From a virus: a stretch of 50,207 bases of DNA. Positions 1 to 50,207 of the stretch are shown here, one piece after another (position 1 is the first letter of the stretch; every line of letters begins with the position of its first letter). The position numbers and the translations under genes are program-made. The notes beneath the pieces were generated by a model, which saw only the letters and a list, made by a program, of their open reading frames with translations, was not told the DNA's origin and ran no database searches. The DNA lies in IMG/VR virus record IMGVR_UViG_3300005253_000377, positions 1 to 50,207 of that record. One strand, given 5' to 3'.

Positions 1-44
1 ATGTTGCAGGGCCTCATCTTCAGTTTACCACAACCTCAGACAAT
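1..44. repeat. Near-identical terminal overlap, left copy
   Basis: These 44 bases match 50164-50207 with 4 mismatches (window positions 4, 8, 18 and 31). Both copies lie in the same reading frame of one tail-fibre gene. Joining the ends through the overlap keeps that frame open. This is most simply a circular assembly with strain variation in the overlap; a tandem fibre repeat or a genuine short terminal repeat are alternatives. Confidence 0.8.
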
Positions 45-1127
45 TATCCTTTGATGCAGATACTTAATTGGAGACATGATGACATATCTATCCGTTTTGA
101 TTCATATTGGGATGGGGCAAACAAAAGTTCAGATGCAGGGTCAAATTATGCTATTTTCAAGGTTTCTGATTCATTCAAAATAATGTACGATTCAGGAGTC
201 GCTAAAGGTGGGGCAGTCACTTGGAACGAGGGCATAGTCCTGAATACGAGTGGATTAGTAACGTTTGGTGGGGCAATAAACATCACTACGATAGCAGCCG
301 AAGGTGCTGATGTAGATAAGTTCTTGGTGGATTCTTCTGGTGTAGTTAAATATCGTACAGGAACCCAAGTATTGTCTGATATAGACGGTTCTGCGTCTGG
401 TCACAATCATAGTGGTATCTATGAACCAGCCGATGCAGGGTTGACGAGCCTTGCAGGGCTTACTTATGCAGCAGCAGCTTTTGTCAAGATGACTGGAGCA
501 AATACTTTTGCACTACGGACATTGCAGCAGACATCTGATGACCTCGAAGCGACTATCGACCACGACAATTTACTAAATTTTGCAGGGAATGAGCATTATT
601 TGCAGAGTGCAATCACAGCCGTTGGCACAATAGCAAGTGGTACGTGGCAAGGCACTACTATTGCTATTAATCAAGGTGGTACGGGCCAGACAACTGCACA
701 GGCAGCTATTGATGCCCTTAGTGCAGTATCGGGTGGGACTAATGAACACGTCCTTACAAAAGATACAGCAACGGGTAATGCCAAGTGGAAAGCTGCTGCT
801 GGTGGTGGTGGTAATTCTCAAACTTGTGATATTAATGGAACGCCAACAACAGTTTATACGAAATATTTTACTGGCACTTTAGATGCGGATTCAGAAACTC
901 TCATTGCTCACGGGATTGCTACTGGGATGACAAAAATTATAAGTGTTAATGGCTCGGCATATAATAATTCAGGGGGATATTACGAAGCTGCGGCATCTTG
1001 GCTCGCGGTATTCGCTGGTTCGGGGTCGTTTCTTATAGCATTTGACGATACAAACGTAAGAGTTTTCGGCGTAGGGGCCTCTGTACAGGGATACGGATAC
1101 AAGATTGCGATTGATTACATAGATTAG
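1..1127 (+). CDS. Tail fibre protein, C-terminal part (5' end lies at 49677-50207)
   Basis: The open frame enters from base 3 with no start codon needed and ends at a TAG at 1125-1127. It continues the frame begun at 49677, so the Met at 51 is internal. The protein is rich in Gly, Thr, Ala and Ser. It carries the fibre signature NQGGTGQTTAQAAIDAL (about residue 205 after the Met at 51), which is common in phage receptor-binding fibres, and SGHNHSGIY, a histidine-rich turn typical of trimeric fibres. The last 100 residues are aromatic- and Gly-rich and may form the receptor-binding tip. The next gene follows after 18 bp with a GGAG ribosome site. Inferred role: host recognition at the tail end. 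Confidence 0.8.
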   Translation, partial: VAGPHLQFTTTSDNYPLMQILNWRHDDISIRFDSYWDGANKSSDAGSNYAIFKVSDSFKIMYDSGVAKGGAVTWNEGIVLNTSGLVTFGGAINITTIAAEGADVDKFLVDSSGVVKYRTGTQVLSDIDGSASGHNHSGIYEPADAGLTSLAGLTYAAAAFVKMTGANTFALRTLQQTSDDLEATIDHDNLLNFAGNEHYLQSAITAVGTIASGTWQGTTIAINQGGTGQTTAQAAIDALSAVSGGTNEHVLTKDTATGNAKWKAAAGGGGNSQTCDINGTPTTVYTKYFTGTLDADSETLIAHGIATGMTKIISVNGSAYNNSGGYYEAAASWLAVFAGSGSFLIAFDDTNVRVFGVGASVQGYGYKIAIDYID

Positions 1128-1145
1128 TTTCAATAGGAGAACAAT

Positions 1146-2027
1146 ATGCCAAAGATATATGAATTACCAGCAAGTTCTACTCCAGAGAATAGATCTTTAG
1201 TAATCGAACATGCACCACGTTTCAGGCAACCACAGCAGCAACAATCGCAAGGATCTGCTGATCCACGACAGATGATGGCTGGTCAGATGGACCAGGAACT
1301 TAATAGTGTGACGCAATGGTTCGATTCACAGGTGTCTGTTCTTGATCAAGGACAACTTGAACCTGATAAATATAAATCAGAATATATGAAATTACAACGG
1401 CAAGCTGCAAGTCAGCGTGTTGCAATTCAAGCTAAACATCAAGCTGCTGCTCAACAGATTAAGAATATGCAAGCATTAGTAGAAGATGGTATGCTCGCTC
1501 CAGAACAGATGCAAGCAACAATGCTGGTGATGGCTGGTGTTGATAGGGCACACGTCAAGGCAATGTTTGCACAACAAAAGCAAGCAAGCCCAAGAGTGCA
1601 GTTAAACAATGCTACGGCACTTATGAAAAAAGAAATAGCGTTCAGAAGTAATTTTGAAGATCATCGAAAAGACATTTTTGGAAAGGGTCTTTTCTATATA
1701 GATCCCGCAACAGGAAGAAAACGAAAAGCATCAGAAGCAGAACGAGATGAGTATAACAATTCAGCATCCCGATTAGGACAATTAGCTGAACGTCGAGCAG
1801 AATTATTCAACATCCTCACGCCATTAGAAAAAATGGCTGAGTCTGGAGCACAGGCCGTAGATAGATATGGTATGGGACGCGAGCCATTATCAACTGCTGG
1901 CTTTGGTGGTTTTGGATCTATGGGTGTAGCTCCACCGAGAAGAAAGCAACCAACACGTGAAGAGTTGATAAAACAAAGAACCAAAAAGGCATACGAGCAG
2001 GGTAGGAAACTGGGGTATTGGAATTAA
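1146..2027 (+). CDS. Gln/Ala-rich virion-associated protein, unknown
   Basis: 293 residues beginning MPKIYELPASS, preceded by AGGAG. Residues 30-180 are dominated by Gln, Ala, Met and Lys with helix and coiled-coil character; the C-terminus is basic (PPRRKQPTREEL, KQRTKKAYEQGRK). No enzymatic motif is visible. It sits between the tail fibre and the giant ejection-type protein and overlaps the latter by one base (TAATG). Short helical, Gln-rich proteins in this position are often internal head or ejection proteins, so a small ejection-protein partner of the downstream gene is a reasonable inference. Assembly chaperone or tail adaptor are alternatives. Confidence 0.7.
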   Translation: MPKIYELPASSTPENRSLVIEHAPRFRQPQQQQSQGSADPRQMMAGQMDQELNSVTQWFDSQVSVLDQGQLEPDKYKSEYMKLQRQAASQRVAIQAKHQAAAQQIKNMQALVEDGMLAPEQMQATMLVMAGVDRAHVKAMFAQQKQASPRVQLNNATALMKKEIAFRSNFEDHRKDIFGKGLFYIDPATGRKRKASEAERDEYNNSASRLGQLAERRAELFNILTPLEKMAESGAQAVDRYGMGREPLSTAGFGGFGSMGVAPPRRKQPTREELIKQRTKKAYEQGRKLGYWN

Positions 2028-5000
2028 TGGGTTTTGAAACCTGGAAAAAAGACATTGAAAAAGAAGAACTAAGCGGGTTTGAGGCTTGGAAGGCTGACTT
2101 ACCTGAACCGAAGAAAGTTTATGAAGCCCCTACTGAATGGTTACGTACACAAGAAGTAGCAACCATACCTAAGAGCCTTACTACAATAGGGAAGGCTGGT
2201 CAGGCTATTACAGAAGCTGTTGCTGCTCCTGTCAGGACTATTGAATCTATGGTTGCCGGTGGCGTTGGTGGCATGATACGCATGAGTGCTGAAGCAGTAA
2301 CATTAGAGGCCGGGATAGACAGGGCAAACAAATTAATACCGGGTTATGGCACTCTCGTGGAAGGGCTTATGCGTAAGTATGGGTCTAAAAAAGCGTATTC
2401 ATTTTATGATAGGAAACTACAAAAACTTGCAGATGCTGGTAAAAAGATTTCTGATTATTGGGACGAGCAAGCAAACAAAGGTTGGGAAGCTCCTAACCCA
2501 GACATAGTTGAGGCCAAATGGAAAGATAGACCTATTAGTAAAACTGTGAGTGTTGTATCTTCCGGTTTAACATCTATAGGCACAGTTGTTGGGGCCACTT
2601 ATCTTACTGGATCTCCACATGTAGGGCTTGCGTTGTTAGCCAGTTCTGAAACAGGCGGCATGTATACGCGACTCAGGGATAGGGATGTTCCAGTTAATCA
2701 GGCTTCTAAACTCGCTCTGATGGCTGGAGCGTGGACCTATGCTACAGAGAAAGTACCCTTCGATAGACTGATGAAACCCGCTGCTCGTAGTATTGTGGGT
2801 GCTCTTAAACAGGCTGGATGGGAAGGAACACAAGAAGTAGCTGAAACTATAGGCCATAATCTTTTAGAATATTGGGGGTATAACTATAGAAAACCTGAAG
2901 ACATACCAACCGCTGTTAAGGCTATGTACGATCACGCGATGGACGGATGGTTTGATGCTTTGGTTGGTGGTGTTGGTGCTGGTGGAATAGCACATGTAGC
3001 TATGCCGCGTGGTGTCTCCAGACTCGGGACACAGATAACAGCATTAGATGATATAACAAAACAAATAGAACAATCTGATGCTCCACCACAACAGCAAGAG
3101 CAAGCATTACGATATATAGGTGATATAGAGACTAAGATTGAAGAGACGGTAGTGAATATGTTTCCTGATGAGATAAATAGTCAGGAATCGCTTGATAGAG
3201 TTGGTGATCGGATCGCTGCCGAACTTGGAATTGAAGGAATCTCATGGAATTGGGGGACAACAAAGAAAAGTCATATAGCATTTTACAGTCCACAAACAAA
3301 AGCAATTACAATTAATCCAGAGCATCCAATATTTACAAAAGATGTAGGTCAATTTTATACTATGCGTGGAGCGTTTGTTCCTATTAAAAATAAAACTCCT
3401 GGTAAATTAAACCAAGACTATCTTAAACGTGCAATTATACATGAACTTGGGCATAAAGCAGTACCTTCTTATATATCTAAAAACTATCAACAAATTGCTC
3501 ATTATGCCGAGTTCTTCGATTGGGTGAACGGCAATATTAGCAAGATGTTCGAGCAGACTCAACAGAATATGATCCCGCTTCATCGTGATGAGGCTATTGG
3601 CCCTATTACGACACCACCTACTGTAGAAGATATTACTGGTAAGACGACGGATGAAATAGAACACGCTGCTGAAGAAAAGACTGTTGACGTAATGAAACAG
3701 AATGTAGAAAAATATGGACCAAAAAAACTTACATTGATGTTCAATGAGTGGCTAAAATCACCCAAAGGTATCACAGAAAAAACTGAATTAGGCTTGCCAG
3801 AGGGTAATAAGTTTGAAGAAGTTGCTTTGTGGGAAGCGTTTAATAGATCTTTAATTCAACTCCCTGCACCTAAACCAGAGAAGCTAAAAAAGATAAAAAG
3901 AACTAAAAGAAATCTTACGGCGATGGCTCATAAGATAAAACGTGAAGCCGGACTTAGTGACAACGAATATAGTGACTATGCAGAAGCAGTAACTGGCAAG
4001 CGATCCATGAAAAACATGACTAAACAGGAACGAAATGAGTTCGTTGCGTTTCTCGAAGAGGGTTTCGGTTTCGTGCAGGAATTATCAAAAGAAGACTTCG
4101 ATATACCTATTACTGTAGCTGGTAAAGCAACAACTATGCGTCAAGTTTATAATACGGCATTAGTAGCTGTTGAAAAACTGAAAGATAAAAGTAAAATTCC
4201 AGATCTTATAAAAATTGGTGCTGATAGACCCGGCTATCTCCGGGGCTTAAAAAACTTTTTCTTCGGCATTGATAATACGCCTGTTTTTCATCTTGCAAAA
4301 ATACTTGATGGTGGTGTTGAAGGTGGTATATTTTCAGAAGTGCTCGACAAAGGAATTGAATATGGTAGAAAAACTACGGCTGCTCATACAAGATCTGTGA
4401 TGCACGCTGTTATGACGAGATTAGAAGAGTTCGGTATAACTTCTGCTGATTTGGCTAAAATGGGAAAGTCTTTAAATCCAAGATTACAAACTCATCAGAT
4501 GATAAGTGAAGGTGCAGCCACAGAAACGTTTAATGTATCATTAAACGATAAAACCTATGAAATGACTATGGCTAATTTGATTGACGTTTATCTAATGAGT
4601 GAACAAAAAGACGGAATGAGACATCTACTTTCTGGGGGCATGGTGATAAATGGAATCGAGACAGGTAAACTATCAGAAGATCAGATCCTTGAACTAAGAA
4701 CAAGAGTAGATGATAGTGCAAAAGCTATTCAAGTAGTTGCTATAATATCAGAGGTCCAAGAATTAATCTGGAAACCGTCATTAAACCAAACCTCGAATCG
4801 GCTTGAAGGTAAAGATATAGCTACTGTAGAAAATTGGTGGGGTCTTGAAGTTTATATGCCGAAGATCTTAGCAGGTAAAGTTAGAACAGGAAAACTTGGT
4901 CAGTTTAGTACCAATTTTATTGAGAATAAAAGTATCCTTAAAGATAGAACCAGAAGCAGAGCACCGTTGATTGTGCGTGATGTTTTCAGACGGTTTAACG

Positions 5001-6355
5001 CCTTTGAAAGTGCAGTAGCTGAATATGTAGGTATGGCCGAAGCTGCTCGGACATCAAGGACCCTGATTAATGATAATACTATATCTAAGGTGCTTGACCG
5101 TAAGGGATACAGTGAAGTACGCAAACGTATCTTTGATATTCATAAGCGTGCTCAAAGTGTACCAGCACCAGAGGGTAATTTTACTGCCTGGTTTGCACAG
5201 CGTTTACCAGGTTTATATCGAGCGGCCCTATATTTTAATCCAAGAATTATAGCCAGTCAATATACGTCATGTTTTAATTATGGTGCTTATGTTTCGACTG
5301 AATTTATGACTGGGATTAAAGACGGCCTAAGTGTTGAAAACTCTTTAGAAACATTAGAACTTTCAGACATCGCTTGGGACCGTTTCCACATGGGGCACAG
5401 TAGTCTTGAATTAGGAGAAATGTCTCAGTCTGACGCAGCCTTACGGATGTGGACCGGGGGCACAACTTCTGATATAAACAGAGCAGGATGGATGTTAAAA
5501 ATATCTGACCTGGGTGCTCTAACAGCCGGAATGGAAATTGCTAAACAGGAATACCTTGCAGCACAAAAAGATAAATTAGCTGGGGCTTCCGCTGAATGGT
5601 GGCTCGGCAAAGATGTATCTTTTGAAGAGGGCTGGACACAAGACGGAGAAGGAAATAAAAAAGTAAAATCAGAAGGATGGAGAAAAGTGATTTCAGACCG
5701 GGCTGAATATCTGTGGCAGAGAACACAACCATCTTGGGACAAGTGGAACAGGTCAAATCTTACATCTCAGAAGGGTGCAAGACGTTTGTTCTTAATCTTT
5801 CGTTCCTTCCATGAAAAATCACTCACAATACTTAATGATGCTATATTAAGATATGAAAATAGTTCAAAAACATTTGATGATAGAACGCGATTCATTCAAC
5901 AGACTGGTGCTGTTGCAACAAGTTATACCGTTAATATATTTTTACGTCTTGCTATATTAGCACTTATGACCAGAAAACTGGAAACACCCGCTAAATATCT
6001 TGAAGAGTTTATAACATCCTGGGTAAATATGTTTCCCGTGTTTGGTAAGGTTCTTAAATCAGCAGTTAATAGATTTATTGCTAACTTAGCAGACGAGAAA
6101 CCAACATATACTGGCGAACCTATAAAATCATATCCTGTTGATGTAGTCAATATGGTATTAAAAGTTCCAGCAGATATGACAGATGGAATAGCCCATCTTA
6201 TTGATGGTGAGAGCAAAGAAGCTAAAGAATCTTTTGCACGGGGTATTGAGAAGTTAGGTCAGGGTCTTGGGGCATTAACTGGTGTTCCTGTCTACACAAT
6301 AAAGCGAATGCTTCCAGAGGGTCAAGAAGATGAAACGCAGGAGTATAGATTCTAA
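2027..6355 (+). CDS. Giant internal/ejection-type virion protein with zincin motif
   Basis: 1,442-1,443 residues; the ATG at 2027 overlaps the previous stop (TAATG), so the upstream in-frame TTG at 2018 is not preferred. The N-terminus holds two short related segments (GFETWKKDIE, GFEAWKADLP). Hydrophobic Gly/Ala stretches around residues 60-90 and 185-215 could be membrane-active. At about residue 468 lies AIIHELGHKA, a HExxH zinc-metallopeptidase motif; Glu residues about 75 residues downstream (EIEHAAEEK) could complete the metal site. The remainder is long, helical and unassigned. Size and position at the end of the tail module match podovirus ejection proteins that enter the cell with DNA. 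The usual transglycosylase domain is not evident; the zincin may replace it or self-process the protein. Confidence 0.75.
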   Translation: MGFETWKKDIEKEELSGFEAWKADLPEPKKVYEAPTEWLRTQEVATIPKSLTTIGKAGQAITEAVAAPVRTIESMVAGGVGGMIRMSAEAVTLEAGIDRANKLIPGYGTLVEGLMRKYGSKKAYSFYDRKLQKLADAGKKISDYWDEQANKGWEAPNPDIVEAKWKDRPISKTVSVVSSGLTSIGTVVGATYLTGSPHVGLALLASSETGGMYTRLRDRDVPVNQASKLALMAGAWTYATEKVPFDRLMKPAARSIVGALKQAGWEGTQEVAETIGHNLLEYWGYNYRKPEDIPTAVKAMYDHAMDGWFDALVGGVGAGGIAHVAMPRGVSRLGTQITALDDITKQIEQSDAPPQQQEQALRYIGDIETKIEETVVNMFPDEINSQESLDRVGDRIAAELGIEGISWNWGTTKKSHIAFYSPQTKAITINPEHPIFTKDVGQFYTMRGAFVPIKNKTPGKLNQDYLKRAIIHELGHKAVPSYISKNYQQIAHYAEFFDWVNGNISKMFEQTQQNMIPLHRDEAIGPITTPPTVEDITGKTTDEIEHAAEEKTVDVMKQNVEKYGPKKLTLMFNEWLKSPKGITEKTELGLPEGNKFEEVALWEAFNRSLIQLPAPKPEKLKKIKRTKRNLTAMAHKIKREAGLSDNEYSDYAEAVTGKRSMKNMTKQERNEFVAFLEEGFGFVQELSKEDFDIPITVAGKATTMRQVYNTALVAVEKLKDKSKIPDLIKIGADRPGYLRGLKNFFFGIDNTPVFHLAKILDGGVEGGIFSEVLDKGIEYGRKTTAAHTRSVMHAVMTRLEEFGITSADLAKMGKSLNPRLQTHQMISEGAATETFNVSLNDKTYEMTMANLIDVYLMSEQKDGMRHLLSGGMVINGIETGKLSEDQILELRTRVDDSAKAIQVVAIISEVQELIWKPSLNQTSNRLEGKDIATVENWWGLEVYMPKILAGKVRTGKLGQFSTNFIENKSILKDRTRSRAPLIVRDVFRRFNAFESAVAEYVGMAEAARTSRTLINDNTISKVLDRKGYSEVRKRIFDIHKRAQSVPAPEGNFTAWFAQRLPGLYRAALYFNPRIIASQYTSCFNYGAYVSTEFMTGIKDGLSVENSLETLELSDIAWDRFHMGHSSLELGEMSQSDAALRMWTGGTTSDINRAGWMLKISDLGALTAGMEIAKQEYLAAQKDKLAGASAEWWLGKDVSFEEGWTQDGEGNKKVKSEGWRKVISDRAEYLWQRTQPSWDKWNRSNLTSQKGARRLFLIFRSFHEKSLTILNDAILRYENSSKTFDDRTRFIQQTGAVATSYTVNIFLRLAILALMTRKLETPAKYLEEFITSWVNMFPVFGKVLKSAVNRFIANLADEKPTYTGEPIKSYPVDVVNMVLKVPADMTDGIAHLIDGESKEAKESFARGIEKLGQGLGALTGVPVYTIKRMLPEGQEDETQEYRF

Positions 6356-6504
6356 TGAACGATCACGATCTGTTAATTCAGATGAACGAAAGGCTTGGTA
6401 ATCTCTGCACGCATTTTACTAATCATATACGTCACCATTGGGCGGTCACGATCCCACTACTTGTGATCATCGCTGGTCTGGTTATTGCTTTGCTGGTTAA
6501 GTGA
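6355..6504 (+). CDS. Small single-span membrane protein, holin candidate
   Basis: 49 residues starting at an ATG that overlaps the preceding stop (TAATG). A polar N-terminus (MNDHDLLIQMNERLGNL) is followed by His-rich FTNHIRHHW and one hydrophobic span, AVTIPLLVIIAGLVIALLV, ending in a single Lys. The architecture (charged amphipathic helix, one C-terminal span) resembles XhlA-type small lysis proteins. It is the last rightward gene, the usual place for a lysis function, but no endolysin is adjacent. Its last 48 bp overlap the end of the opposing gene at 6457-6612. Confidence 0.65.
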   Translation: MNDHDLLIQMNERLGNLCTHFTNHIRHHWAVTIPLLVIIAGLVIALLVK

Positions 6505-6612
6505 TTCTTTTTCACAATTATATCTACCACAATTACCACATTGTGTTATCCATTCCTTCATACCACCTGGATATAATGCTCTTACTATCCCGCCGCAATG
6601 TTTACATTCCAT
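6457..6612 (-). CDS. Small zinc-ribbon protein
   Basis: 51 residues starting MECKHCGG, with GGGGAG just upstream; an earlier in-frame Met at 6639 would start inside the preceding gene's end. Two CxxC pairs (C3/C6, C25/C28) predict a zinc ribbon. The tail is Asn/Gln/Ser-rich and polar. It is the last gene of the leftward operon, and its 3' end overlaps antisense with the holin-like gene. Function unknown. Confidence 0.6.
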   Translation of the reverse strand: MECKHCGGIVRALYPGGMKEWITQCGNCGRYNCEKESLNQQSNNQTSDDHK

Positions 6613-6613
6613 A

Positions 6614-6871
6614 TCACTCCCCATTATAAGCAGAATCACAAAGTAACCGGCCCACGTCTGGCTCTAACTCGTAACATTGTTCCCACCAGATCGCTCCTGT
6701 CGCATCACCATTCTTATTCTCAAACATCTCTTCCAGAATAGTCCCCGGAATAATAGCATACATCCCGCCATTACACCACAGCACCGGCATAGGCCCAAGT
6801 AGCAATGCGTCACGTATGATGTTAATGGTGTGGCCCTTGTGCTCGATTATGTAGTAGCTTTTAGTTTTCAT
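6614..6871 (-). CDS. Hypothetical protein
   Basis: 85 residues, beginning MKTKSYYIIEHKG. Predicted beta-rich N-terminal half, then an acidic C-terminus with two Cys. No recognisable motif. Its start overlaps the end of the upstream gene (6861-7043) by 11 bp, consistent with translational coupling in the leftward operon. Confidence 0.6.
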   Translation of the reverse strand: MKTKSYYIIEHKGHTINIIRDALLLGPMPVLWCNGGMYAIIPGTILEEMFENKNGDATGAIWWEQCYELEPDVGRLLCDSAYNGE

Positions 6872-7043
6872 CGAGTTCCTTTCTGATTATATCTGCTGAG
6901 ACAACAGGAATAGAATAGGCAATAGATGTCTCGTTAGATAATGCCCATCCCAAAGCTGCTTTCCAAACACAATATGCTATTGTTTTATATTTATCATTAT
7001 TTGAACACAGTTGTTCAGACCACCATTTCTCAAATTCTTTCAT
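6861..7043 (-). CDS. Trp-AAL family small protein, paralog 1
   Basis: 60 residues. It shares a layout with the next two upstream genes and with 12630-12893: an N-terminal aromatic helix (FEKWWSEQ), a variable middle, then a W-x-AAL helix (VWKAALGWAL) and an acidic end. The start overlaps the preceding gene's stop (ATGA). Such tandem, short, diverged copies suggest local duplication. Function unknown. Confidence 0.65.
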   Translation of the reverse strand: MKEFEKWWSEQLCSNNDKYKTIAYCVWKAALGWALSNETSIAYSIPVVSADIIRKELDEN

Positions 7044-7210
7044 TCGAGTTCTTCCTGTATTTTATCTTTTATTTTTTCGTGTTCTGTTGAATAGTCAAGC
7101 CAGCCGAACACTTCTTCTAAAGCTGCTCGCCAGCCTTCCTCAGTTCCTGTATACCAACCTATTCCTGCTTTACCCTTTAACCATTTTCTATATGCTTTTA
7201 ATTTTTTCAT
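7040..7210 (-). CDS. Trp-AAL family small protein, paralog 2
   Basis: 56 residues beginning MKKLKAYRKWLKGKAG and containing EEGWRAALEEVFGWL, the same W-x-AAL core as its neighbours. Both ends overlap adjacent genes by four bases (ATGA), which fixes start and stop with good confidence. Function unknown; the family is small and helical and could bind a host or phage protein. Confidence 0.7.
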   Translation of the reverse strand: MKKLKAYRKWLKGKAGIGWYTGTEEGWRAALEEVFGWLDYSTEHEKIKDKIQEELE

Positions 7211-7419
7211 TCGAGTTCCTCTTTAATCCATTTCACTATATCAGAATTTTCAAAATCCCCGCTATAAATAATATCTAATTGTTTCAACACTTTTTTTAAA
7301 GCTGCTCGCCAGATTTCTTCATCTGCTAACATACCTAAATTTTCTCTTCTCGCAGATTGACAAGTATGTGAAGATCTTGATGCTCTGTGTTTATCCCACC
7401 ACTCACTAAAATTTTTCAT
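7207..7419 (-). CDS. Trp-AAL family small protein, paralog 3
   Basis: 70 residues, MKNFSEWWDKHRAS at the start and EEIWRAALKKVLKQLD at residues 35-50, then IVKWIKEELE. The N-terminal aromatic helix and W-x-AAL core match the two following genes. The start overlaps the upstream stop by four bases. Function unknown. Confidence 0.65.
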   Translation of the reverse strand: MKNFSEWWDKHRASRSSHTCQSARRENLGMLADEEIWRAALKKVLKQLDIIYSGDFENSDIVKWIKEELE

Positions 7420-7730
7420 CTATCTAACTCCAAAATTAACTCATCAACCGCCCAGTCAGTCGTGTACCACTGACCGTACTTCTTCCTGGCCCGGAGTACA
7501 CAACAACAACCACTGTTAGATACCAGCCCCGTACTGATCCAGGCTCGGATTCGTGTAATTGTTATATCAAGATGATATGTCTTCTTGATGTAACGTTGTG
7601 CATCCCTGAGCCTTAAAGTTTTCTCGATTTTGTCTGTATTGTTCAGGATTATCTCCCTGCATGAATGGATTTGCAGAATTTCCAGAATTATAATGTTGCC
7701 AGGGTGGGTCTTCATCAAGCACCCACACAC
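7416..7730 (-). CDS. HTH-like small DNA-binding protein (start uncertain)
   Basis: The convincing part is the last 65 residues: LRLRDAQRYIKKTYHLDI, a helix-turn-helix-like stretch resembling MerR/excisionase-type proteins, then RARKKYGQWYTTDWAVDELI. The upstream 35 residues overlap the neighbouring gene at 7567-7956 in another frame and look unconstrained. The true start may be downstream at a non-ATG codon near 7640, because no ATG occurs between the Met codons near 7715 and the domain. A regulator or a small replication accessory protein is possible. Confidence 0.55.
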   Translation of the reverse strand: MCGCLMKTHPGNIIILEILQIHSCREIILNNTDKIEKTLRLRDAQRYIKKTYHLDITITRIRAWISTGLVSNSGCCCVLRARKKYGQWYTTDWAVDELILELDR

Positions 7731-7956
7731 AATAGCTTACATTAGTAAGAGGACTCAATCTAACGACAACATGCCACACTAAAGTAGTAATAGTGGATCT
7801 CACTATTATCACCCAGCCCGAAAAGTTAGATCCTGGCAAAGTGGAGAACCACCCCAAGAACTCGACCGACCCCTGCCCCACAGCCCGACGTATGGATGCT
7901 GTGGGGGCGTTCTCTTCTAACCAGTTCATCAGTTGTGTTCGTGTGTGTAGGATCAT
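7567..7956 (-). CDS. Hypothetical protein
   Basis: 129 residues beginning MILHTRTQLMNWLEENAP. Its start codon overlaps the stop of the lipoprotein gene (TGATG), which supports a real gene. The centre is beta-rich and hydrophobic (WHVVVRLSPL, SYCVWVLDEDPPW); the C-terminus is polar (GDNPEQYRQNREN). No signal peptide or catalytic motif is visible. It overlaps the following HTH-like ORF by up to 160 bp. Lysis-related function cannot be excluded from its place after a lipoprotein. Confidence 0.6.
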   Translation of the reverse strand: MILHTRTQLMNWLEENAPTASIRRAVGQGSVEFLGWFSTLPGSNFSGWVIIVRSTITTLVWHVVVRLSPLTNVSYCVWVLDEDPPWQHYNSGNSANPFMQGDNPEQYRQNRENFKAQGCTTLHQEDISS

Positions 7957-8432
7957 CAGTCTGCCCTTCTCTTAGCCTTAGCCACGACCTCTTCTACCTC
8001 TGACGGGCTATAGTCACCTTTACGTTTAATCATCCTACCTATAGCAGTACCGCCTGTGAATCCAGCTAAAATCCCCAGCAAACTGAAATCTGTATTCGGG
8101 CCACCAATAACGAGTTCTTGAAGCTCCTGAGCAGCCTTGATCTCAGCCAGAACAGAATCTCTGGCATCGCCGTATGCGTAGTTTTCATCTTCAATCATAC
8201 GCATTAGGTCAACAAGAGATGTGCGATGCTGTATAATCATTTTGTTACGAAGTTTCTTCACATCATATAATGAAGTGACTTCTTTGTAACCATCCAGGGA
8301 ACCAGTTACAAATTCATACGTCTGCTCCGATACTTCACATGGCGTTACTCTGTCCATTACCGATTGGCAACTGATTACTGTCAAACAGATAACGCACGCT
8401 ACCACCAACAATAAATTTTTCTTGTCTTTCAT
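7956..8432 (-). CDS. Phage lipoprotein
   Basis: 158 residues. A Lys-rich n-region and hydrophobic core (NLLLVVACVICLTV) end in a lipobox-like ISC-Q at residues 20-23, predicting lipidation of Cys22 or Cys23. The mature part is helical and charged; near residue 120 a Gly-rich hydrophobic segment (LLGILAGFTGGTAIG) could be a second membrane-interacting segment. Lipoproteins in phages are often outer-membrane spanins or superinfection-exclusion proteins. Its length exceeds a typical Rz1, so either role is only inference. It overlaps both neighbours by one to four bases. Confidence 0.7.
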   Translation of the reverse strand: MKDKKNLLLVVACVICLTVISCQSVMDRVTPCEVSEQTYEFVTGSLDGYKEVTSLYDVKKLRNKMIIQHRTSLVDLMRMIEDENYAYGDARDSVLAEIKAAQELQELVIGGPNTDFSLLGILAGFTGGTAIGRMIKRKGDYSPSEVEEVVAKAKRRAD

Positions 8433-8704
8433 TCAACACCTGCTTTTCTTAATTGAAGTTTAACATAATTTACAAAGCTACGTGCACCATTTTTATTTTC
8501 AAAAAGAACCATTACCTCAAAGGGTATTGGATAATAATCATTATCAATCCATACGTTTATAAATTGTTCTTTTTCATCAAGTACAAGGTGGAAATCTTCA
8601 GTAACAAAATGTACTAAAGTATAATAAAGTAATTCTTTCATTTGCTCTAATGTTATAGCATTTGATGGAAACACCCACCGTTTTAATCGTTTTAACAATC
8701 TCAT
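8429..8704 (-). CDS. Hypothetical protein
   Basis: 91 residues: a basic N-terminus (MRLLKRLKRW), then a helix and a beta-rich middle (INVWIDNDYYPIPFEVMVLF). No known motif. The start overlaps the primase-helicase stop by four bases and the end overlaps the lipoprotein start, so it is co-translated in the leftward operon. Confidence 0.6.
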   Translation of the reverse strand: MRLLKRLKRWVFPSNAITLEQMKELLYYTLVHFVTEDFHLVLDEKEQFINVWIDNDYYPIPFEVMVLFENKNGARSFVNYVKLQLRKAGVE

Positions 8705-10983
8705 GTTGGACTCTCCAAATATCTCACCGCCGCATCAGGTAATATCGACACACTCTTGCGACCACGAACTTTATCTCTTACAATATCTTTCAAACGCGGG
8801 AAGACAACAGAAAATGTTCTGCCAAACCAGACGCGACTGTAGACTGAATAACCACTTTCTTTAAACCAAGCTCGATGCAGGTCAAACAGTTGATCATTAG
8901 AAACCCAAGCATTAGAATCGTCAAAGTTAAAGCATTGTTTACCCATTGCTGCCATCGGTGATGTCATATATCGTAGTTCTTCTTTAGCAACTTTTGAAGT
9001 CGCTGGCACTATAAACTTATTAGTTTGCTTCAGATCACGCAACCCCTCGATAGCCCAGTTTATGATGCCTGGGACTTCTTTTATAAGCTGCTCTTTCAAT
9101 AAAACATTCGGGGCATCTTTGAAAGATCTACCGAAGTAGAGCATGTTAACTCTGCGTTCCAGGGCTTGTGCATTATCAACGAAACGTGGTAGCACATCAC
9201 ACTCATAAGTCAACCGGGCAAACGGCTCGGTATCATAAGAAACGCCATATTTAACACGAACACTAAAAATATTACGACCTGTTAATCGTTTAATTACTTG
9301 AAGGATCATATCAGCATCAGCTTTTTTTGTTGCTTGATCTTCAGAAAATATTACTGAGTTTTTATTAACAAGTTTTTCCATACCAAAAGTATATTTAAGA
9401 TCTTGAGATTCTAACGGCGTACACTTATCTTTTCCCAACATCTCATATAAAACTTTTGTTATTGTGCTCTTGCCAGACCCTGATACGCCGAACAGGATCA
9501 TCATAGCTTCTAAGTAATTGGTAGCAATGAGGTTATAACCATACCATTGTTGTAGTAATCGAATGGAATCATTATCTTCACCCCACCAGTCTCGCAACGT
9601 CACCTGCCAAAGCGGGTAATCAGCATCAGAATCATAATTCCAGGGTACAGTTGACGTAATGTAAAGTTCAGGTTTTAATTTTGTAAAACTATTTGTTTCT
9701 GTATTTAACACACCGTTCTTAAATACAATCTGTTTCTCACGATCAAATTCAAGCGTGCTTTTATATCCCTCAATAATAAACGGTTCATCTACATCCGAAC
9801 CGTTGCGTATCTGGGTTGCAGTTTTGAGTTCATATTTAATCCCTCGAAATTTATACTCATCACGAAGATATGGTTTGCGTGATGTGACTATTTCATCCTT
9901 CACTTTTTTTGTTTCAATGTAATATTTATCTCGTACATAATCACGAAGGTTACTGTCTAATATATCCTTCTCAACCTTCTTATAACGCACGCCGTCATAC
10001 CGCCAGAACTCTCCGCGATGATGTCGAAATAAAGTATAGATACCATCAATGTGTAACTCTTTAAGCCATTGTTCTGCTATAGTTGAAGACAATGGACTGT
10101 CTAAAAGATCATCATCAGTTTTAGTATCCGCATTAGTGTCGATGTATTTAAGTAACTCTTCATTCGTTAGCCCATGTCTGACCCAATCACGCAGATCTTT
10201 AACTCCGGTCGGCGGCATGATCTTAGATACTTGCTTACAGAACTTTTGAAGTTTAATGAAAGTAACCTCCATCCCTTCCTCGCCAGCACCACTATCATTC
10301 TCACCTATGATTATTGTCTTTTTCCCTCTAAGAACTCTTGTAAGCCCAGTGATTCCTCCGGTAGCCGAAGGTTTACCCACAGCGACGAAACCCAGGTCGT
10401 GAGCCGCGAGAACATCCGACGCACCCTCGACCACAAGGATCGGGTGCGATGAACTTGATAATAAACTATTGTTCTTGCTTGATTTGTTAGCTGATTTACT
10501 CCCATCCAACACGTGTAACCATCCAGCATCACCCACTTGTATTGTGTCTTTGGTTTTGTATTCAGATCTGGGACATATAACTTCACTTGGATCTTCCGGG
10601 TTTTGTCGTGAGACAAGACACCAATCAGGTCGCCCACAGATCGGACATTTAACACCTGCGGTCGAAACTCTAATGAAATCAGTGAGCAATGATCGTCCAT
10701 GCTTTTTCCCTTTCTTAAAATCTGGGTTTAAAATGTATGAAAGTCCACGTTTGGAACTTTCCACCATATATTTCTTACCGTTCATATATCGTCTTAACAA
10801 GCCGATGATCTCGCCCTTAGCATTTCGCTCGGCGAAGATCCAGGCTTGTTCATGGAACCAGAAGCCAACACCGAGGGCTTTAATTGCATCAGTGCTCGCG
10901 TTGAGGTCGTCCGCGAGAAGCTGAACCATGCCCTCGGTCATGTTGGCCTGATATGTTGTGAACTGATCAGATAGGTTTAGCAT
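8701..10983 (-). CDS. Primase-helicase, D5/SF3-like
   Basis: 760 residues. In order: an N-terminal domain; a zinc-ribbon-like segment VKCPICGRPDWC near residue 113; a Toprim-like segment with VVEGASD near 183 and IIGENDSGAG near 225; a middle primase-C-terminal-like domain; and an SF3-type ATPase with Walker A GVSGSGKST near 495 and an acidic Walker-B-like FSEDQ about 45 residues on. The combination of zinc ribbon, Toprim and D5-like helicase indicates a fused primase and replicative helicase acting at the phage fork. The gene lies just downstream of the SSB-like gene, separated by an inverted repeat at 10992-11064 that precedes its ribosome site. Confidence 0.85.
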   Translation of the reverse strand: MLNLSDQFTTYQANMTEGMVQLLADDLNASTDAIKALGVGFWFHEQAWIFAERNAKGEIIGLLRRYMNGKKYMVESSKRGLSYILNPDFKKGKKHGRSLLTDFIRVSTAGVKCPICGRPDWCLVSRQNPEDPSEVICPRSEYKTKDTIQVGDAGWLHVLDGSKSANKSSKNNSLLSSSSHPILVVEGASDVLAAHDLGFVAVGKPSATGGITGLTRVLRGKKTIIIGENDSGAGEEGMEVTFIKLQKFCKQVSKIMPPTGVKDLRDWVRHGLTNEELLKYIDTNADTKTDDDLLDSPLSSTIAEQWLKELHIDGIYTLFRHHRGEFWRYDGVRYKKVEKDILDSNLRDYVRDKYYIETKKVKDEIVTSRKPYLRDEYKFRGIKYELKTATQIRNGSDVDEPFIIEGYKSTLEFDREKQIVFKNGVLNTETNSFTKLKPELYITSTVPWNYDSDADYPLWQVTLRDWWGEDNDSIRLLQQWYGYNLIATNYLEAMMILFGVSGSGKSTITKVLYEMLGKDKCTPLESQDLKYTFGMEKLVNKNSVIFSEDQATKKADADMILQVIKRLTGRNIFSVRVKYGVSYDTEPFARLTYECDVLPRFVDNAQALERRVNMLYFGRSFKDAPNVLLKEQLIKEVPGIINWAIEGLRDLKQTNKFIVPATSKVAKEELRYMTSPMAAMGKQCFNFDDSNAWVSNDQLFDLHRAWFKESGYSVYSRVWFGRTFSVVFPRLKDIVRDKVRGRKSVSILPDAAVRYLESPT

Positions 10984-10991
10984 ATTATTCC

Positions 10992-11064
10992 GACGCTGGT
11001 GGTCGACAATGTTAAGGAAGGGCTATTTCACACCAGAAATATAATTTATCCACCCACCAGCGTC
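10992..11064. promoter_or_regulatory. 11-bp inverted repeat upstream of primase-helicase
   Basis: GACGCTGGTGG at 10992-11002 and its exact complement at 11054-11064 flank a 51-nt spacer between the SSB-like and primase-helicase genes. In the leftward mRNA the second arm ends a few bases before the GGAAT and ATG of the primase-helicase. A 13-codon mini-ORF (MDAGGWINYISGVK) lies in the spacer. It may be a translational control hairpin. Confidence 0.55.
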
Positions 11065-11078
11065 CATGTTAGGAAACT

Positions 11079-11966
11079 TTAAAACGGTATATCATCTTTA
11101 ACCTGTGCAACTACAATCCGTCTGATGTTAGCCCAGCCTTCAGGTGACAACTGATCTTCGTCGCCGTCTGGAGCATTAGCTTCAACAGTTTTCAACCAAA
11201 GATCAGCAAGCTGTTGTTCAGTAACAGATTCAGGTGCAGCCTTCTTACAAGCTACCCAGGCTTCTGTCTGTGTGCACTTATCAGCTTTAGTGGCTTTCTT
11301 CGGCTTTGCAGTCTTCTTAGGTGGCTTCGCTGTTTTCTTCGGCGGTGCTTCGCTGGCTCGTTCTGACACACTTCTTAATGATGTTGTTTCAGGTACATCC
11401 TCTGCTTCAGCTACTTGATCGTCTGTAGGTGGTGCTGCCTTCGGCTTCACAACAGGCACAACTGGCTTACCGACAGTCTTCGGTTTCTTCTCGCCAGAAC
11501 GCTTCCTGAAAAACGCAGCGTACTTAGCATCAAGTCCCTTGACCTCTGCTGCATCGAGCTTCTGAACTGTGCGACCAGGCTCTGCATCGTAGTGGTTGAT
11601 ACCAGCTACCTGAATCGTGGTGTTGCCGTCGTATTCGTTTTCTTTAGTAGTGAACTGGATGCCAGAGTTCTGATAGTCGATGTCATTCAGCGAACTCAGT
11701 GACGCACCATCCCAGCCAAGTGCCTTCTCGATTGCTTTGCAATGGAAGATCTCGTTGTCTTTCTTACCTACAAGCACCAGATACGCGGTGATCTCACGCT
11801 CTTCAACATCATCCCAGGGGACCCAGCACTTCTCATCGAAGTCGTAGATCTCATCAGCCCTCAACGAGAGGGACAACTGCGGCAGACCTGTTGATGTCTG
11901 TCCCAGGCCACCGTCCACGATGTTCTTGGTACGGAACGTACCCTCGCGGTCTATTAATTTTCCCAT
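11079..11966 (-). CDS. SSB-like single-stranded DNA-binding protein
   Basis: 295 residues. The last residues are DDIPF preceded by an acidic stretch, the signature C-terminal tail through which SSB proteins recruit replication partners. The first about 155 residues are beta-rich and compatible with an OB-like domain. Residues 160-235 are a Pro/Lys/Ala linker (KKTAKPPKKTAKPKK), followed by a helical domain. This is longer than cellular SSB. Neighbours are primase-helicase downstream and recombination genes upstream, as expected. The OB fold itself is inferred rather than recognised. Confidence 0.7.
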   Translation of the reverse strand: MGKLIDREGTFRTKNIVDGGLGQTSTGLPQLSLSLRADEIYDFDEKCWVPWDDVEEREITAYLVLVGKKDNEIFHCKAIEKALGWDGASLSSLNDIDYQNSGIQFTTKENEYDGNTTIQVAGINHYDAEPGRTVQKLDAAEVKGLDAKYAAFFRKRSGEKKPKTVGKPVVPVVKPKAAPPTDDQVAEAEDVPETTSLRSVSERASEAPPKKTAKPPKKTAKPKKATKADKCTQTEAWVACKKAAPESVTEQQLADLWLKTVEANAPDGDEDQLSPEGWANIRRIVVAQVKDDIPF

Positions 11967-11976
11967 GTTTTTCCTT

Positions 11977-12141
11977 TCAAGAATTGGTTATGTGTTCAAT
12001 TTTACCTAAAAGATTAATACTACGAATCTCCTTATCTGGATTAATCCTATCTATTACATCAGAAAGTTTACTGGCACTAAAATATATAGGGTCATCCGAT
12101 GAAGTTCTTGCGTAATTAACTTTGTACAATTTTTGTTTCAT
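11977..12141 (-). CDS. Small hypothetical protein
   Basis: 54 residues, beginning MKQKLYKVNYARTSSDDP and ending LGKIEHITNS. A GGAAGGAAAAAC ribosome site precedes the ATG, and the stop lies 11 bp before the SSB-like start. Beta strand plus helix character; no known motif. It is short but has normal codon content and ribosome-site spacing. Confidence 0.6.
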   Translation of the reverse strand: MKQKLYKVNYARTSSDDPIYFSASKLSDVIDRINPDKEIRSINLLGKIEHITNS

Positions 12142-12164
12142 GTTTTTCCTTCCAGTAAATATTT

Positions 12165-12377
12165 TTACATATATTTATTTAAATTTGCAAGTTTTTCATC
12201 TGTAAGAACATAAATTATTTTAATTAACCGCTCTTTATCAAACGTTTTAATAGGAACACCACCCCAGTACATAGTTCCTTCCACTATTATATCGTCAAGG
12301 TCAGTTACAGCTATGGATTTACTTGGTGTTACTCTTGTATCAATTACAATATGGCCGTGTTTAAATCTAATCATCAT
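12165..12377 (-). CDS. Small hypothetical protein
   Basis: 70 residues. Two adjacent ATGs (12377 and 12374) follow GGGAG; the second has the better spacing. The N-terminal half is beta-rich (HGHIVIDTRV, IAVTDLDDIIV), the C-terminal half helical. No motif recognised. It overlaps the upstream SEC-C gene by 11 bp. Confidence 0.55.
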   Translation of the reverse strand: MMIRFKHGHIVIDTRVTPSKSIAVTDLDDIIVEGTMYWGGVPIKTFDKERLIKIIYVLTDEKLANLNKYM

Positions 12378-12630
12378 CTTCTCCCTCTAATTCAAGTTCT
12401 TGTGGACCCACGCAATCAACACACTTCTCGCCTGTCGGAACACCATGCTGACAGATCAACCCCTTTTTAATCTTCTCAGCAATAATCAGGTGGAACATGT
12501 GCTCACGCACGACAGCTTCACATGCTGCTTTCTTAGCAAAATCATCGTGACAGTGTTTGAACTTCAACCCGGACTCACACGGACACGGTGCGTTGGGTAA
12601 TACTTTTCTGCCTTTTAGCTGGATTGTCAT
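12367..12630 (-). CDS. SEC-C zinc-finger protein
   Basis: 87 residues. PNAPCPCESGLKFKHCH at residues 12-28 matches the SEC-C motif (CxCxSGxxxKxCH), the zinc-binding tail found on SecA and on many small stand-alone proteins. A second Cys/His cluster (CQHGVPTGEKCVDC) follows, then an acidic tail. SEC-C modules bind SecB or ribosomes in bacteria; here the role is unknown. It abuts a Trp-AAL family gene upstream (one-base TAATG overlap). Confidence 0.7.
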   Translation of the reverse strand: MTIQLKGRKVLPNAPCPCESGLKFKHCHDDFAKKAACEAVVREHMFHLIIAEKIKKGLICQHGVPTGEKCVDCVGPQELELEGEDDD

Positions 12631-12893
12631 TAAATATCTCCTAACGGGGGCATACCATAATCTTCTTGTATCCCATTTTTTAATACTTGTTTTAAATGAA
12701 AATATAAAGTTTTATAATCTTCATCTGTTTGGCAATCTTTTTCACATCCTGCTGCAATTGATTGATACCATTTCAAAGCTGCTTGCCAACCCTCTCCACA
12801 ATATTCATATTGAACAAGCCCTTGCGTTGCAGGATCAGGAAATGCTTTTTCTATTAACCATTTTCTAAATGCACTCGCCATATCATTCTCCAA
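12630..12893 (-). CDS. Trp-AAL family small protein, distant paralog
   Basis: 87 residues. FRKWLIEKAF near residue 9 and CGEGWQAALKWYQS near residue 32 repeat the pattern seen in the three tandem genes at 6861-7419, 5 kb away. The middle (GLVQYEYCGEGW) resembles IGWYTGTEEGW of paralog 2. The C-terminal 40 residues are extra. Function unknown. Its start overlaps the ATPase gene's stop. Confidence 0.6.
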   Translation of the reverse strand: MENDMASAFRKWLIEKAFPDPATQGLVQYEYCGEGWQAALKWYQSIAAGCEKDCQTDEDYKTLYFHLKQVLKNGIQEDYGMPPLGDI

Positions 12894-13674
12894 AAATTAA
12901 ACGCCAAATCGAATCATCATTAACATCTGCAAACGTAACAACGTCAAATTCCTTGCCAATAGTCCTGCTCTTAGCATGGAAATGCGGCTGCGGGTGCACA
13001 TACACAGCACGCTCGTTAGAATCACCGCCAGCCTTGCCCTTATCCACTATCACACTACAGTTAGCGATCCGCAACACGTGGTCAGCCCATTCTACATATG
13101 CGTTCATCGTGGACACGTTCCTGTCGTGATGCAGAGCCGGACCTTCCTTCACGAAGTCTTCAGTCCCGGCCTGGACACTCTTGCAGATTGTGGACTGTGC
13201 TACCATCACAACATTCACACCACGTCGGATCAGTTCAGAACAATCACCCAAGATCAGACCCATAATATCGTACCAGCGACGATAGCCTTTATGGTAGCCG
13301 TAATCTTCGATGTTCTTAACAATCCCGCCGGACTGATTCTTGGGTACGGTCTTGAACATATGTGGTATTGCCCAGCGTTCAAGCTCAGTGACATTATCTG
13401 TGATCACTGTCATACCTGGCTTCCAGATGTTACTCTGCAATGCAAGCCGGACCGATGCGAAGTCAGTGATGCCTTCAACTACCTTGAGCGTACCCATCAA
13501 CCGACCGCCATCGTCTGTTGGAATGTAAGCAGCGTTCTTAATGAGCGAAGCTAAGGTGGTCTTACCAATGCCAGATACACCATAGAGAAGGATCTTCTGG
13601 CCCTGGTTCTCGTTGGTCCAGTTGACTATCTTAAAGCTGGTTTTCTTTTTAGTTGATGGGGGTTTGTCTATCAT
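12883..13674 (-). CDS. Sak4-like RecA-fold ATPase (recombination)
   Basis: 263 residues. Walker A GVSGIGKTT lies near residue 33; a Walker-B-like strand (TVITDNVTEL) is near 89 and a sensor-like strand (NVVMVAQST) near 153. This is the AAA_24/Sak4 arrangement: a minimal RecA-fold ATPase that promotes single-strand annealing in phage recombination. The neighbouring SSB-like protein and PD-(D/E)XK nuclease are its usual partners, so a recombination/repair cassette is likely. Overlaps: 11 bp with the gene downstream, 4 bp with the nuclease upstream. Confidence 0.8.
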   Translation of the reverse strand: MIDKPPSTKKKTSFKIVNWTNENQGQKILLYGVSGIGKTTLASLIKNAAYIPTDDGGRLMGTLKVVEGITDFASVRLALQSNIWKPGMTVITDNVTELERWAIPHMFKTVPKNQSGGIVKNIEDYGYHKGYRRWYDIMGLILGDCSELIRRGVNVVMVAQSTICKSVQAGTEDFVKEGPALHHDRNVSTMNAYVEWADHVLRIANCSVIVDKGKAGGDSNERAVYVHPQPHFHAKSRTIGKEFDVVTFADVNDDSIWRLIFGE

Positions 13675-14864
13675 TTTTTCTCCTTATTCATTTGTTCTGC
13701 ATGGCAATAATCACACATCACCACGCCATCTATTATATTTTCATTACCACGAACACCACCCTTCACTCCTTTACATACTTCACAATTATCAAGCTGTTTT
13801 CTTACAGCATAGCCATCCGGGGGATCAGCAGGATCAACCACAACGCCATTATCACACAACGCTTTGTACTCACACCGGAACCGGGCATTGCACTGTTTGT
13901 CATTCGTGTACCACAGTTCATTCTTAAGCTGGTACTTCATCATCGTGTAGATATTAAGCAGTTCTGCTTGGAACTTCACCATCTGCTCAGGAGTGCGGCA
14001 GAGTTCCTTCTGTTGGAAATAGAACTCGGGACGCTCCACAACATCCTGGAGCAGACGTGCACCGAACATGTCTGGCGTTTCATAGATAGCGAATGTGCCT
14101 TCTTTCTTGCCCGGCTCGATAATTGCTGTAACATTGTTAATAAATATTTCTAATCCATCAATTATTTTAAATTTTTGCTCACAATACACCCCAGTCTCGA
14201 CCAGTTCCTTGCTGGCCTTCTGTGTAATAAACTTCGGGCCGATCTTCGGTTTGTGCCATACGTTGTAAAGCACGCGTCGAATCATCGGTGTTCGATTGCC
14301 TATACCATACTCCCCAAGCATACCATTAACTCGTAGCCAGTTCGCAGCCTGGACGTAAATGCTAACCTGCGGATCGAGATTCAGATGGTCCCAGTATTCA
14401 TCGTTAATAGTCAGGCTCGTGCTCTTGAACTCACGCACGTAGAGATTACCATATTCATCCTGCACGATCTGGTCGATCTTACCTACGACAGTAACACCTT
14501 TGATCTCATTACCGTCAGCATCATACAGTGGCATCTCGAACTCAATTTCAATTGCTACTATTGTATACTGGTCCGGCTGTTGGTCATAGTACCAATTATA
14601 TCCTGAGAAGCAGTAGAGCAGAATCACTCGCTCGATCTCCCACTCTTCGGCTGTTTTGTATGGTGGGACTGTAGTGTACTGCTCGTTGATGTACTCTGTA
14701 ATCTCGTCCATATCACGATTCAGTTCATGGACCTTGTGCCAGGATGTACCTGTTCTACGAGAATCAGTTTCTTCAACCTTGCGTACCCTGTGGATGTTCG
14801 AGTTCAGCCACCTGGTCGGGCAGGACTTCCAATTATCTATTGCTGACGCACTAAGTCTTATCAT
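13671..14864 (-). CDS. PD-(D/E)XK exonuclease, Cas4/RecB-like
   Basis: 397 residues. LSASAIDNWKSCPTRW at the start is the typical opening of RecB/Cas4-like nucleases. The active site is visible as GKIDQIVQDEYGNLYVREFKST around residues 130-151 (Asp, then E-x-K). C15 plus a later cluster C-x5-C-x5-C (CNARFRCEYKALC, near 343) could bind a 4Fe-4S cluster as in Cas4/AddB. A final zinc ribbon (CEVCKG...CDYCH) follows. It likely resects DNA ends for the Sak4-like annealing ATPase encoded just downstream. Confidence 0.8.
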   Translation of the reverse strand: MIRLSASAIDNWKSCPTRWLNSNIHRVRKVEETDSRRTGTSWHKVHELNRDMDEITEYINEQYTTVPPYKTAEEWEIERVILLYCFSGYNWYYDQQPDQYTIVAIEIEFEMPLYDADGNEIKGVTVVGKIDQIVQDEYGNLYVREFKSTSLTINDEYWDHLNLDPQVSIYVQAANWLRVNGMLGEYGIGNRTPMIRRVLYNVWHKPKIGPKFITQKASKELVETGVYCEQKFKIIDGLEIFINNVTAIIEPGKKEGTFAIYETPDMFGARLLQDVVERPEFYFQQKELCRTPEQMVKFQAELLNIYTMMKYQLKNELWYTNDKQCNARFRCEYKALCDNGVVVDPADPPDGYAVRKQLDNCEVCKGVKGGVRGNENIIDGVVMCDYCHAEQMNKEKK

Positions 14865-15090
14865 TTTTCTCTCCTTCTGGGATAGCTCCCCTTACTAAAG
14901 CACCAGTTGAATAATTTGTTAGCATTTCAATAAGTTGTTTTGGTAGATTCTCTCTAAGAAACCGATCTAATAAGGTAAGTACCAGCCTGTCTGGTGTTCG
15001 TCCACGATGATCTGCACCAAGAAAAACAGGACATCCCCTAAAACTTAAACCAGTATCAATCATTGAATAATTTGTTGGTAATATGTTCAT
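14851..15090 (-). CDS. Small hypothetical protein
   Basis: 79 residues from the ATG at 15090, chosen because AGGA lies 10-13 nt upstream; an in-frame extension to 15132 would overlap the previous gene. Contains GCPVFLGADHRGRTPDRL and a helical C-terminal half. No family recognised. Overlaps the nuclease start by 14 bp. Confidence 0.55.
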   Translation of the reverse strand: MNILPTNYSMIDTGLSFRGCPVFLGADHRGRTPDRLVLTLLDRFLRENLPKQLIEMLTNYSTGALVRGAIPEGEKNDKT

Positions 15091-15104
15091 TCTGTTTTTT
15101 CCTA

Positions 15105-15272
15105 CTATGGCCACTGACCTGTTTCTGCACATAACCTTGAATGACGTAGATCACCAGAATTATCTTCCCACTCATCCCTTAATTGCTTTTCAGGAACATG
15201 AGGGTATTCTGCTTTATATTTTATAAACTCACTTTCTGGTTTATGATTATAGAAGTTTATTTTATCTGTCAT
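15105..15272 (-). CDS. Small hypothetical protein
   Basis: 55 residues beginning MTDKINFYNHKPE and ending CAETGQWP. The start overlaps the HD-domain gene's stop by four bases (ATGA), which supports translation. Charged and helical; no motif. Too short for a confident fold. Confidence 0.6.
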   Translation of the reverse strand: MTDKINFYNHKPESEFIKYKAEYPHVPEKQLRDEWEDNSGDLRHSRLCAETGQWP

Positions 15273-15868
15273 ACTTCTTTTTCCTCTTGTAATACTGCAT
15301 ATATGTCATCAACTTTACGACTGGCACAGTAGTCGGCCAGGTGGATTAGATTGGCGAAAGCTGTACTTGGCCTGTAAAAGGGATCGATTGTCCAAACACC
15401 CATGTGACCAGCAATTCCATCAAATATTCTCTCGCAAGATTCAAGACTTAATTCATTGTCAAGTTCTTCGCTAACTATTCTCTGTGCCAGCGTTACTCCG
15501 TGTGTCCCTGTTACACCAGATTCAAGCGGACGACCATTTGGACCCAAACCTTTACCGTTCTTGAGCAGATCATGTAGCAGAAGTGTTGCAACAACCTCAT
15601 CTTGTAATGTAGGAATATCTTTCAATTCAGGCTCTTCACTCAACACCCTCAGCAATTCAATCCCCCACCACACAGCGAGCTTAGTATGCCGAACCAGACC
15701 ACCTTCACCGAGTGACACCTGCGGGTGGTACTTACCTGACGTGCTGCATGGGCAGGTCCAGAAGTAGTCCGGGCAGAGTTTATCGAACACGTCGAGGACG
15801 AATTGTTTGGTTTCTTTACTCTTGATTAACGATAGTTCGTATTCAAAAATTTTATCTACAAAATTCAT
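15269..15868 (-). CDS. HD-domain phosphohydrolase
   Basis: 199 residues. The HD metal ligands are visible in order: RHTK (His60-61 region), LLHDLLK (His-Asp near 98), THGVT (near 122) and GHMGVW (near 155), then LADYCASRK with the terminal Asp near 179. This is the HDIG-like nucleotidase/phosphohydrolase fold. Phage HD proteins hydrolyse nucleotides or host signalling nucleotides; the substrate cannot be read here. It sits between small ORFs and the VRR-NUC nuclease, with four-base overlaps on both sides. Confidence 0.8.
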   Translation of the reverse strand: MNFVDKIFEYELSLIKSKETKQFVLDVFDKLCPDYFWTCPCSTSGKYHPQVSLGEGGLVRHTKLAVWWGIELLRVLSEEPELKDIPTLQDEVVATLLLHDLLKNGKGLGPNGRPLESGVTGTHGVTLAQRIVSEELDNELSLESCERIFDGIAGHMGVWTIDPFYRPSTAFANLIHLADYCASRKVDDIYAVLQEEKEV

Positions 15869-16326
15869 ACAAAATCTCCAAAATAATGATATTCGAGTTC
15901 TTCAACTCCATGTATTATGAGATAGATACCACCAGCATAAGTAACATCATGTTTTCGTTTCTGCTGACCAGGACTAAGCCTACCACCTTTGCCAGCTTTA
16001 CATTCAATCTCAAAATGTGTACCATAGTCACCAACTATGCCGATGATGTCACCAGCACCCTTGATACCATACACACCCCACTGTCCGCGATCATTCTGAA
16101 ACGAAGCAGCATCATGACGGTTGCACATAATATGGTGTCGGTGTAACCACACCAGACAGTCATGCACTACATCTTTTTCAGGATAAGGACAACGTACTGG
16201 CACAACTGACTTAGTCGGAATTGAACCATCTTTGTATGTACTGCGTTTCACTTTCTTACCCTCGTTTATACACTTCACCGCATCAGCGATGTCAGCGTAC
16301 TGTAGTGCTTTGGTGCGTCGTTTCAT
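15865..16326 (-). CDS. VRR-NUC domain nuclease
   Basis: 153 residues. After a basic N-terminus, the core shows VHDCLVWLHRHHI, GAGDIIGIVGDYGTHFEIECKAGKGGRLSPGQQK and a terminal hydrophobic strand. G-D-(I)-I-G and E-I-E-C-K form the catalytic D...ExK of the VRR-NUC subgroup of PD-(D/E)XK enzymes, and S-P-x-Q is the conserved Q helix. Stand-alone phage VRR-NUC proteins can cut branched DNA such as Holliday junctions. A junction-resolving role in replication or packaging is therefore plausible. Confidence 0.85.
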   Translation of the reverse strand: MKRRTKALQYADIADAVKCINEGKKVKRSTYKDGSIPTKSVVPVRCPYPEKDVVHDCLVWLHRHHIMCNRHDAASFQNDRGQWGVYGIKGAGDIIGIVGDYGTHFEIECKAGKGGRLSPGQQKRKHDVTYAGGIYLIIHGVEELEYHYFGDFV

Positions 16327-16332
16327 GTTAAT

Positions 16333-16581
16333 TTACCAGCGAAATGGTGGCTCAAATGGGTGCACCAAAAATGCTGCCCTAAGTTGATCTAATAATCTTT
16401 TATTTGCTGGTTTATATGTAGCATAATAACTCTTCCATAAATGTTTACGCCATCCTGGTTCAAATTTAACGTCATAAAATCCGGGCTTAGGACCGGGCTT
16501 ACTCTTCAATAACTCAGCCGGACACGCAATCGTAGCCCCGCAAACAATACCCAGTTTTTTAAGGAAGCCTCGTCGGTTCAT
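16333..16581 (-). CDS. Small protein with Tat-like signal
   Basis: 82 residues from the ATG at 16581, which overlaps the upstream stop (ATGA). It opens MNRRGFLKKLGIVCGATIA, a twin-arginine motif (RRGFLKK) followed by a short hydrophobic core and Ala-x-Ala-like region (ACPAELL). A Cys in the core might alternatively suggest lipidation. The remainder is basic, Trp/Tyr-rich and ends PFEPPFRW. Export of a small, positively charged protein by the host Tat pathway is inferred, which is unusual for a phage. Confidence 0.6.
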   Translation of the reverse strand: MNRRGFLKKLGIVCGATIACPAELLKSKPGPKPGFYDVKFEPGWRKHLWKSYYATYKPANKRLLDQLRAAFLVHPFEPPFRW

Positions 16582-16862
16582 TCTTTCAACGGCCACTCAC
16601 AAGCCAGTCCCTCACAATCATCATCCTCTTCATCATCTATCCAGCCACGTGCGGCGAGTGCTGCATCTAATATGTATTCTGATGAACTGGTTCTATCATA
16701 TCTATCATAAATATCATTATCATCCCAATCACTTTCGAGCACAGCAATCTGAGCGTCAACACTACCCAGATTATCGTCGCCGAACATACTTGTTGGACGT
16801 ACATTTGGCCGGACTGTTTTTAACGCTTCAATTTCTTTTTGAATCTGTTCTTTAGTTTTCAT
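16578..16862 (-). CDS. Acidic hypothetical protein
   Basis: 94 residues from MKTKEQIQKEIEALK at 16862; upstream in-frame Mets overlap the promoter at 16887-16915. The ATG follows AAAGGAACC. Layout: helical N-terminus, a conserved-looking NVRPTSMFGDDN stretch, DAQIAVLE, then ILDAALAARGWIDDEEDDD. I recognise this as a recurrent small phage protein of unknown function. It is the first gene after its own promoter. Confidence 0.65.
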   Translation of the reverse strand: MKTKEQIQKEIEALKTVRPNVRPTSMFGDDNLGSVDAQIAVLESDWDDNDIYDRYDRTSSSEYILDAALAARGWIDDEEDDDCEGLACEWPLKE

Positions 16863-16886
16863 TTTGGTTCCTTTCATCATTTTAGT

Positions 16887-16915
16887 ACTATACCACAATC
16901 CAACTTCTCAGTCAA
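16887..16915 (-). promoter_or_regulatory. Sigma70-type promoter, repeated family (copy a)
   Basis: Reading leftward: -35 TTGACT at 16915-16910, 17-bp spacer, -10 TATAGT at 16892-16887. The spacer ends GGATTGTGG exactly as in the copy at 30067-30095; the stretch from TTGACT through TATA is identical there. It begins right after the polymerase stop and drives the genes from 16862 leftward. Confidence 0.85.
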
Positions 16916-16916
16916 G

Positions 16917-24142: not shown

Positions 24143-24177
24143 AAGCTACCCCTACCGCAGTAGGGGACGCTTGGGAG
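24138..24177 (-). promoter_or_regulatory. Stable hairpin enclosing ribosome site of the HhH gene
   Basis: On the minus strand: CCCCTAC, a 4-nt TGCG loop, GTAGGGG, enclosed by CTCCCAAGC and GCTTGTGAG (8 of 9 paired). The AGGGG Shine-Dalgarno is in the inner stem and the GTG start in the outer stem. This would block initiation unless opened. The shape also resembles IS200/IS605 end hairpins, but no transposase is nearby. Confidence 0.65.
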
Positions 24178-24259
24178 TTTCACAATTAGAGATTTAGTAT
24201 TTTCCACATAGACCTTATTTTTTACCCCTCATGTATGCTTCTGTTACGAAGACTTAGTG

Positions 24260-24475
24260 TTAACGTATTGTTTCATTAAGTTTGGTCCACAGTTCACTAC
24301 GGTGGACAGTAGTAAAAGGATTAAGTTGTATATACCAACTATGTAATGCAGGAAGTGCGTGGCTAATTTTACAATGGTTACCTATCGCATGGAGTGAATC
24401 CACTTCCTCTTGACTTTCCAGCGTGACTATCACTGGCACAAACTGCTGTTTCGGTTTTGCTTGTTCTGCTTTCAT
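24260..24475 (-). CDS. Small hypothetical protein
   Basis: 71 residues from MKAEQAKPKQQFVPV at 24475, with AAAGGAAC upstream; the longer frame to 24490 overlaps the previous gene. FVPVIVTLESQEEVDSLHAIGNH suggests a strand-helix fold. No motif. The 117 bp between its stop and the HhH gene hold only the hairpin and AT-rich sequence. Confidence 0.6.
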   Translation of the reverse strand: MKAEQAKPKQQFVPVIVTLESQEEVDSLHAIGNHCKISHALPALHSWYIQLNPFTTVHRSELWTKLNETIR

Positions 24476-24486
24476 TTCTGTTCCTT

Positions 24487-24768
24487 TCAAAATTTCATTA
24501 TAATGTGGTTATCCATCCAGGATTCATAAGACAATATCTTTCCATGATTGTCATAATCATTCAGATTACCAGTATGCGGAGTTCGTGGTCGAATAAAACC
24601 CTTATAGAACAACTGCGGAGCTTTAGCTTTGAGTCGCTTGAGCTGCACATAGACCGTGTTCAAATGACAGTGTAATAACAAGGCTGCGTTCTTATAAGCC
24701 AGCCCGTAATGGTCTGGTGAACATAGCCGATAAGCTTCTTCTTCGTTTTCTGTAATCAAACGGTTCAT
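24487..24768 (-). CDS. HTH transcription regulator, sigma-r4-like
   Basis: 93 residues. EEAYRLCSPDHYGLAYKNAALLLHC followed by HLNTVYVQLKRLKAKAPQLF forms a helix-turn-helix like sigma region 4 or LuxR-type domains (xxAALLLxxxxxTVxxxLxRLK). The C-terminal 35 residues are polar (RPRTPHTGNLNDYDNHG). It could regulate the phage promoters. Four-base overlap with the DpnD/PcfM-like gene. Confidence 0.65.
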   Translation of the reverse strand: MNRLITENEEEAYRLCSPDHYGLAYKNAALLLHCHLNTVYVQLKRLKAKAPQLFYKGFIRPRTPHTGNLNDYDNHGKILSYESWMDNHIIMKF

Positions 24769-24929
24769 ACTATCTCAAAATTTACATCTTGAAAGTCATC
24801 ACTGTCGAGAACAATGTCACCGTTTCCGTAATCTTCTCGTACTTTGTCTTCAGCGTCATCACTGTTCTCTGCTTCTACTGTCACGATACGGCTTAACGTT
24901 TCTTCGATTTCTACTTCATACTCATCCAT
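24765..24929 (-). CDS. DpnD/PcfM-like small protein
   Basis: 54 residues: MDEYEVEIEETLSRIVTVEA, then DDAEDKVREDYGNGDIVLDSDDF. This matches the DpnD/PcfM motif (YEVxIxETLxxxVxVxAxxxxxAxxxVxxxYxxxxIVLDxxDF). DpnD accompanies DpnI restriction genes and PcfM lies on conjugative plasmids; the biochemical role is unknown. Strongly acidic. The gene is in the unit driven by the promoter at 25074-25102. Confidence 0.8.
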   Translation of the reverse strand: MDEYEVEIEETLSRIVTVEAENSDDAEDKVREDYGNGDIVLDSDDFQDVNFEIV

Positions 24930-24970
24930 AATTTACCTCACTTTCATTTTGTCGGCGGTGGCAAGATTGC

Positions 24971-25057
24971 CTACATTATTGGCATCAGATACATGATGGT
25001 ATCCCAATAACGGACGGTGTCGACCCGCCATTCGCCACTATCGGCATATCTTGTCAC
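24971..25057 (-). CDS. Possible tiny ORF after promoter
   Basis: A 28-codon frame with a GTG start: VTRYADSGEWRVDTVRY and ending YLMPIM. It directly follows the promoter at 25074-25102. GAAAGG is only 2-3 nt before the GTG, which is too close for strong initiation. It may be a leader peptide or a chance frame. Confidence 0.25.
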   Translation of the reverse strand: MTRYADSGEWRVDTVRYWDTIMYLMPIM

Positions 25058-25073
25058 GGCCTTTCATTTTAGT

Positions 25074-25102
25074 ATTATACCACATTCAATAACCCAAGTC
25101 AA
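25074..25102 (-). promoter_or_regulatory. Sigma70-type promoter, repeated family (copy c)
   Basis: Leftward: TTGACT at 25102-25097, 17-bp spacer ending GAATGTGG, TATAAT at 25079-25074, then ACTAAAATGAAAGG. As in copy a, it starts directly after an upstream stop (TAG, then CTTGACT). Confidence 0.85.
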
Positions 25103-25103
25103 G

Positions 25104-25514
25104 CTATTTCTGAAACTTTTTTTCAAAATCATCGACTGCACCGTGTAATCTACTGGCAATAATAGCAATCTGCTCGCTTTCCCATTCGTAATTACCGCGA
25201 GCCGATAGGTTGCCGAGCTTACGCATATCATCCAGGGTCTTAGTAAGCCGCTGCGTGGCCAATCGCGTGAAGTTAGCTGCTTTCACCTTGTTTGTGGGCA
25301 GCACAACGTCTGGTACAAGCGGCCTGACTACTTCTGGCTTGCGGTCTTTCAAAGATGGTGGCTTACTGTCTGGCTCGATGTCCTGGTCTGAGATTAGCTG
25401 CGGGTCGAGTTCATAGTTCTTGCAGGGCAGCTTGCCGAGCTTAACCTTATCTCTACCGACACAAGTTTTGACTCGATACAGAGTACATTCTTGACATAGT
25501 TTTGATATTTTCAT
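25104..25514 (-). CDS. Hypothetical protein with N-terminal Cys cluster
   Basis: 136 residues. C7, C10, C18 and C31 (LCQECTLYRVKTC, LPCKNYE) suggest a zinc or Fe-S site at the N-terminus. A Pro-rich linker (PDSKPPSLKDRKPEVV) joins a helical C-terminal half with RLATQRLTKTLDDMRKLGNL. No family recognised. It ends at the promoter copy c. Confidence 0.6.
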   Translation of the reverse strand: MKISKLCQECTLYRVKTCVGRDKVKLGKLPCKNYELDPQLISDQDIEPDSKPPSLKDRKPEVVRPLVPDVVLPTNKVKAANFTRLATQRLTKTLDDMRKLGNLSARGNYEWESEQIAIIASRLHGAVDDFEKKFQK

Positions 25515-25517
25515 TTC

Positions 25518-25718
25518 TCATCCCCCCAATCCACAGGCCTTCATAAATTGTTCCCGGTCGAATCGCGGGTCTTGTGTTATGAAATAGTCGGCAAGATGTT
25601 CTGCAATATCTTCTGTTGCACCATGCCAGCCTATTTCAAAATTTGTACAATCACTTTTACCACCGATTACTGTTTTGATAATCTCCGCGACCGCCTTAAA
25701 ATCTTTTTTTGTTAGCAT
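25518..25718 (-). CDS. Small hypothetical protein
   Basis: 66 residues. MLTKKDFKAVAEIIKTV, then IAEHLADYFITQDPRFDREQFMKACG. The pattern FxxxAxIIxxxxxxxxxxxIAxxLADYFxxxNPxFDxxxFxxACG is recurrent in small phage proteins of unknown function. Helical. Confidence 0.7.
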   Translation of the reverse strand: MLTKKDFKAVAEIIKTVIGGKSDCTNFEIGWHGATEDIAEHLADYFITQDPRFDREQFMKACGLGG

Positions 25719-25733
25719 CTGTTTCCCTTTCAG

Positions 25734-25970
25734 TTATTTTGCTTTTTCAATGGCAGTTTGTCTATCTATTCTAATCCACGACACACAACAATTATAAAAC
25801 TGTTGATATGTTTGGCTTTCTAACTTAACTGGAAAGTTCTCTAACGCAGCCAGTAAATCAGGTGCGGCAGCTTCCAGCTTCTCGCGTGCTTCACGTTCTG
25901 CTTGTTTGCGTTCTTGTTCTGCTTTGTGTTCTGCTGATAATGCTATATCAAATTGATGTCCATGATTCAT
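25734..25970 (-). CDS. Small helical protein with APDLLAALE motif
   Basis: 78 residues from MNHGHQFDIALSAEHKAEQ at 25970; a longer frame to 26120 overlaps the next gene. Coiled-coil EQERKQAEREAREKLEAAAPDLLAALE is a recurring module of small phage ORFs. The C-terminus (QFYNCCVSWIRIDRQTAIEKA) is a final helix. Function unknown. Confidence 0.6.
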   Translation of the reverse strand: MNHGHQFDIALSAEHKAEQERKQAEREAREKLEAAAPDLLAALENFPVKLESQTYQQFYNCCVSWIRIDRQTAIEKAK

Positions 25971-26003
25971 TTTACACTCTTTCAAATTAAACTCAGTAAG
26001 CTC

Positions 26004-26033
26004 AAGCCGTCCGTTTATGGAGTCAGACGGCTT
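26004..26033. promoter_or_regulatory. 8-bp inverted repeat (intercistronic hairpin)
   Basis: AAGCCGTC and GACGGCTT flank a 14-nt loop, in the gap between the genes at 25734-25970 and 26047-26268. No U-run follows on the leftward transcript, so it is not a clear terminator. It may be a processing or stability element. Confidence 0.45.
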
Positions 26034-26046
26034 TCGCTTGCGGGGT

Positions 26047-26268
26047 TTAGTCCACGATATGGATTTCTGCATTGACAAGATATACTGCTTCACCGCATAA
26101 GTCGGAGCCATATTCCCCATCTATTAAGTTAACAGCATCTTGCTCGTAATTGGTTTTCATCCATATATTAGCATCAGTCTCGGCCGCAAACCAAAAACAA
26201 TCCCCTTCGTTCAAATCCTCAAACAATGTGCTTTTTAATTCTTTCTTTTCAGGTTTTACAATCTTCAT
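26047..26268 (-). CDS. Small hypothetical protein
   Basis: 73 residues. STLFEDLNEGDCFWFA followed by IWMKTNYEQDAVNLIDG and AVYLVNAEIHIVD. This LFxDLxxGDxFxF...KT pattern is a small beta-barrel family often found in phages. Acidic overall. Function unknown. Confidence 0.65.
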   Translation of the reverse strand: MKIVKPEKKELKSTLFEDLNEGDCFWFAAETDANIWMKTNYEQDAVNLIDGEYGSDLCGEAVYLVNAEIHIVD

Positions 26269-26278
26269 CTACATTACC

Positions 26279-26530
26279 TCACTTTCTACAATCACATTTA
26301 TGTTTCCGACCTGTACTATCCAGGCCGACAATCACACCATGTTCACATGTCACCAGGTCTGGGAGCTGCCTGTATATCTTAGAACGCAGACAGTTTCCAC
26401 ATGTTGCGTCTTCGCGGTTCCGCGTCACACTGTCACCGTACTTCTCGCGGCTCACGTAGATGCCGCATGCGGCTCGTCCTGTCGCATCCAGGATGCTTGT
26501 TTCTTTGCTGATGTAATGTGTTGGTTTCAT
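26279..26530 (-). CDS. Hypothetical Cys-rich protein
   Basis: 83 residues from MKPTHYISKETSIL at 26530, with GGAG upstream. Multiple Cys: RAACGIYVSREKY, DATCGNCLRSK, TCEHG and HKCDCRK, so one or two zinc sites are likely. The CGNCLRS segment is typical of short phage zinc proteins. Function unknown. Confidence 0.6.
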   Translation of the reverse strand: MKPTHYISKETSILDATGRAACGIYVSREKYGDSVTRNREDATCGNCLRSKIYRQLPDLVTCEHGVIVGLDSTGRKHKCDCRK

Positions 26531-26531
26531 A

Positions 26532-26636
26532 TCATAGTCTCCAGTAATACCATAGCCATATTCCAATTATCACTATCAGACCTAATACTAAGGCCAATAG
26601 TGCCGCACCTAATGTAAATCCCAGCCAATACATCAT
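26532..26636 (-). CDS. 34-residue single-span membrane peptide
   Basis: Paired ATGs (26636, 26633) after GAGGG. MMYWLGFTLGAALLALVLG, followed by IVIIGIWLWYYW, is one continuous hydrophobic span with an aromatic end. The longer in-frame extension upstream reads as non-coding. Could be a small membrane effector; unassigned. Confidence 0.45.
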   Translation of the reverse strand: MMYWLGFTLGAALLALVLGLIVIIGIWLWYYWRL

Positions 26637-26716
26637 TATACCCTCACTTTCCGGCCAATCGGCCACATTCGGTTCCCGGACGTTCACTGTACTGGACAAA
26701 CGCTGGGCGGTCGGTG

Positions 26717-27334
26717 TTAAACTATCACCCACAACGCTCGTAATTCGTCTGAAAACATATCTGGCGTTCCCGTGCAAAATGATTGCCAGCGTAGGTCTTC
26801 AAATGATTCATCCTCACGTTCGCCATCGTGGTACTCTTTACAATCAGAGCAGATATAACTGAAGTCGTAGTGTTCGTCTGGATTCACTTCGACAATCTCG
26901 GTATCGCCTACGTACGATTCGCAGCAGGGACACCCACCAGACGAATAACATTCAACACAAAACAAATCTTTATCCTCAATAACCATATCATCACAGCTAT
27001 CTATTCCGCATTCACAAGCCAAACATACTGCAAAAAACTCGATGTTCCCATTGTCGTTGAACCATTGCAGAACGCCGAACACGTGGACAGGGTGCGTTTC
27101 TTTGCTAAATGTCTTGATGTCGTCTTTATTACTCATATCATAGATATATGTTCCACTACAATTAGCCCAAAATAATTCTTTGGCGTTTTCAATACTGGTA
27201 ACGGCTTTACGTCCAGATGATTGTATATCGTGGAACGTTCCTTGCTTGTCTATGTAAAAGTAATTCCATTCCCAATAACAGCCGTCATATCCGCCGCCCT
27301 GGTATTGTACTAAAATATTAGTTCTCATAATCAT
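26717..27334 (-). CDS. Hypothetical protein with zinc clusters
   Basis: 203-205 residues; the start may be 27334 or 27328 (MRTNILVQYQGGGYDG). N-terminal: YQGGGYDGCYWEWNYFYID, then a helical middle. The C-terminal half has several Cys pairs (CLACECG, FCVECYSSGGCPCCE, ICSDCKEYH), which predict zinc ribbons. I recognise the opening as a recurring phage protein of unknown function. It overlaps the next gene upstream by four bases. Confidence 0.65.
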   Translation of the reverse strand: MIMRTNILVQYQGGGYDGCYWEWNYFYIDKQGTFHDIQSSGRKAVTSIENAKELFWANCSGTYIYDMSNKDDIKTFSKETHPVHVFGVLQWFNDNGNIEFFAVCLACECGIDSCDDMVIEDKDLFCVECYSSGGCPCCESYVGDTEIVEVNPDEHYDFSYICSDCKEYHDGEREDESFEDLRWQSFCTGTPDMFSDELRALWVIV

Positions 27335-27483
27335 TCTCCGTGTCTATGAGCAAACGATTCCGGCTGTGCGATAGCATAATCGCGGCGAGTAATATCGTCC
27401 CGCGTTCCGCACATCGGGCAGCCGTAGTTATGGTCATCAAGCCAAACGTAGCCACATTCGCATTCGTATTCGTTCATTTTCAT
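27331..27483 (-). CDS. Small zinc-ribbon protein
   Basis: 50 residues if started at 27483 (MKMNEYECECGYVWLDD). CECGYVW, then CPMCGTRD, forms a rubredoxin-like zinc ribbon. An in-frame ATG at 27498 coincides with the predicted transcription start of the promoter at 27505-27533 and would make the message leaderless, so 27483 or 27477 is preferred. Function unknown. Confidence 0.6.
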   Translation of the reverse strand: MKMNEYECECGYVWLDDHNYGCPMCGTRDDITRRDYAIAQPESFAHRHGE

Positions 27484-27504
27484 ATTCTCATTTTCCATAA
27501 TGTT

Positions 27505-27533
27505 ATTATAACGTTTTAGATAATGTAAGTCAA
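27505..27533 (-). promoter_or_regulatory. Sigma70-type promoter (copy d)
   Basis: Leftward: TTGACT at 27533-27528, 17-bp spacer, TATAAT at 27510-27505. It shares GCTTGACT with the other copies but its spacer ends AAAACGT instead of TGTGG. The predicted +1 is near 27498. Confidence 0.75.
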
Positions 27534-27627
27534 GCCTTTTTTCTACGATTATTATAGCTATAAATATTATGCTTATCATAAAACCAGTGCCGGACATTGC
27601 ATCCGGCTGGCTGCTGATTCAGTCTGG

Positions 27628-27795
27628 TTATTTACCGTAAGCGTGTTCGGCTGGATTCGTTATAAACCAGTCTTTGCATTGTTCACATTTTACAACTTCT
27701 AATATCTCAATTTCTGTATTAAAATGTTCACACGATGGACAAATCCATTCATAACCGCGTGCGATTATGTCAACTGTTGATTCTTTTTTACTCAT
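27628..27795 (-). CDS. Small zinc-ribbon protein
   Basis: 55 residues beginning MSKKESTVDIIARGYEW. CPSCEHFN and CEQCKDWF give two CxxC pairs 27 residues apart, a zinc ribbon. AAAGGGGATTG precedes the ATG. The C-terminus is NPAEHAYGK. Function unknown. Confidence 0.65.
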   Translation of the reverse strand: MSKKESTVDIIARGYEWICPSCEHFNTEIEILEVVKCEQCKDWFITNPAEHAYGK

Positions 27796-27807
27796 AATCA
27801 ATCCCCT

Positions 27808-28098
27808 TTAATCTTGAACATAATCTGTTTTCAATAGCTCACATCGAGCTAATTCTGCACCGATATATGCCGCGTGTTCGGGTTGTAGTAATATCGGCCA
27901 ATCCTGCATCATACGCTTGCGAACATCACTTGCCGCACCTTGATAACTGATAACCGGATAGTCCGTGGGGTTAATCGAATCTGCGATACCCATTACATCC
28001 AGCCGGACAGTATTATCGTCAATCCAGTTTATCAAGGTATAATATCCGCTGTTGTCTTTAATCCAATCTGTCTTTGGTACTTTAATTAATTGCCACAT
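27808..28098 (-). CDS. Hypothetical protein
   Basis: 96 residues from MWQLIKVPKTDWIKD at 28098, preceded by AGGAG; the longer frame overlaps the next gene. WxxxKxxYxxxxWIDDNT-like strands, then a helical C-terminus with QDWPILLQPEHAAYIGAELARCE. Alpha/beta; no motif. Possibly a small regulator. Confidence 0.6.
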   Translation of the reverse strand: MWQLIKVPKTDWIKDNSGYYTLINWIDDNTVRLDVMGIADSINPTDYPVISYQGAASDVRKRMMQDWPILLQPEHAAYIGAELARCELLKTDYVQD

Positions 28099-28108
28099 AG
28101 GTTTTCTC

Positions 28109-28261
28109 CTATAAAATAGTATTTTTTCGTAAACATAAGTTAAATTTCCAACCTTGTGATTCGCCATAAAATTTAGCTTTGCGGTTTTCTAAAACAAGTG
28201 CTAAGCCAAAAAACGCAATGCGTAACGACCAAAGATGTTTTGTGTGTATATAATCATACAT
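28109..28261 (-). CDS. Small hypothetical membrane-associated protein
   Basis: 50 residues, MYDYIHTKHLWSLRIAFFGL and ALVLENRKAKFYG. AAGGGG precedes the ATG. One amphipathic or hydrophobic helix (LRIAFFGLALVL). Function unknown. Confidence 0.5.
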   Translation of the reverse strand: MYDYIHTKHLWSLRIAFFGLALVLENRKAKFYGESQGWKFNLCLRKNTIL

Positions 28262-28272
28262 AGTTAATCCCC

Positions 28273-28344
28273 TTAGCATAACGCCAAATATACCAATACT
28301 ACGAGTAATAGCATATCCTGCATCTTAATATTGTTAAATAGCAT
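28273..28344 (-). CDS. 23-residue hydrophobic peptide
   Basis: MLFNNIKMQDMLLLVVLVYL and then ALC. AGGAG lies 8 nt upstream of the ATG at 28344. One hydrophobic helix. Too short to prove; a membrane-acting early peptide or a leader is possible. Confidence 0.4.
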   Translation of the reverse strand: MLFNNIKMQDMLLLVVLVYLALC

Positions 28345-28359
28345 TGATTTAGCTCCTAA

Positions 28360-28608
28360 TTATTTCGCATATTTGATAACCCATATATGCGTATAATTGC
28401 ATATGTCCGTCTCGTCAATCGCGTCTCCCCTATTATAACAATTATCAACAGAGATAATCAGCCAACCAAGATAAACAACCAGCCAAACTGCGTTATCATA
28501 ACCAAGCACAATACCGTTAGTAAAATGTAATGTATATCGCCCAATTATAAATAACGGCGATAAGTGCCAGCCTCGCCAAGATATTTGGAACAGCCGTTTC
28601 CTTTTCAT
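28360..28608 (-). CDS. Hypothetical protein
   Basis: 82 residues, basic at the start (MKRKRLFQISWRGWHL), then beta strands and a hydrophobic VWLVVYLGWLIISVD segment, and an acidic Cys-containing end. It may be a single-span membrane protein. Preceded by an elaborate hairpin at 28625-28680. Confidence 0.55.
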   Translation of the reverse strand: MKRKRLFQISWRGWHLSPLFIIGRYTLHFTNGIVLGYDNAVWLVVYLGWLIISVDNCYNRGDAIDETDICNYTHIWVIKYAK

Positions 28609-28624
28609 ATCATATCTTTCTCAG

Positions 28625-28680
28625 AATAAACTCAATAGCCTTGCCCAGGGTAACAACTGGGCAATGCTGCGGAGTTTATT
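28625..28680 (-). ncRNA. 56-nt two-stem intercistronic RNA hairpin
   Basis: AATAAACTC (28625-28633) pairs with GAGTTTATT (28672-28680) and, inside, TTGCCCAG (28641-28648) pairs with CTGGGCAA (28657-28664). Both stems are perfect (9 and 8 bp), separated by symmetrical 7-nt internal loops and closed by an 8-nt loop. It covers the stop of the upstream gene. No U-run follows, so it is unlikely to be a plain terminator. Possible protein-binding, processing or stability element; also able to form a DNA cruciform. Confidence 0.55.
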
Positions 28681-28870
28681 ATTGTAACAGCTGTTCTCGT
28701 ATGGCTTGACCGCCACAATCAGCCGTGTCTTTGACTTCGCAGGTTTCACAGACTGATAGGCCGTCAAATTGTATTAACCAGCACTCACCTGTCAATTTGC
28801 TCTGGTCTATCATTTTACTTTCAGTAATGACCACTTGCCCGTTTTCGATTTTAGCTTTTTGATACAACAT
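28679..28870 (-). CDS. First leftward gene, hypothetical protein
   Basis: 63 residues from MLYQKAKIENGQVVI at 28870 (GGGAG 7 nt upstream; an ATG at 28876 is poorly placed). Beta-rich N-terminus, LTGECWLIQFDG, then CETCEVKDTADCGGQ with three Cys. It is the first gene after the outward promoter at 28911-28939, so probably immediate-early. Function unknown. Confidence 0.65.
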   Translation of the reverse strand: MLYQKAKIENGQVVITESKMIDQSKLTGECWLIQFDGLSVCETCEVKDTADCGGQAIREQLLQ

Positions 28871-28910
28871 AATCAATCTCCCTTAGTTTAATTGTTCTGT
28901 TCATATGTAA

Positions 28911-28939
28911 AGTATAACACATATCAGAACATAATGCAA
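28911..28939 (-). promoter_or_regulatory. Leftward early promoter of divergent pair
   Basis: TTGCAT at 28939-28934, 17-bp spacer, TATACT at 28916-28911. Both hexamers and spacing are identical to the rightward promoter at 29538-29566. The predicted transcript enters the gene at 28679-28870 and the leftward operon. Confidence 0.8.
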
Positions 28940-28967
28940 GCATAATCTCGTAATATTATGAAAATAT
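28911..28967 (-). repeat. 57-bp inverted repeat, left arm (contains promoter)
   Basis: Its reverse complement matches 29510-29566 at 48 of 57 positions. The shared text includes ATATTTTCATAATATT, AGATTAT, CTTGCAT and TGATAT. The arms enclose the iteron region, and both promoters point outward. Confidence 0.85.
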
Positions 28968-29027
28968 ACAGTAATCAGTAATATGTCAAGCTAATGTCAC
29001 TCACTTAGTCTGATAATCACGTAGATA

Positions 29028-29328
29028 ATGATAGTAACAAGGCCGATATGATAGTATATGATAGTAAGAAAAGGCTTACTATGGTATTATAAATGCTTAT
29101 AGTATAAGAGTTTACAAGCGAAATGATAGTATATGATAGTAAAACCCAAAAAAATAAAACTCATTAAGAGCTATACTCTATACTACCTTATATACGTATA
29201 TTGACTTGACATACATAATATCCCTATGAAACTTTTACTCATTATACTATCTATACTATACTATTCCTTCTTTATACTATCAAAAAGAAAGAAAGTATAG
29301 TATAGTAAGAGTATAGTATATGATAGTA
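29028..29328. repeat. Iteron-like array of ATGATAGTA
   Basis: Six direct copies at 29028, 29048, 29058, 29123, 29133 and 29320. Two pairs are 10 bp apart, one helical turn, as tandem TATGATAGTA. Inverse TACTATC copies occur near 29245 and 29275. Between 29240 and 29312 the sequence is an imperfect large palindrome (TACTAT/ATAGTA rich). The region is very AT-rich. This pattern fits a replication origin with initiator-binding iterons, or a multi-operator regulatory site. Confidence 0.7.
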
Positions 29329-29363
29329 AGCAATGGTCAATAGTAGATTATAGTAAAATCGGG

Positions 29364-29379
29364 GATTACAAGTGTAATC
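29364..29379. promoter_or_regulatory. 16-bp palindromic operator-like site
   Basis: GATTACA-AG-TGTAATC, perfect 7-bp arms with a 2-bp centre, inside the control region. Size and symmetry fit a dimeric HTH regulator site. Confidence 0.55.
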
Positions 29380-29509
29380 GTACATAGTTTGATTACTTTG
29401 TTAAACATTGTTTGATAATGTAGTGGTGGGTCGGCTGTGTCCGGGCAACGCACGCACAACAGAGTATAAATCATATCAGATACGCACGCCCGCTCTATAA
29501 TGTGCCAAT

Positions 29510-29566
29510 ATATTTTCATAATATTGTGAGATTATACTTGCATAATGTTATGATATAGTGTATACT
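29510..29566 (+). repeat. 57-bp inverted repeat, right arm (contains promoter)
   Basis: Inverse match of 28911-28967 (48/57). Differences cluster in the spacer just upstream of the -10 box. Confidence 0.85.
29538..29566 (+). promoter_or_regulatory. Rightward early promoter of divergent pair
   Basis: TTGCAT at 29538-29543, 17-bp spacer, TATACT at 29561-29566. Transcription would run through the small gene at 29605-29751, the CA repeat, and stop at the terminator at 29805-29835, giving an RNA of about 260 nt. Confidence 0.8.
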
Positions 29567-29604
29567 GTGTATAGTCAATGATAACTTAATGAAAGGATAA
29601 GAAA

Positions 29605-29751
29605 ATGAAATTGCTTATTGTAACAAATGATAATCAAGTGATAGACACAATCGGGGACATCGAAGAGTACAATCTTGATAAGCCGATAGCGAGGGCAAGT
29701 CTGATTGATGATATACAAGATATTATCAAGAGACAAGAAGTAAATCAATAA
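29605..29751 (+). CDS. Small early protein, rightward
   Basis: 48 residues: MKLLIVTNDNQVIDTIGDIE, then EYNLDKPIARASLIDDIQDIIKRQEVNQ-like acidic helix. GAAAGGATAAG precedes the ATG. It is the only gene on a short transcript between the early promoter and a terminator, so it may be a regulator or host-takeover protein. No HTH visible. Confidence 0.65.
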   Translation: MKLLIVTNDNQVIDTIGDIEEYNLDKPIARASLIDDIQDIIKRQEVNQ

Positions 29752-29799
<48 letters not shown>

Positions 29800-29804
29800 C
29801 CATC

Positions 29805-29835
29805 AAGCCAGGCACACACGCCTGGCTTTCTTTTT
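29805..29835 (+). terminator. Rho-independent terminator
   Basis: AAGCCAGGC, loop ACACA(C), GCCTGGCTT, then TCTTTTT. A 9-bp GC-rich stem with a T-run ends the short rightward transcript from 29561. Confidence 0.9.
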
Positions 29836-29957
29836 GCTTACGCTTGCCCCCCGGTCGTACCCTTGCATCGTGTGTGCGGGAGGAGGTTGGACCCCCCTTT
29901 CTTGGTAGATCAGAAGACACGATTTTTCCTCACTATGTCAAGAACTTCTTCGTACTG

Positions 29958-29985
29958 TCTACTGAAGTATATATACTACAGTAGA
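29958..29985. promoter_or_regulatory. 28-bp near-perfect palindrome
   Basis: TCTACTG, A, AGTATATATACT, A, CAGTAGA: all symmetric positions pair except one A/A pair. A size typical of a dimeric or tetrameric repressor operator. It lies about 80 bp upstream of the promoter at 30067 and could control the late transcript. Confidence 0.65.
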
Positions 29986-30003
29986 TGGACCCGCTATAGA
30001 GTA

Positions 30004-30022
30004 CCCTACCAGTTTGGTAGGG
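30004..30022. promoter_or_regulatory. 7-bp hairpin CCCTACC/GGTAGGG
   Basis: Perfect 7-bp arms with a 5-nt AGTTT loop. No U-run follows in either direction. Unknown role; may stop readthrough before the promoter or bind a protein. Confidence 0.45.
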
Positions 30023-30066
30023 ATTAGATAGGGGGGTGGGTATCAAGGAGAATATTTATTTTATGC

Positions 30067-30095
30067 TTGACTGAGAAGTTGGATTGTGGTATAAT
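30067..30095 (+). promoter_or_regulatory. Sigma70-type promoter for the rightward (late) unit, family copy e
   Basis: TTGACT at 30067-30072, 17-bp spacer ending GGATTGTGG, TATAAT at 30090-30095. From TTGACT through TATA it is identical to the leftward copy at 16887-16915. The start site near 30102 precedes the structured RNA and the late operon. Confidence 0.85.
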
Positions 30096-30101
30096 AGAGA
30101 T

Positions 30102-30228
30102 TGAAATGAAGATAGAATGAACACATGGCTTGAATTGGAATCAATGTTGGTTGCAACAGCAGTATTTCGAATTGATAGGTGATTGCAAGCACTTATTAGT
30201 TTAAGCCATGTGTTTGTTCTATCTTTTT
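30102..30228 (+). ncRNA. Structured RNA with 22-bp closing stem
   Basis: 30110-30131 pairs with 30203-30224 over 22 continuous base pairs (20 Watson-Crick, two G-U). A 71-nt inner region can form further short stems (ATCAAT/ATTGAT, GTTGCAAC). Five U follow at 30224-30228, then AAGGGG of the next gene. It may be a discrete phage sRNA ended by its own terminator, or a leader controlling late transcription. It does not obviously match 6S or a phi29-type pRNA. Confidence 0.65.
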
Positions 30229-30238
30229 AAGGGGTATG

Positions 30239-30427
30239 ATGGCTGATATTGCAATATTAGTAAAGAAGTTGATTAACATCAAACGGCTGGCAGACGGTCA
30301 GATCCTTGCTCTCGGTGCTCAAGGACAGGCTATGGACGGCTATACTGAGCTTGCTGAGTATAGATGCCTTATAAACAAACTTGAAGAGGTTGGTGGAGCC
30401 ACAATTCCACCGAAAGGAACCGAATGA
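30239..30427 (+). CDS. First rightward gene, hypothetical
   Basis: 62 residues from MADIAILVKKLINIKRLAD; the ATG at 30239 is spaced better from AAGGGG than that at 30236. Helical, no motif; EVGGATIPPKGTE at the end. Four-base overlap (ATGA) with the next gene. Confidence 0.6.
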   Translation: MADIAILVKKLINIKRLADGQILALGAQGQAMDGYTELAEYRCLINKLEEVGGATIPPKGTE

Positions 30428-30666
30428 AGAAGAACACACTGATCGAAGTTGAGTGGAATGACACGTTTGCTACATGTTCCTGGCATACTGATGCGTCTGC
30501 GAGCAATCTGCCAGTTTGCAAGTGTAAGACGGCGGGATATTTTATCAATAAGGATAAAGTAGCACTACGAGTAAGTCATACAGTTCAGACGGGTCAGTTT
30601 GATGCACGAGACGCGAGTGCAATTCCAGTTGGCTGCATAACGAAGATCAGGAGATTGAAACATTGA
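30424..30666 (+). CDS. Hypothetical beta-rich protein
   Basis: 80 residues. LIEVEWNDTFATCSWHTDAS and VALRVSHTVQTGQFDARDASAIPVG look like a small beta-barrel. CKCK near residue 33. Unknown function, recurrent in phages upstream of packaging genes. Confidence 0.6.
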   Translation: MKKNTLIEVEWNDTFATCSWHTDASASNLPVCKCKTAGYFINKDKVALRVSHTVQTGQFDARDASAIPVGCITKIRRLKH

Positions 30667-30723
30667 CGGGGCTGCTACCCCGCTTTAGTGGCGTGTGAGC
30701 CACAGAACACGAGGGTTGACCTC
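30667..30723 (+). ncRNA. Three consecutive short hairpins
   Basis: Directly after the stop: CGGGG/CCCCG (30667-30682), GTGGC/GCCAC (30688-30703), GAGG/CCTC (30711-30723). All perfect. The first is followed by a short CTTTAG, not a long U-run. Possible attenuator or structured leader for the interrupted ORF at 30782. Confidence 0.45.
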
Positions 30724-30781
30724 ATCCCCAGGCAGGAAATTGAGGTATTTTTCTTGAAACCACTAATAGAAAGGGCGAGAA

Positions 30782-31030
30782 ATGAATTGTACAAAATGTG
30801 TTTCATAAAAAGTATGCTTTATACAAAATCAGATTGAACATTTAGCTGACAGAATGGCTCGACAACCATTTATGGAAGAAGTTGAGATAAGTGCAGAGAG
30901 AACTTCAGTAATGTCTCAGCGATACCAGGCAAAAGTAGAAAAGTCTGAGAATGTTTGTGGTCTACTACGAGGTATAATAGCTTCAAACTGTTCATTATTT
31001 GAGGAAGTGAAAGGGATTAGATGCAAGTAG
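30782..31030 (+). pseudogene. Small ORF interrupted by in-frame TAA
   Basis: ATG at 30782 follows a good AAGGGCG site and reads MNCTKCVS, then TAA at 30806-30808, and then 73 more open codons in the same frame (KVCFIQNQIEHLADRMARQP, later CGLLRGIIASNC) to TAG at 31028. The end overlaps the next gene's ATG by 10 bp, as in a real operon gene. If read through it would be about 82 residues with an N-terminal CxxC. Decayed gene, assembly error or recoding cannot be separated here. Confidence 0.5.
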
Positions 31031-31275
31031 AAATAGTAGCAGGGACAGAAGGAAAAGCTCTATATATTAATGACTATAGAGTAACCGGACCTAAACCCTG
31101 GGCTGGTGGTACAGTAATAGCATCCTTTGACGTTCCACAAGAAGAATTAAAGTGTGCTTTGGAAAGAAGTCTAATGAAGAACTGTGAGGCTCACACAAGA
31201 GTAGAATCGCCGGGGTTATGTTCTGTTTGTCTTGTTGAAGAGCGAGATAAATTACAAAAAGCTATGAGGAAGTGA
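31021..31275 (+). CDS. Small hypothetical protein
   Basis: 84 residues, MQVEIVAGTEGKALYIND then GPKPWAGGTVIASFDV. The C-terminal half has CEAHTRVESPGLCSVC, a likely zinc knuckle, and a helical end. AAAGGG precedes the ATG. Unknown function. Confidence 0.6.
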   Translation: MQVEIVAGTEGKALYINDYRVTGPKPWAGGTVIASFDVPQEELKCALERSLMKNCEAHTRVESPGLCSVCLVEERDKLQKAMRK

Positions 31276-31276
31276 C

Positions 31277-31531
31277 ATGATCCCAAACCCACGCAAGACG
31301 AAACAGAGAAAACCAGGCGAAGGTGCGTTTCCACTTGAGAAGGCTCGTATGTTGTACAACAGTTTCGATGAAGCTGGGCAGGACATGACCTTCGGGCAGT
31401 TTTATAGGGAATTATGCGGAATCGCTGACCTGGATGAGATGCGTAAAGACCTCAGCCGGATTGAATTGGCAAAGGCTCGTGAGAGAAGCAGCCGTCTGTT
31501 GATCGAGAGAGGATTGTTGCGTGCAAATTAA
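31277..31531 (+). CDS. Hypothetical basic/helical protein
   Basis: 84 residues: basic start (NPRKTKQRKPGEG), then helices with MLYNSFDEAGQDMTFGQFYREL and RIELAKARERSSRLLIERGL. The pattern suggests an HTH-like fold without certainty. The next gene begins inside its last codons. Confidence 0.55.
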   Translation: MIPNPRKTKQRKPGEGAFPLEKARMLYNSFDEAGQDMTFGQFYRELCGIADLDEMRKDLSRIELAKARERSSRLLIERGLLRAN

Positions 31532-31685
31532 ACCGATCTACGAACTCCTTATAGAACAACATAAACAGCTTCAGCAGTTTGCACAGATTGTAAACGATGC
31601 AGTTGCTGTCAATAGTTATATGTTGCTTGAGGTTGAGGCACAGTTAAGAGGGGACAAGCCGAAGGAAGAAAAACAGCATGTGTAA
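31521..31685 (+). CDS. Small helical protein, GTG start
   Basis: 54 residues. GTG at 31521, with AGAGAGG about 8 nt upstream, overlaps the previous gene by 11 bp. VQIKPIYELLIEQHKQLQQF followed by SYMLLEVEAQLRGDK is a helical hairpin. The end overlaps the ATG at 31678. Confidence 0.5.
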   Translation: MQIKPIYELLIEQHKQLQQFAQIVNDAVAVNSYMLLEVEAQLRGDKPKEEKQHV

Positions 31686-31932
31686 ATATTGGAAATATGT
31701 TTGTTATCAAATAGATGGTAATCTGGGGGTTTGCCTATTAACTACTGAATGGTGCAAGAACAATCGGGAGTGGTTTCCCAAAGAGAAAGTGTGGCGTAGA
31801 TGTGTGTGGCATTTGCGATTGAAATTATATATTATGAGAGGGGTACATTATGTCAAGCGATGTATTTATTTCCGATGGCTTAACCAGAGAGAGAATATCT
31901 CCGGCGACAGCCAATCTCCAAAGAGAACTTAG
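31678..31932 (+). CDS. Possible Cys/Trp-rich ORF
   Basis: MCKYWKYVCYQIDGNLGVC, then WRRCVWHLRLKLYI. AAGGAAG precedes the ATG and the start overlaps the previous stop, but the last 83 bp overlap the well-supported gene at 31850. Its first 55 codons may be real, with a C-terminus that merely runs on. Confidence 0.4.
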   Translation: MCKYWKYVCYQIDGNLGVCLLTTEWCKNNREWFPKEKVWRRCVWHLRLKLYIMRGVHYVKRCIYFRWLNQRENISGDSQSPKRT

Positions 31933-32248
31933 AGATCTATTACAAACGATTCAAGAAGGTAGTGCTGGTGCATATAGTATTTTAGCAGGACCAGATCAGG
32001 TAATAATTACTACAACGAGTGCGAAGTTGAATACTTTAGGTATTGTTTTCAAAGATGATTTGAGGCGTTTAACAATTATACCTGAAGGTACAAATATATA
32101 TTGGAGTTTGGGCGGTACAGCAAAAAGTGGAATAAATTTATTGCCTCTGGCTTCTTTAGAGCTTGATATAGTAAAATCATTGGCTGAGAAACTTGAGTTT
32201 GTTATGTCAACATCAACAGAAAATCTGACGATAGTGCAGGAAGGATAG
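31850..32248 (+). CDS. Putative virion-associated protein
   Basis: 132 residues, AGAGGGG before the ATG. MSSDVFISDGLTRERISPAT, helical segment, then a beta-rich body (YSILAGPDQVIITTTSAKL, IIPEGTNIYWSLGG). This beta-sandwich-like composition and the following fibre-like gene suggest a small structural or head-fibre protein placed upstream of the terminase. Not recognised by family. Confidence 0.5.
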   Translation: MSSDVFISDGLTRERISPATANLQRELRDLLQTIQEGSAGAYSILAGPDQVIITTTSAKLNTLGIVFKDDLRRLTIIPEGTNIYWSLGGTAKSGINLLPLASLELDIVKSLAEKLEFVMSTSTENLTIVQEG

Positions 32249-32255
32249 GTGACAT

Positions 32256-32912
32256 ATGAAGCTGTATCCACTTTATAATAACCAGACCCTGCTTACGTCG
32301 AGTTCTCCCACGTTTGCAGGACTAATACTTGCCGGAAATAGTGCAACCTTAGAATTAGTAGATGATAGCGGAAATGACGCTATTATAAAGGCGGGTGATT
32401 CTCAGTTGACAATTTCAGCAGACCCCAATGCTGCTGTTGCGAGCACTGATATGGTGTTCAAGTTGGATGGAGCAGAAGTAGCAAGATTTCAACAAGGCGG
32501 AGAATTTCAAAGCCTTGAGTCAATAATTGCTAAAAAAGGATTTGCAACGCAATTATGGGATATAGCAGGTGGAAATTGGGAAACAGCAGTAGTAAACATA
32601 GAATATTATAGTCCTAATCAATGTGGTGGAATATATGGAACTATTTATAGGCAATATTTTACTACAGCCTTAACTTCAACTAATCCACGACTTGATAATG
32701 GGGGTATTGTTACAAAAATGGTGGATTATGTTCTTCATACTCAATATACATCATCAGCCCGTGGTGTAGGACACGGTAATATGACCGCTTATGGAAGTAG
32801 TGATAATCATGCCTATCTTATGTTAAGTGGGATATCTGGCGGTGGGGATTTGTCTTTCGCACTTGATGGTTATTCAGTACTTACTGGTTGGGTTGATTAT
32901 ACTCGTTCTTAA
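32256..32912 (+). CDS. Fibre- or decoration-like structural protein
   Basis: 218 residues. The N-terminus contains SSSPTFAGLILAGNSATLEL, close to ASPTFAGLTLTD in the tail fibre at 49677, and DMVFKLDGAEVARFQQGG, a pattern of phage fibre shafts. The C-terminal half is aromatic and Gly/Ser-rich (YGSSDNHAYLMLSGISGGGD), a likely receptor-binding or trimer domain. It is separated from the tail module by 17 kb, and might be a second receptor-binding protein. Confidence 0.6.
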   Translation: MKLYPLYNNQTLLTSSSPTFAGLILAGNSATLELVDDSGNDAIIKAGDSQLTISADPNAAVASTDMVFKLDGAEVARFQQGGEFQSLESIIAKKGFATQLWDIAGGNWETAVVNIEYYSPNQCGGIYGTIYRQYFTTALTSTNPRLDNGGIVTKMVDYVLHTQYTSSARGVGHGNMTAYGSSDNHAYLMLSGISGGGDLSFALDGYSVLTGWVDYTRS

Positions 32913-32931
32913 AGGGAGAAGTGATGAAGAA

Positions 32932-33198
32932 ATGGATACAAAGATGCGAAGAATCAAGAAAGAAATAATGTGTGGGTGTAATAATAAGCCGTGTGATGAA
33001 CCATGCAGAACACATAATCTTAACCATGAGTGGGGTTGGTGTGGAGCAGCGTATGAAAGAGAAAAACCTAAAAGACAAATTAGAAGCCGGAGACAAAAAG
33101 CGAGCGGGTCGCCTGTTATCGACGTTTCTGCGAGAGATCGCACAGGAAAAGACAGAGATACTAAGCGTCGAAGGCGGCGTGCCGAAACAGGTTACTAA
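32932..33198 (+). CDS. Possible Cys-rich small ORF overlapping small terminase
   Basis: Starts considered: ATG at 32932 or 32968 (MCGCNNKPCDEPCRTHNLNH). Six Cys in 25 residues followed by EWGWCGAAYEREKPKR suggest a zinc protein; the second half is Arg-rich (RRRRRAETGY) and overlaps the small-terminase frame for 146 bp, where it looks non-coding. A 14-codon leader (MKKWIQRCEESRKK, 32924-32968) ends in TAATG with it. Confidence 0.35.
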   Translation: MDTKMRRIKKEIMCGCNNKPCDEPCRTHNLNHEWGWCGAAYEREKPKRQIRSRRQKASGSPVIDVSARDRTGKDRDTKRRRRRAETGY

Positions 33199-33439
33199 GG
33201 CACGAGCACTTGCTGCTCAGATCTGGCGTAGGGCACTCGGTACATATGTTTATATTGATCCTGTGACTGATGCTACGAAGCAGCCGCCGCCCGACAAGCA
33301 GATGATCGAACTGATTTTCGATAGGTGTGAGGGCAAGGTCGGAACCCATGATGAGGAAGTGAAGAAAGATGCGAGTGTGCCTGACAAAGTAAGTCAGGCG
33401 AACAAGGATAAATTAAACAAGATGGCGCGGAAGAAATAG
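33053..33439 (+). CDS. Small terminase subunit candidate
   Basis: 128 residues from MKEKNLKDKLEAGDKKRAG at 33053 with GGAG upstream. Helical N-terminus (LLSTFLREIAQEKTEIL), TKARALAAQIWRRALG, then a Lys-rich C-terminus (DKVSQANKDKLNKMARKK). Size, charge and position directly before the large terminase fit a DNA-recognition subunit. No clear HTH is recognised, so the name rests on context. Confidence 0.6.
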   Translation: MKEKNLKDKLEAGDKKRAGRLLSTFLREIAQEKTEILSVEGGVPKQVTKARALAAQIWRRALGTYVYIDPVTDATKQPPPDKQMIELIFDRCEGKVGTHDEEVKKDASVPDKVSQANKDKLNKMARKK

Positions 33440-33440
33440 T

Positions 33441-35351
33441 ATGCCAAAGGGATTCGTACAAAAACCTGAACTGTCAACACCTTTTCCAGACTTTCCAGAG
33501 TTTTGGCATTGCCCGAAGACTGGGCTGATAGTTCCTAAACGGGATGCTGCTAATAGACAATATCGTGAAAATATTTTGAGAGAAGCTGAAGATAACCTGG
33601 TGATGCAAAAAGATTTATTAGCAGCTTGTAAAGAAAGTTTTCTTTATTGGCTCAATACTTTTGCTTGGACATACCACCAGGAAGATATTTGTCCAATAAC
33701 ACACAGAAAGAAACCATCAGAAATTGCTGATCATCCATTTATTTCGTGGCCGGTACAAGACAGGGTTGCTGATGAGTTAGAAACAATATTTACTAATGGT
33801 GGTGATCTTTTGTGTAAAAAATCACGAGAAATGGGGGCAAGTTGGGAATTTCTTGATTTTTTACATTGGTTGTGGCTGTTTAGAGAGAAAACAGAAATAC
33901 GTGAAATGTCACATAAGGAAGGATTAGTAGACGGTGTTTCAGATTCATTATTTTGGAAGCATGATTATACTAATGCTTGGTTGCCTTTATGGATGCGACC
34001 GCCTGGTGTATTAATACGTGGGCGTGAAAACAGAACAAAATTACGTATCTATAATGAGTTGAACAGTAGTACAATCGCTGGTGAATCAACTACAGCAGTA
34101 TCATTAAGCGGTGGACGGTGTGCTATATTGTTGCTTGATGAATTTTCAAAATGTGAAAATGGTCAACAGATAAGATCTGCTACACGTGATGTTGCGGCTT
34201 GTAGAATAATTAATAGTACGCCATTCGGGGCTGGTACGGAATACACGCGATGGAAAAACAGCGGTCAAATTAAAGTTATTGAAATGATGTATTGGGACCA
34301 TCCTGAGAAGGGTGCAGGACGTTATATTAGGAAGGATGATCTTGGAAGGTTCCACATAAGGTCGCCCTGGTTCGACATCGAAGACGCTGCCAGATCTCCA
34401 CAAGAAGTAGCCCAGGAGATTCTCGCCGAGGATATTGAATCGGGTGACACTGTGTTCACGATCACGAATATAGAGAAACACATGCAAGCGAATGTGCGTG
34501 AACCTAAAGTTAAGTTCAACGTAATCTTAAAACGCGACATACCAAACGCTAAAGTGATGACATTCATACAGCGACGTAGTATCGACGCTGTAGATATTAG
34601 AAAGGCACGCGATGGAAAACTCTTGTGGTACGGATCTCTTGTCTTCGGAAGACCAGACCAATCTAAACAATATATCTTTGGGATTGATACAAGTAAAGGA
34701 CAGGGTGCTTCAGAATCAGTTATCTCAATCAAATGTAAAGAAACTGGTAGAAAAATTGGAAGGTGGTCTGGTGCTAATAGTCCCCCTTACGAGTTCGCTC
34801 GGATTGTTATTGCTGCTGCACTTTGGTGTGGAGGAGCTAATCCGCGACGGTTACCTTTTCTTAAATGGGAAGAAAATGGACCAGGATGGGATCTCGGACG
34901 GCTCATTGTAAAAGAGTTTCATTATCCTTATTATTACACACCAGAGAAACCCGGTATGATAGGAAGCGGGATCCCTAAGAAGCAGCGGAAGTATGGCTGG
35001 CACAATAGCAGACAAACGAAGATGGAGCTTCTGGATTTGTATAATCGTAAACTTGCTCATGGTGGTTATGTGAATCCAGATAAGAAGTCATTAGAGCAAT
35101 GTAAGTTGTATATTCATTATCCTGGCGGTGGGCTTGGCCCGGCTGAGATGGTGTTTGAGTCTGCATCGGCACGATTGTTACATGGTGACATCGTGATGGC
35201 CGACGCTCTGACACTTGAGGACGACCGGATACCACAGGTGAGACATAAAGGGTTGCTCGCACCGAAGGGATCATTTGCATGGCGTAAAGATCAAGTGATC
35301 AAGAAGAAAAAGAAAACAAAAACTTGGCGTAAACAGTTCTCGTTTGTATAA
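33441..35351 (+). CDS. terL: Terminase large subunit
   Basis: 636 residues. A Walker-A-like CKKSREMGAS at 125-134 (the degenerate form common in terminases) is followed by Walker B AILLLDEF at 228-235. The C-terminal nuclease domain begins near 408 with IFGIDTSKGQG, the first acidic residue of an RNase-H-like fold, and has DIVMADALTLEDD near 590 for the last acidics. The enzyme pumps DNA into the prohead and cuts it. The basic, Lys-rich end (KKKKKTKTWRKQ) is notable. The portal gene follows after 10 bp. Confidence 0.88.
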   Translation: MPKGFVQKPELSTPFPDFPEFWHCPKTGLIVPKRDAANRQYRENILREAEDNLVMQKDLLAACKESFLYWLNTFAWTYHQEDICPITHRKKPSEIADHPFISWPVQDRVADELETIFTNGGDLLCKKSREMGASWEFLDFLHWLWLFREKTEIREMSHKEGLVDGVSDSLFWKHDYTNAWLPLWMRPPGVLIRGRENRTKLRIYNELNSSTIAGESTTAVSLSGGRCAILLLDEFSKCENGQQIRSATRDVAACRIINSTPFGAGTEYTRWKNSGQIKVIEMMYWDHPEKGAGRYIRKDDLGRFHIRSPWFDIEDAARSPQEVAQEILAEDIESGDTVFTITNIEKHMQANVREPKVKFNVILKRDIPNAKVMTFIQRRSIDAVDIRKARDGKLLWYGSLVFGRPDQSKQYIFGIDTSKGQGASESVISIKCKETGRKIGRWSGANSPPYEFARIVIAAALWCGGANPRRLPFLKWEENGPGWDLGRLIVKEFHYPYYYTPEKPGMIGSGIPKKQRKYGWHNSRQTKMELLDLYNRKLAHGGYVNPDKKSLEQCKLYIHYPGGGLGPAEMVFESASARLLHGDIVMADALTLEDDRIPQVRHKGLLAPKGSFAWRKDQVIKKKKKTKTWRKQFSFV

Positions 35352-35361
35352 GGAATAGAAG

Positions 35362-37167
35362 ATGCACATAAATATAGATCCAAAACGTTTGCAACAAGCC
35401 GCCAAAGATGGATTTGATCGGGTTAGAATATATCGTAAAGCACGAGCGATGTTCATTAAGGAGTTTACTGGCCAGTATTTCAGGAACACACACGGATTGA
35501 CCGGCGATACTCCTATTAATCTACTCTTCACGACGATTAGAGCTTATATCCCTAATCTCGTGATGAAGACTGGGATTAATAAAGTCACGACTGAGATTAT
35601 GGATCATAAGTTTACGGCTGAACTTCTGGGATATGGACTCGATGCTTTGCATAAAGACATCAAGTTGAAAGATAAACTACGTGCCTGGATTGTGGACGCG
35701 ATCTTCGGGATAGGGATCATGGAAACATCTTTAGGTATATCTGATAATCTCATTGGTATAGGTGATGTTGATATGGACCCCGGAGAGATATACTCACAGG
35801 TTATAGATCTTGATGACTTTACATTCGACCCTGCTTGTACTGATCTCAAGCGAGCGTTCTTCTTGGGCCACATAGTGCGTTGCCCCAGAGCAGAACTCCA
35901 TGCGATTGAAGATCTTGATACTGAACTTATAAATAGATTACCTAAAGCATTACTCGAAGGAAAGAAACGAGACGAGAAACAAGTAGAAAATATCAGTCAG
36001 AATACCACGAAGCAACTGGATATGCAGGATATTGAAGACTATGTGGAAATTGTTAAACTATGGATACCGAGTGCTAATGCTATAGTTTATATACCTGATC
36101 CACGCAGACTTACTTTTGATAAATTTATTGGTGTTAAAGAATTTTATGGTCCAAGTACAGGGCCATATAATTTCTTAGCACTAACGCCACCTGTGCCGAA
36201 CAATCCGTTGCCTGTAGCTCCAGTTGGAATCTGGTATGATTTGCATAATATGACGAACCGAGTGTTCAAGAAACTTATGGACCAGGTTGATAATCAGAAG
36301 GATATTATCTTCTATCGTCCTGAACTCGGTGACGTGATGCAGGATGTAATTGACGCTGGTAATCTGGATACTATCGCCTGTTCTGATCCTGAAGGTATTA
36401 AGATGCAATCGTTTGCTGGTCAGAATCAGATGAATGTAGAGATGGCTGATAGATTGCAGGGGTGGTATAATTATATAGCTGGTAATCCAGAACAGATTGC
36501 GGGAGTACAACAGAGATCAAAGACAGCTACACAGGCACAGATCATGCAAGCTAATTCAAGCATAACTTTGAACGACATGCGTGACATTATTTATGATAGA
36601 ACTGCTGAGATTAGTCAGATACATTGTTGGTATTTGTGGACTGATCCGATGATTAAAGTGCCGAAGTCGAAGCGTGAGTCAGGTGACAAGGAAGTACAGT
36701 TGTGGCTTACTCCTGAGCAGATGCAGGGTGACTTCCTTGAGTTTACATTCAAGATTCAGCAGCGATCTATGTCACGGTTGGACCCGCAGACTCGATCTAA
36801 TCGGATTGTGCAGTTTGCTGTGAATATAATACCCGGCAGCGTGATGGCAGCGATGCAGATGGGCCAGATGGGTATGCAGTTTAACTTACAGAAATATTTA
36901 ACTAATCTTGCAGAAGAACTTGATGTTGGTGATTTTATGATGGATGTGTTTTATGATCCTGAACACGAACAGAAGATGGCAACGATAGCACAGATGGGGC
37001 CACAGGATCCTGGTAAGGCTGGTGGTGGACTGACACCAGGTGGTGTGATGCAACAGGGTGGCTCACCTATTAAACAGAGTGCACCAACACAGAAACAAGA
37101 GTTTAATCAGAATGTTCAGGCTGGTGCGAATGAGGCACAGCAGGCGAGAACTTCGGGGGGGTATTGA
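35362..37167 (+). CDS. Portal protein
   Basis: 601 residues. After an N-terminal RLQQAAKDGFDRVRIYRKARA, a long alpha/beta body includes LLFTTIRAYIPNLVMKTG and ITLNDMRDIIYDRTAEISQI, the helical stem-type region of portals. The C-terminus is Gln/Met/Gly-rich (GGGLTPGGVMQQGGSP) and low complexity. It follows the terminase and precedes the scaffold and capsid genes, and the size fits the dodecameric head-tail connector. One-base overlap region (TGATG) with the next gene. Confidence 0.8.
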   Translation: MHINIDPKRLQQAAKDGFDRVRIYRKARAMFIKEFTGQYFRNTHGLTGDTPINLLFTTIRAYIPNLVMKTGINKVTTEIMDHKFTAELLGYGLDALHKDIKLKDKLRAWIVDAIFGIGIMETSLGISDNLIGIGDVDMDPGEIYSQVIDLDDFTFDPACTDLKRAFFLGHIVRCPRAELHAIEDLDTELINRLPKALLEGKKRDEKQVENISQNTTKQLDMQDIEDYVEIVKLWIPSANAIVYIPDPRRLTFDKFIGVKEFYGPSTGPYNFLALTPPVPNNPLPVAPVGIWYDLHNMTNRVFKKLMDQVDNQKDIIFYRPELGDVMQDVIDAGNLDTIACSDPEGIKMQSFAGQNQMNVEMADRLQGWYNYIAGNPEQIAGVQQRSKTATQAQIMQANSSITLNDMRDIIYDRTAEISQIHCWYLWTDPMIKVPKSKRESGDKEVQLWLTPEQMQGDFLEFTFKIQQRSMSRLDPQTRSNRIVQFAVNIIPGSVMAAMQMGQMGMQFNLQKYLTNLAEELDVGDFMMDVFYDPEHEQKMATIAQMGPQDPGKAGGGLTPGGVMQQGGSPIKQSAPTQKQEFNQNVQAGANEAQQARTSGGY

Positions 37168-37532
37168 TGGAACTCAGGCATGATTGGACGTTTATATGTT
37201 CAGAAGGCTGTGGTCGAGTAATCGAAAAGGATGAGGATCCTTATGATGGTAATTATAGCACTTACTGTTGTGGTGAAGATATGCAACGAGTGTATCCAAA
37301 TCACAAACAGTTTCATATAGTTGGTGCTGCATACATACGAACAAAATATTCTGATTCGTTGGCTGTGAGCATGAGTCAGATTGCAGAACATAGGGAGAAA
37401 TTTCCAGGTGTTAAAATAGATAGCCAGGGTAGACCTGGGTTTGATACTGTGAGACAACAAGATAAATATCTGGAAGCAAGCGGGATGATTAAGCACCCGC
37501 AGAAAATAAGAAAGTTGAAGCAGCTAACCTAA
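37167..37532 (+). CDS. Hypothetical zinc-ribbon protein in head module
   Basis: 121 residues from the ATG at 37167 (a TTG at 37164 also opens the frame). FICSEGCGRVIEKDEDPYDG and YCCGEDMQRVYP give two Cys pairs of an FmdB-like ribbon. The rest is helical with MSQIAEHREKFPGVKID and KYLEASGM. Inserted between portal and scaffold; may be a head-assembly factor. Confidence 0.6.
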   Translation: MELRHDWTFICSEGCGRVIEKDEDPYDGNYSTYCCGEDMQRVYPNHKQFHIVGAAYIRTKYSDSLAVSMSQIAEHREKFPGVKIDSQGRPGFDTVRQQDKYLEASGMIKHPQKIRKLKQLT

Positions 37533-37606
37533 AAATTAACCTAACCTTCTGTGTTAACCTGCTTGTTGCTGGTTAACCTGGAAGCAGCTTAGTTGAGAGG
37601 ATAGAA

Positions 37607-38758
37607 ATGACTACAGACGCAGGCAAAAAGCAATTAGACGCTGATCAAGATTTCGATATAACTGACGAAATGGAAGCCAAAATGCAAGCACGTTTGGATG
37701 GTGTAATTAAGCCAGACGATGCTGATCTCGAGGGCGTTCCTCGCCTTGAGAAAAAAAATGATAGCAAGGATGATAGCAAGGATGATGAAAAAAATGATAG
37801 CAAGGATGATGAAAAAAATGATAGCAAGGATGATGAAAAAAACGATAGCAAGGATGATGAAAAAAACGATAGCAAGGATGATGAAAAAAACGATAGCAAG
37901 GATGATGAGGATGACGAGAAAGTAGAATACGTACTTCCTGAAAACTATTTTCAGGCGATGCGACACGTAGGGTGGGAACCTGAAAGGATTAAGGAAAAAT
38001 TTGAAGAAGATCCAGAACAAGCCTTAAAGGATTTCAAGTTTTACCATGATTCTCAGAACTACATCACGCAGCAGACTTCTGATCTCGGACGCACGCAAAA
38101 GGCGGCAACTGAGCGAGCTACTGAAGAGGCTGTCAAGAAAGAAGAGAAGCCTGAGTTTAAGGGTGTGGATTTGAAGGCTGTTGAAGATGAGTTTGGTGAA
38201 GATAACCCTGCTGCTGTGGCGATAATTAAGGCGATGAATGAAAACAATAAAGTGTTATATGATGAAGTTCAATCGCTTAAAGAGGTTCGCCAACAGCAAC
38301 AGGGACCGTCTGATGAGCAGAAGGTAATTTGGAATACTATCGTTACTCATTTTGATAGTGATAGTATGAAGGGTTTCGGCGAGTTTTATGGTAAGACTGA
38401 ATCTGGTAAAAATTGGGATCAATCCTTAACAGGTGCTCAGTTACAGGCACGTATGAATGTAATACATGAAGCTGATGCGTATCATGCTGGTATGAAGCTT
38501 CAGGGAAAAGACGTAGAATTTTCTGGGGCACTTAATCGTGCTCATTTAGTTATAAGTGCTCCTATACAGGAAACTATTCTACGTGAACAACTTCATGGGA
38601 AGATTAGGAAACGCAGTAAAGGAATTACTGTGAAGAGTTCGGGCAGGAAGGCCGTAGATGATACTTCTTCTAAGAAGAAAGATACTTCTGAAAAAGGATT
38701 TATAGAAAAAACAAAACAGCGTATAAAAAAGATTACTGGTAGAACGCCAGAATCTTAA
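37607..38758 (+). CDS. Scaffolding protein candidate
   Basis: 383 residues, highly acidic and helical. Residues 50-105 are tandem DSKDDEKN repeats encoded by a 24-bp DNA repeat. The middle (NYFQAMRHVGWEPERIKEKFEED) and coiled coils follow (NKVLYDEVQSLKEVRQQQQ). The C-terminus is basic (KKDTSEKGFIEKTKQRIKKITG), as expected for a scaffold that contacts the capsid. Position before the capsid gene supports the role. The repeat number may vary between isolates. Confidence 0.7.
   Translation: MTTDAGKKQLDADQDFDITDEMEAKMQARLDGVIKPDDADLEGVPRLEKKNDSKDDSKDDEKNDSKDDEKNDSKDDEKNDSKDDEKNDSKDDEKNDSKDDEDDEKVEYVLPENYFQAMRHVGWEPERIKEKFEEDPEQALKDFKFYHDSQNYITQQTSDLGRTQKAATERATEEAVKKEEKPEFKGVDLKAVEDEFGEDNPAAVAIIKAMNENNKVLYDEVQSLKEVRQQQQGPSDEQKVIWNTIVTHFDSDSMKGFGEFYGKTESGKNWDQSLTGAQLQARMNVIHEADAYHAGMKLQGKDVEFSGALNRAHLVISAPIQETILREQLHGKIRKRSKGITVKSSGRKAVDDTSSKKKDTSEKGFIEKTKQRIKKITGRTPES
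37772..37915 (+). repeat. 24-bp tandem repeat (DSKDDEKN codons)
   Basis: GATAGCAAG starts at 37772, 37796, 37820, 37844, 37868 and 37892, exactly 24 bp apart, plus a half-unit at 37760. Copies differ by a few silent changes (AAT/AAC). A likely slippage-prone VNTR inside the scaffold gene that keeps frame whatever the copy number. Confidence 0.95.
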
Positions 38759-38785
38759 ACAAAAAGAAGAAAGGGGTAGTAAATT

Positions 38786-39892
38786 ATGGCTATAAAAAAT
38801 TCACAAGCTGCTGATCTTATTATGCTGACCTTGAATGATTTACCAAAGCAATACTTTGAGGTCACTTGGGATAGCCAGGATTATGAAGCCTGTCGTATCT
38901 ATCAGCAGGATAGAATGGTTATAGACGGCGGTGAGCAGATTCAGCGTCATGTTATGTTGAATGATACTGGTAACGCAAGGTATCGCCGGATGTATGATAT
39001 TGATCAACCTAATGTACAAGATGTGATGCACAAGATTCTTGTACCCTGGTGTCAGTTGAGTACACATTATTCATGGGACAAGGTTGAGATCGCCCGCCAG
39101 ATGAACTCGGCGAAGGGTTTCATCAGTTTGATGAAGGAACGAAGGATTGACGGTCTGTGGTCGTTAGCGAAACTGATCGAAGACAGATTCTGGAAGACTC
39201 CCGCGAGTGCGACTGATGATCTGTATCCGTATGGTGTTCCTTATTACATCCGCTGGATGAATCAAGATAGTACAACTGATGGTTTTGTTGGTCAGACTAT
39301 TCGTTATCAGGATGGTAATGCTGGTACAACTTGTGCTAACATTGATTCGAGTGCTGAAGCCAGATGGCGTAATTATGCAGCCCTCTATACAACTATAGAT
39401 AATGCTATGCTGCGTAAATTCAGACTTGCGTTTTTGTATACGAACTTCAAAGCACCGCTGATCGTTAATGATCCTTCAAAACCTGTGAACGGTGCGAAGC
39501 GTATATATACCACTTTTGATAATGTAGTAGATCTTCAAGATCTGGCTGATGCTAAAGATGATAAGCATACTGGCAAGGAAGTCCTGGGTAATCTTCGGAT
39601 GGATGATACTGGTTTAGTGTATGTTAATCGTCTGCCTGTTGTGCCGATTGCGAAGTTGAACTCAGAGACTGATCCTCAGACTGGCGATGATCCTGAGTCG
39701 ATCTATTGTATTGACTTCACGAAGTTCATCCCGTTTGTTCATGAGGGTTATTGGATGGAAGAGGGCGAACCGATTCCTGGTGGCGTTACTCAGCATACAA
39801 CTTGGACAGTGTTCCTTGATGGTCAGCATCAGAATTTATGTACTAATGTTCGTCAGGCTGGTTTTGTTATGCACAAAGCACTTACGAGTTAA
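38786..39892 (+). CDS. Major capsid protein
   Basis: 368 residues, preceded by AGAAAGGGG. Contains YYIRWMNQDSTTDGFVGQTI, WRNYAALYTTIDNAMLRKF and DPESIYCIDFTKFIPFVHEG, with a C-terminal beta segment. The order portal, scaffold, capsid and the size are those of HK97-fold major capsid proteins of podoviruses. A catalytic motif is not expected. Its high expression is supported by a strong ribosome site. The identity rests mainly on synteny and size. Confidence 0.75.
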   Translation: MAIKNSQAADLIMLTLNDLPKQYFEVTWDSQDYEACRIYQQDRMVIDGGEQIQRHVMLNDTGNARYRRMYDIDQPNVQDVMHKILVPWCQLSTHYSWDKVEIARQMNSAKGFISLMKERRIDGLWSLAKLIEDRFWKTPASATDDLYPYGVPYYIRWMNQDSTTDGFVGQTIRYQDGNAGTTCANIDSSAEARWRNYAALYTTIDNAMLRKFRLAFLYTNFKAPLIVNDPSKPVNGAKRIYTTFDNVVDLQDLADAKDDKHTGKEVLGNLRMDDTGLVYVNRLPVVPIAKLNSETDPQTGDDPESIYCIDFTKFIPFVHEGYWMEEGEPIPGGVTQHTTWTVFLDGQHQNLCTNVRQAGFVMHKALTS

Positions 39893-39955
39893 GAGAGAAT
39901 ATTAATAATATAGAGATCGTAAACAACGTAGAACAAATATTGAAAGGAAAATATT

Positions 39956-40792
39956 ATGAATCCAGTAAGATTTGGAAGTACAAATGATGTTGTGGCACGT
40001 ATGCCAAGCCCGAAGATCTGGGCTGATTGTCCGGTTCTACAGTTTCAAGCTGATCCGGCAAAAGGTTTTTATGCGTTTGATGATTTTAAGAACTCTGCAA
40101 AAGAGAAGGTGCTGACATCACAATTATTAGCTATTAGTGGTGATATGAATTGGTATGGTTATACTGATGGTGATATAACAGACCTTATTCTTACCGCTGA
40201 TGATATTGGTGCTTTGAAGATTGATCAGGATGGAACTAATGATGATATTGTTGGTATTGTTACTGGTGACAATCTGACTGGTGTTATTAGGAGCCCGCTG
40301 AAAGGTGAATTGAAAAAGTTTTGGTTTGAAACCAGATTTCAGGTTAGCACAGTCACCAATACTGACTTGAGCTTCTTCATTGGTTTGATGGAACCTGGTA
40401 AATTAGCTAATGGTTCACCGCTTGGTTCTGCACCTACCGCACCAACCAGTTTTGATTATTTTGGTTTCTTTGTAGCTGAGGCTGATGGTAACGATTTAAC
40501 TATCGTTTATGAAGAGCCAGGTTCAGGATCGCCGGTAAGTGATACAGGTGAGATTACACTTACTGCTGGCAGTTATGTTCGTGTTGGTTTCAGACTTGAT
40601 GTTAGTGAAGATAAACTCCGTGTTTATAAGGATGGTGTTGATCTTGGTGATAGTGTAGCTATTGATATTAGTTCAGTTAATTTCCCAAGTAATACTAATA
40701 TGGATGTTTATATCGTTTTAACATCTGGTAATTTAGGTGAAGATGGCGATCATCTGTTAGTTGACTGGGTAAGAGTAGCACAGGAGTATTGA
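39956..40792 (+). CDS. Capsid decoration/structural protein, paralog A
   Basis: 278 residues, ATG after AAAGGAAAA. Contains MPSPKIWADCPVLQFQADP, FFIGLMEPG, YFGFFVAEADGNDLTIVY and VRVGFRLDVSEDKLRVYKDG, then LLVDWVRVAQEY. The body looks like a jelly-roll or LamG-like beta sandwich. The same plan recurs in 42782-43819, so the two are duplicates. It comes right after the capsid gene and before a terminator, fitting an abundant head or decoration protein. Confidence 0.7.
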   Translation: MNPVRFGSTNDVVARMPSPKIWADCPVLQFQADPAKGFYAFDDFKNSAKEKVLTSQLLAISGDMNWYGYTDGDITDLILTADDIGALKIDQDGTNDDIVGIVTGDNLTGVIRSPLKGELKKFWFETRFQVSTVTNTDLSFFIGLMEPGKLANGSPLGSAPTAPTSFDYFGFFVAEADGNDLTIVYEEPGSGSPVSDTGEITLTAGSYVRVGFRLDVSEDKLRVYKDGVDLGDSVAIDISSVNFPSNTNMDVYIVLTSGNLGEDGDHLLVDWVRVAQEY

Positions 40793-40803
40793 TTCGTTTA
40801 ACA

Positions 40804-40832
40804 GGGGCCGGGATTGGCTCGGCCCCATTTTT
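40804..40832 (+). terminator. Rho-independent terminator after head genes
   Basis: GGGGCCG, 9-nt loop, CGGCCCC, then ATTTTTG. A 7-bp GC stem plus U-run. It would reduce transcription beyond the capsid and decoration genes. Confidence 0.8.
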
Positions 40833-40859
40833 GAAACCCATACTATAGAAAGGTAAATG

Positions 40860-41207
40860 ATGAAGATCAATCTAAATCAAGTATTGGTAGACTTAGCAGG
40901 AGACTCTCTTAAAGATAATATAGCTAAGAGGGACGAGGACGGAGTAGTGAAGGACGAGAGTGGTAAACCAGTGTTAGAACTGGTGGACGTAACGTTGAAT
41001 AGACTCGCCGCTAATGCTTTGCTTCATCCTGCTAAGGATGACAAAGGCGAGGACAAGGCCAGAAAATATCTCTTGGCTGTGAAGTGCTACGCCGCTGATG
41101 AGATTGATCTGACTCCAGAGGAAATTGTTGAAATTAAGGCATGTATCTCTGTAACTTACCCGCCGATAGTTGTGGGTCAAGCGTGGAAGATTTTGGATGG
41201 GAGTTAA
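40860..41207 (+). CDS. Small head-tail or assembly protein
   Basis: 115 residues from MKINLNQVLVDLAGDSL (the ATG at 40860 is better spaced from AAAGG than 40857). Helical and charged: LNRLAANALLHPAKDDKGED, KYLLAVKCYAADEI, EEIVEIKACI. Resembles tail-assembly-chaperone-like small phage proteins but without a definite match. The start overlaps no neighbour. Confidence 0.55.
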   Translation: MKINLNQVLVDLAGDSLKDNIAKRDEDGVVKDESGKPVLELVDVTLNRLAANALLHPAKDDKGEDKARKYLLAVKCYAADEIDLTPEEIVEIKACISVTYPPIVVGQAWKILDGS

Positions 41208-41209
41208 CA

Positions 41210-42727
41210 ATGAGCGAACCAACAAGTATACTGACGTTCTATGATCTAATCCTACGAACAGCCGAACTTGCTGCTGTAGCATACTTCGGAAGTGATGCTC
41301 AACAACGGGCTATGATTCCTATTGATGATGTAAATACTTTTGATAAATGTAAACGAATAGTGAATGATGGGATTCGTATGTTCATTGCTGGTGCTCCTAA
41401 ATACGGCTGGTTGTGGAAGAACAGGATACAGTCAGTGACATTTGGTTCAGTAGAAACGACAGGTGAGTGTGATAGTGCTGGTGATTCTACATCATTAATA
41501 GATACCGAACTTCAAAATGTTTATGATACTGATGACGAGATTAATGGTTACTATGTGTATGACCTTACTCAAAATATCTATGCCGTGATAACCGCTTATA
41601 GTGCAGGAACAGATGCCGTTCCTGTTGGAGATATAACTGTAGCTGCATGGTTGAATTATGATGATGCTTCAAGCAGCCTAACACCGGCTGATGGAGATAG
41701 TTATGCAATAACTGATGTCAAGACAGTAGCGGGTGACAAAGCCCGTTACTGGCTTGATCAAGATTTTGGGCGTGTAGCTGGTAAGATCACGTGGGCCAGT
41801 AATTCTAATCGTGGACATACCCTACAGTGGGGCCACGAAGCTGAAATCCGGGCCAGGCGTGAAGTGACAGTGAGCACAGGTTATCCGAATATTGCTGCTG
41901 TGCGTAGGTATCGTAACCAAAGACGATGGGAACTTATAGTTGATCCATCACCTATTGCGGCTGATACTATCGTGTTTCCATACGAACTTGGGTTTGATGA
42001 ACTGCGTATGGAAGGCGGTATTAGTAATTATGGTGGAACGACCTATCTTGTAGATGATGATCGCTGGGAACCATCAAATTATTTTAATGGATGGACAATC
42101 ACTCTGTTAGATGGAACAGGCAGGGGTAGTTATGCTACGGTGACTGATTATGATAGCACAGAAGGATCTATTACAGCGTTTGCTGACGGCACTGATACTG
42201 GTGTTACTACTAAAGTAACATCAACTCATGCTTTATCAAATGGCGATGTAGTAACAATTAGTGGGACAACCAGTTATGATGGAACTTTTGTTATTTCGGG
42301 CGTTATTTCAACAACTTCTTTCGAAATTACTAATGCCTATGTAGCTGATGACGCGACAGGAACCTGGAAGCAACGGCAGATTGAAGTTGCTGATTGGTTG
42401 AAGTCAAATGGCTCTGCTGCTGGTATTAATCCAGGTACTTCTACTGCATACATGATTGAACCTGCTTATAACAAACATCCGGCAGGACTGTTGTTTGATG
42501 ATGCGATCTTGTCTGCGTGTAAAGCTCAGGTCGAGATGCAGTATGAAGATGTGCAGGGTGGGTATGTTCAGAAGTTTTATGATAAGGATCTGCCCGATGC
42601 GTGGACGGCTGATGGACGTACAGCACCCAGGAAGTTAGGTAAATTGACGCGTGGTGGGGTGCGTTATGCTGTAGACCGATTGAATGTTAGTTATTACAAT
42701 ATTGATGGTGATTTAGTAGAAGCTTAA
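41210..42727 (+). CDS. Head-tail adaptor or tail tubular protein A-like
   Basis: 505 residues from MSEPTSILTFYDLILRTAEL at 41210 with GGGAG upstream (the frame opens earlier but inside the previous gene). First 90 residues helical with DKCKRIVNDGIRMFIAGAPKYGW, a common start of podovirus head-tail adaptors. The middle contains a Gly/Thr-rich Ig/FCCH-like domain (VVTISGTTSYDGTFVISGV) inserted before a helical end (ILSACKAQVEMQYED). Position after the head genes and before the tail hub is consistent with a tail tubular role. Confidence 0.6.
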   Translation: MSEPTSILTFYDLILRTAELAAVAYFGSDAQQRAMIPIDDVNTFDKCKRIVNDGIRMFIAGAPKYGWLWKNRIQSVTFGSVETTGECDSAGDSTSLIDTELQNVYDTDDEINGYYVYDLTQNIYAVITAYSAGTDAVPVGDITVAAWLNYDDASSSLTPADGDSYAITDVKTVAGDKARYWLDQDFGRVAGKITWASNSNRGHTLQWGHEAEIRARREVTVSTGYPNIAAVRRYRNQRRWELIVDPSPIAADTIVFPYELGFDELRMEGGISNYGGTTYLVDDDRWEPSNYFNGWTITLLDGTGRGSYATVTDYDSTEGSITAFADGTDTGVTTKVTSTHALSNGDVVTISGTTSYDGTFVISGVISTTSFEITNAYVADDATGTWKQRQIEVADWLKSNGSAAGINPGTSTAYMIEPAYNKHPAGLLFDDAILSACKAQVEMQYEDVQGGYVQKFYDKDLPDAWTADGRTAPRKLGKLTRGGVRYAVDRLNVSYYNIDGDLVEA

Positions 42728-42781
42728 ATTGGAGTGACTCCCGAAACCCGGAGAGTTGCTGATCCAGAAAGGGGTAGCAAA

Positions 42782-43819
42782 ATGACGATTAATTATGCAA
42801 CATTGCAAAATACAGTGTTCCCGGCAAGTACATCTGTGCCGCAGACACTAAGAAAAAATGTTGATGGAATTTTAGAAGCCTATGGTACACAGATACCTAT
42901 TGACGGTGCGGCTGGTTATCTACCTGGTTGTACATTTATCAAGACGGATGGTAGTGGTGACAATGTGTTTTATACAAATGAAGGCACTTCAATATCGGCT
43001 GACTTTAATTCTGTTAAGAACGTGCCTGATGCTTATGGTACAGCCAGTGGTCGTCTGCCAAGTCCTGTAATCTGGGCTGATTGTCCTGTGCTTGATTTAA
43101 TGTTGAACGCTGTAGATGGCTTCTTCGCTCATGAAGATTTTATCCTCGGTCCGAATGCGGGAGCAAATACTGCTGTATCAGTTCAGGGTCAAATGACCGT
43201 TTACACTGATGCTAATACTGCAATAATGAAACTTCTTACTGATGAACCAGTCGGTGCTTTGAAAATGTATCCTGGAACAACTGATAATGAAGATGCCGCG
43301 ATAGGTTTTGGTGGTGCTACAGGTGCTGGTTATTTATTTTCGCAGACCAATGCCAAAGCTTTTTGGTTAGAAGCAAGACTTAAAAAGTCAGCTACAACGG
43401 CAACTAAACTGAATTGGTTCTTCGGTATGATTGAGGAAGCCTGTTATGTTGCAACTGGTGTTATTAACGATAGTGATGATATGGCCACGAAAGATCTCGT
43501 AGGGTTTTTCCAGGTACAAGCTGACACTACTACAGTCGATACTATTATTGATACTGCTACTGCAACAATCACACAGGTCAAAGATGCTGCTGTAACAATA
43601 GCCGCAGACGTGTATACGAAACTTGGCATGAAGTTTGATCCTACTACATTAACTTTAACATTTTATCAGGATGGTGTGCCCCTGGCAGATACTGTTTTGG
43701 CAAGTGACTCTAACTTCCCAGATGGTCAGGAAATGTCTCCGATCATAGCTGTTTGTAGTGCAGATGGTACGCCAACCTTTTTAGTAGTAGATTGGATTCG
43801 TGCAGCTTGGTTAAATTAA
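42782..43819 (+). CDS. Decoration/structural protein, paralog B (fusion)
   Basis: 345 residues from the ATG at 42782 (AAAGGGG, 7-nt spacing; an upstream GTG at 42734 is less likely). Residues 40-90 (GAAGYLPGCTFIKTDGSGDN, then YTNEGTSISADFNSV) match the next gene's start (GAIGYAPGAPCFKTTGR, YINRGTKESCDF). Residues 95-345 match paralog A: PSPVIWADCPVLDL, FFAHEDF, VGALKMYPGT, FWLEARL, VDWIRAAW. So it is an N-terminal module of the next gene fused to a paralog A body. Likely an abundant surface protein. Confidence 0.7.
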   Translation: MTINYATLQNTVFPASTSVPQTLRKNVDGILEAYGTQIPIDGAAGYLPGCTFIKTDGSGDNVFYTNEGTSISADFNSVKNVPDAYGTASGRLPSPVIWADCPVLDLMLNAVDGFFAHEDFILGPNAGANTAVSVQGQMTVYTDANTAIMKLLTDEPVGALKMYPGTTDNEDAAIGFGGATGAGYLFSQTNAKAFWLEARLKKSATTATKLNWFFGMIEEACYVATGVINDSDDMATKDLVGFFQVQADTTTVDTIIDTATATITQVKDAAVTIAADVYTKLGMKFDPTTLTLTFYQDGVPLADTVLASDSNFPDGQEMSPIIAVCSADGTPTFLVVDWIRAAWLN

Positions 43820-43885
43820 ACCCTTAAATAGAAGAAAGAGTATGCAGGTCTTCTCCCTGCTAAATAAAAATTAAAGGAGAGAATT

Positions 43886-44830
43886 ATGAGTGCAAATAGA
43901 GCAAATATTAACTGGCATTTAAGAAATTTGATAGGTGGAGATGAAGTTCCAAATCGAGGGGCGATTGGTTATGCTCCTGGTGCTCCATGTTTTAAAACGA
44001 CTGGTCGTATGCAACTTGGATTGTATATTAACCGAGGCACAAAAGAAAGTTGTGACTTTCGAGGTTTAAATGGACAGTCACCGCTACTTGCTGGTGGTGC
44101 AGAACAACTTCTCTACGAGGAAGATCTTACACAGAACTATGACATTGGTGCTAAAGAAGAACTTCCTGATGGTAGAGAATTTCGTTATTGTAAGTCTACT
44201 GGTGCTGGAATTATGCAGCCAAATATGGGTTGCAATTTTACTGACACTGGTTACATTTCGTATACATCTTTTGTTGTCTCGGCTGCTAAAGGTGACGTAG
44301 AGATAACTATCCCTGCTGATGCATCACACGCAATTTTAGCTAAAGATGCTCTAAGAGGTGGTTATGTCGTTATATTCGACGGCTCTGGGGTTAATGATGT
44401 GACACACGAGATAGTGGGGAATGATGCTTCAGCCGCCCTTGTTGCGTTCAAGGTTAGATTGGCTACACCACTTTCTGTGACAATCACAGCCGCCGATGCT
44501 TGTGAAGTTTATAGTAATCCCTGGAGTGCCATAGCACAATCTACTGCTGAAACGCTCCCCAAAGCTGGTGCTCCTATGTTTTCAGTTACTGCTGCGGCGA
44601 CCCATTTCTGGCTTCAAACAAAGGGTGCGAAGTTTATTAATCCCTATGGCACTATAGGTGCAGACAATGGTGGCATTGCGGTTTGCTGGAGACATGATGG
44701 CTCTATAGACAATACTGAAACTTCACGTGGTGATTCAGTTCCCACTTATAGCATGAACCAACCGGCTGGCGTTGTTATGGCTGGTAGTAAAGCTGGTAAT
44801 GGTCCATTGATTAATCTAACAGGCTTTTAA
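43886..44830 (+). CDS. Structural protein sharing N-module with paralog B
   Basis: 314 residues; AAAGGAGAG before the ATG. The first 50 residues carry the shared GAxGYxPGxxFxKT...YxNxGT module. The rest (IPADASHAILAKDALRGGYV, AADACEVYSNPWSAI, FINPYGTIGADNGGI) is a beta-rich body different from paralog A. Likely a decoration or capsid-fibre protein. Confidence 0.65.
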   Translation: MSANRANINWHLRNLIGGDEVPNRGAIGYAPGAPCFKTTGRMQLGLYINRGTKESCDFRGLNGQSPLLAGGAEQLLYEEDLTQNYDIGAKEELPDGREFRYCKSTGAGIMQPNMGCNFTDTGYISYTSFVVSAAKGDVEITIPADASHAILAKDALRGGYVVIFDGSGVNDVTHEIVGNDASAALVAFKVRLATPLSVTITAADACEVYSNPWSAIAQSTAETLPKAGAPMFSVTAAATHFWLQTKGAKFINPYGTIGADNGGIAVCWRHDGSIDNTETSRGDSVPTYSMNQPAGVVMAGSKAGNGPLINLTGF

Positions 44831-44860
44831 AGATTATACCGAGCAGACGCTCAATTATAA

Positions 44861-44903
44861 CCGGGGCCGGGAGTGGCCTTATACACTCCCGGTATACCCC
44901 CGG
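44861..44903 (+). promoter_or_regulatory. Two-level hairpin between structural genes
   Basis: CCGGGAGTG (44867-44875) pairs perfectly with CACTCCCGG (44884-44892), and CCGGGG (44861-44866) pairs with CCCCGG (44898-44903). Very stable; no U-run follows (GCTTGGAG). It may be an mRNA stabiliser, an attenuator or a processing site before the 44917 gene. Confidence 0.55.
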
Positions 44904-44916
44904 CTTGGAGAATATT

Positions 44917-45273
44917 ATGACACTTAAAAATTATGCAGTTGATAAAGCCATCAAAGTAACATATCAAACAGATGGTGCAAAATCTGGTTTAGTTGATGTA
45001 ACAATAGAAATTTTTGATGAAACTGGTGCGAAAGATCCGGTCGATTTTCCAGATATTGTTATGACTGAAATATTAACCTCTGGAAGATACGAAGGTACTT
45101 TTACACCGGATGCTCAGGGTGAGTGGATTATTATGATTTCTTATGGTACTGGAAAAGGCAAACTGGTAAAACAATATTCAGTAGGTGGTTTTAATCTTGA
45201 TGATGTTGGACAGATTGCCAATGCTATTGGAATACAAACATCAGGAATAGATAGCCCTGCAATGATCGGTTGA
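44917..45273 (+). CDS. Small Ig-like structural protein
   Basis: 118 residues from MTLKNYAVDKAIKVTY with GGAG upstream (the TTG at 44905 is not needed). DVTIEIFDETGAKDPVDFPD, GRYEGTFTPDAQGEWIIMISY, then YSVGGFNLDDVGQIANAIG. Reads as a beta-sandwich domain seen in phage decoration or baseplate proteins. Confidence 0.55.
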   Translation: MTLKNYAVDKAIKVTYQTDGAKSGLVDVTIEIFDETGAKDPVDFPDIVMTEILTSGRYEGTFTPDAQGEWIIMISYGTGKGKLVKQYSVGGFNLDDVGQIANAIGIQTSGIDSPAMIG

Positions 45274-45277
45274 TAAA

Positions 45278-45544
45278 ATGCGTATCTTCTACAAAGCGAC
45301 AAACTTTGCTGAAGATATAGAAGTTACTGTATTTTTTGTTAGGCCAGATTTAGTACAAAGTGATACATATACTCTTATATATTGGGGCCAGGGATTGTAT
45401 TACTTAGATATTAGTTTTGTAAACGACGGTTCTTATTGTGGTAAATTCTTTGAGAACGGCGTTGCAAAAATTATTAAAACATTTAACACTGAACCTATGT
45501 ATGGGGCTGTAACCTATCGTGTTAAGGGCGTTACAGAAATTTAG
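45278..45544 (+). CDS. Small beta-rich structural protein
   Basis: 88 residues: MRIFYKATNFAEDIEVTVFF, LIYWGQGLYYLDISFVND and VAKIIKTFNT. Beta sandwich-like with aromatic strands. Likely a partner of the preceding gene; unknown family. Confidence 0.55.
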   Translation: MRIFYKATNFAEDIEVTVFFVRPDLVQSDTYTLIYWGQGLYYLDISFVNDGSYCGKFFENGVAKIIKTFNTEPMYGAVTYRVKGVTEI

Positions 45545-45553
45545 GAGAATGTT

Positions 45554-45757
45554 ATGGCTCGAAAGAAGATAGTCAAACCAACGCTCAAGGAAGCAAAAAG
45601 GATTAAAGCCAAGTTGCAACGTCAGTACCCGCAAATGTTTGAATATCCTGCTGCAAGTAGAGCGGCGGTTAAACATTTGTCTCCTGCTGATAGGGAAGCG
45701 ATCCTGGAAAAGACTACTGCTAAGAGATTGAAGAAAGCTTATAGGAGTAACAAATAA
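45554..45757 (+). CDS. Small basic protein
   Basis: 67 residues; AGGAGAA before the ATG. KKIVKPTLKEAKRIKAKLQR, then SPADREAILEKTTAKRLKKA. Strongly basic and helical; one-base overlap with the tail-hub fragment (TAATG). Possibly a head or tail completion protein. Confidence 0.6.
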   Translation: MARKKIVKPTLKEAKRIKAKLQRQYPQMFEYPAASRAAVKHLSPADREAILEKTTAKRLKKAYRSNK

Positions 45758-45975
45758 TGATACTTGGATTCCCAGTAAAAGGATTATTTCTTGGCTTGCA
45801 GTCAAGTAAACAGATTCCAGATACGAGCAGAGATCTCAATAATGTAAGGCCACTTTTTGATGGCCGTTTCGTAGGTGGTCAGCGTCCAGGACTTGATAAA
45901 TGGGGTGCGGGTACGCAGGTCGGAGATGCGGAACAGCCTGTGGTTGCAATGTGTACTGTAAGCTCGGTGGTATAA
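45757..45975 (+). CDS. Tail hub / P22-gp10-like protein, N-terminal fragment
   Basis: 72 residues. MILGFPVKGLFLGLQSSKQI, then DLNNVRPLFDGRFVGGQRPG and LDKWGAG, ending VVAMCTVSSVV. The NNVRP and RGGQRPGLDKW-type text is what I expect at the start of podovirus tail-hub or head-closure proteins, where it normally continues into a beta-propeller. Here it stops at TAA (45973), and the next gene begins in the same frame at the next codon. Confidence 0.6.
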   Translation: MILGFPVKGLFLGLQSSKQIPDTSRDLNNVRPLFDGRFVGGQRPGLDKWGAGTQVGDAEQPVVAMCTVSSVV

Positions 45976-46968
45976 ATGACTATTAGTTGGGCAGAAACAC
46001 GACCAGCAGGTGATGCAAACAAAAACTGGAGGGGTGTTGCATCAGATTCAGATGGCTCTAATTTGATAGCAGCCGATTTCGGTGGAAGACTTTGGACTTC
46101 AGATGATTCAGGAGTGTCTTGGACGGAACGTCGACCAGTAGGTGATGTAAATAAAGATTGGTTATGCGTTGCGTCAGACTCAGATGGTTCTCATTTGATA
46201 GCAGGAATATATGGTGGGAGACTTTATACATCAGCTAATTCTGGAGTTGATTGGACAGAGCGGCAACCGGCGGGAGCAGTTGATATAAATTGGTTTAGTG
46301 GAGCATCAGACTCGGATGGATCTAATTTGATTGTTGGTGCATCTTCTGGGAGACTATATGTTTCTATTGATTCTGGAGCTAATTGGACAGAGGAACGACC
46401 AGCAGGTGATGCCTCTAAACAATGGATATGTGTAGCATCAAATTCAGATGGTTCTCGTTTGATAGCTGGAGCATACGCAGATAGATTATATATTACAGTA
46501 TCTTTACCTGGTAAACCAACAAACCCATCACCTACTGATACAGCGTCAAGTATTACATTAGATGAAACTCCGTTAAGCTGGGATGCTTCTAATCCTGCTG
46601 CTGATACTTATGAAGTTTACTTTCGTAAATCAGGGGATGCTTGGGGACTGGTCGGAGTAGCTCAAGCGGGTGTTTCGTGGGCTGTTTCTTTTGGTACACT
46701 GGCTTATGGAACTACTTACGAATGGAGAATAGATGCTACAAATGATGCTGGACCAACAACGGGAGATACTTGGTCGTTTGATACTATTAGTTTTGATCAA
46801 CCGCGAATAAGTTATAGACTTATAAGCGGTGGAAATGGTCGAGGGCCGTATGATAGTCCGCCGGGAGTGCAAGGAACAGATTGGGAATATACGGGTGAAA
46901 ACAATATGTTGACAGTCAGGAAATTAGTAGTGGCCGCTAATGATAAAATCTGGCATGAGAGTATATAA
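45976..46968 (+). CDS. BNR/Asp-box propeller plus Fn3 tail protein
   Basis: 330 residues. Four repeats of about 43 residues contain WTERRPVGDVNKDW, VASDSDGSHLIAG, GRLYTSANSGVDW, the BNR/Asp-box-like S-x-D-x-G-x-x-W motif. A fibronectin-III-like domain (LSWDASNPAADTYEVYFR, YGTTYEWRIDATND) follows near 195-270. The end MLTVRKLVVAANDKIWHES resembles the start of the next protein (IKRLVVAGNDDIYYEDL). It looks like an insertion between the N-terminal fragment and the main hub. Probably exposed on the virion and able to bind glycans. Confidence 0.65.
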   Translation: MTISWAETRPAGDANKNWRGVASDSDGSNLIAADFGGRLWTSDDSGVSWTERRPVGDVNKDWLCVASDSDGSHLIAGIYGGRLYTSANSGVDWTERQPAGAVDINWFSGASDSDGSNLIVGASSGRLYVSIDSGANWTEERPAGDASKQWICVASNSDGSRLIAGAYADRLYITVSLPGKPTNPSPTDTASSITLDETPLSWDASNPAADTYEVYFRKSGDAWGLVGVAQAGVSWAVSFGTLAYGTTYEWRIDATNDAGPTTGDTWSFDTISFDQPRISYRLISGGNGRGPYDSPPGVQGTDWEYTGENNMLTVRKLVVAANDKIWHESI

Positions 46969-48866
46969 TGGCAGTAGATTTTGATGAATTGAAAAAAAGA
47001 GTGGCTATTAAACGGCTTGTAGTTGCAGGGAATGATGATATATATTACGAGGATTTAGACGTGAGTGCTGGAACGATGACAGAACTTGATACGAGTAGCG
47101 GGGCTATTGATACTTCTGATCAACTTATGATGTTCGAGGCTTATCAGAAAGTGTTTGTAGTGAATGGTGCTAATCTTAAAGTGGCAGATTTTGTTAATAC
47201 TAAAATAACTGTATCTGCTATGACCGCACCACCGGGGAAGGGTGACATTCTTACGCAAGCTCAAGGGGGTAGTGATAAAGCCTATATGGTTGTCGATTTT
47301 GTAAATTCTGATAAGACCCTAATATATGGTTACGCATATTATGGTGGTAGTGCTACAGCGTTTAACACTACTGTTGATATTTCAAGCAACAATGCAACCG
47401 CTACTATGAATCCAAGTCCAATTCCTCACGCTAATATTTCTGATATAGCGGGTTTTATAAATGCAAGGCTCACACATAGTGCGTTAGGTACGGCTCATGC
47501 CAGTGGAGATATATTAACCCAGGCAAACACTGGAGCTAAAATGACAGCGGGCCATACAAATACAGCCAAAACAGCAACCTATGGGGCTGTAACAACTGGA
47601 ACATTTAACACTACTGATCAAGTAACAGGAAGTGGTTCAGGTTCTGCTTTCACACCAACCGCTGTTAGATTACCCGGGCCGCATTGGTATGATTGGACTG
47701 TATCTCCTGATATAGTGCTTACTTCTGATGGTTCAACTAAGTCTTATGGTACTATGCCTAATAAACTATATCTTGGTTGTCTTTATAAAGGACGTGGAAT
47801 TGGTAGTGGAAATCCAGAACATCCCGAACAATGGTACATGACCAGACAGGGCAATCTTTATGATTTCGCTTATATTGCAAATGATACTGGTACTCCAGTA
47901 GCGGGTGGTAATGCTGATGCTGGTGAGTCCGGTGACATCGTGCGGGCGTTGATCCCCTATAAAGATGACTATTTAATCTTTGGTTGTGCAAGCACATTGT
48001 GGTATATAGTTGGTGATCCAGCTTACGGTGGAGATCTTCTTGAATTAGACCTTACCGCAGGGATTCTTGGGGCAAAAGCACATTGTTGGGACAATGCAGA
48101 GAACTTATATATTTTAGCAACTACTGGCCTACTTAAAATTCCAAAGGGATTCGGAGCACCAGAGAACCTTACTACATTATCTTATCCTAATTTTATTAAG
48201 GCGTTGGCTTATGATGCTGCACTTCATAGAATTACAATGGGGTATGATCGTATAAGACAAGGTATTGTTATTTCTAAGACTACATTAGCCGATGGAGTTA
48301 ACTCTTGTTGGTGGTATGATTTAAGAACTGATGGTTTATTTCCAGAATCGTATCCTAATCAATGTGGAATGTATTCAATGTTTTACTATGAAGCAAACGA
48401 TCCAGATTATAAAGAATTATTGTTTGGTTGTAAAGATGGTTATATTCGGACTGCTGATGATACAGCTAAGAGTGATGATATAGGCGACTCTGATGAGGCC
48501 ATAGATAGTTATTATACTCTTGGGCCAATAAGGATGGGGTCAGAAACCAGAGAGGGAGTTTTTACATCCTTACTTGGTGTCCCGGCTGGTGGCAGAACAG
48601 TTGGAAGTCTAACAAACTCAAGTGACATTGACTGGAAATTGTGGACAGCAGAAACAGCAGATGAACTCGTAGAGAAATTATTAGCGAATACCAGTCCGAA
48701 GATTGCCGGAACAATGGCAGCTTTGGGAAGTATACGCGGAGCACGCAAACGGCGTGATGTACGTGGGATGTATATGGGTATTCGTTTAGGGAATGATACA
48801 GCAGCCGAAACATGGAGCCTTGAACGGTTGCAGGTTAACATTAGGCAAGGCGGGAGGTTAAAGTAG
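46968..48866 (+). CDS. Tail hub / stabilisation protein, main beta-propeller part
   Basis: 632 residues; start overlaps the previous stop (TAATG). LKKRVAIKRLVVAGNDDIYY, then long beta-rich repeats: HWYDWTVSPDIVLTS, GDIVRALIPYKDDYLIFGC, WYIVGDPAYGGD, GILGAKAHCWDNAENLYILA, LFGCKDGYIRTAD. The recurring strand-turn pattern is that of a beta-propeller such as P22 gp10 or T7 tubular protein B. It completes the tail tube or hub. The N-terminal 45757 fragment and the 45976 insert likely belong to the same functional protein. Confidence 0.65.
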   Translation: MAVDFDELKKRVAIKRLVVAGNDDIYYEDLDVSAGTMTELDTSSGAIDTSDQLMMFEAYQKVFVVNGANLKVADFVNTKITVSAMTAPPGKGDILTQAQGGSDKAYMVVDFVNSDKTLIYGYAYYGGSATAFNTTVDISSNNATATMNPSPIPHANISDIAGFINARLTHSALGTAHASGDILTQANTGAKMTAGHTNTAKTATYGAVTTGTFNTTDQVTGSGSGSAFTPTAVRLPGPHWYDWTVSPDIVLTSDGSTKSYGTMPNKLYLGCLYKGRGIGSGNPEHPEQWYMTRQGNLYDFAYIANDTGTPVAGGNADAGESGDIVRALIPYKDDYLIFGCASTLWYIVGDPAYGGDLLELDLTAGILGAKAHCWDNAENLYILATTGLLKIPKGFGAPENLTTLSYPNFIKALAYDAALHRITMGYDRIRQGIVISKTTLADGVNSCWWYDLRTDGLFPESYPNQCGMYSMFYYEANDPDYKELLFGCKDGYIRTADDTAKSDDIGDSDEAIDSYYTLGPIRMGSETREGVFTSLLGVPAGGRTVGSLTNSSDIDWKLWTAETADELVEKLLANTSPKIAGTMAALGSIRGARKRRDVRGMYMGIRLGNDTAAETWSLERLQVNIRQGGRLK

Positions 48867-48867
48867 A

Positions 48868-49677
48868 ATGGCGACTTATTATAGAGGTGGGCGGTCTATT
48901 ACTATTTCTGATCCCCGAAGTGAGGCTAATCTTCGTTCAGGTGGGTGGTCAACACAGCGTCCTTCTGCACCAAGAATAACTGGGCGTAGCGGTGGTGGCG
49001 GCATGGACCCGGCAGCACTTGAAGCTCTTACAAAAGCCAAAGCATATTATGAATCTGGTGGGGATTTTGGTAAGGGTGTCGAAGCGGGATTGGAACGTGA
49101 ACGAACGCAGGCTATGTCGTCAGGTATGCAGTCTCTTGTGGCTTCTGGTTTTGCAGGAACAACGATGGCTGCTGGACTTGGTAAGAAGTTTGCGGAAGAA
49201 GTTGGTATGCCGACGCGAGCAAGAATCGAAGAGACGAGGGCAGAACGATTGTCTGCTCTTGATGTATTAAAAGCACAATTAACGCAGGGAGCTTCTGAGT
49301 CAGCACAACAGAGAGCGTTACAAGAGTTCATAACTCGTATGAGTTCAGAGACATCATTAGCATTAGGTGGTATGCGTGGTGGTGGGGATGGTGCTCGGTC
49401 GCCCAGCATACAGTATGCACCGCAATCAAGAAACAGAACTGCTACGTTTACTGGTGGCGGGTTGCCATCTAATACTGGTGCGGGTGCGGCCATGTATGGT
49501 ATCGGTGATGACTCTGGTATGCCAACGATGGCCCCCTTTGGTGGAAATGTATATGGTTCACAAGAAGCTTTTGAACAGAATATTCCGGGACAGTATACAC
49601 CCTCTGCGATGGATGAATATTTGAAAACCTATGTTCCTAAGTCTGGTGATTTTAGCACTTTTTCTTGGGGGGCATAA
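48868..49677 (+). CDS. Tail-associated structural protein
   Basis: 269 residues. MATYYRGGRSITISDPRSEA, a helical middle (ALTKAKAYYESGGDFGKGVE, RARIEETRAERLSALDVLKA), and a Gly/Ser-rich C-terminus ending FSTFSWGA. No enzymatic motif. Between hub and fibre genes, it may be a tail connector or an internal protein. One-base overlap with the fibre ATG. Confidence 0.6.
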   Translation: MATYYRGGRSITISDPRSEANLRSGGWSTQRPSAPRITGRSGGGGMDPAALEALTKAKAYYESGGDFGKGVEAGLERERTQAMSSGMQSLVASGFAGTTMAAGLGKKFAEEVGMPTRARIEETRAERLSALDVLKAQLTQGASESAQQRALQEFITRMSSETSLALGGMRGGGDGARSPSIQYAPQSRNRTATFTGGGLPSNTGAGAAMYGIGDDSGMPTMAPFGGNVYGSQEAFEQNIPGQYTPSAMDEYLKTYVPKSGDFSTFSWGA

Positions 49678-50207
49678 TGGCCCAAACAGGTAAAATAATA
49701 CCAACTATTCCACCGAATGATCCTGAAGCTACAAGACGAGCTTTGCAAAAACTCGCTTCAGTGAAACTCGGACCTGGTGCAAGCCCTACGTTTGCAGGAC
49801 TGACACTTACTGATCTTACTGCGTCTGCTTTAGCTGGTACTAATGCCAGCAAACTGTTAGAGTCAGTGACAGTTGGAACTGGTCTTGACTATACCCGGCC
49901 AACTCTATCATTATCTCATCTTGGGATAGAAGACCTCACTGATCCTGATGCTGATAGGATTTTATTCTGGGATGATACTGCGTCTGCATCTAAATGGTTG
50001 GGTATGGGTGACTCCATAGTAATCACTGATGTCACTATTGACACCATTCAAGATATTAGAACATCAGCAAGCCCAACATTTGAGAAAGTTGGGGTTGGGA
50101 CGGCAACTATCCCTCATGGTGGGGTGGGATATGCAAAGCTCGCTATAGATGGGACAAGTTCAAATGCTGCGGGGCCTCATGTTCAGTTTACCATAACCTC
50201 AGACAAT
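49677..50207 (+). CDS. Tail fibre protein, N-terminal part (continues at position 1)
   Basis: 177 codons open to the window edge, ATG overlapping the previous stop (TAATG). MAQTGKIIPTIPPNDPEATR, LASVKLGPGASPTFAGLTLT, DADRILFWDDTASASKWLG and SASPTFEKVGVG are typical of phage fibre shafts; the N-terminus should attach to the tail. The final AAGPHVQFTITSDN matches VAGPHLQFTTTSDN at the left edge, so the full protein would be about 535 residues. Confidence 0.8.
   Translation, partial: MAQTGKIIPTIPPNDPEATRRALQKLASVKLGPGASPTFAGLTLTDLTASALAGTNASKLLESVTVGTGLDYTRPTLSLSHLGIEDLTDPDADRILFWDDTASASKWLGMGDSIVITDVTIDTIQDIRTSASPTFEKVGVGTATIPHGGVGYAKLAIDGTSSNAAGPHVQFTITSDN
50164..50207. repeat. Near-identical terminal overlap, right copy
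   Basis: Right-hand partner of 1-44 (40/44 identical). In the fibre frame, three of the four differences change an amino acid (V/A, L/V, T/I) and one is silent, a pattern compatible with population variation. Confidence 0.8.

Follow-up and report, generated by a model that had tools for sequence, protein, structure and literature searches.

In bacteriophage lambda, iterons bound by the O protein lie beside AT-rich DNA in the early region, inside the O gene itself, and the function of this origin requires both O and the host DnaB. PICI origins have been described as 'always' consisting of two iteron sets around an AT-rich region, a layout reported for PICIs alone (PMC6092414). In SaPI Rep, the iterons are recognized by the C-terminal domain, and the primase part of the SaPI5 protein is of the AEP type (PMC7581432), while in P4 alpha a winged helix binds the origin repeats (PMC4234260). 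A modular origin whose repeats change with the DNA-binding domain of the initiator has also been reported for RepA of PLE, the satellite of ICP1 (PMC8263062).

The locus described here lies at 28.91–29.57 kb of a 50.2-kb virus contig (IMG/VR record IMGVR_UViG_3300005253_000377; 50,207 nt), the whole of which is referred to as the window. Its sequence and a structure model of one phage protein make it likely that this region is where a member of an uncultivated phage clade starts its DNA replication, and that it also serves as the early promoter hub.

Genome context and iteron arrays

The leftward genes of the window span approximately 6.5–28.9 kb and encode a primase-helicase, a split family-A DNA polymerase, an exonuclease, a Sak4-like annealing protein and nucleotide enzymes, and the rightward genes include terminase and portal. 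No lysogeny or repressor gene, integrase or recombinase was found among the proteins scanned, and the phage is apparently lytic. Searches of 50,697 phage records returned no DNA match to phage isolates, the candidate capsid protein had no match among phage isolates, and a search of genome contigs for a host or prophage yielded no relatives. Scanning viral contigs with the terminase, a near-array protein and the primase gave a clade of relatives of approximately 45–51 kb, whose contigs were then read; in total, 30+ related phage contigs were compared. Further features of the window include an HNH endonuclease gene (18043–18480) between the two genes of the family-A polymerase (16917–19652, minus strand), a 68-aa protein (23936–24142, minus strand) whose only match is to the RecG wedge domain (E 1.4e-8), and in-frame tandem repeats in the plus-strand structural genes at 37723–37926 and 45951–46492, made up of 12-bp units that code for D/S/K-rich stretches and of a 132-bp unit present four times.

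The segment between the two promoter arms described below contains the iteron array alone, which is noncoding and located at the divergence of early and late genes (Table 1). The six copies of ATGATAGTA counted in the earlier note are all present (29028, 29048, 29058, 29123, 29133 and 29320), accompanied by one inverse copy, TACTATCA, at 29275. The word TGATAGTA occurs seven times in the array, compared with 0.09 expected, and elsewhere in the 50 kb as two single copies (21470 and 38359). These 8-bp iterons are arranged as sets of five and three around an iteron-free core, and GC content over 200 bp is nowhere in the contig lower than in the array (0.24 versus 0.41). The 16-bp palindrome that had also been noted is found at 29364–29379 in interrupted form, GATTACA-AG-TGTAATC. 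In the GC-skew check suggested for this locus, the cumulative minimum falls at 29281, inside the array, but the skew does not separate replication from transcription, as the genes change direction at this very point. The minimum lies inside or near the array in the window, G006 and G008, and in the relatives the promoter-to-terminator segment shows mixed skew.

Table 1. Features of the proposed origin and early promoter region, with the candidate initiator gene
Feature	Position	Strand	Details
Primase-helicase, proposed iteron-binding initiator in trans	8701-10983	-	C-terminal winged helix, residues ~676-755
First conserved early gene, ~63 aa	28679-28870	-	67-78% identity in G008, G013, G014
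Predicted leaderless 17-aa peptide, MNRTIKLREIDYVVSKS	28851-28904	-	ATG 6 nt past left-arm -10
Left arm, putative class A promoter	28911-28968	-	-35 TTGCAT 28939-28934; -10 TATACT 28916-28911; extended -10 TG
Left iteron set	29029-29141	+	TGATAGTA at 29029, 29049, 29059, 29124, 29134; two tandem pairs 10 bp apart
Iteron-free AT-rich core, proposed DNA unwinding element	29142-29244	.	103 bp, GC 0.26
Right iteron set	29245-29328	.	29245 (-, one mismatch), 29275 (-), 29321 (+)
Right arm, putative class A promoter	29509-29566	+	-35 TTGCAT 29538-29543; -10 TATACT 29561-29566
48-aa gene behind right arm	29605-29751	+	Different gene at same place in every relative read
Predicted intrinsic terminator of right-arm transcript	29805-29838	+	-16.8 kcal/mol, z -5.4
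Class B promoter TTGACT-17-TATAAT, rightward late operon	30067-30095	+	Present in relative L005 as well

The layout is conserved across the clade. In nine genomes (the window and eight relatives), two iteron sets of 2–6 and 3–5 copies surround a central iteron-free gap of 100–222 bp with a GC content of 0.19–0.33, which is the largest gap in all nine, the iteron words having been picked per genome after inspection with variants allowed. The arrays of the relatives are likewise noncoding and located at or near the early/late switch. The iteron word itself varies, being TGATAGTA in the window, TCTAGGTA in G008 and G027, TCTGGGTA in G009, G010 and G035, GTCTATG/GTCTAGG in G034 and GTCTATA in G044, and is strongly over-represented where it was counted in relatives (9 versus 0.08 expected in G008 and 8 versus 0.04 in G009). 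Between G009 and G008, GTCTGGGTA is replaced by GTCTAGGTA through the same base at all six aligned sites, and such concerted substitution is what sites recognised by a single protein would be expected to show. The window array gave no significant alignment with those of most relatives in either orientation; thus, homology at this locus rests on layout and position. Short motifs had hinted that the origin block as a whole is inverted compared with the relatives; this idea was dropped, since most of their arrays do not align significantly with that of the window either way.

Promoter arms and early transcription

The earlier note had described a 57-bp inverted repeat (28911–28967 and 29510–29566) with outward-facing TTGCAT-17-TATACT promoters, and both elements hold as claimed: the arms are identical at 48 of 57 positions, and the promoter motif is exact in each. 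A BLAST comparison of the region with its own record returns 88% identity over 58 bp (E 6.6e-14), the local alignment score of left versus right is 33, whereas 500 dinucleotide shuffles reach at most 13, and weaker similarity between the arms reaches 88 bp at 74%. Both arms represent the same promoter module (class A), which recurs across the clade, with upstream similarity as well, at 17 distinct sites; in the relatives, this module is single and in direct orientation. Its −35 and −10 hexamers, 17-bp spacing and recurrence upstream of early genes in relatives are of the sigma70 type. A second class (class B), TTGACT/A-17-TATAAT, is found upstream of other operons, that of the rightward late genes among them. 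Any other promoter pair from the same genome agrees at 40 of 57 positions or fewer, and the window arms, as the closest of all such pairs, stem from a recent duplication or homogenisation in this lineage.

Promoters, like terminators, were called here as consensus matches, and the position of start codons lends the class A and B sites further weight. Of 41 distinct class A/B promoters, 19 have an ATG exactly 6–7 nt past the −10 hexamer, compared with 0–4 at other offsets, and four further promoters have GTG at 7 nt. This peak speaks for genuine promoters with leaderless messages, which would be widespread in the clade. Within the window, the minus-strand promoters at 28911, 27506 and 25075 belong to this pattern, and the left arm would drive the leftward early genes. 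Hydrophobic 25-aa peptides such as MNRLYNNITAVDMLWLVVLAYLALC lie right at class A promoters of G008 and G009 (L020 7755–7832, L143 6660–6740 and similar), with look-alikes at other early places; these are possibly small membrane proteins.

The symmetric launching of leftward and rightward early transcription that had been proposed for this locus is rejected. The transcript of the right arm is predicted to end after a single 48-aa gene, where it meets a strong terminator (29805–29828), and what follows rightward is not an early programme under the right arm but the late operon, which has a promoter of its own. In one relative, the short gene preceding the terminator is zinc-ribbon-like, and its place has the look of a spot at which early host-takeover genes are exchanged. 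A (CA)n microsatellite (29752–29798, plus strand) separates the 48-aa gene from the terminator. Just past the late promoter, a 26-bp inverted repeat followed by TCTTTTT (30109–30225, plus strand) forms a predicted, very stable leader hairpin (30105–30232; −53.9 kcal/mol, z −10), possibly a terminator or an antitermination control of the late operon; judged by eye, L005 is without such a leader repeat.

The relatives point to the source of the mirror image. In G008, G009 and G010, both class A promoters face early genes, the order being P1, small genes, terminator, array, P2 and early genes, with P1 and P2 approximately 1.1 kb apart and the array located behind the terminator. Among the relatives in which both promoters were located and the window, the mirrored layout occurs in the window only, where the promoter–small gene–terminator unit is reversed relative to the relatives. 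Judged by these layouts, mirror symmetry is a peculiarity of the window phage.

Candidate initiator, proposed mechanism and alternatives

The primase-helicase contains D5_N and SF3-type ATPase domains (PF08706, E 3.4e-10). Its structure was modelled at full length (mean pLDDT 86.9), as the C-terminal 120 residues folded alone gave a poor model. Residues 290–758 of the model resemble SaPI5 PriRep (7ola, Z 30.7 over 384 residues), residues 1–293 resemble DnaG primase (2au3, Z 16.6), and the last 85 residues follow the strand/helix order of a winged helix; the C-terminus of the primase-helicase of one relative scores against the RFX DNA-binding and Pox_D5 models. The primase-helicase of the window is a likelier binder of the array than the two small phage proteins put forward earlier as HTH proteins, of which one (24487–24768) has sub-threshold HTH matches alone and the other (7416–7730) none. 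The primase gene lies approximately 18 kb from the array, and no iteron word was found near it, at 7.5–12 kb. Covariation of the C-terminal domain with the iteron word was considered as well; it is suggestive in the G008/G009 group and inseparable from general divergence, as the domain varies with the word no more clearly than the rest of the protein.

The view of the locus as a combined origin and early-control region fits well with a conserved, noncoding, AT-rich iteron block and promoter-type arms. The best explanation is a PICI/P4-type iteron origin located approximately 18 kb from the gene for its initiator and between early promoters. The C-terminal winged helix of the primase-helicase would bind the two TGATAGTA iteron sets, probably as two hexamers, whereupon the AT-rich core between them would melt and the enzyme would unwind and prime in both directions, as reported of SaPI Rep and P4 alpha. 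On each side of this origin, a copy of the sigma70-type early promoter of the phage would act, the left one starting the long leftward early operon with the replication genes and the right one yielding a brief transcript that stops at the terminator and carries a single small gene that changes fast.

The array could alternatively be an operator or enhancer, on whose repeats a phage regulator controls the flanking early promoters while replication starts elsewhere. This is unlikely, given that two sets with an iteron-free AT-rich core suit an origin better, that the scanned proteins yielded no repressor or lysogeny gene, and that in the relatives the array lies behind a terminator, with P1 and P2 approximately 1.1 kb apart, even though in the window it is directly upstream of both promoters, a weak HTH protein (24487–24768) is present and a concerted change of the word is expected for any DNA-binding protein.

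Packaging offers a second alternative, in which the array is a pac or cos site recognized by the terminase. The ends of the window (1–44 and 50164–50207) have 44 bp in common at 91% identity, and many contigs of the clade are self-closing, with overlaps of 101–141 bp at 98–100% identity, which suggests circular or permuted genomes. These overlaps occur at various places, so the ends are not fixed at the array. Several relatives' contigs do end near the skew minimum, and the large terminase gene is approximately 4 kb downstream of the array; however, most contigs ending near the array are without overlap, as assembly breaks in repeats predict, and the set/core/set layout is unexpected of a pac site. 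A packaging role is accordingly considered very unlikely. Least probable of all is that the inverted arms bound a mobile element or form an invertible switch, as might be imagined from two 57-bp arms around 0.54 kb that are the most alike same-genome pair and from the reversed promoter–small gene–terminator unit, since each arm is a promoter module of the clade, single and direct in relatives, only the array lies between them and the scanned proteins included no recombinase.

Comparison with known replicons

The iteron-origin reading leads to a broader and more tentative proposal, which we regard as possible though rather doubtful: that in an apparently lytic clade of 45–51-kb phages, the 'PICI-unique' origin layout is the standard replicon, served in trans from approximately 18 kb and placed within an early promoter hub, its iteron word being swapped fast and in concert, perhaps in escape from origin-recognising satellites or nucleases. 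If so, replicons of this type in satellites and in phages would share ancestry. Should the iteron-origin reading itself be right, the statement that ties the layout to PICIs alone (PMC6092414) would need widening, and the origin would be readable from sequence throughout the clade by its two iteron sets, AT-rich core and PriRep/P4-alpha-like helicase. The natural variants of the iteron word, together with the related initiators, could then be used to study joint changes in specificity.

Among the known systems, lambda ori is similar as a phage origin of iterons adjoining AT-rich DNA in the early region; however, the window array is noncoding, and its candidate initiator is itself both helicase and primase. 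The RepA/iteron origin of PLE is likewise modular with changing repeats, covariation with the initiator being a PLE feature; RepA_N, however, belongs to an unrelated protein family, and PLE itself is a satellite. The alpha protein of the satellite phage P4 unites, as the window protein appears to, three parts in a single polypeptide: a Toprim primase, an SF3 helicase and, at the C-terminus, a winged helix. In contrast to P4, the window has no second iteron cluster like crr (seven of the nine TGATAGTA copies of the contig are in the array), its iteron word is different, and a divergent early promoter hub is the site of its proposed origin. The pri-rep-ori module of PICIs and SaPIs shares with the window short iterons in two sets around an AT-rich region and a D5_N-type helicase, whose fold is closest to SaPI5 PriRep (7ola, 7om0) and for which a C-terminal DNA-binding domain is predicted here. 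PICIs themselves are integrated islands with int and repressor genes that take their capsid from a helper phage. The window is nevertheless not an island but a complete phage that encodes terminase and portal itself, with no integrase among the proteins scanned, and its primase part is of the DnaG/Toprim type, unlike that of SaPI5. Finally, whereas the PICI origin lies directly 3' of rep, the window array is approximately 18 kb from the initiator gene and is placed between early promoters.
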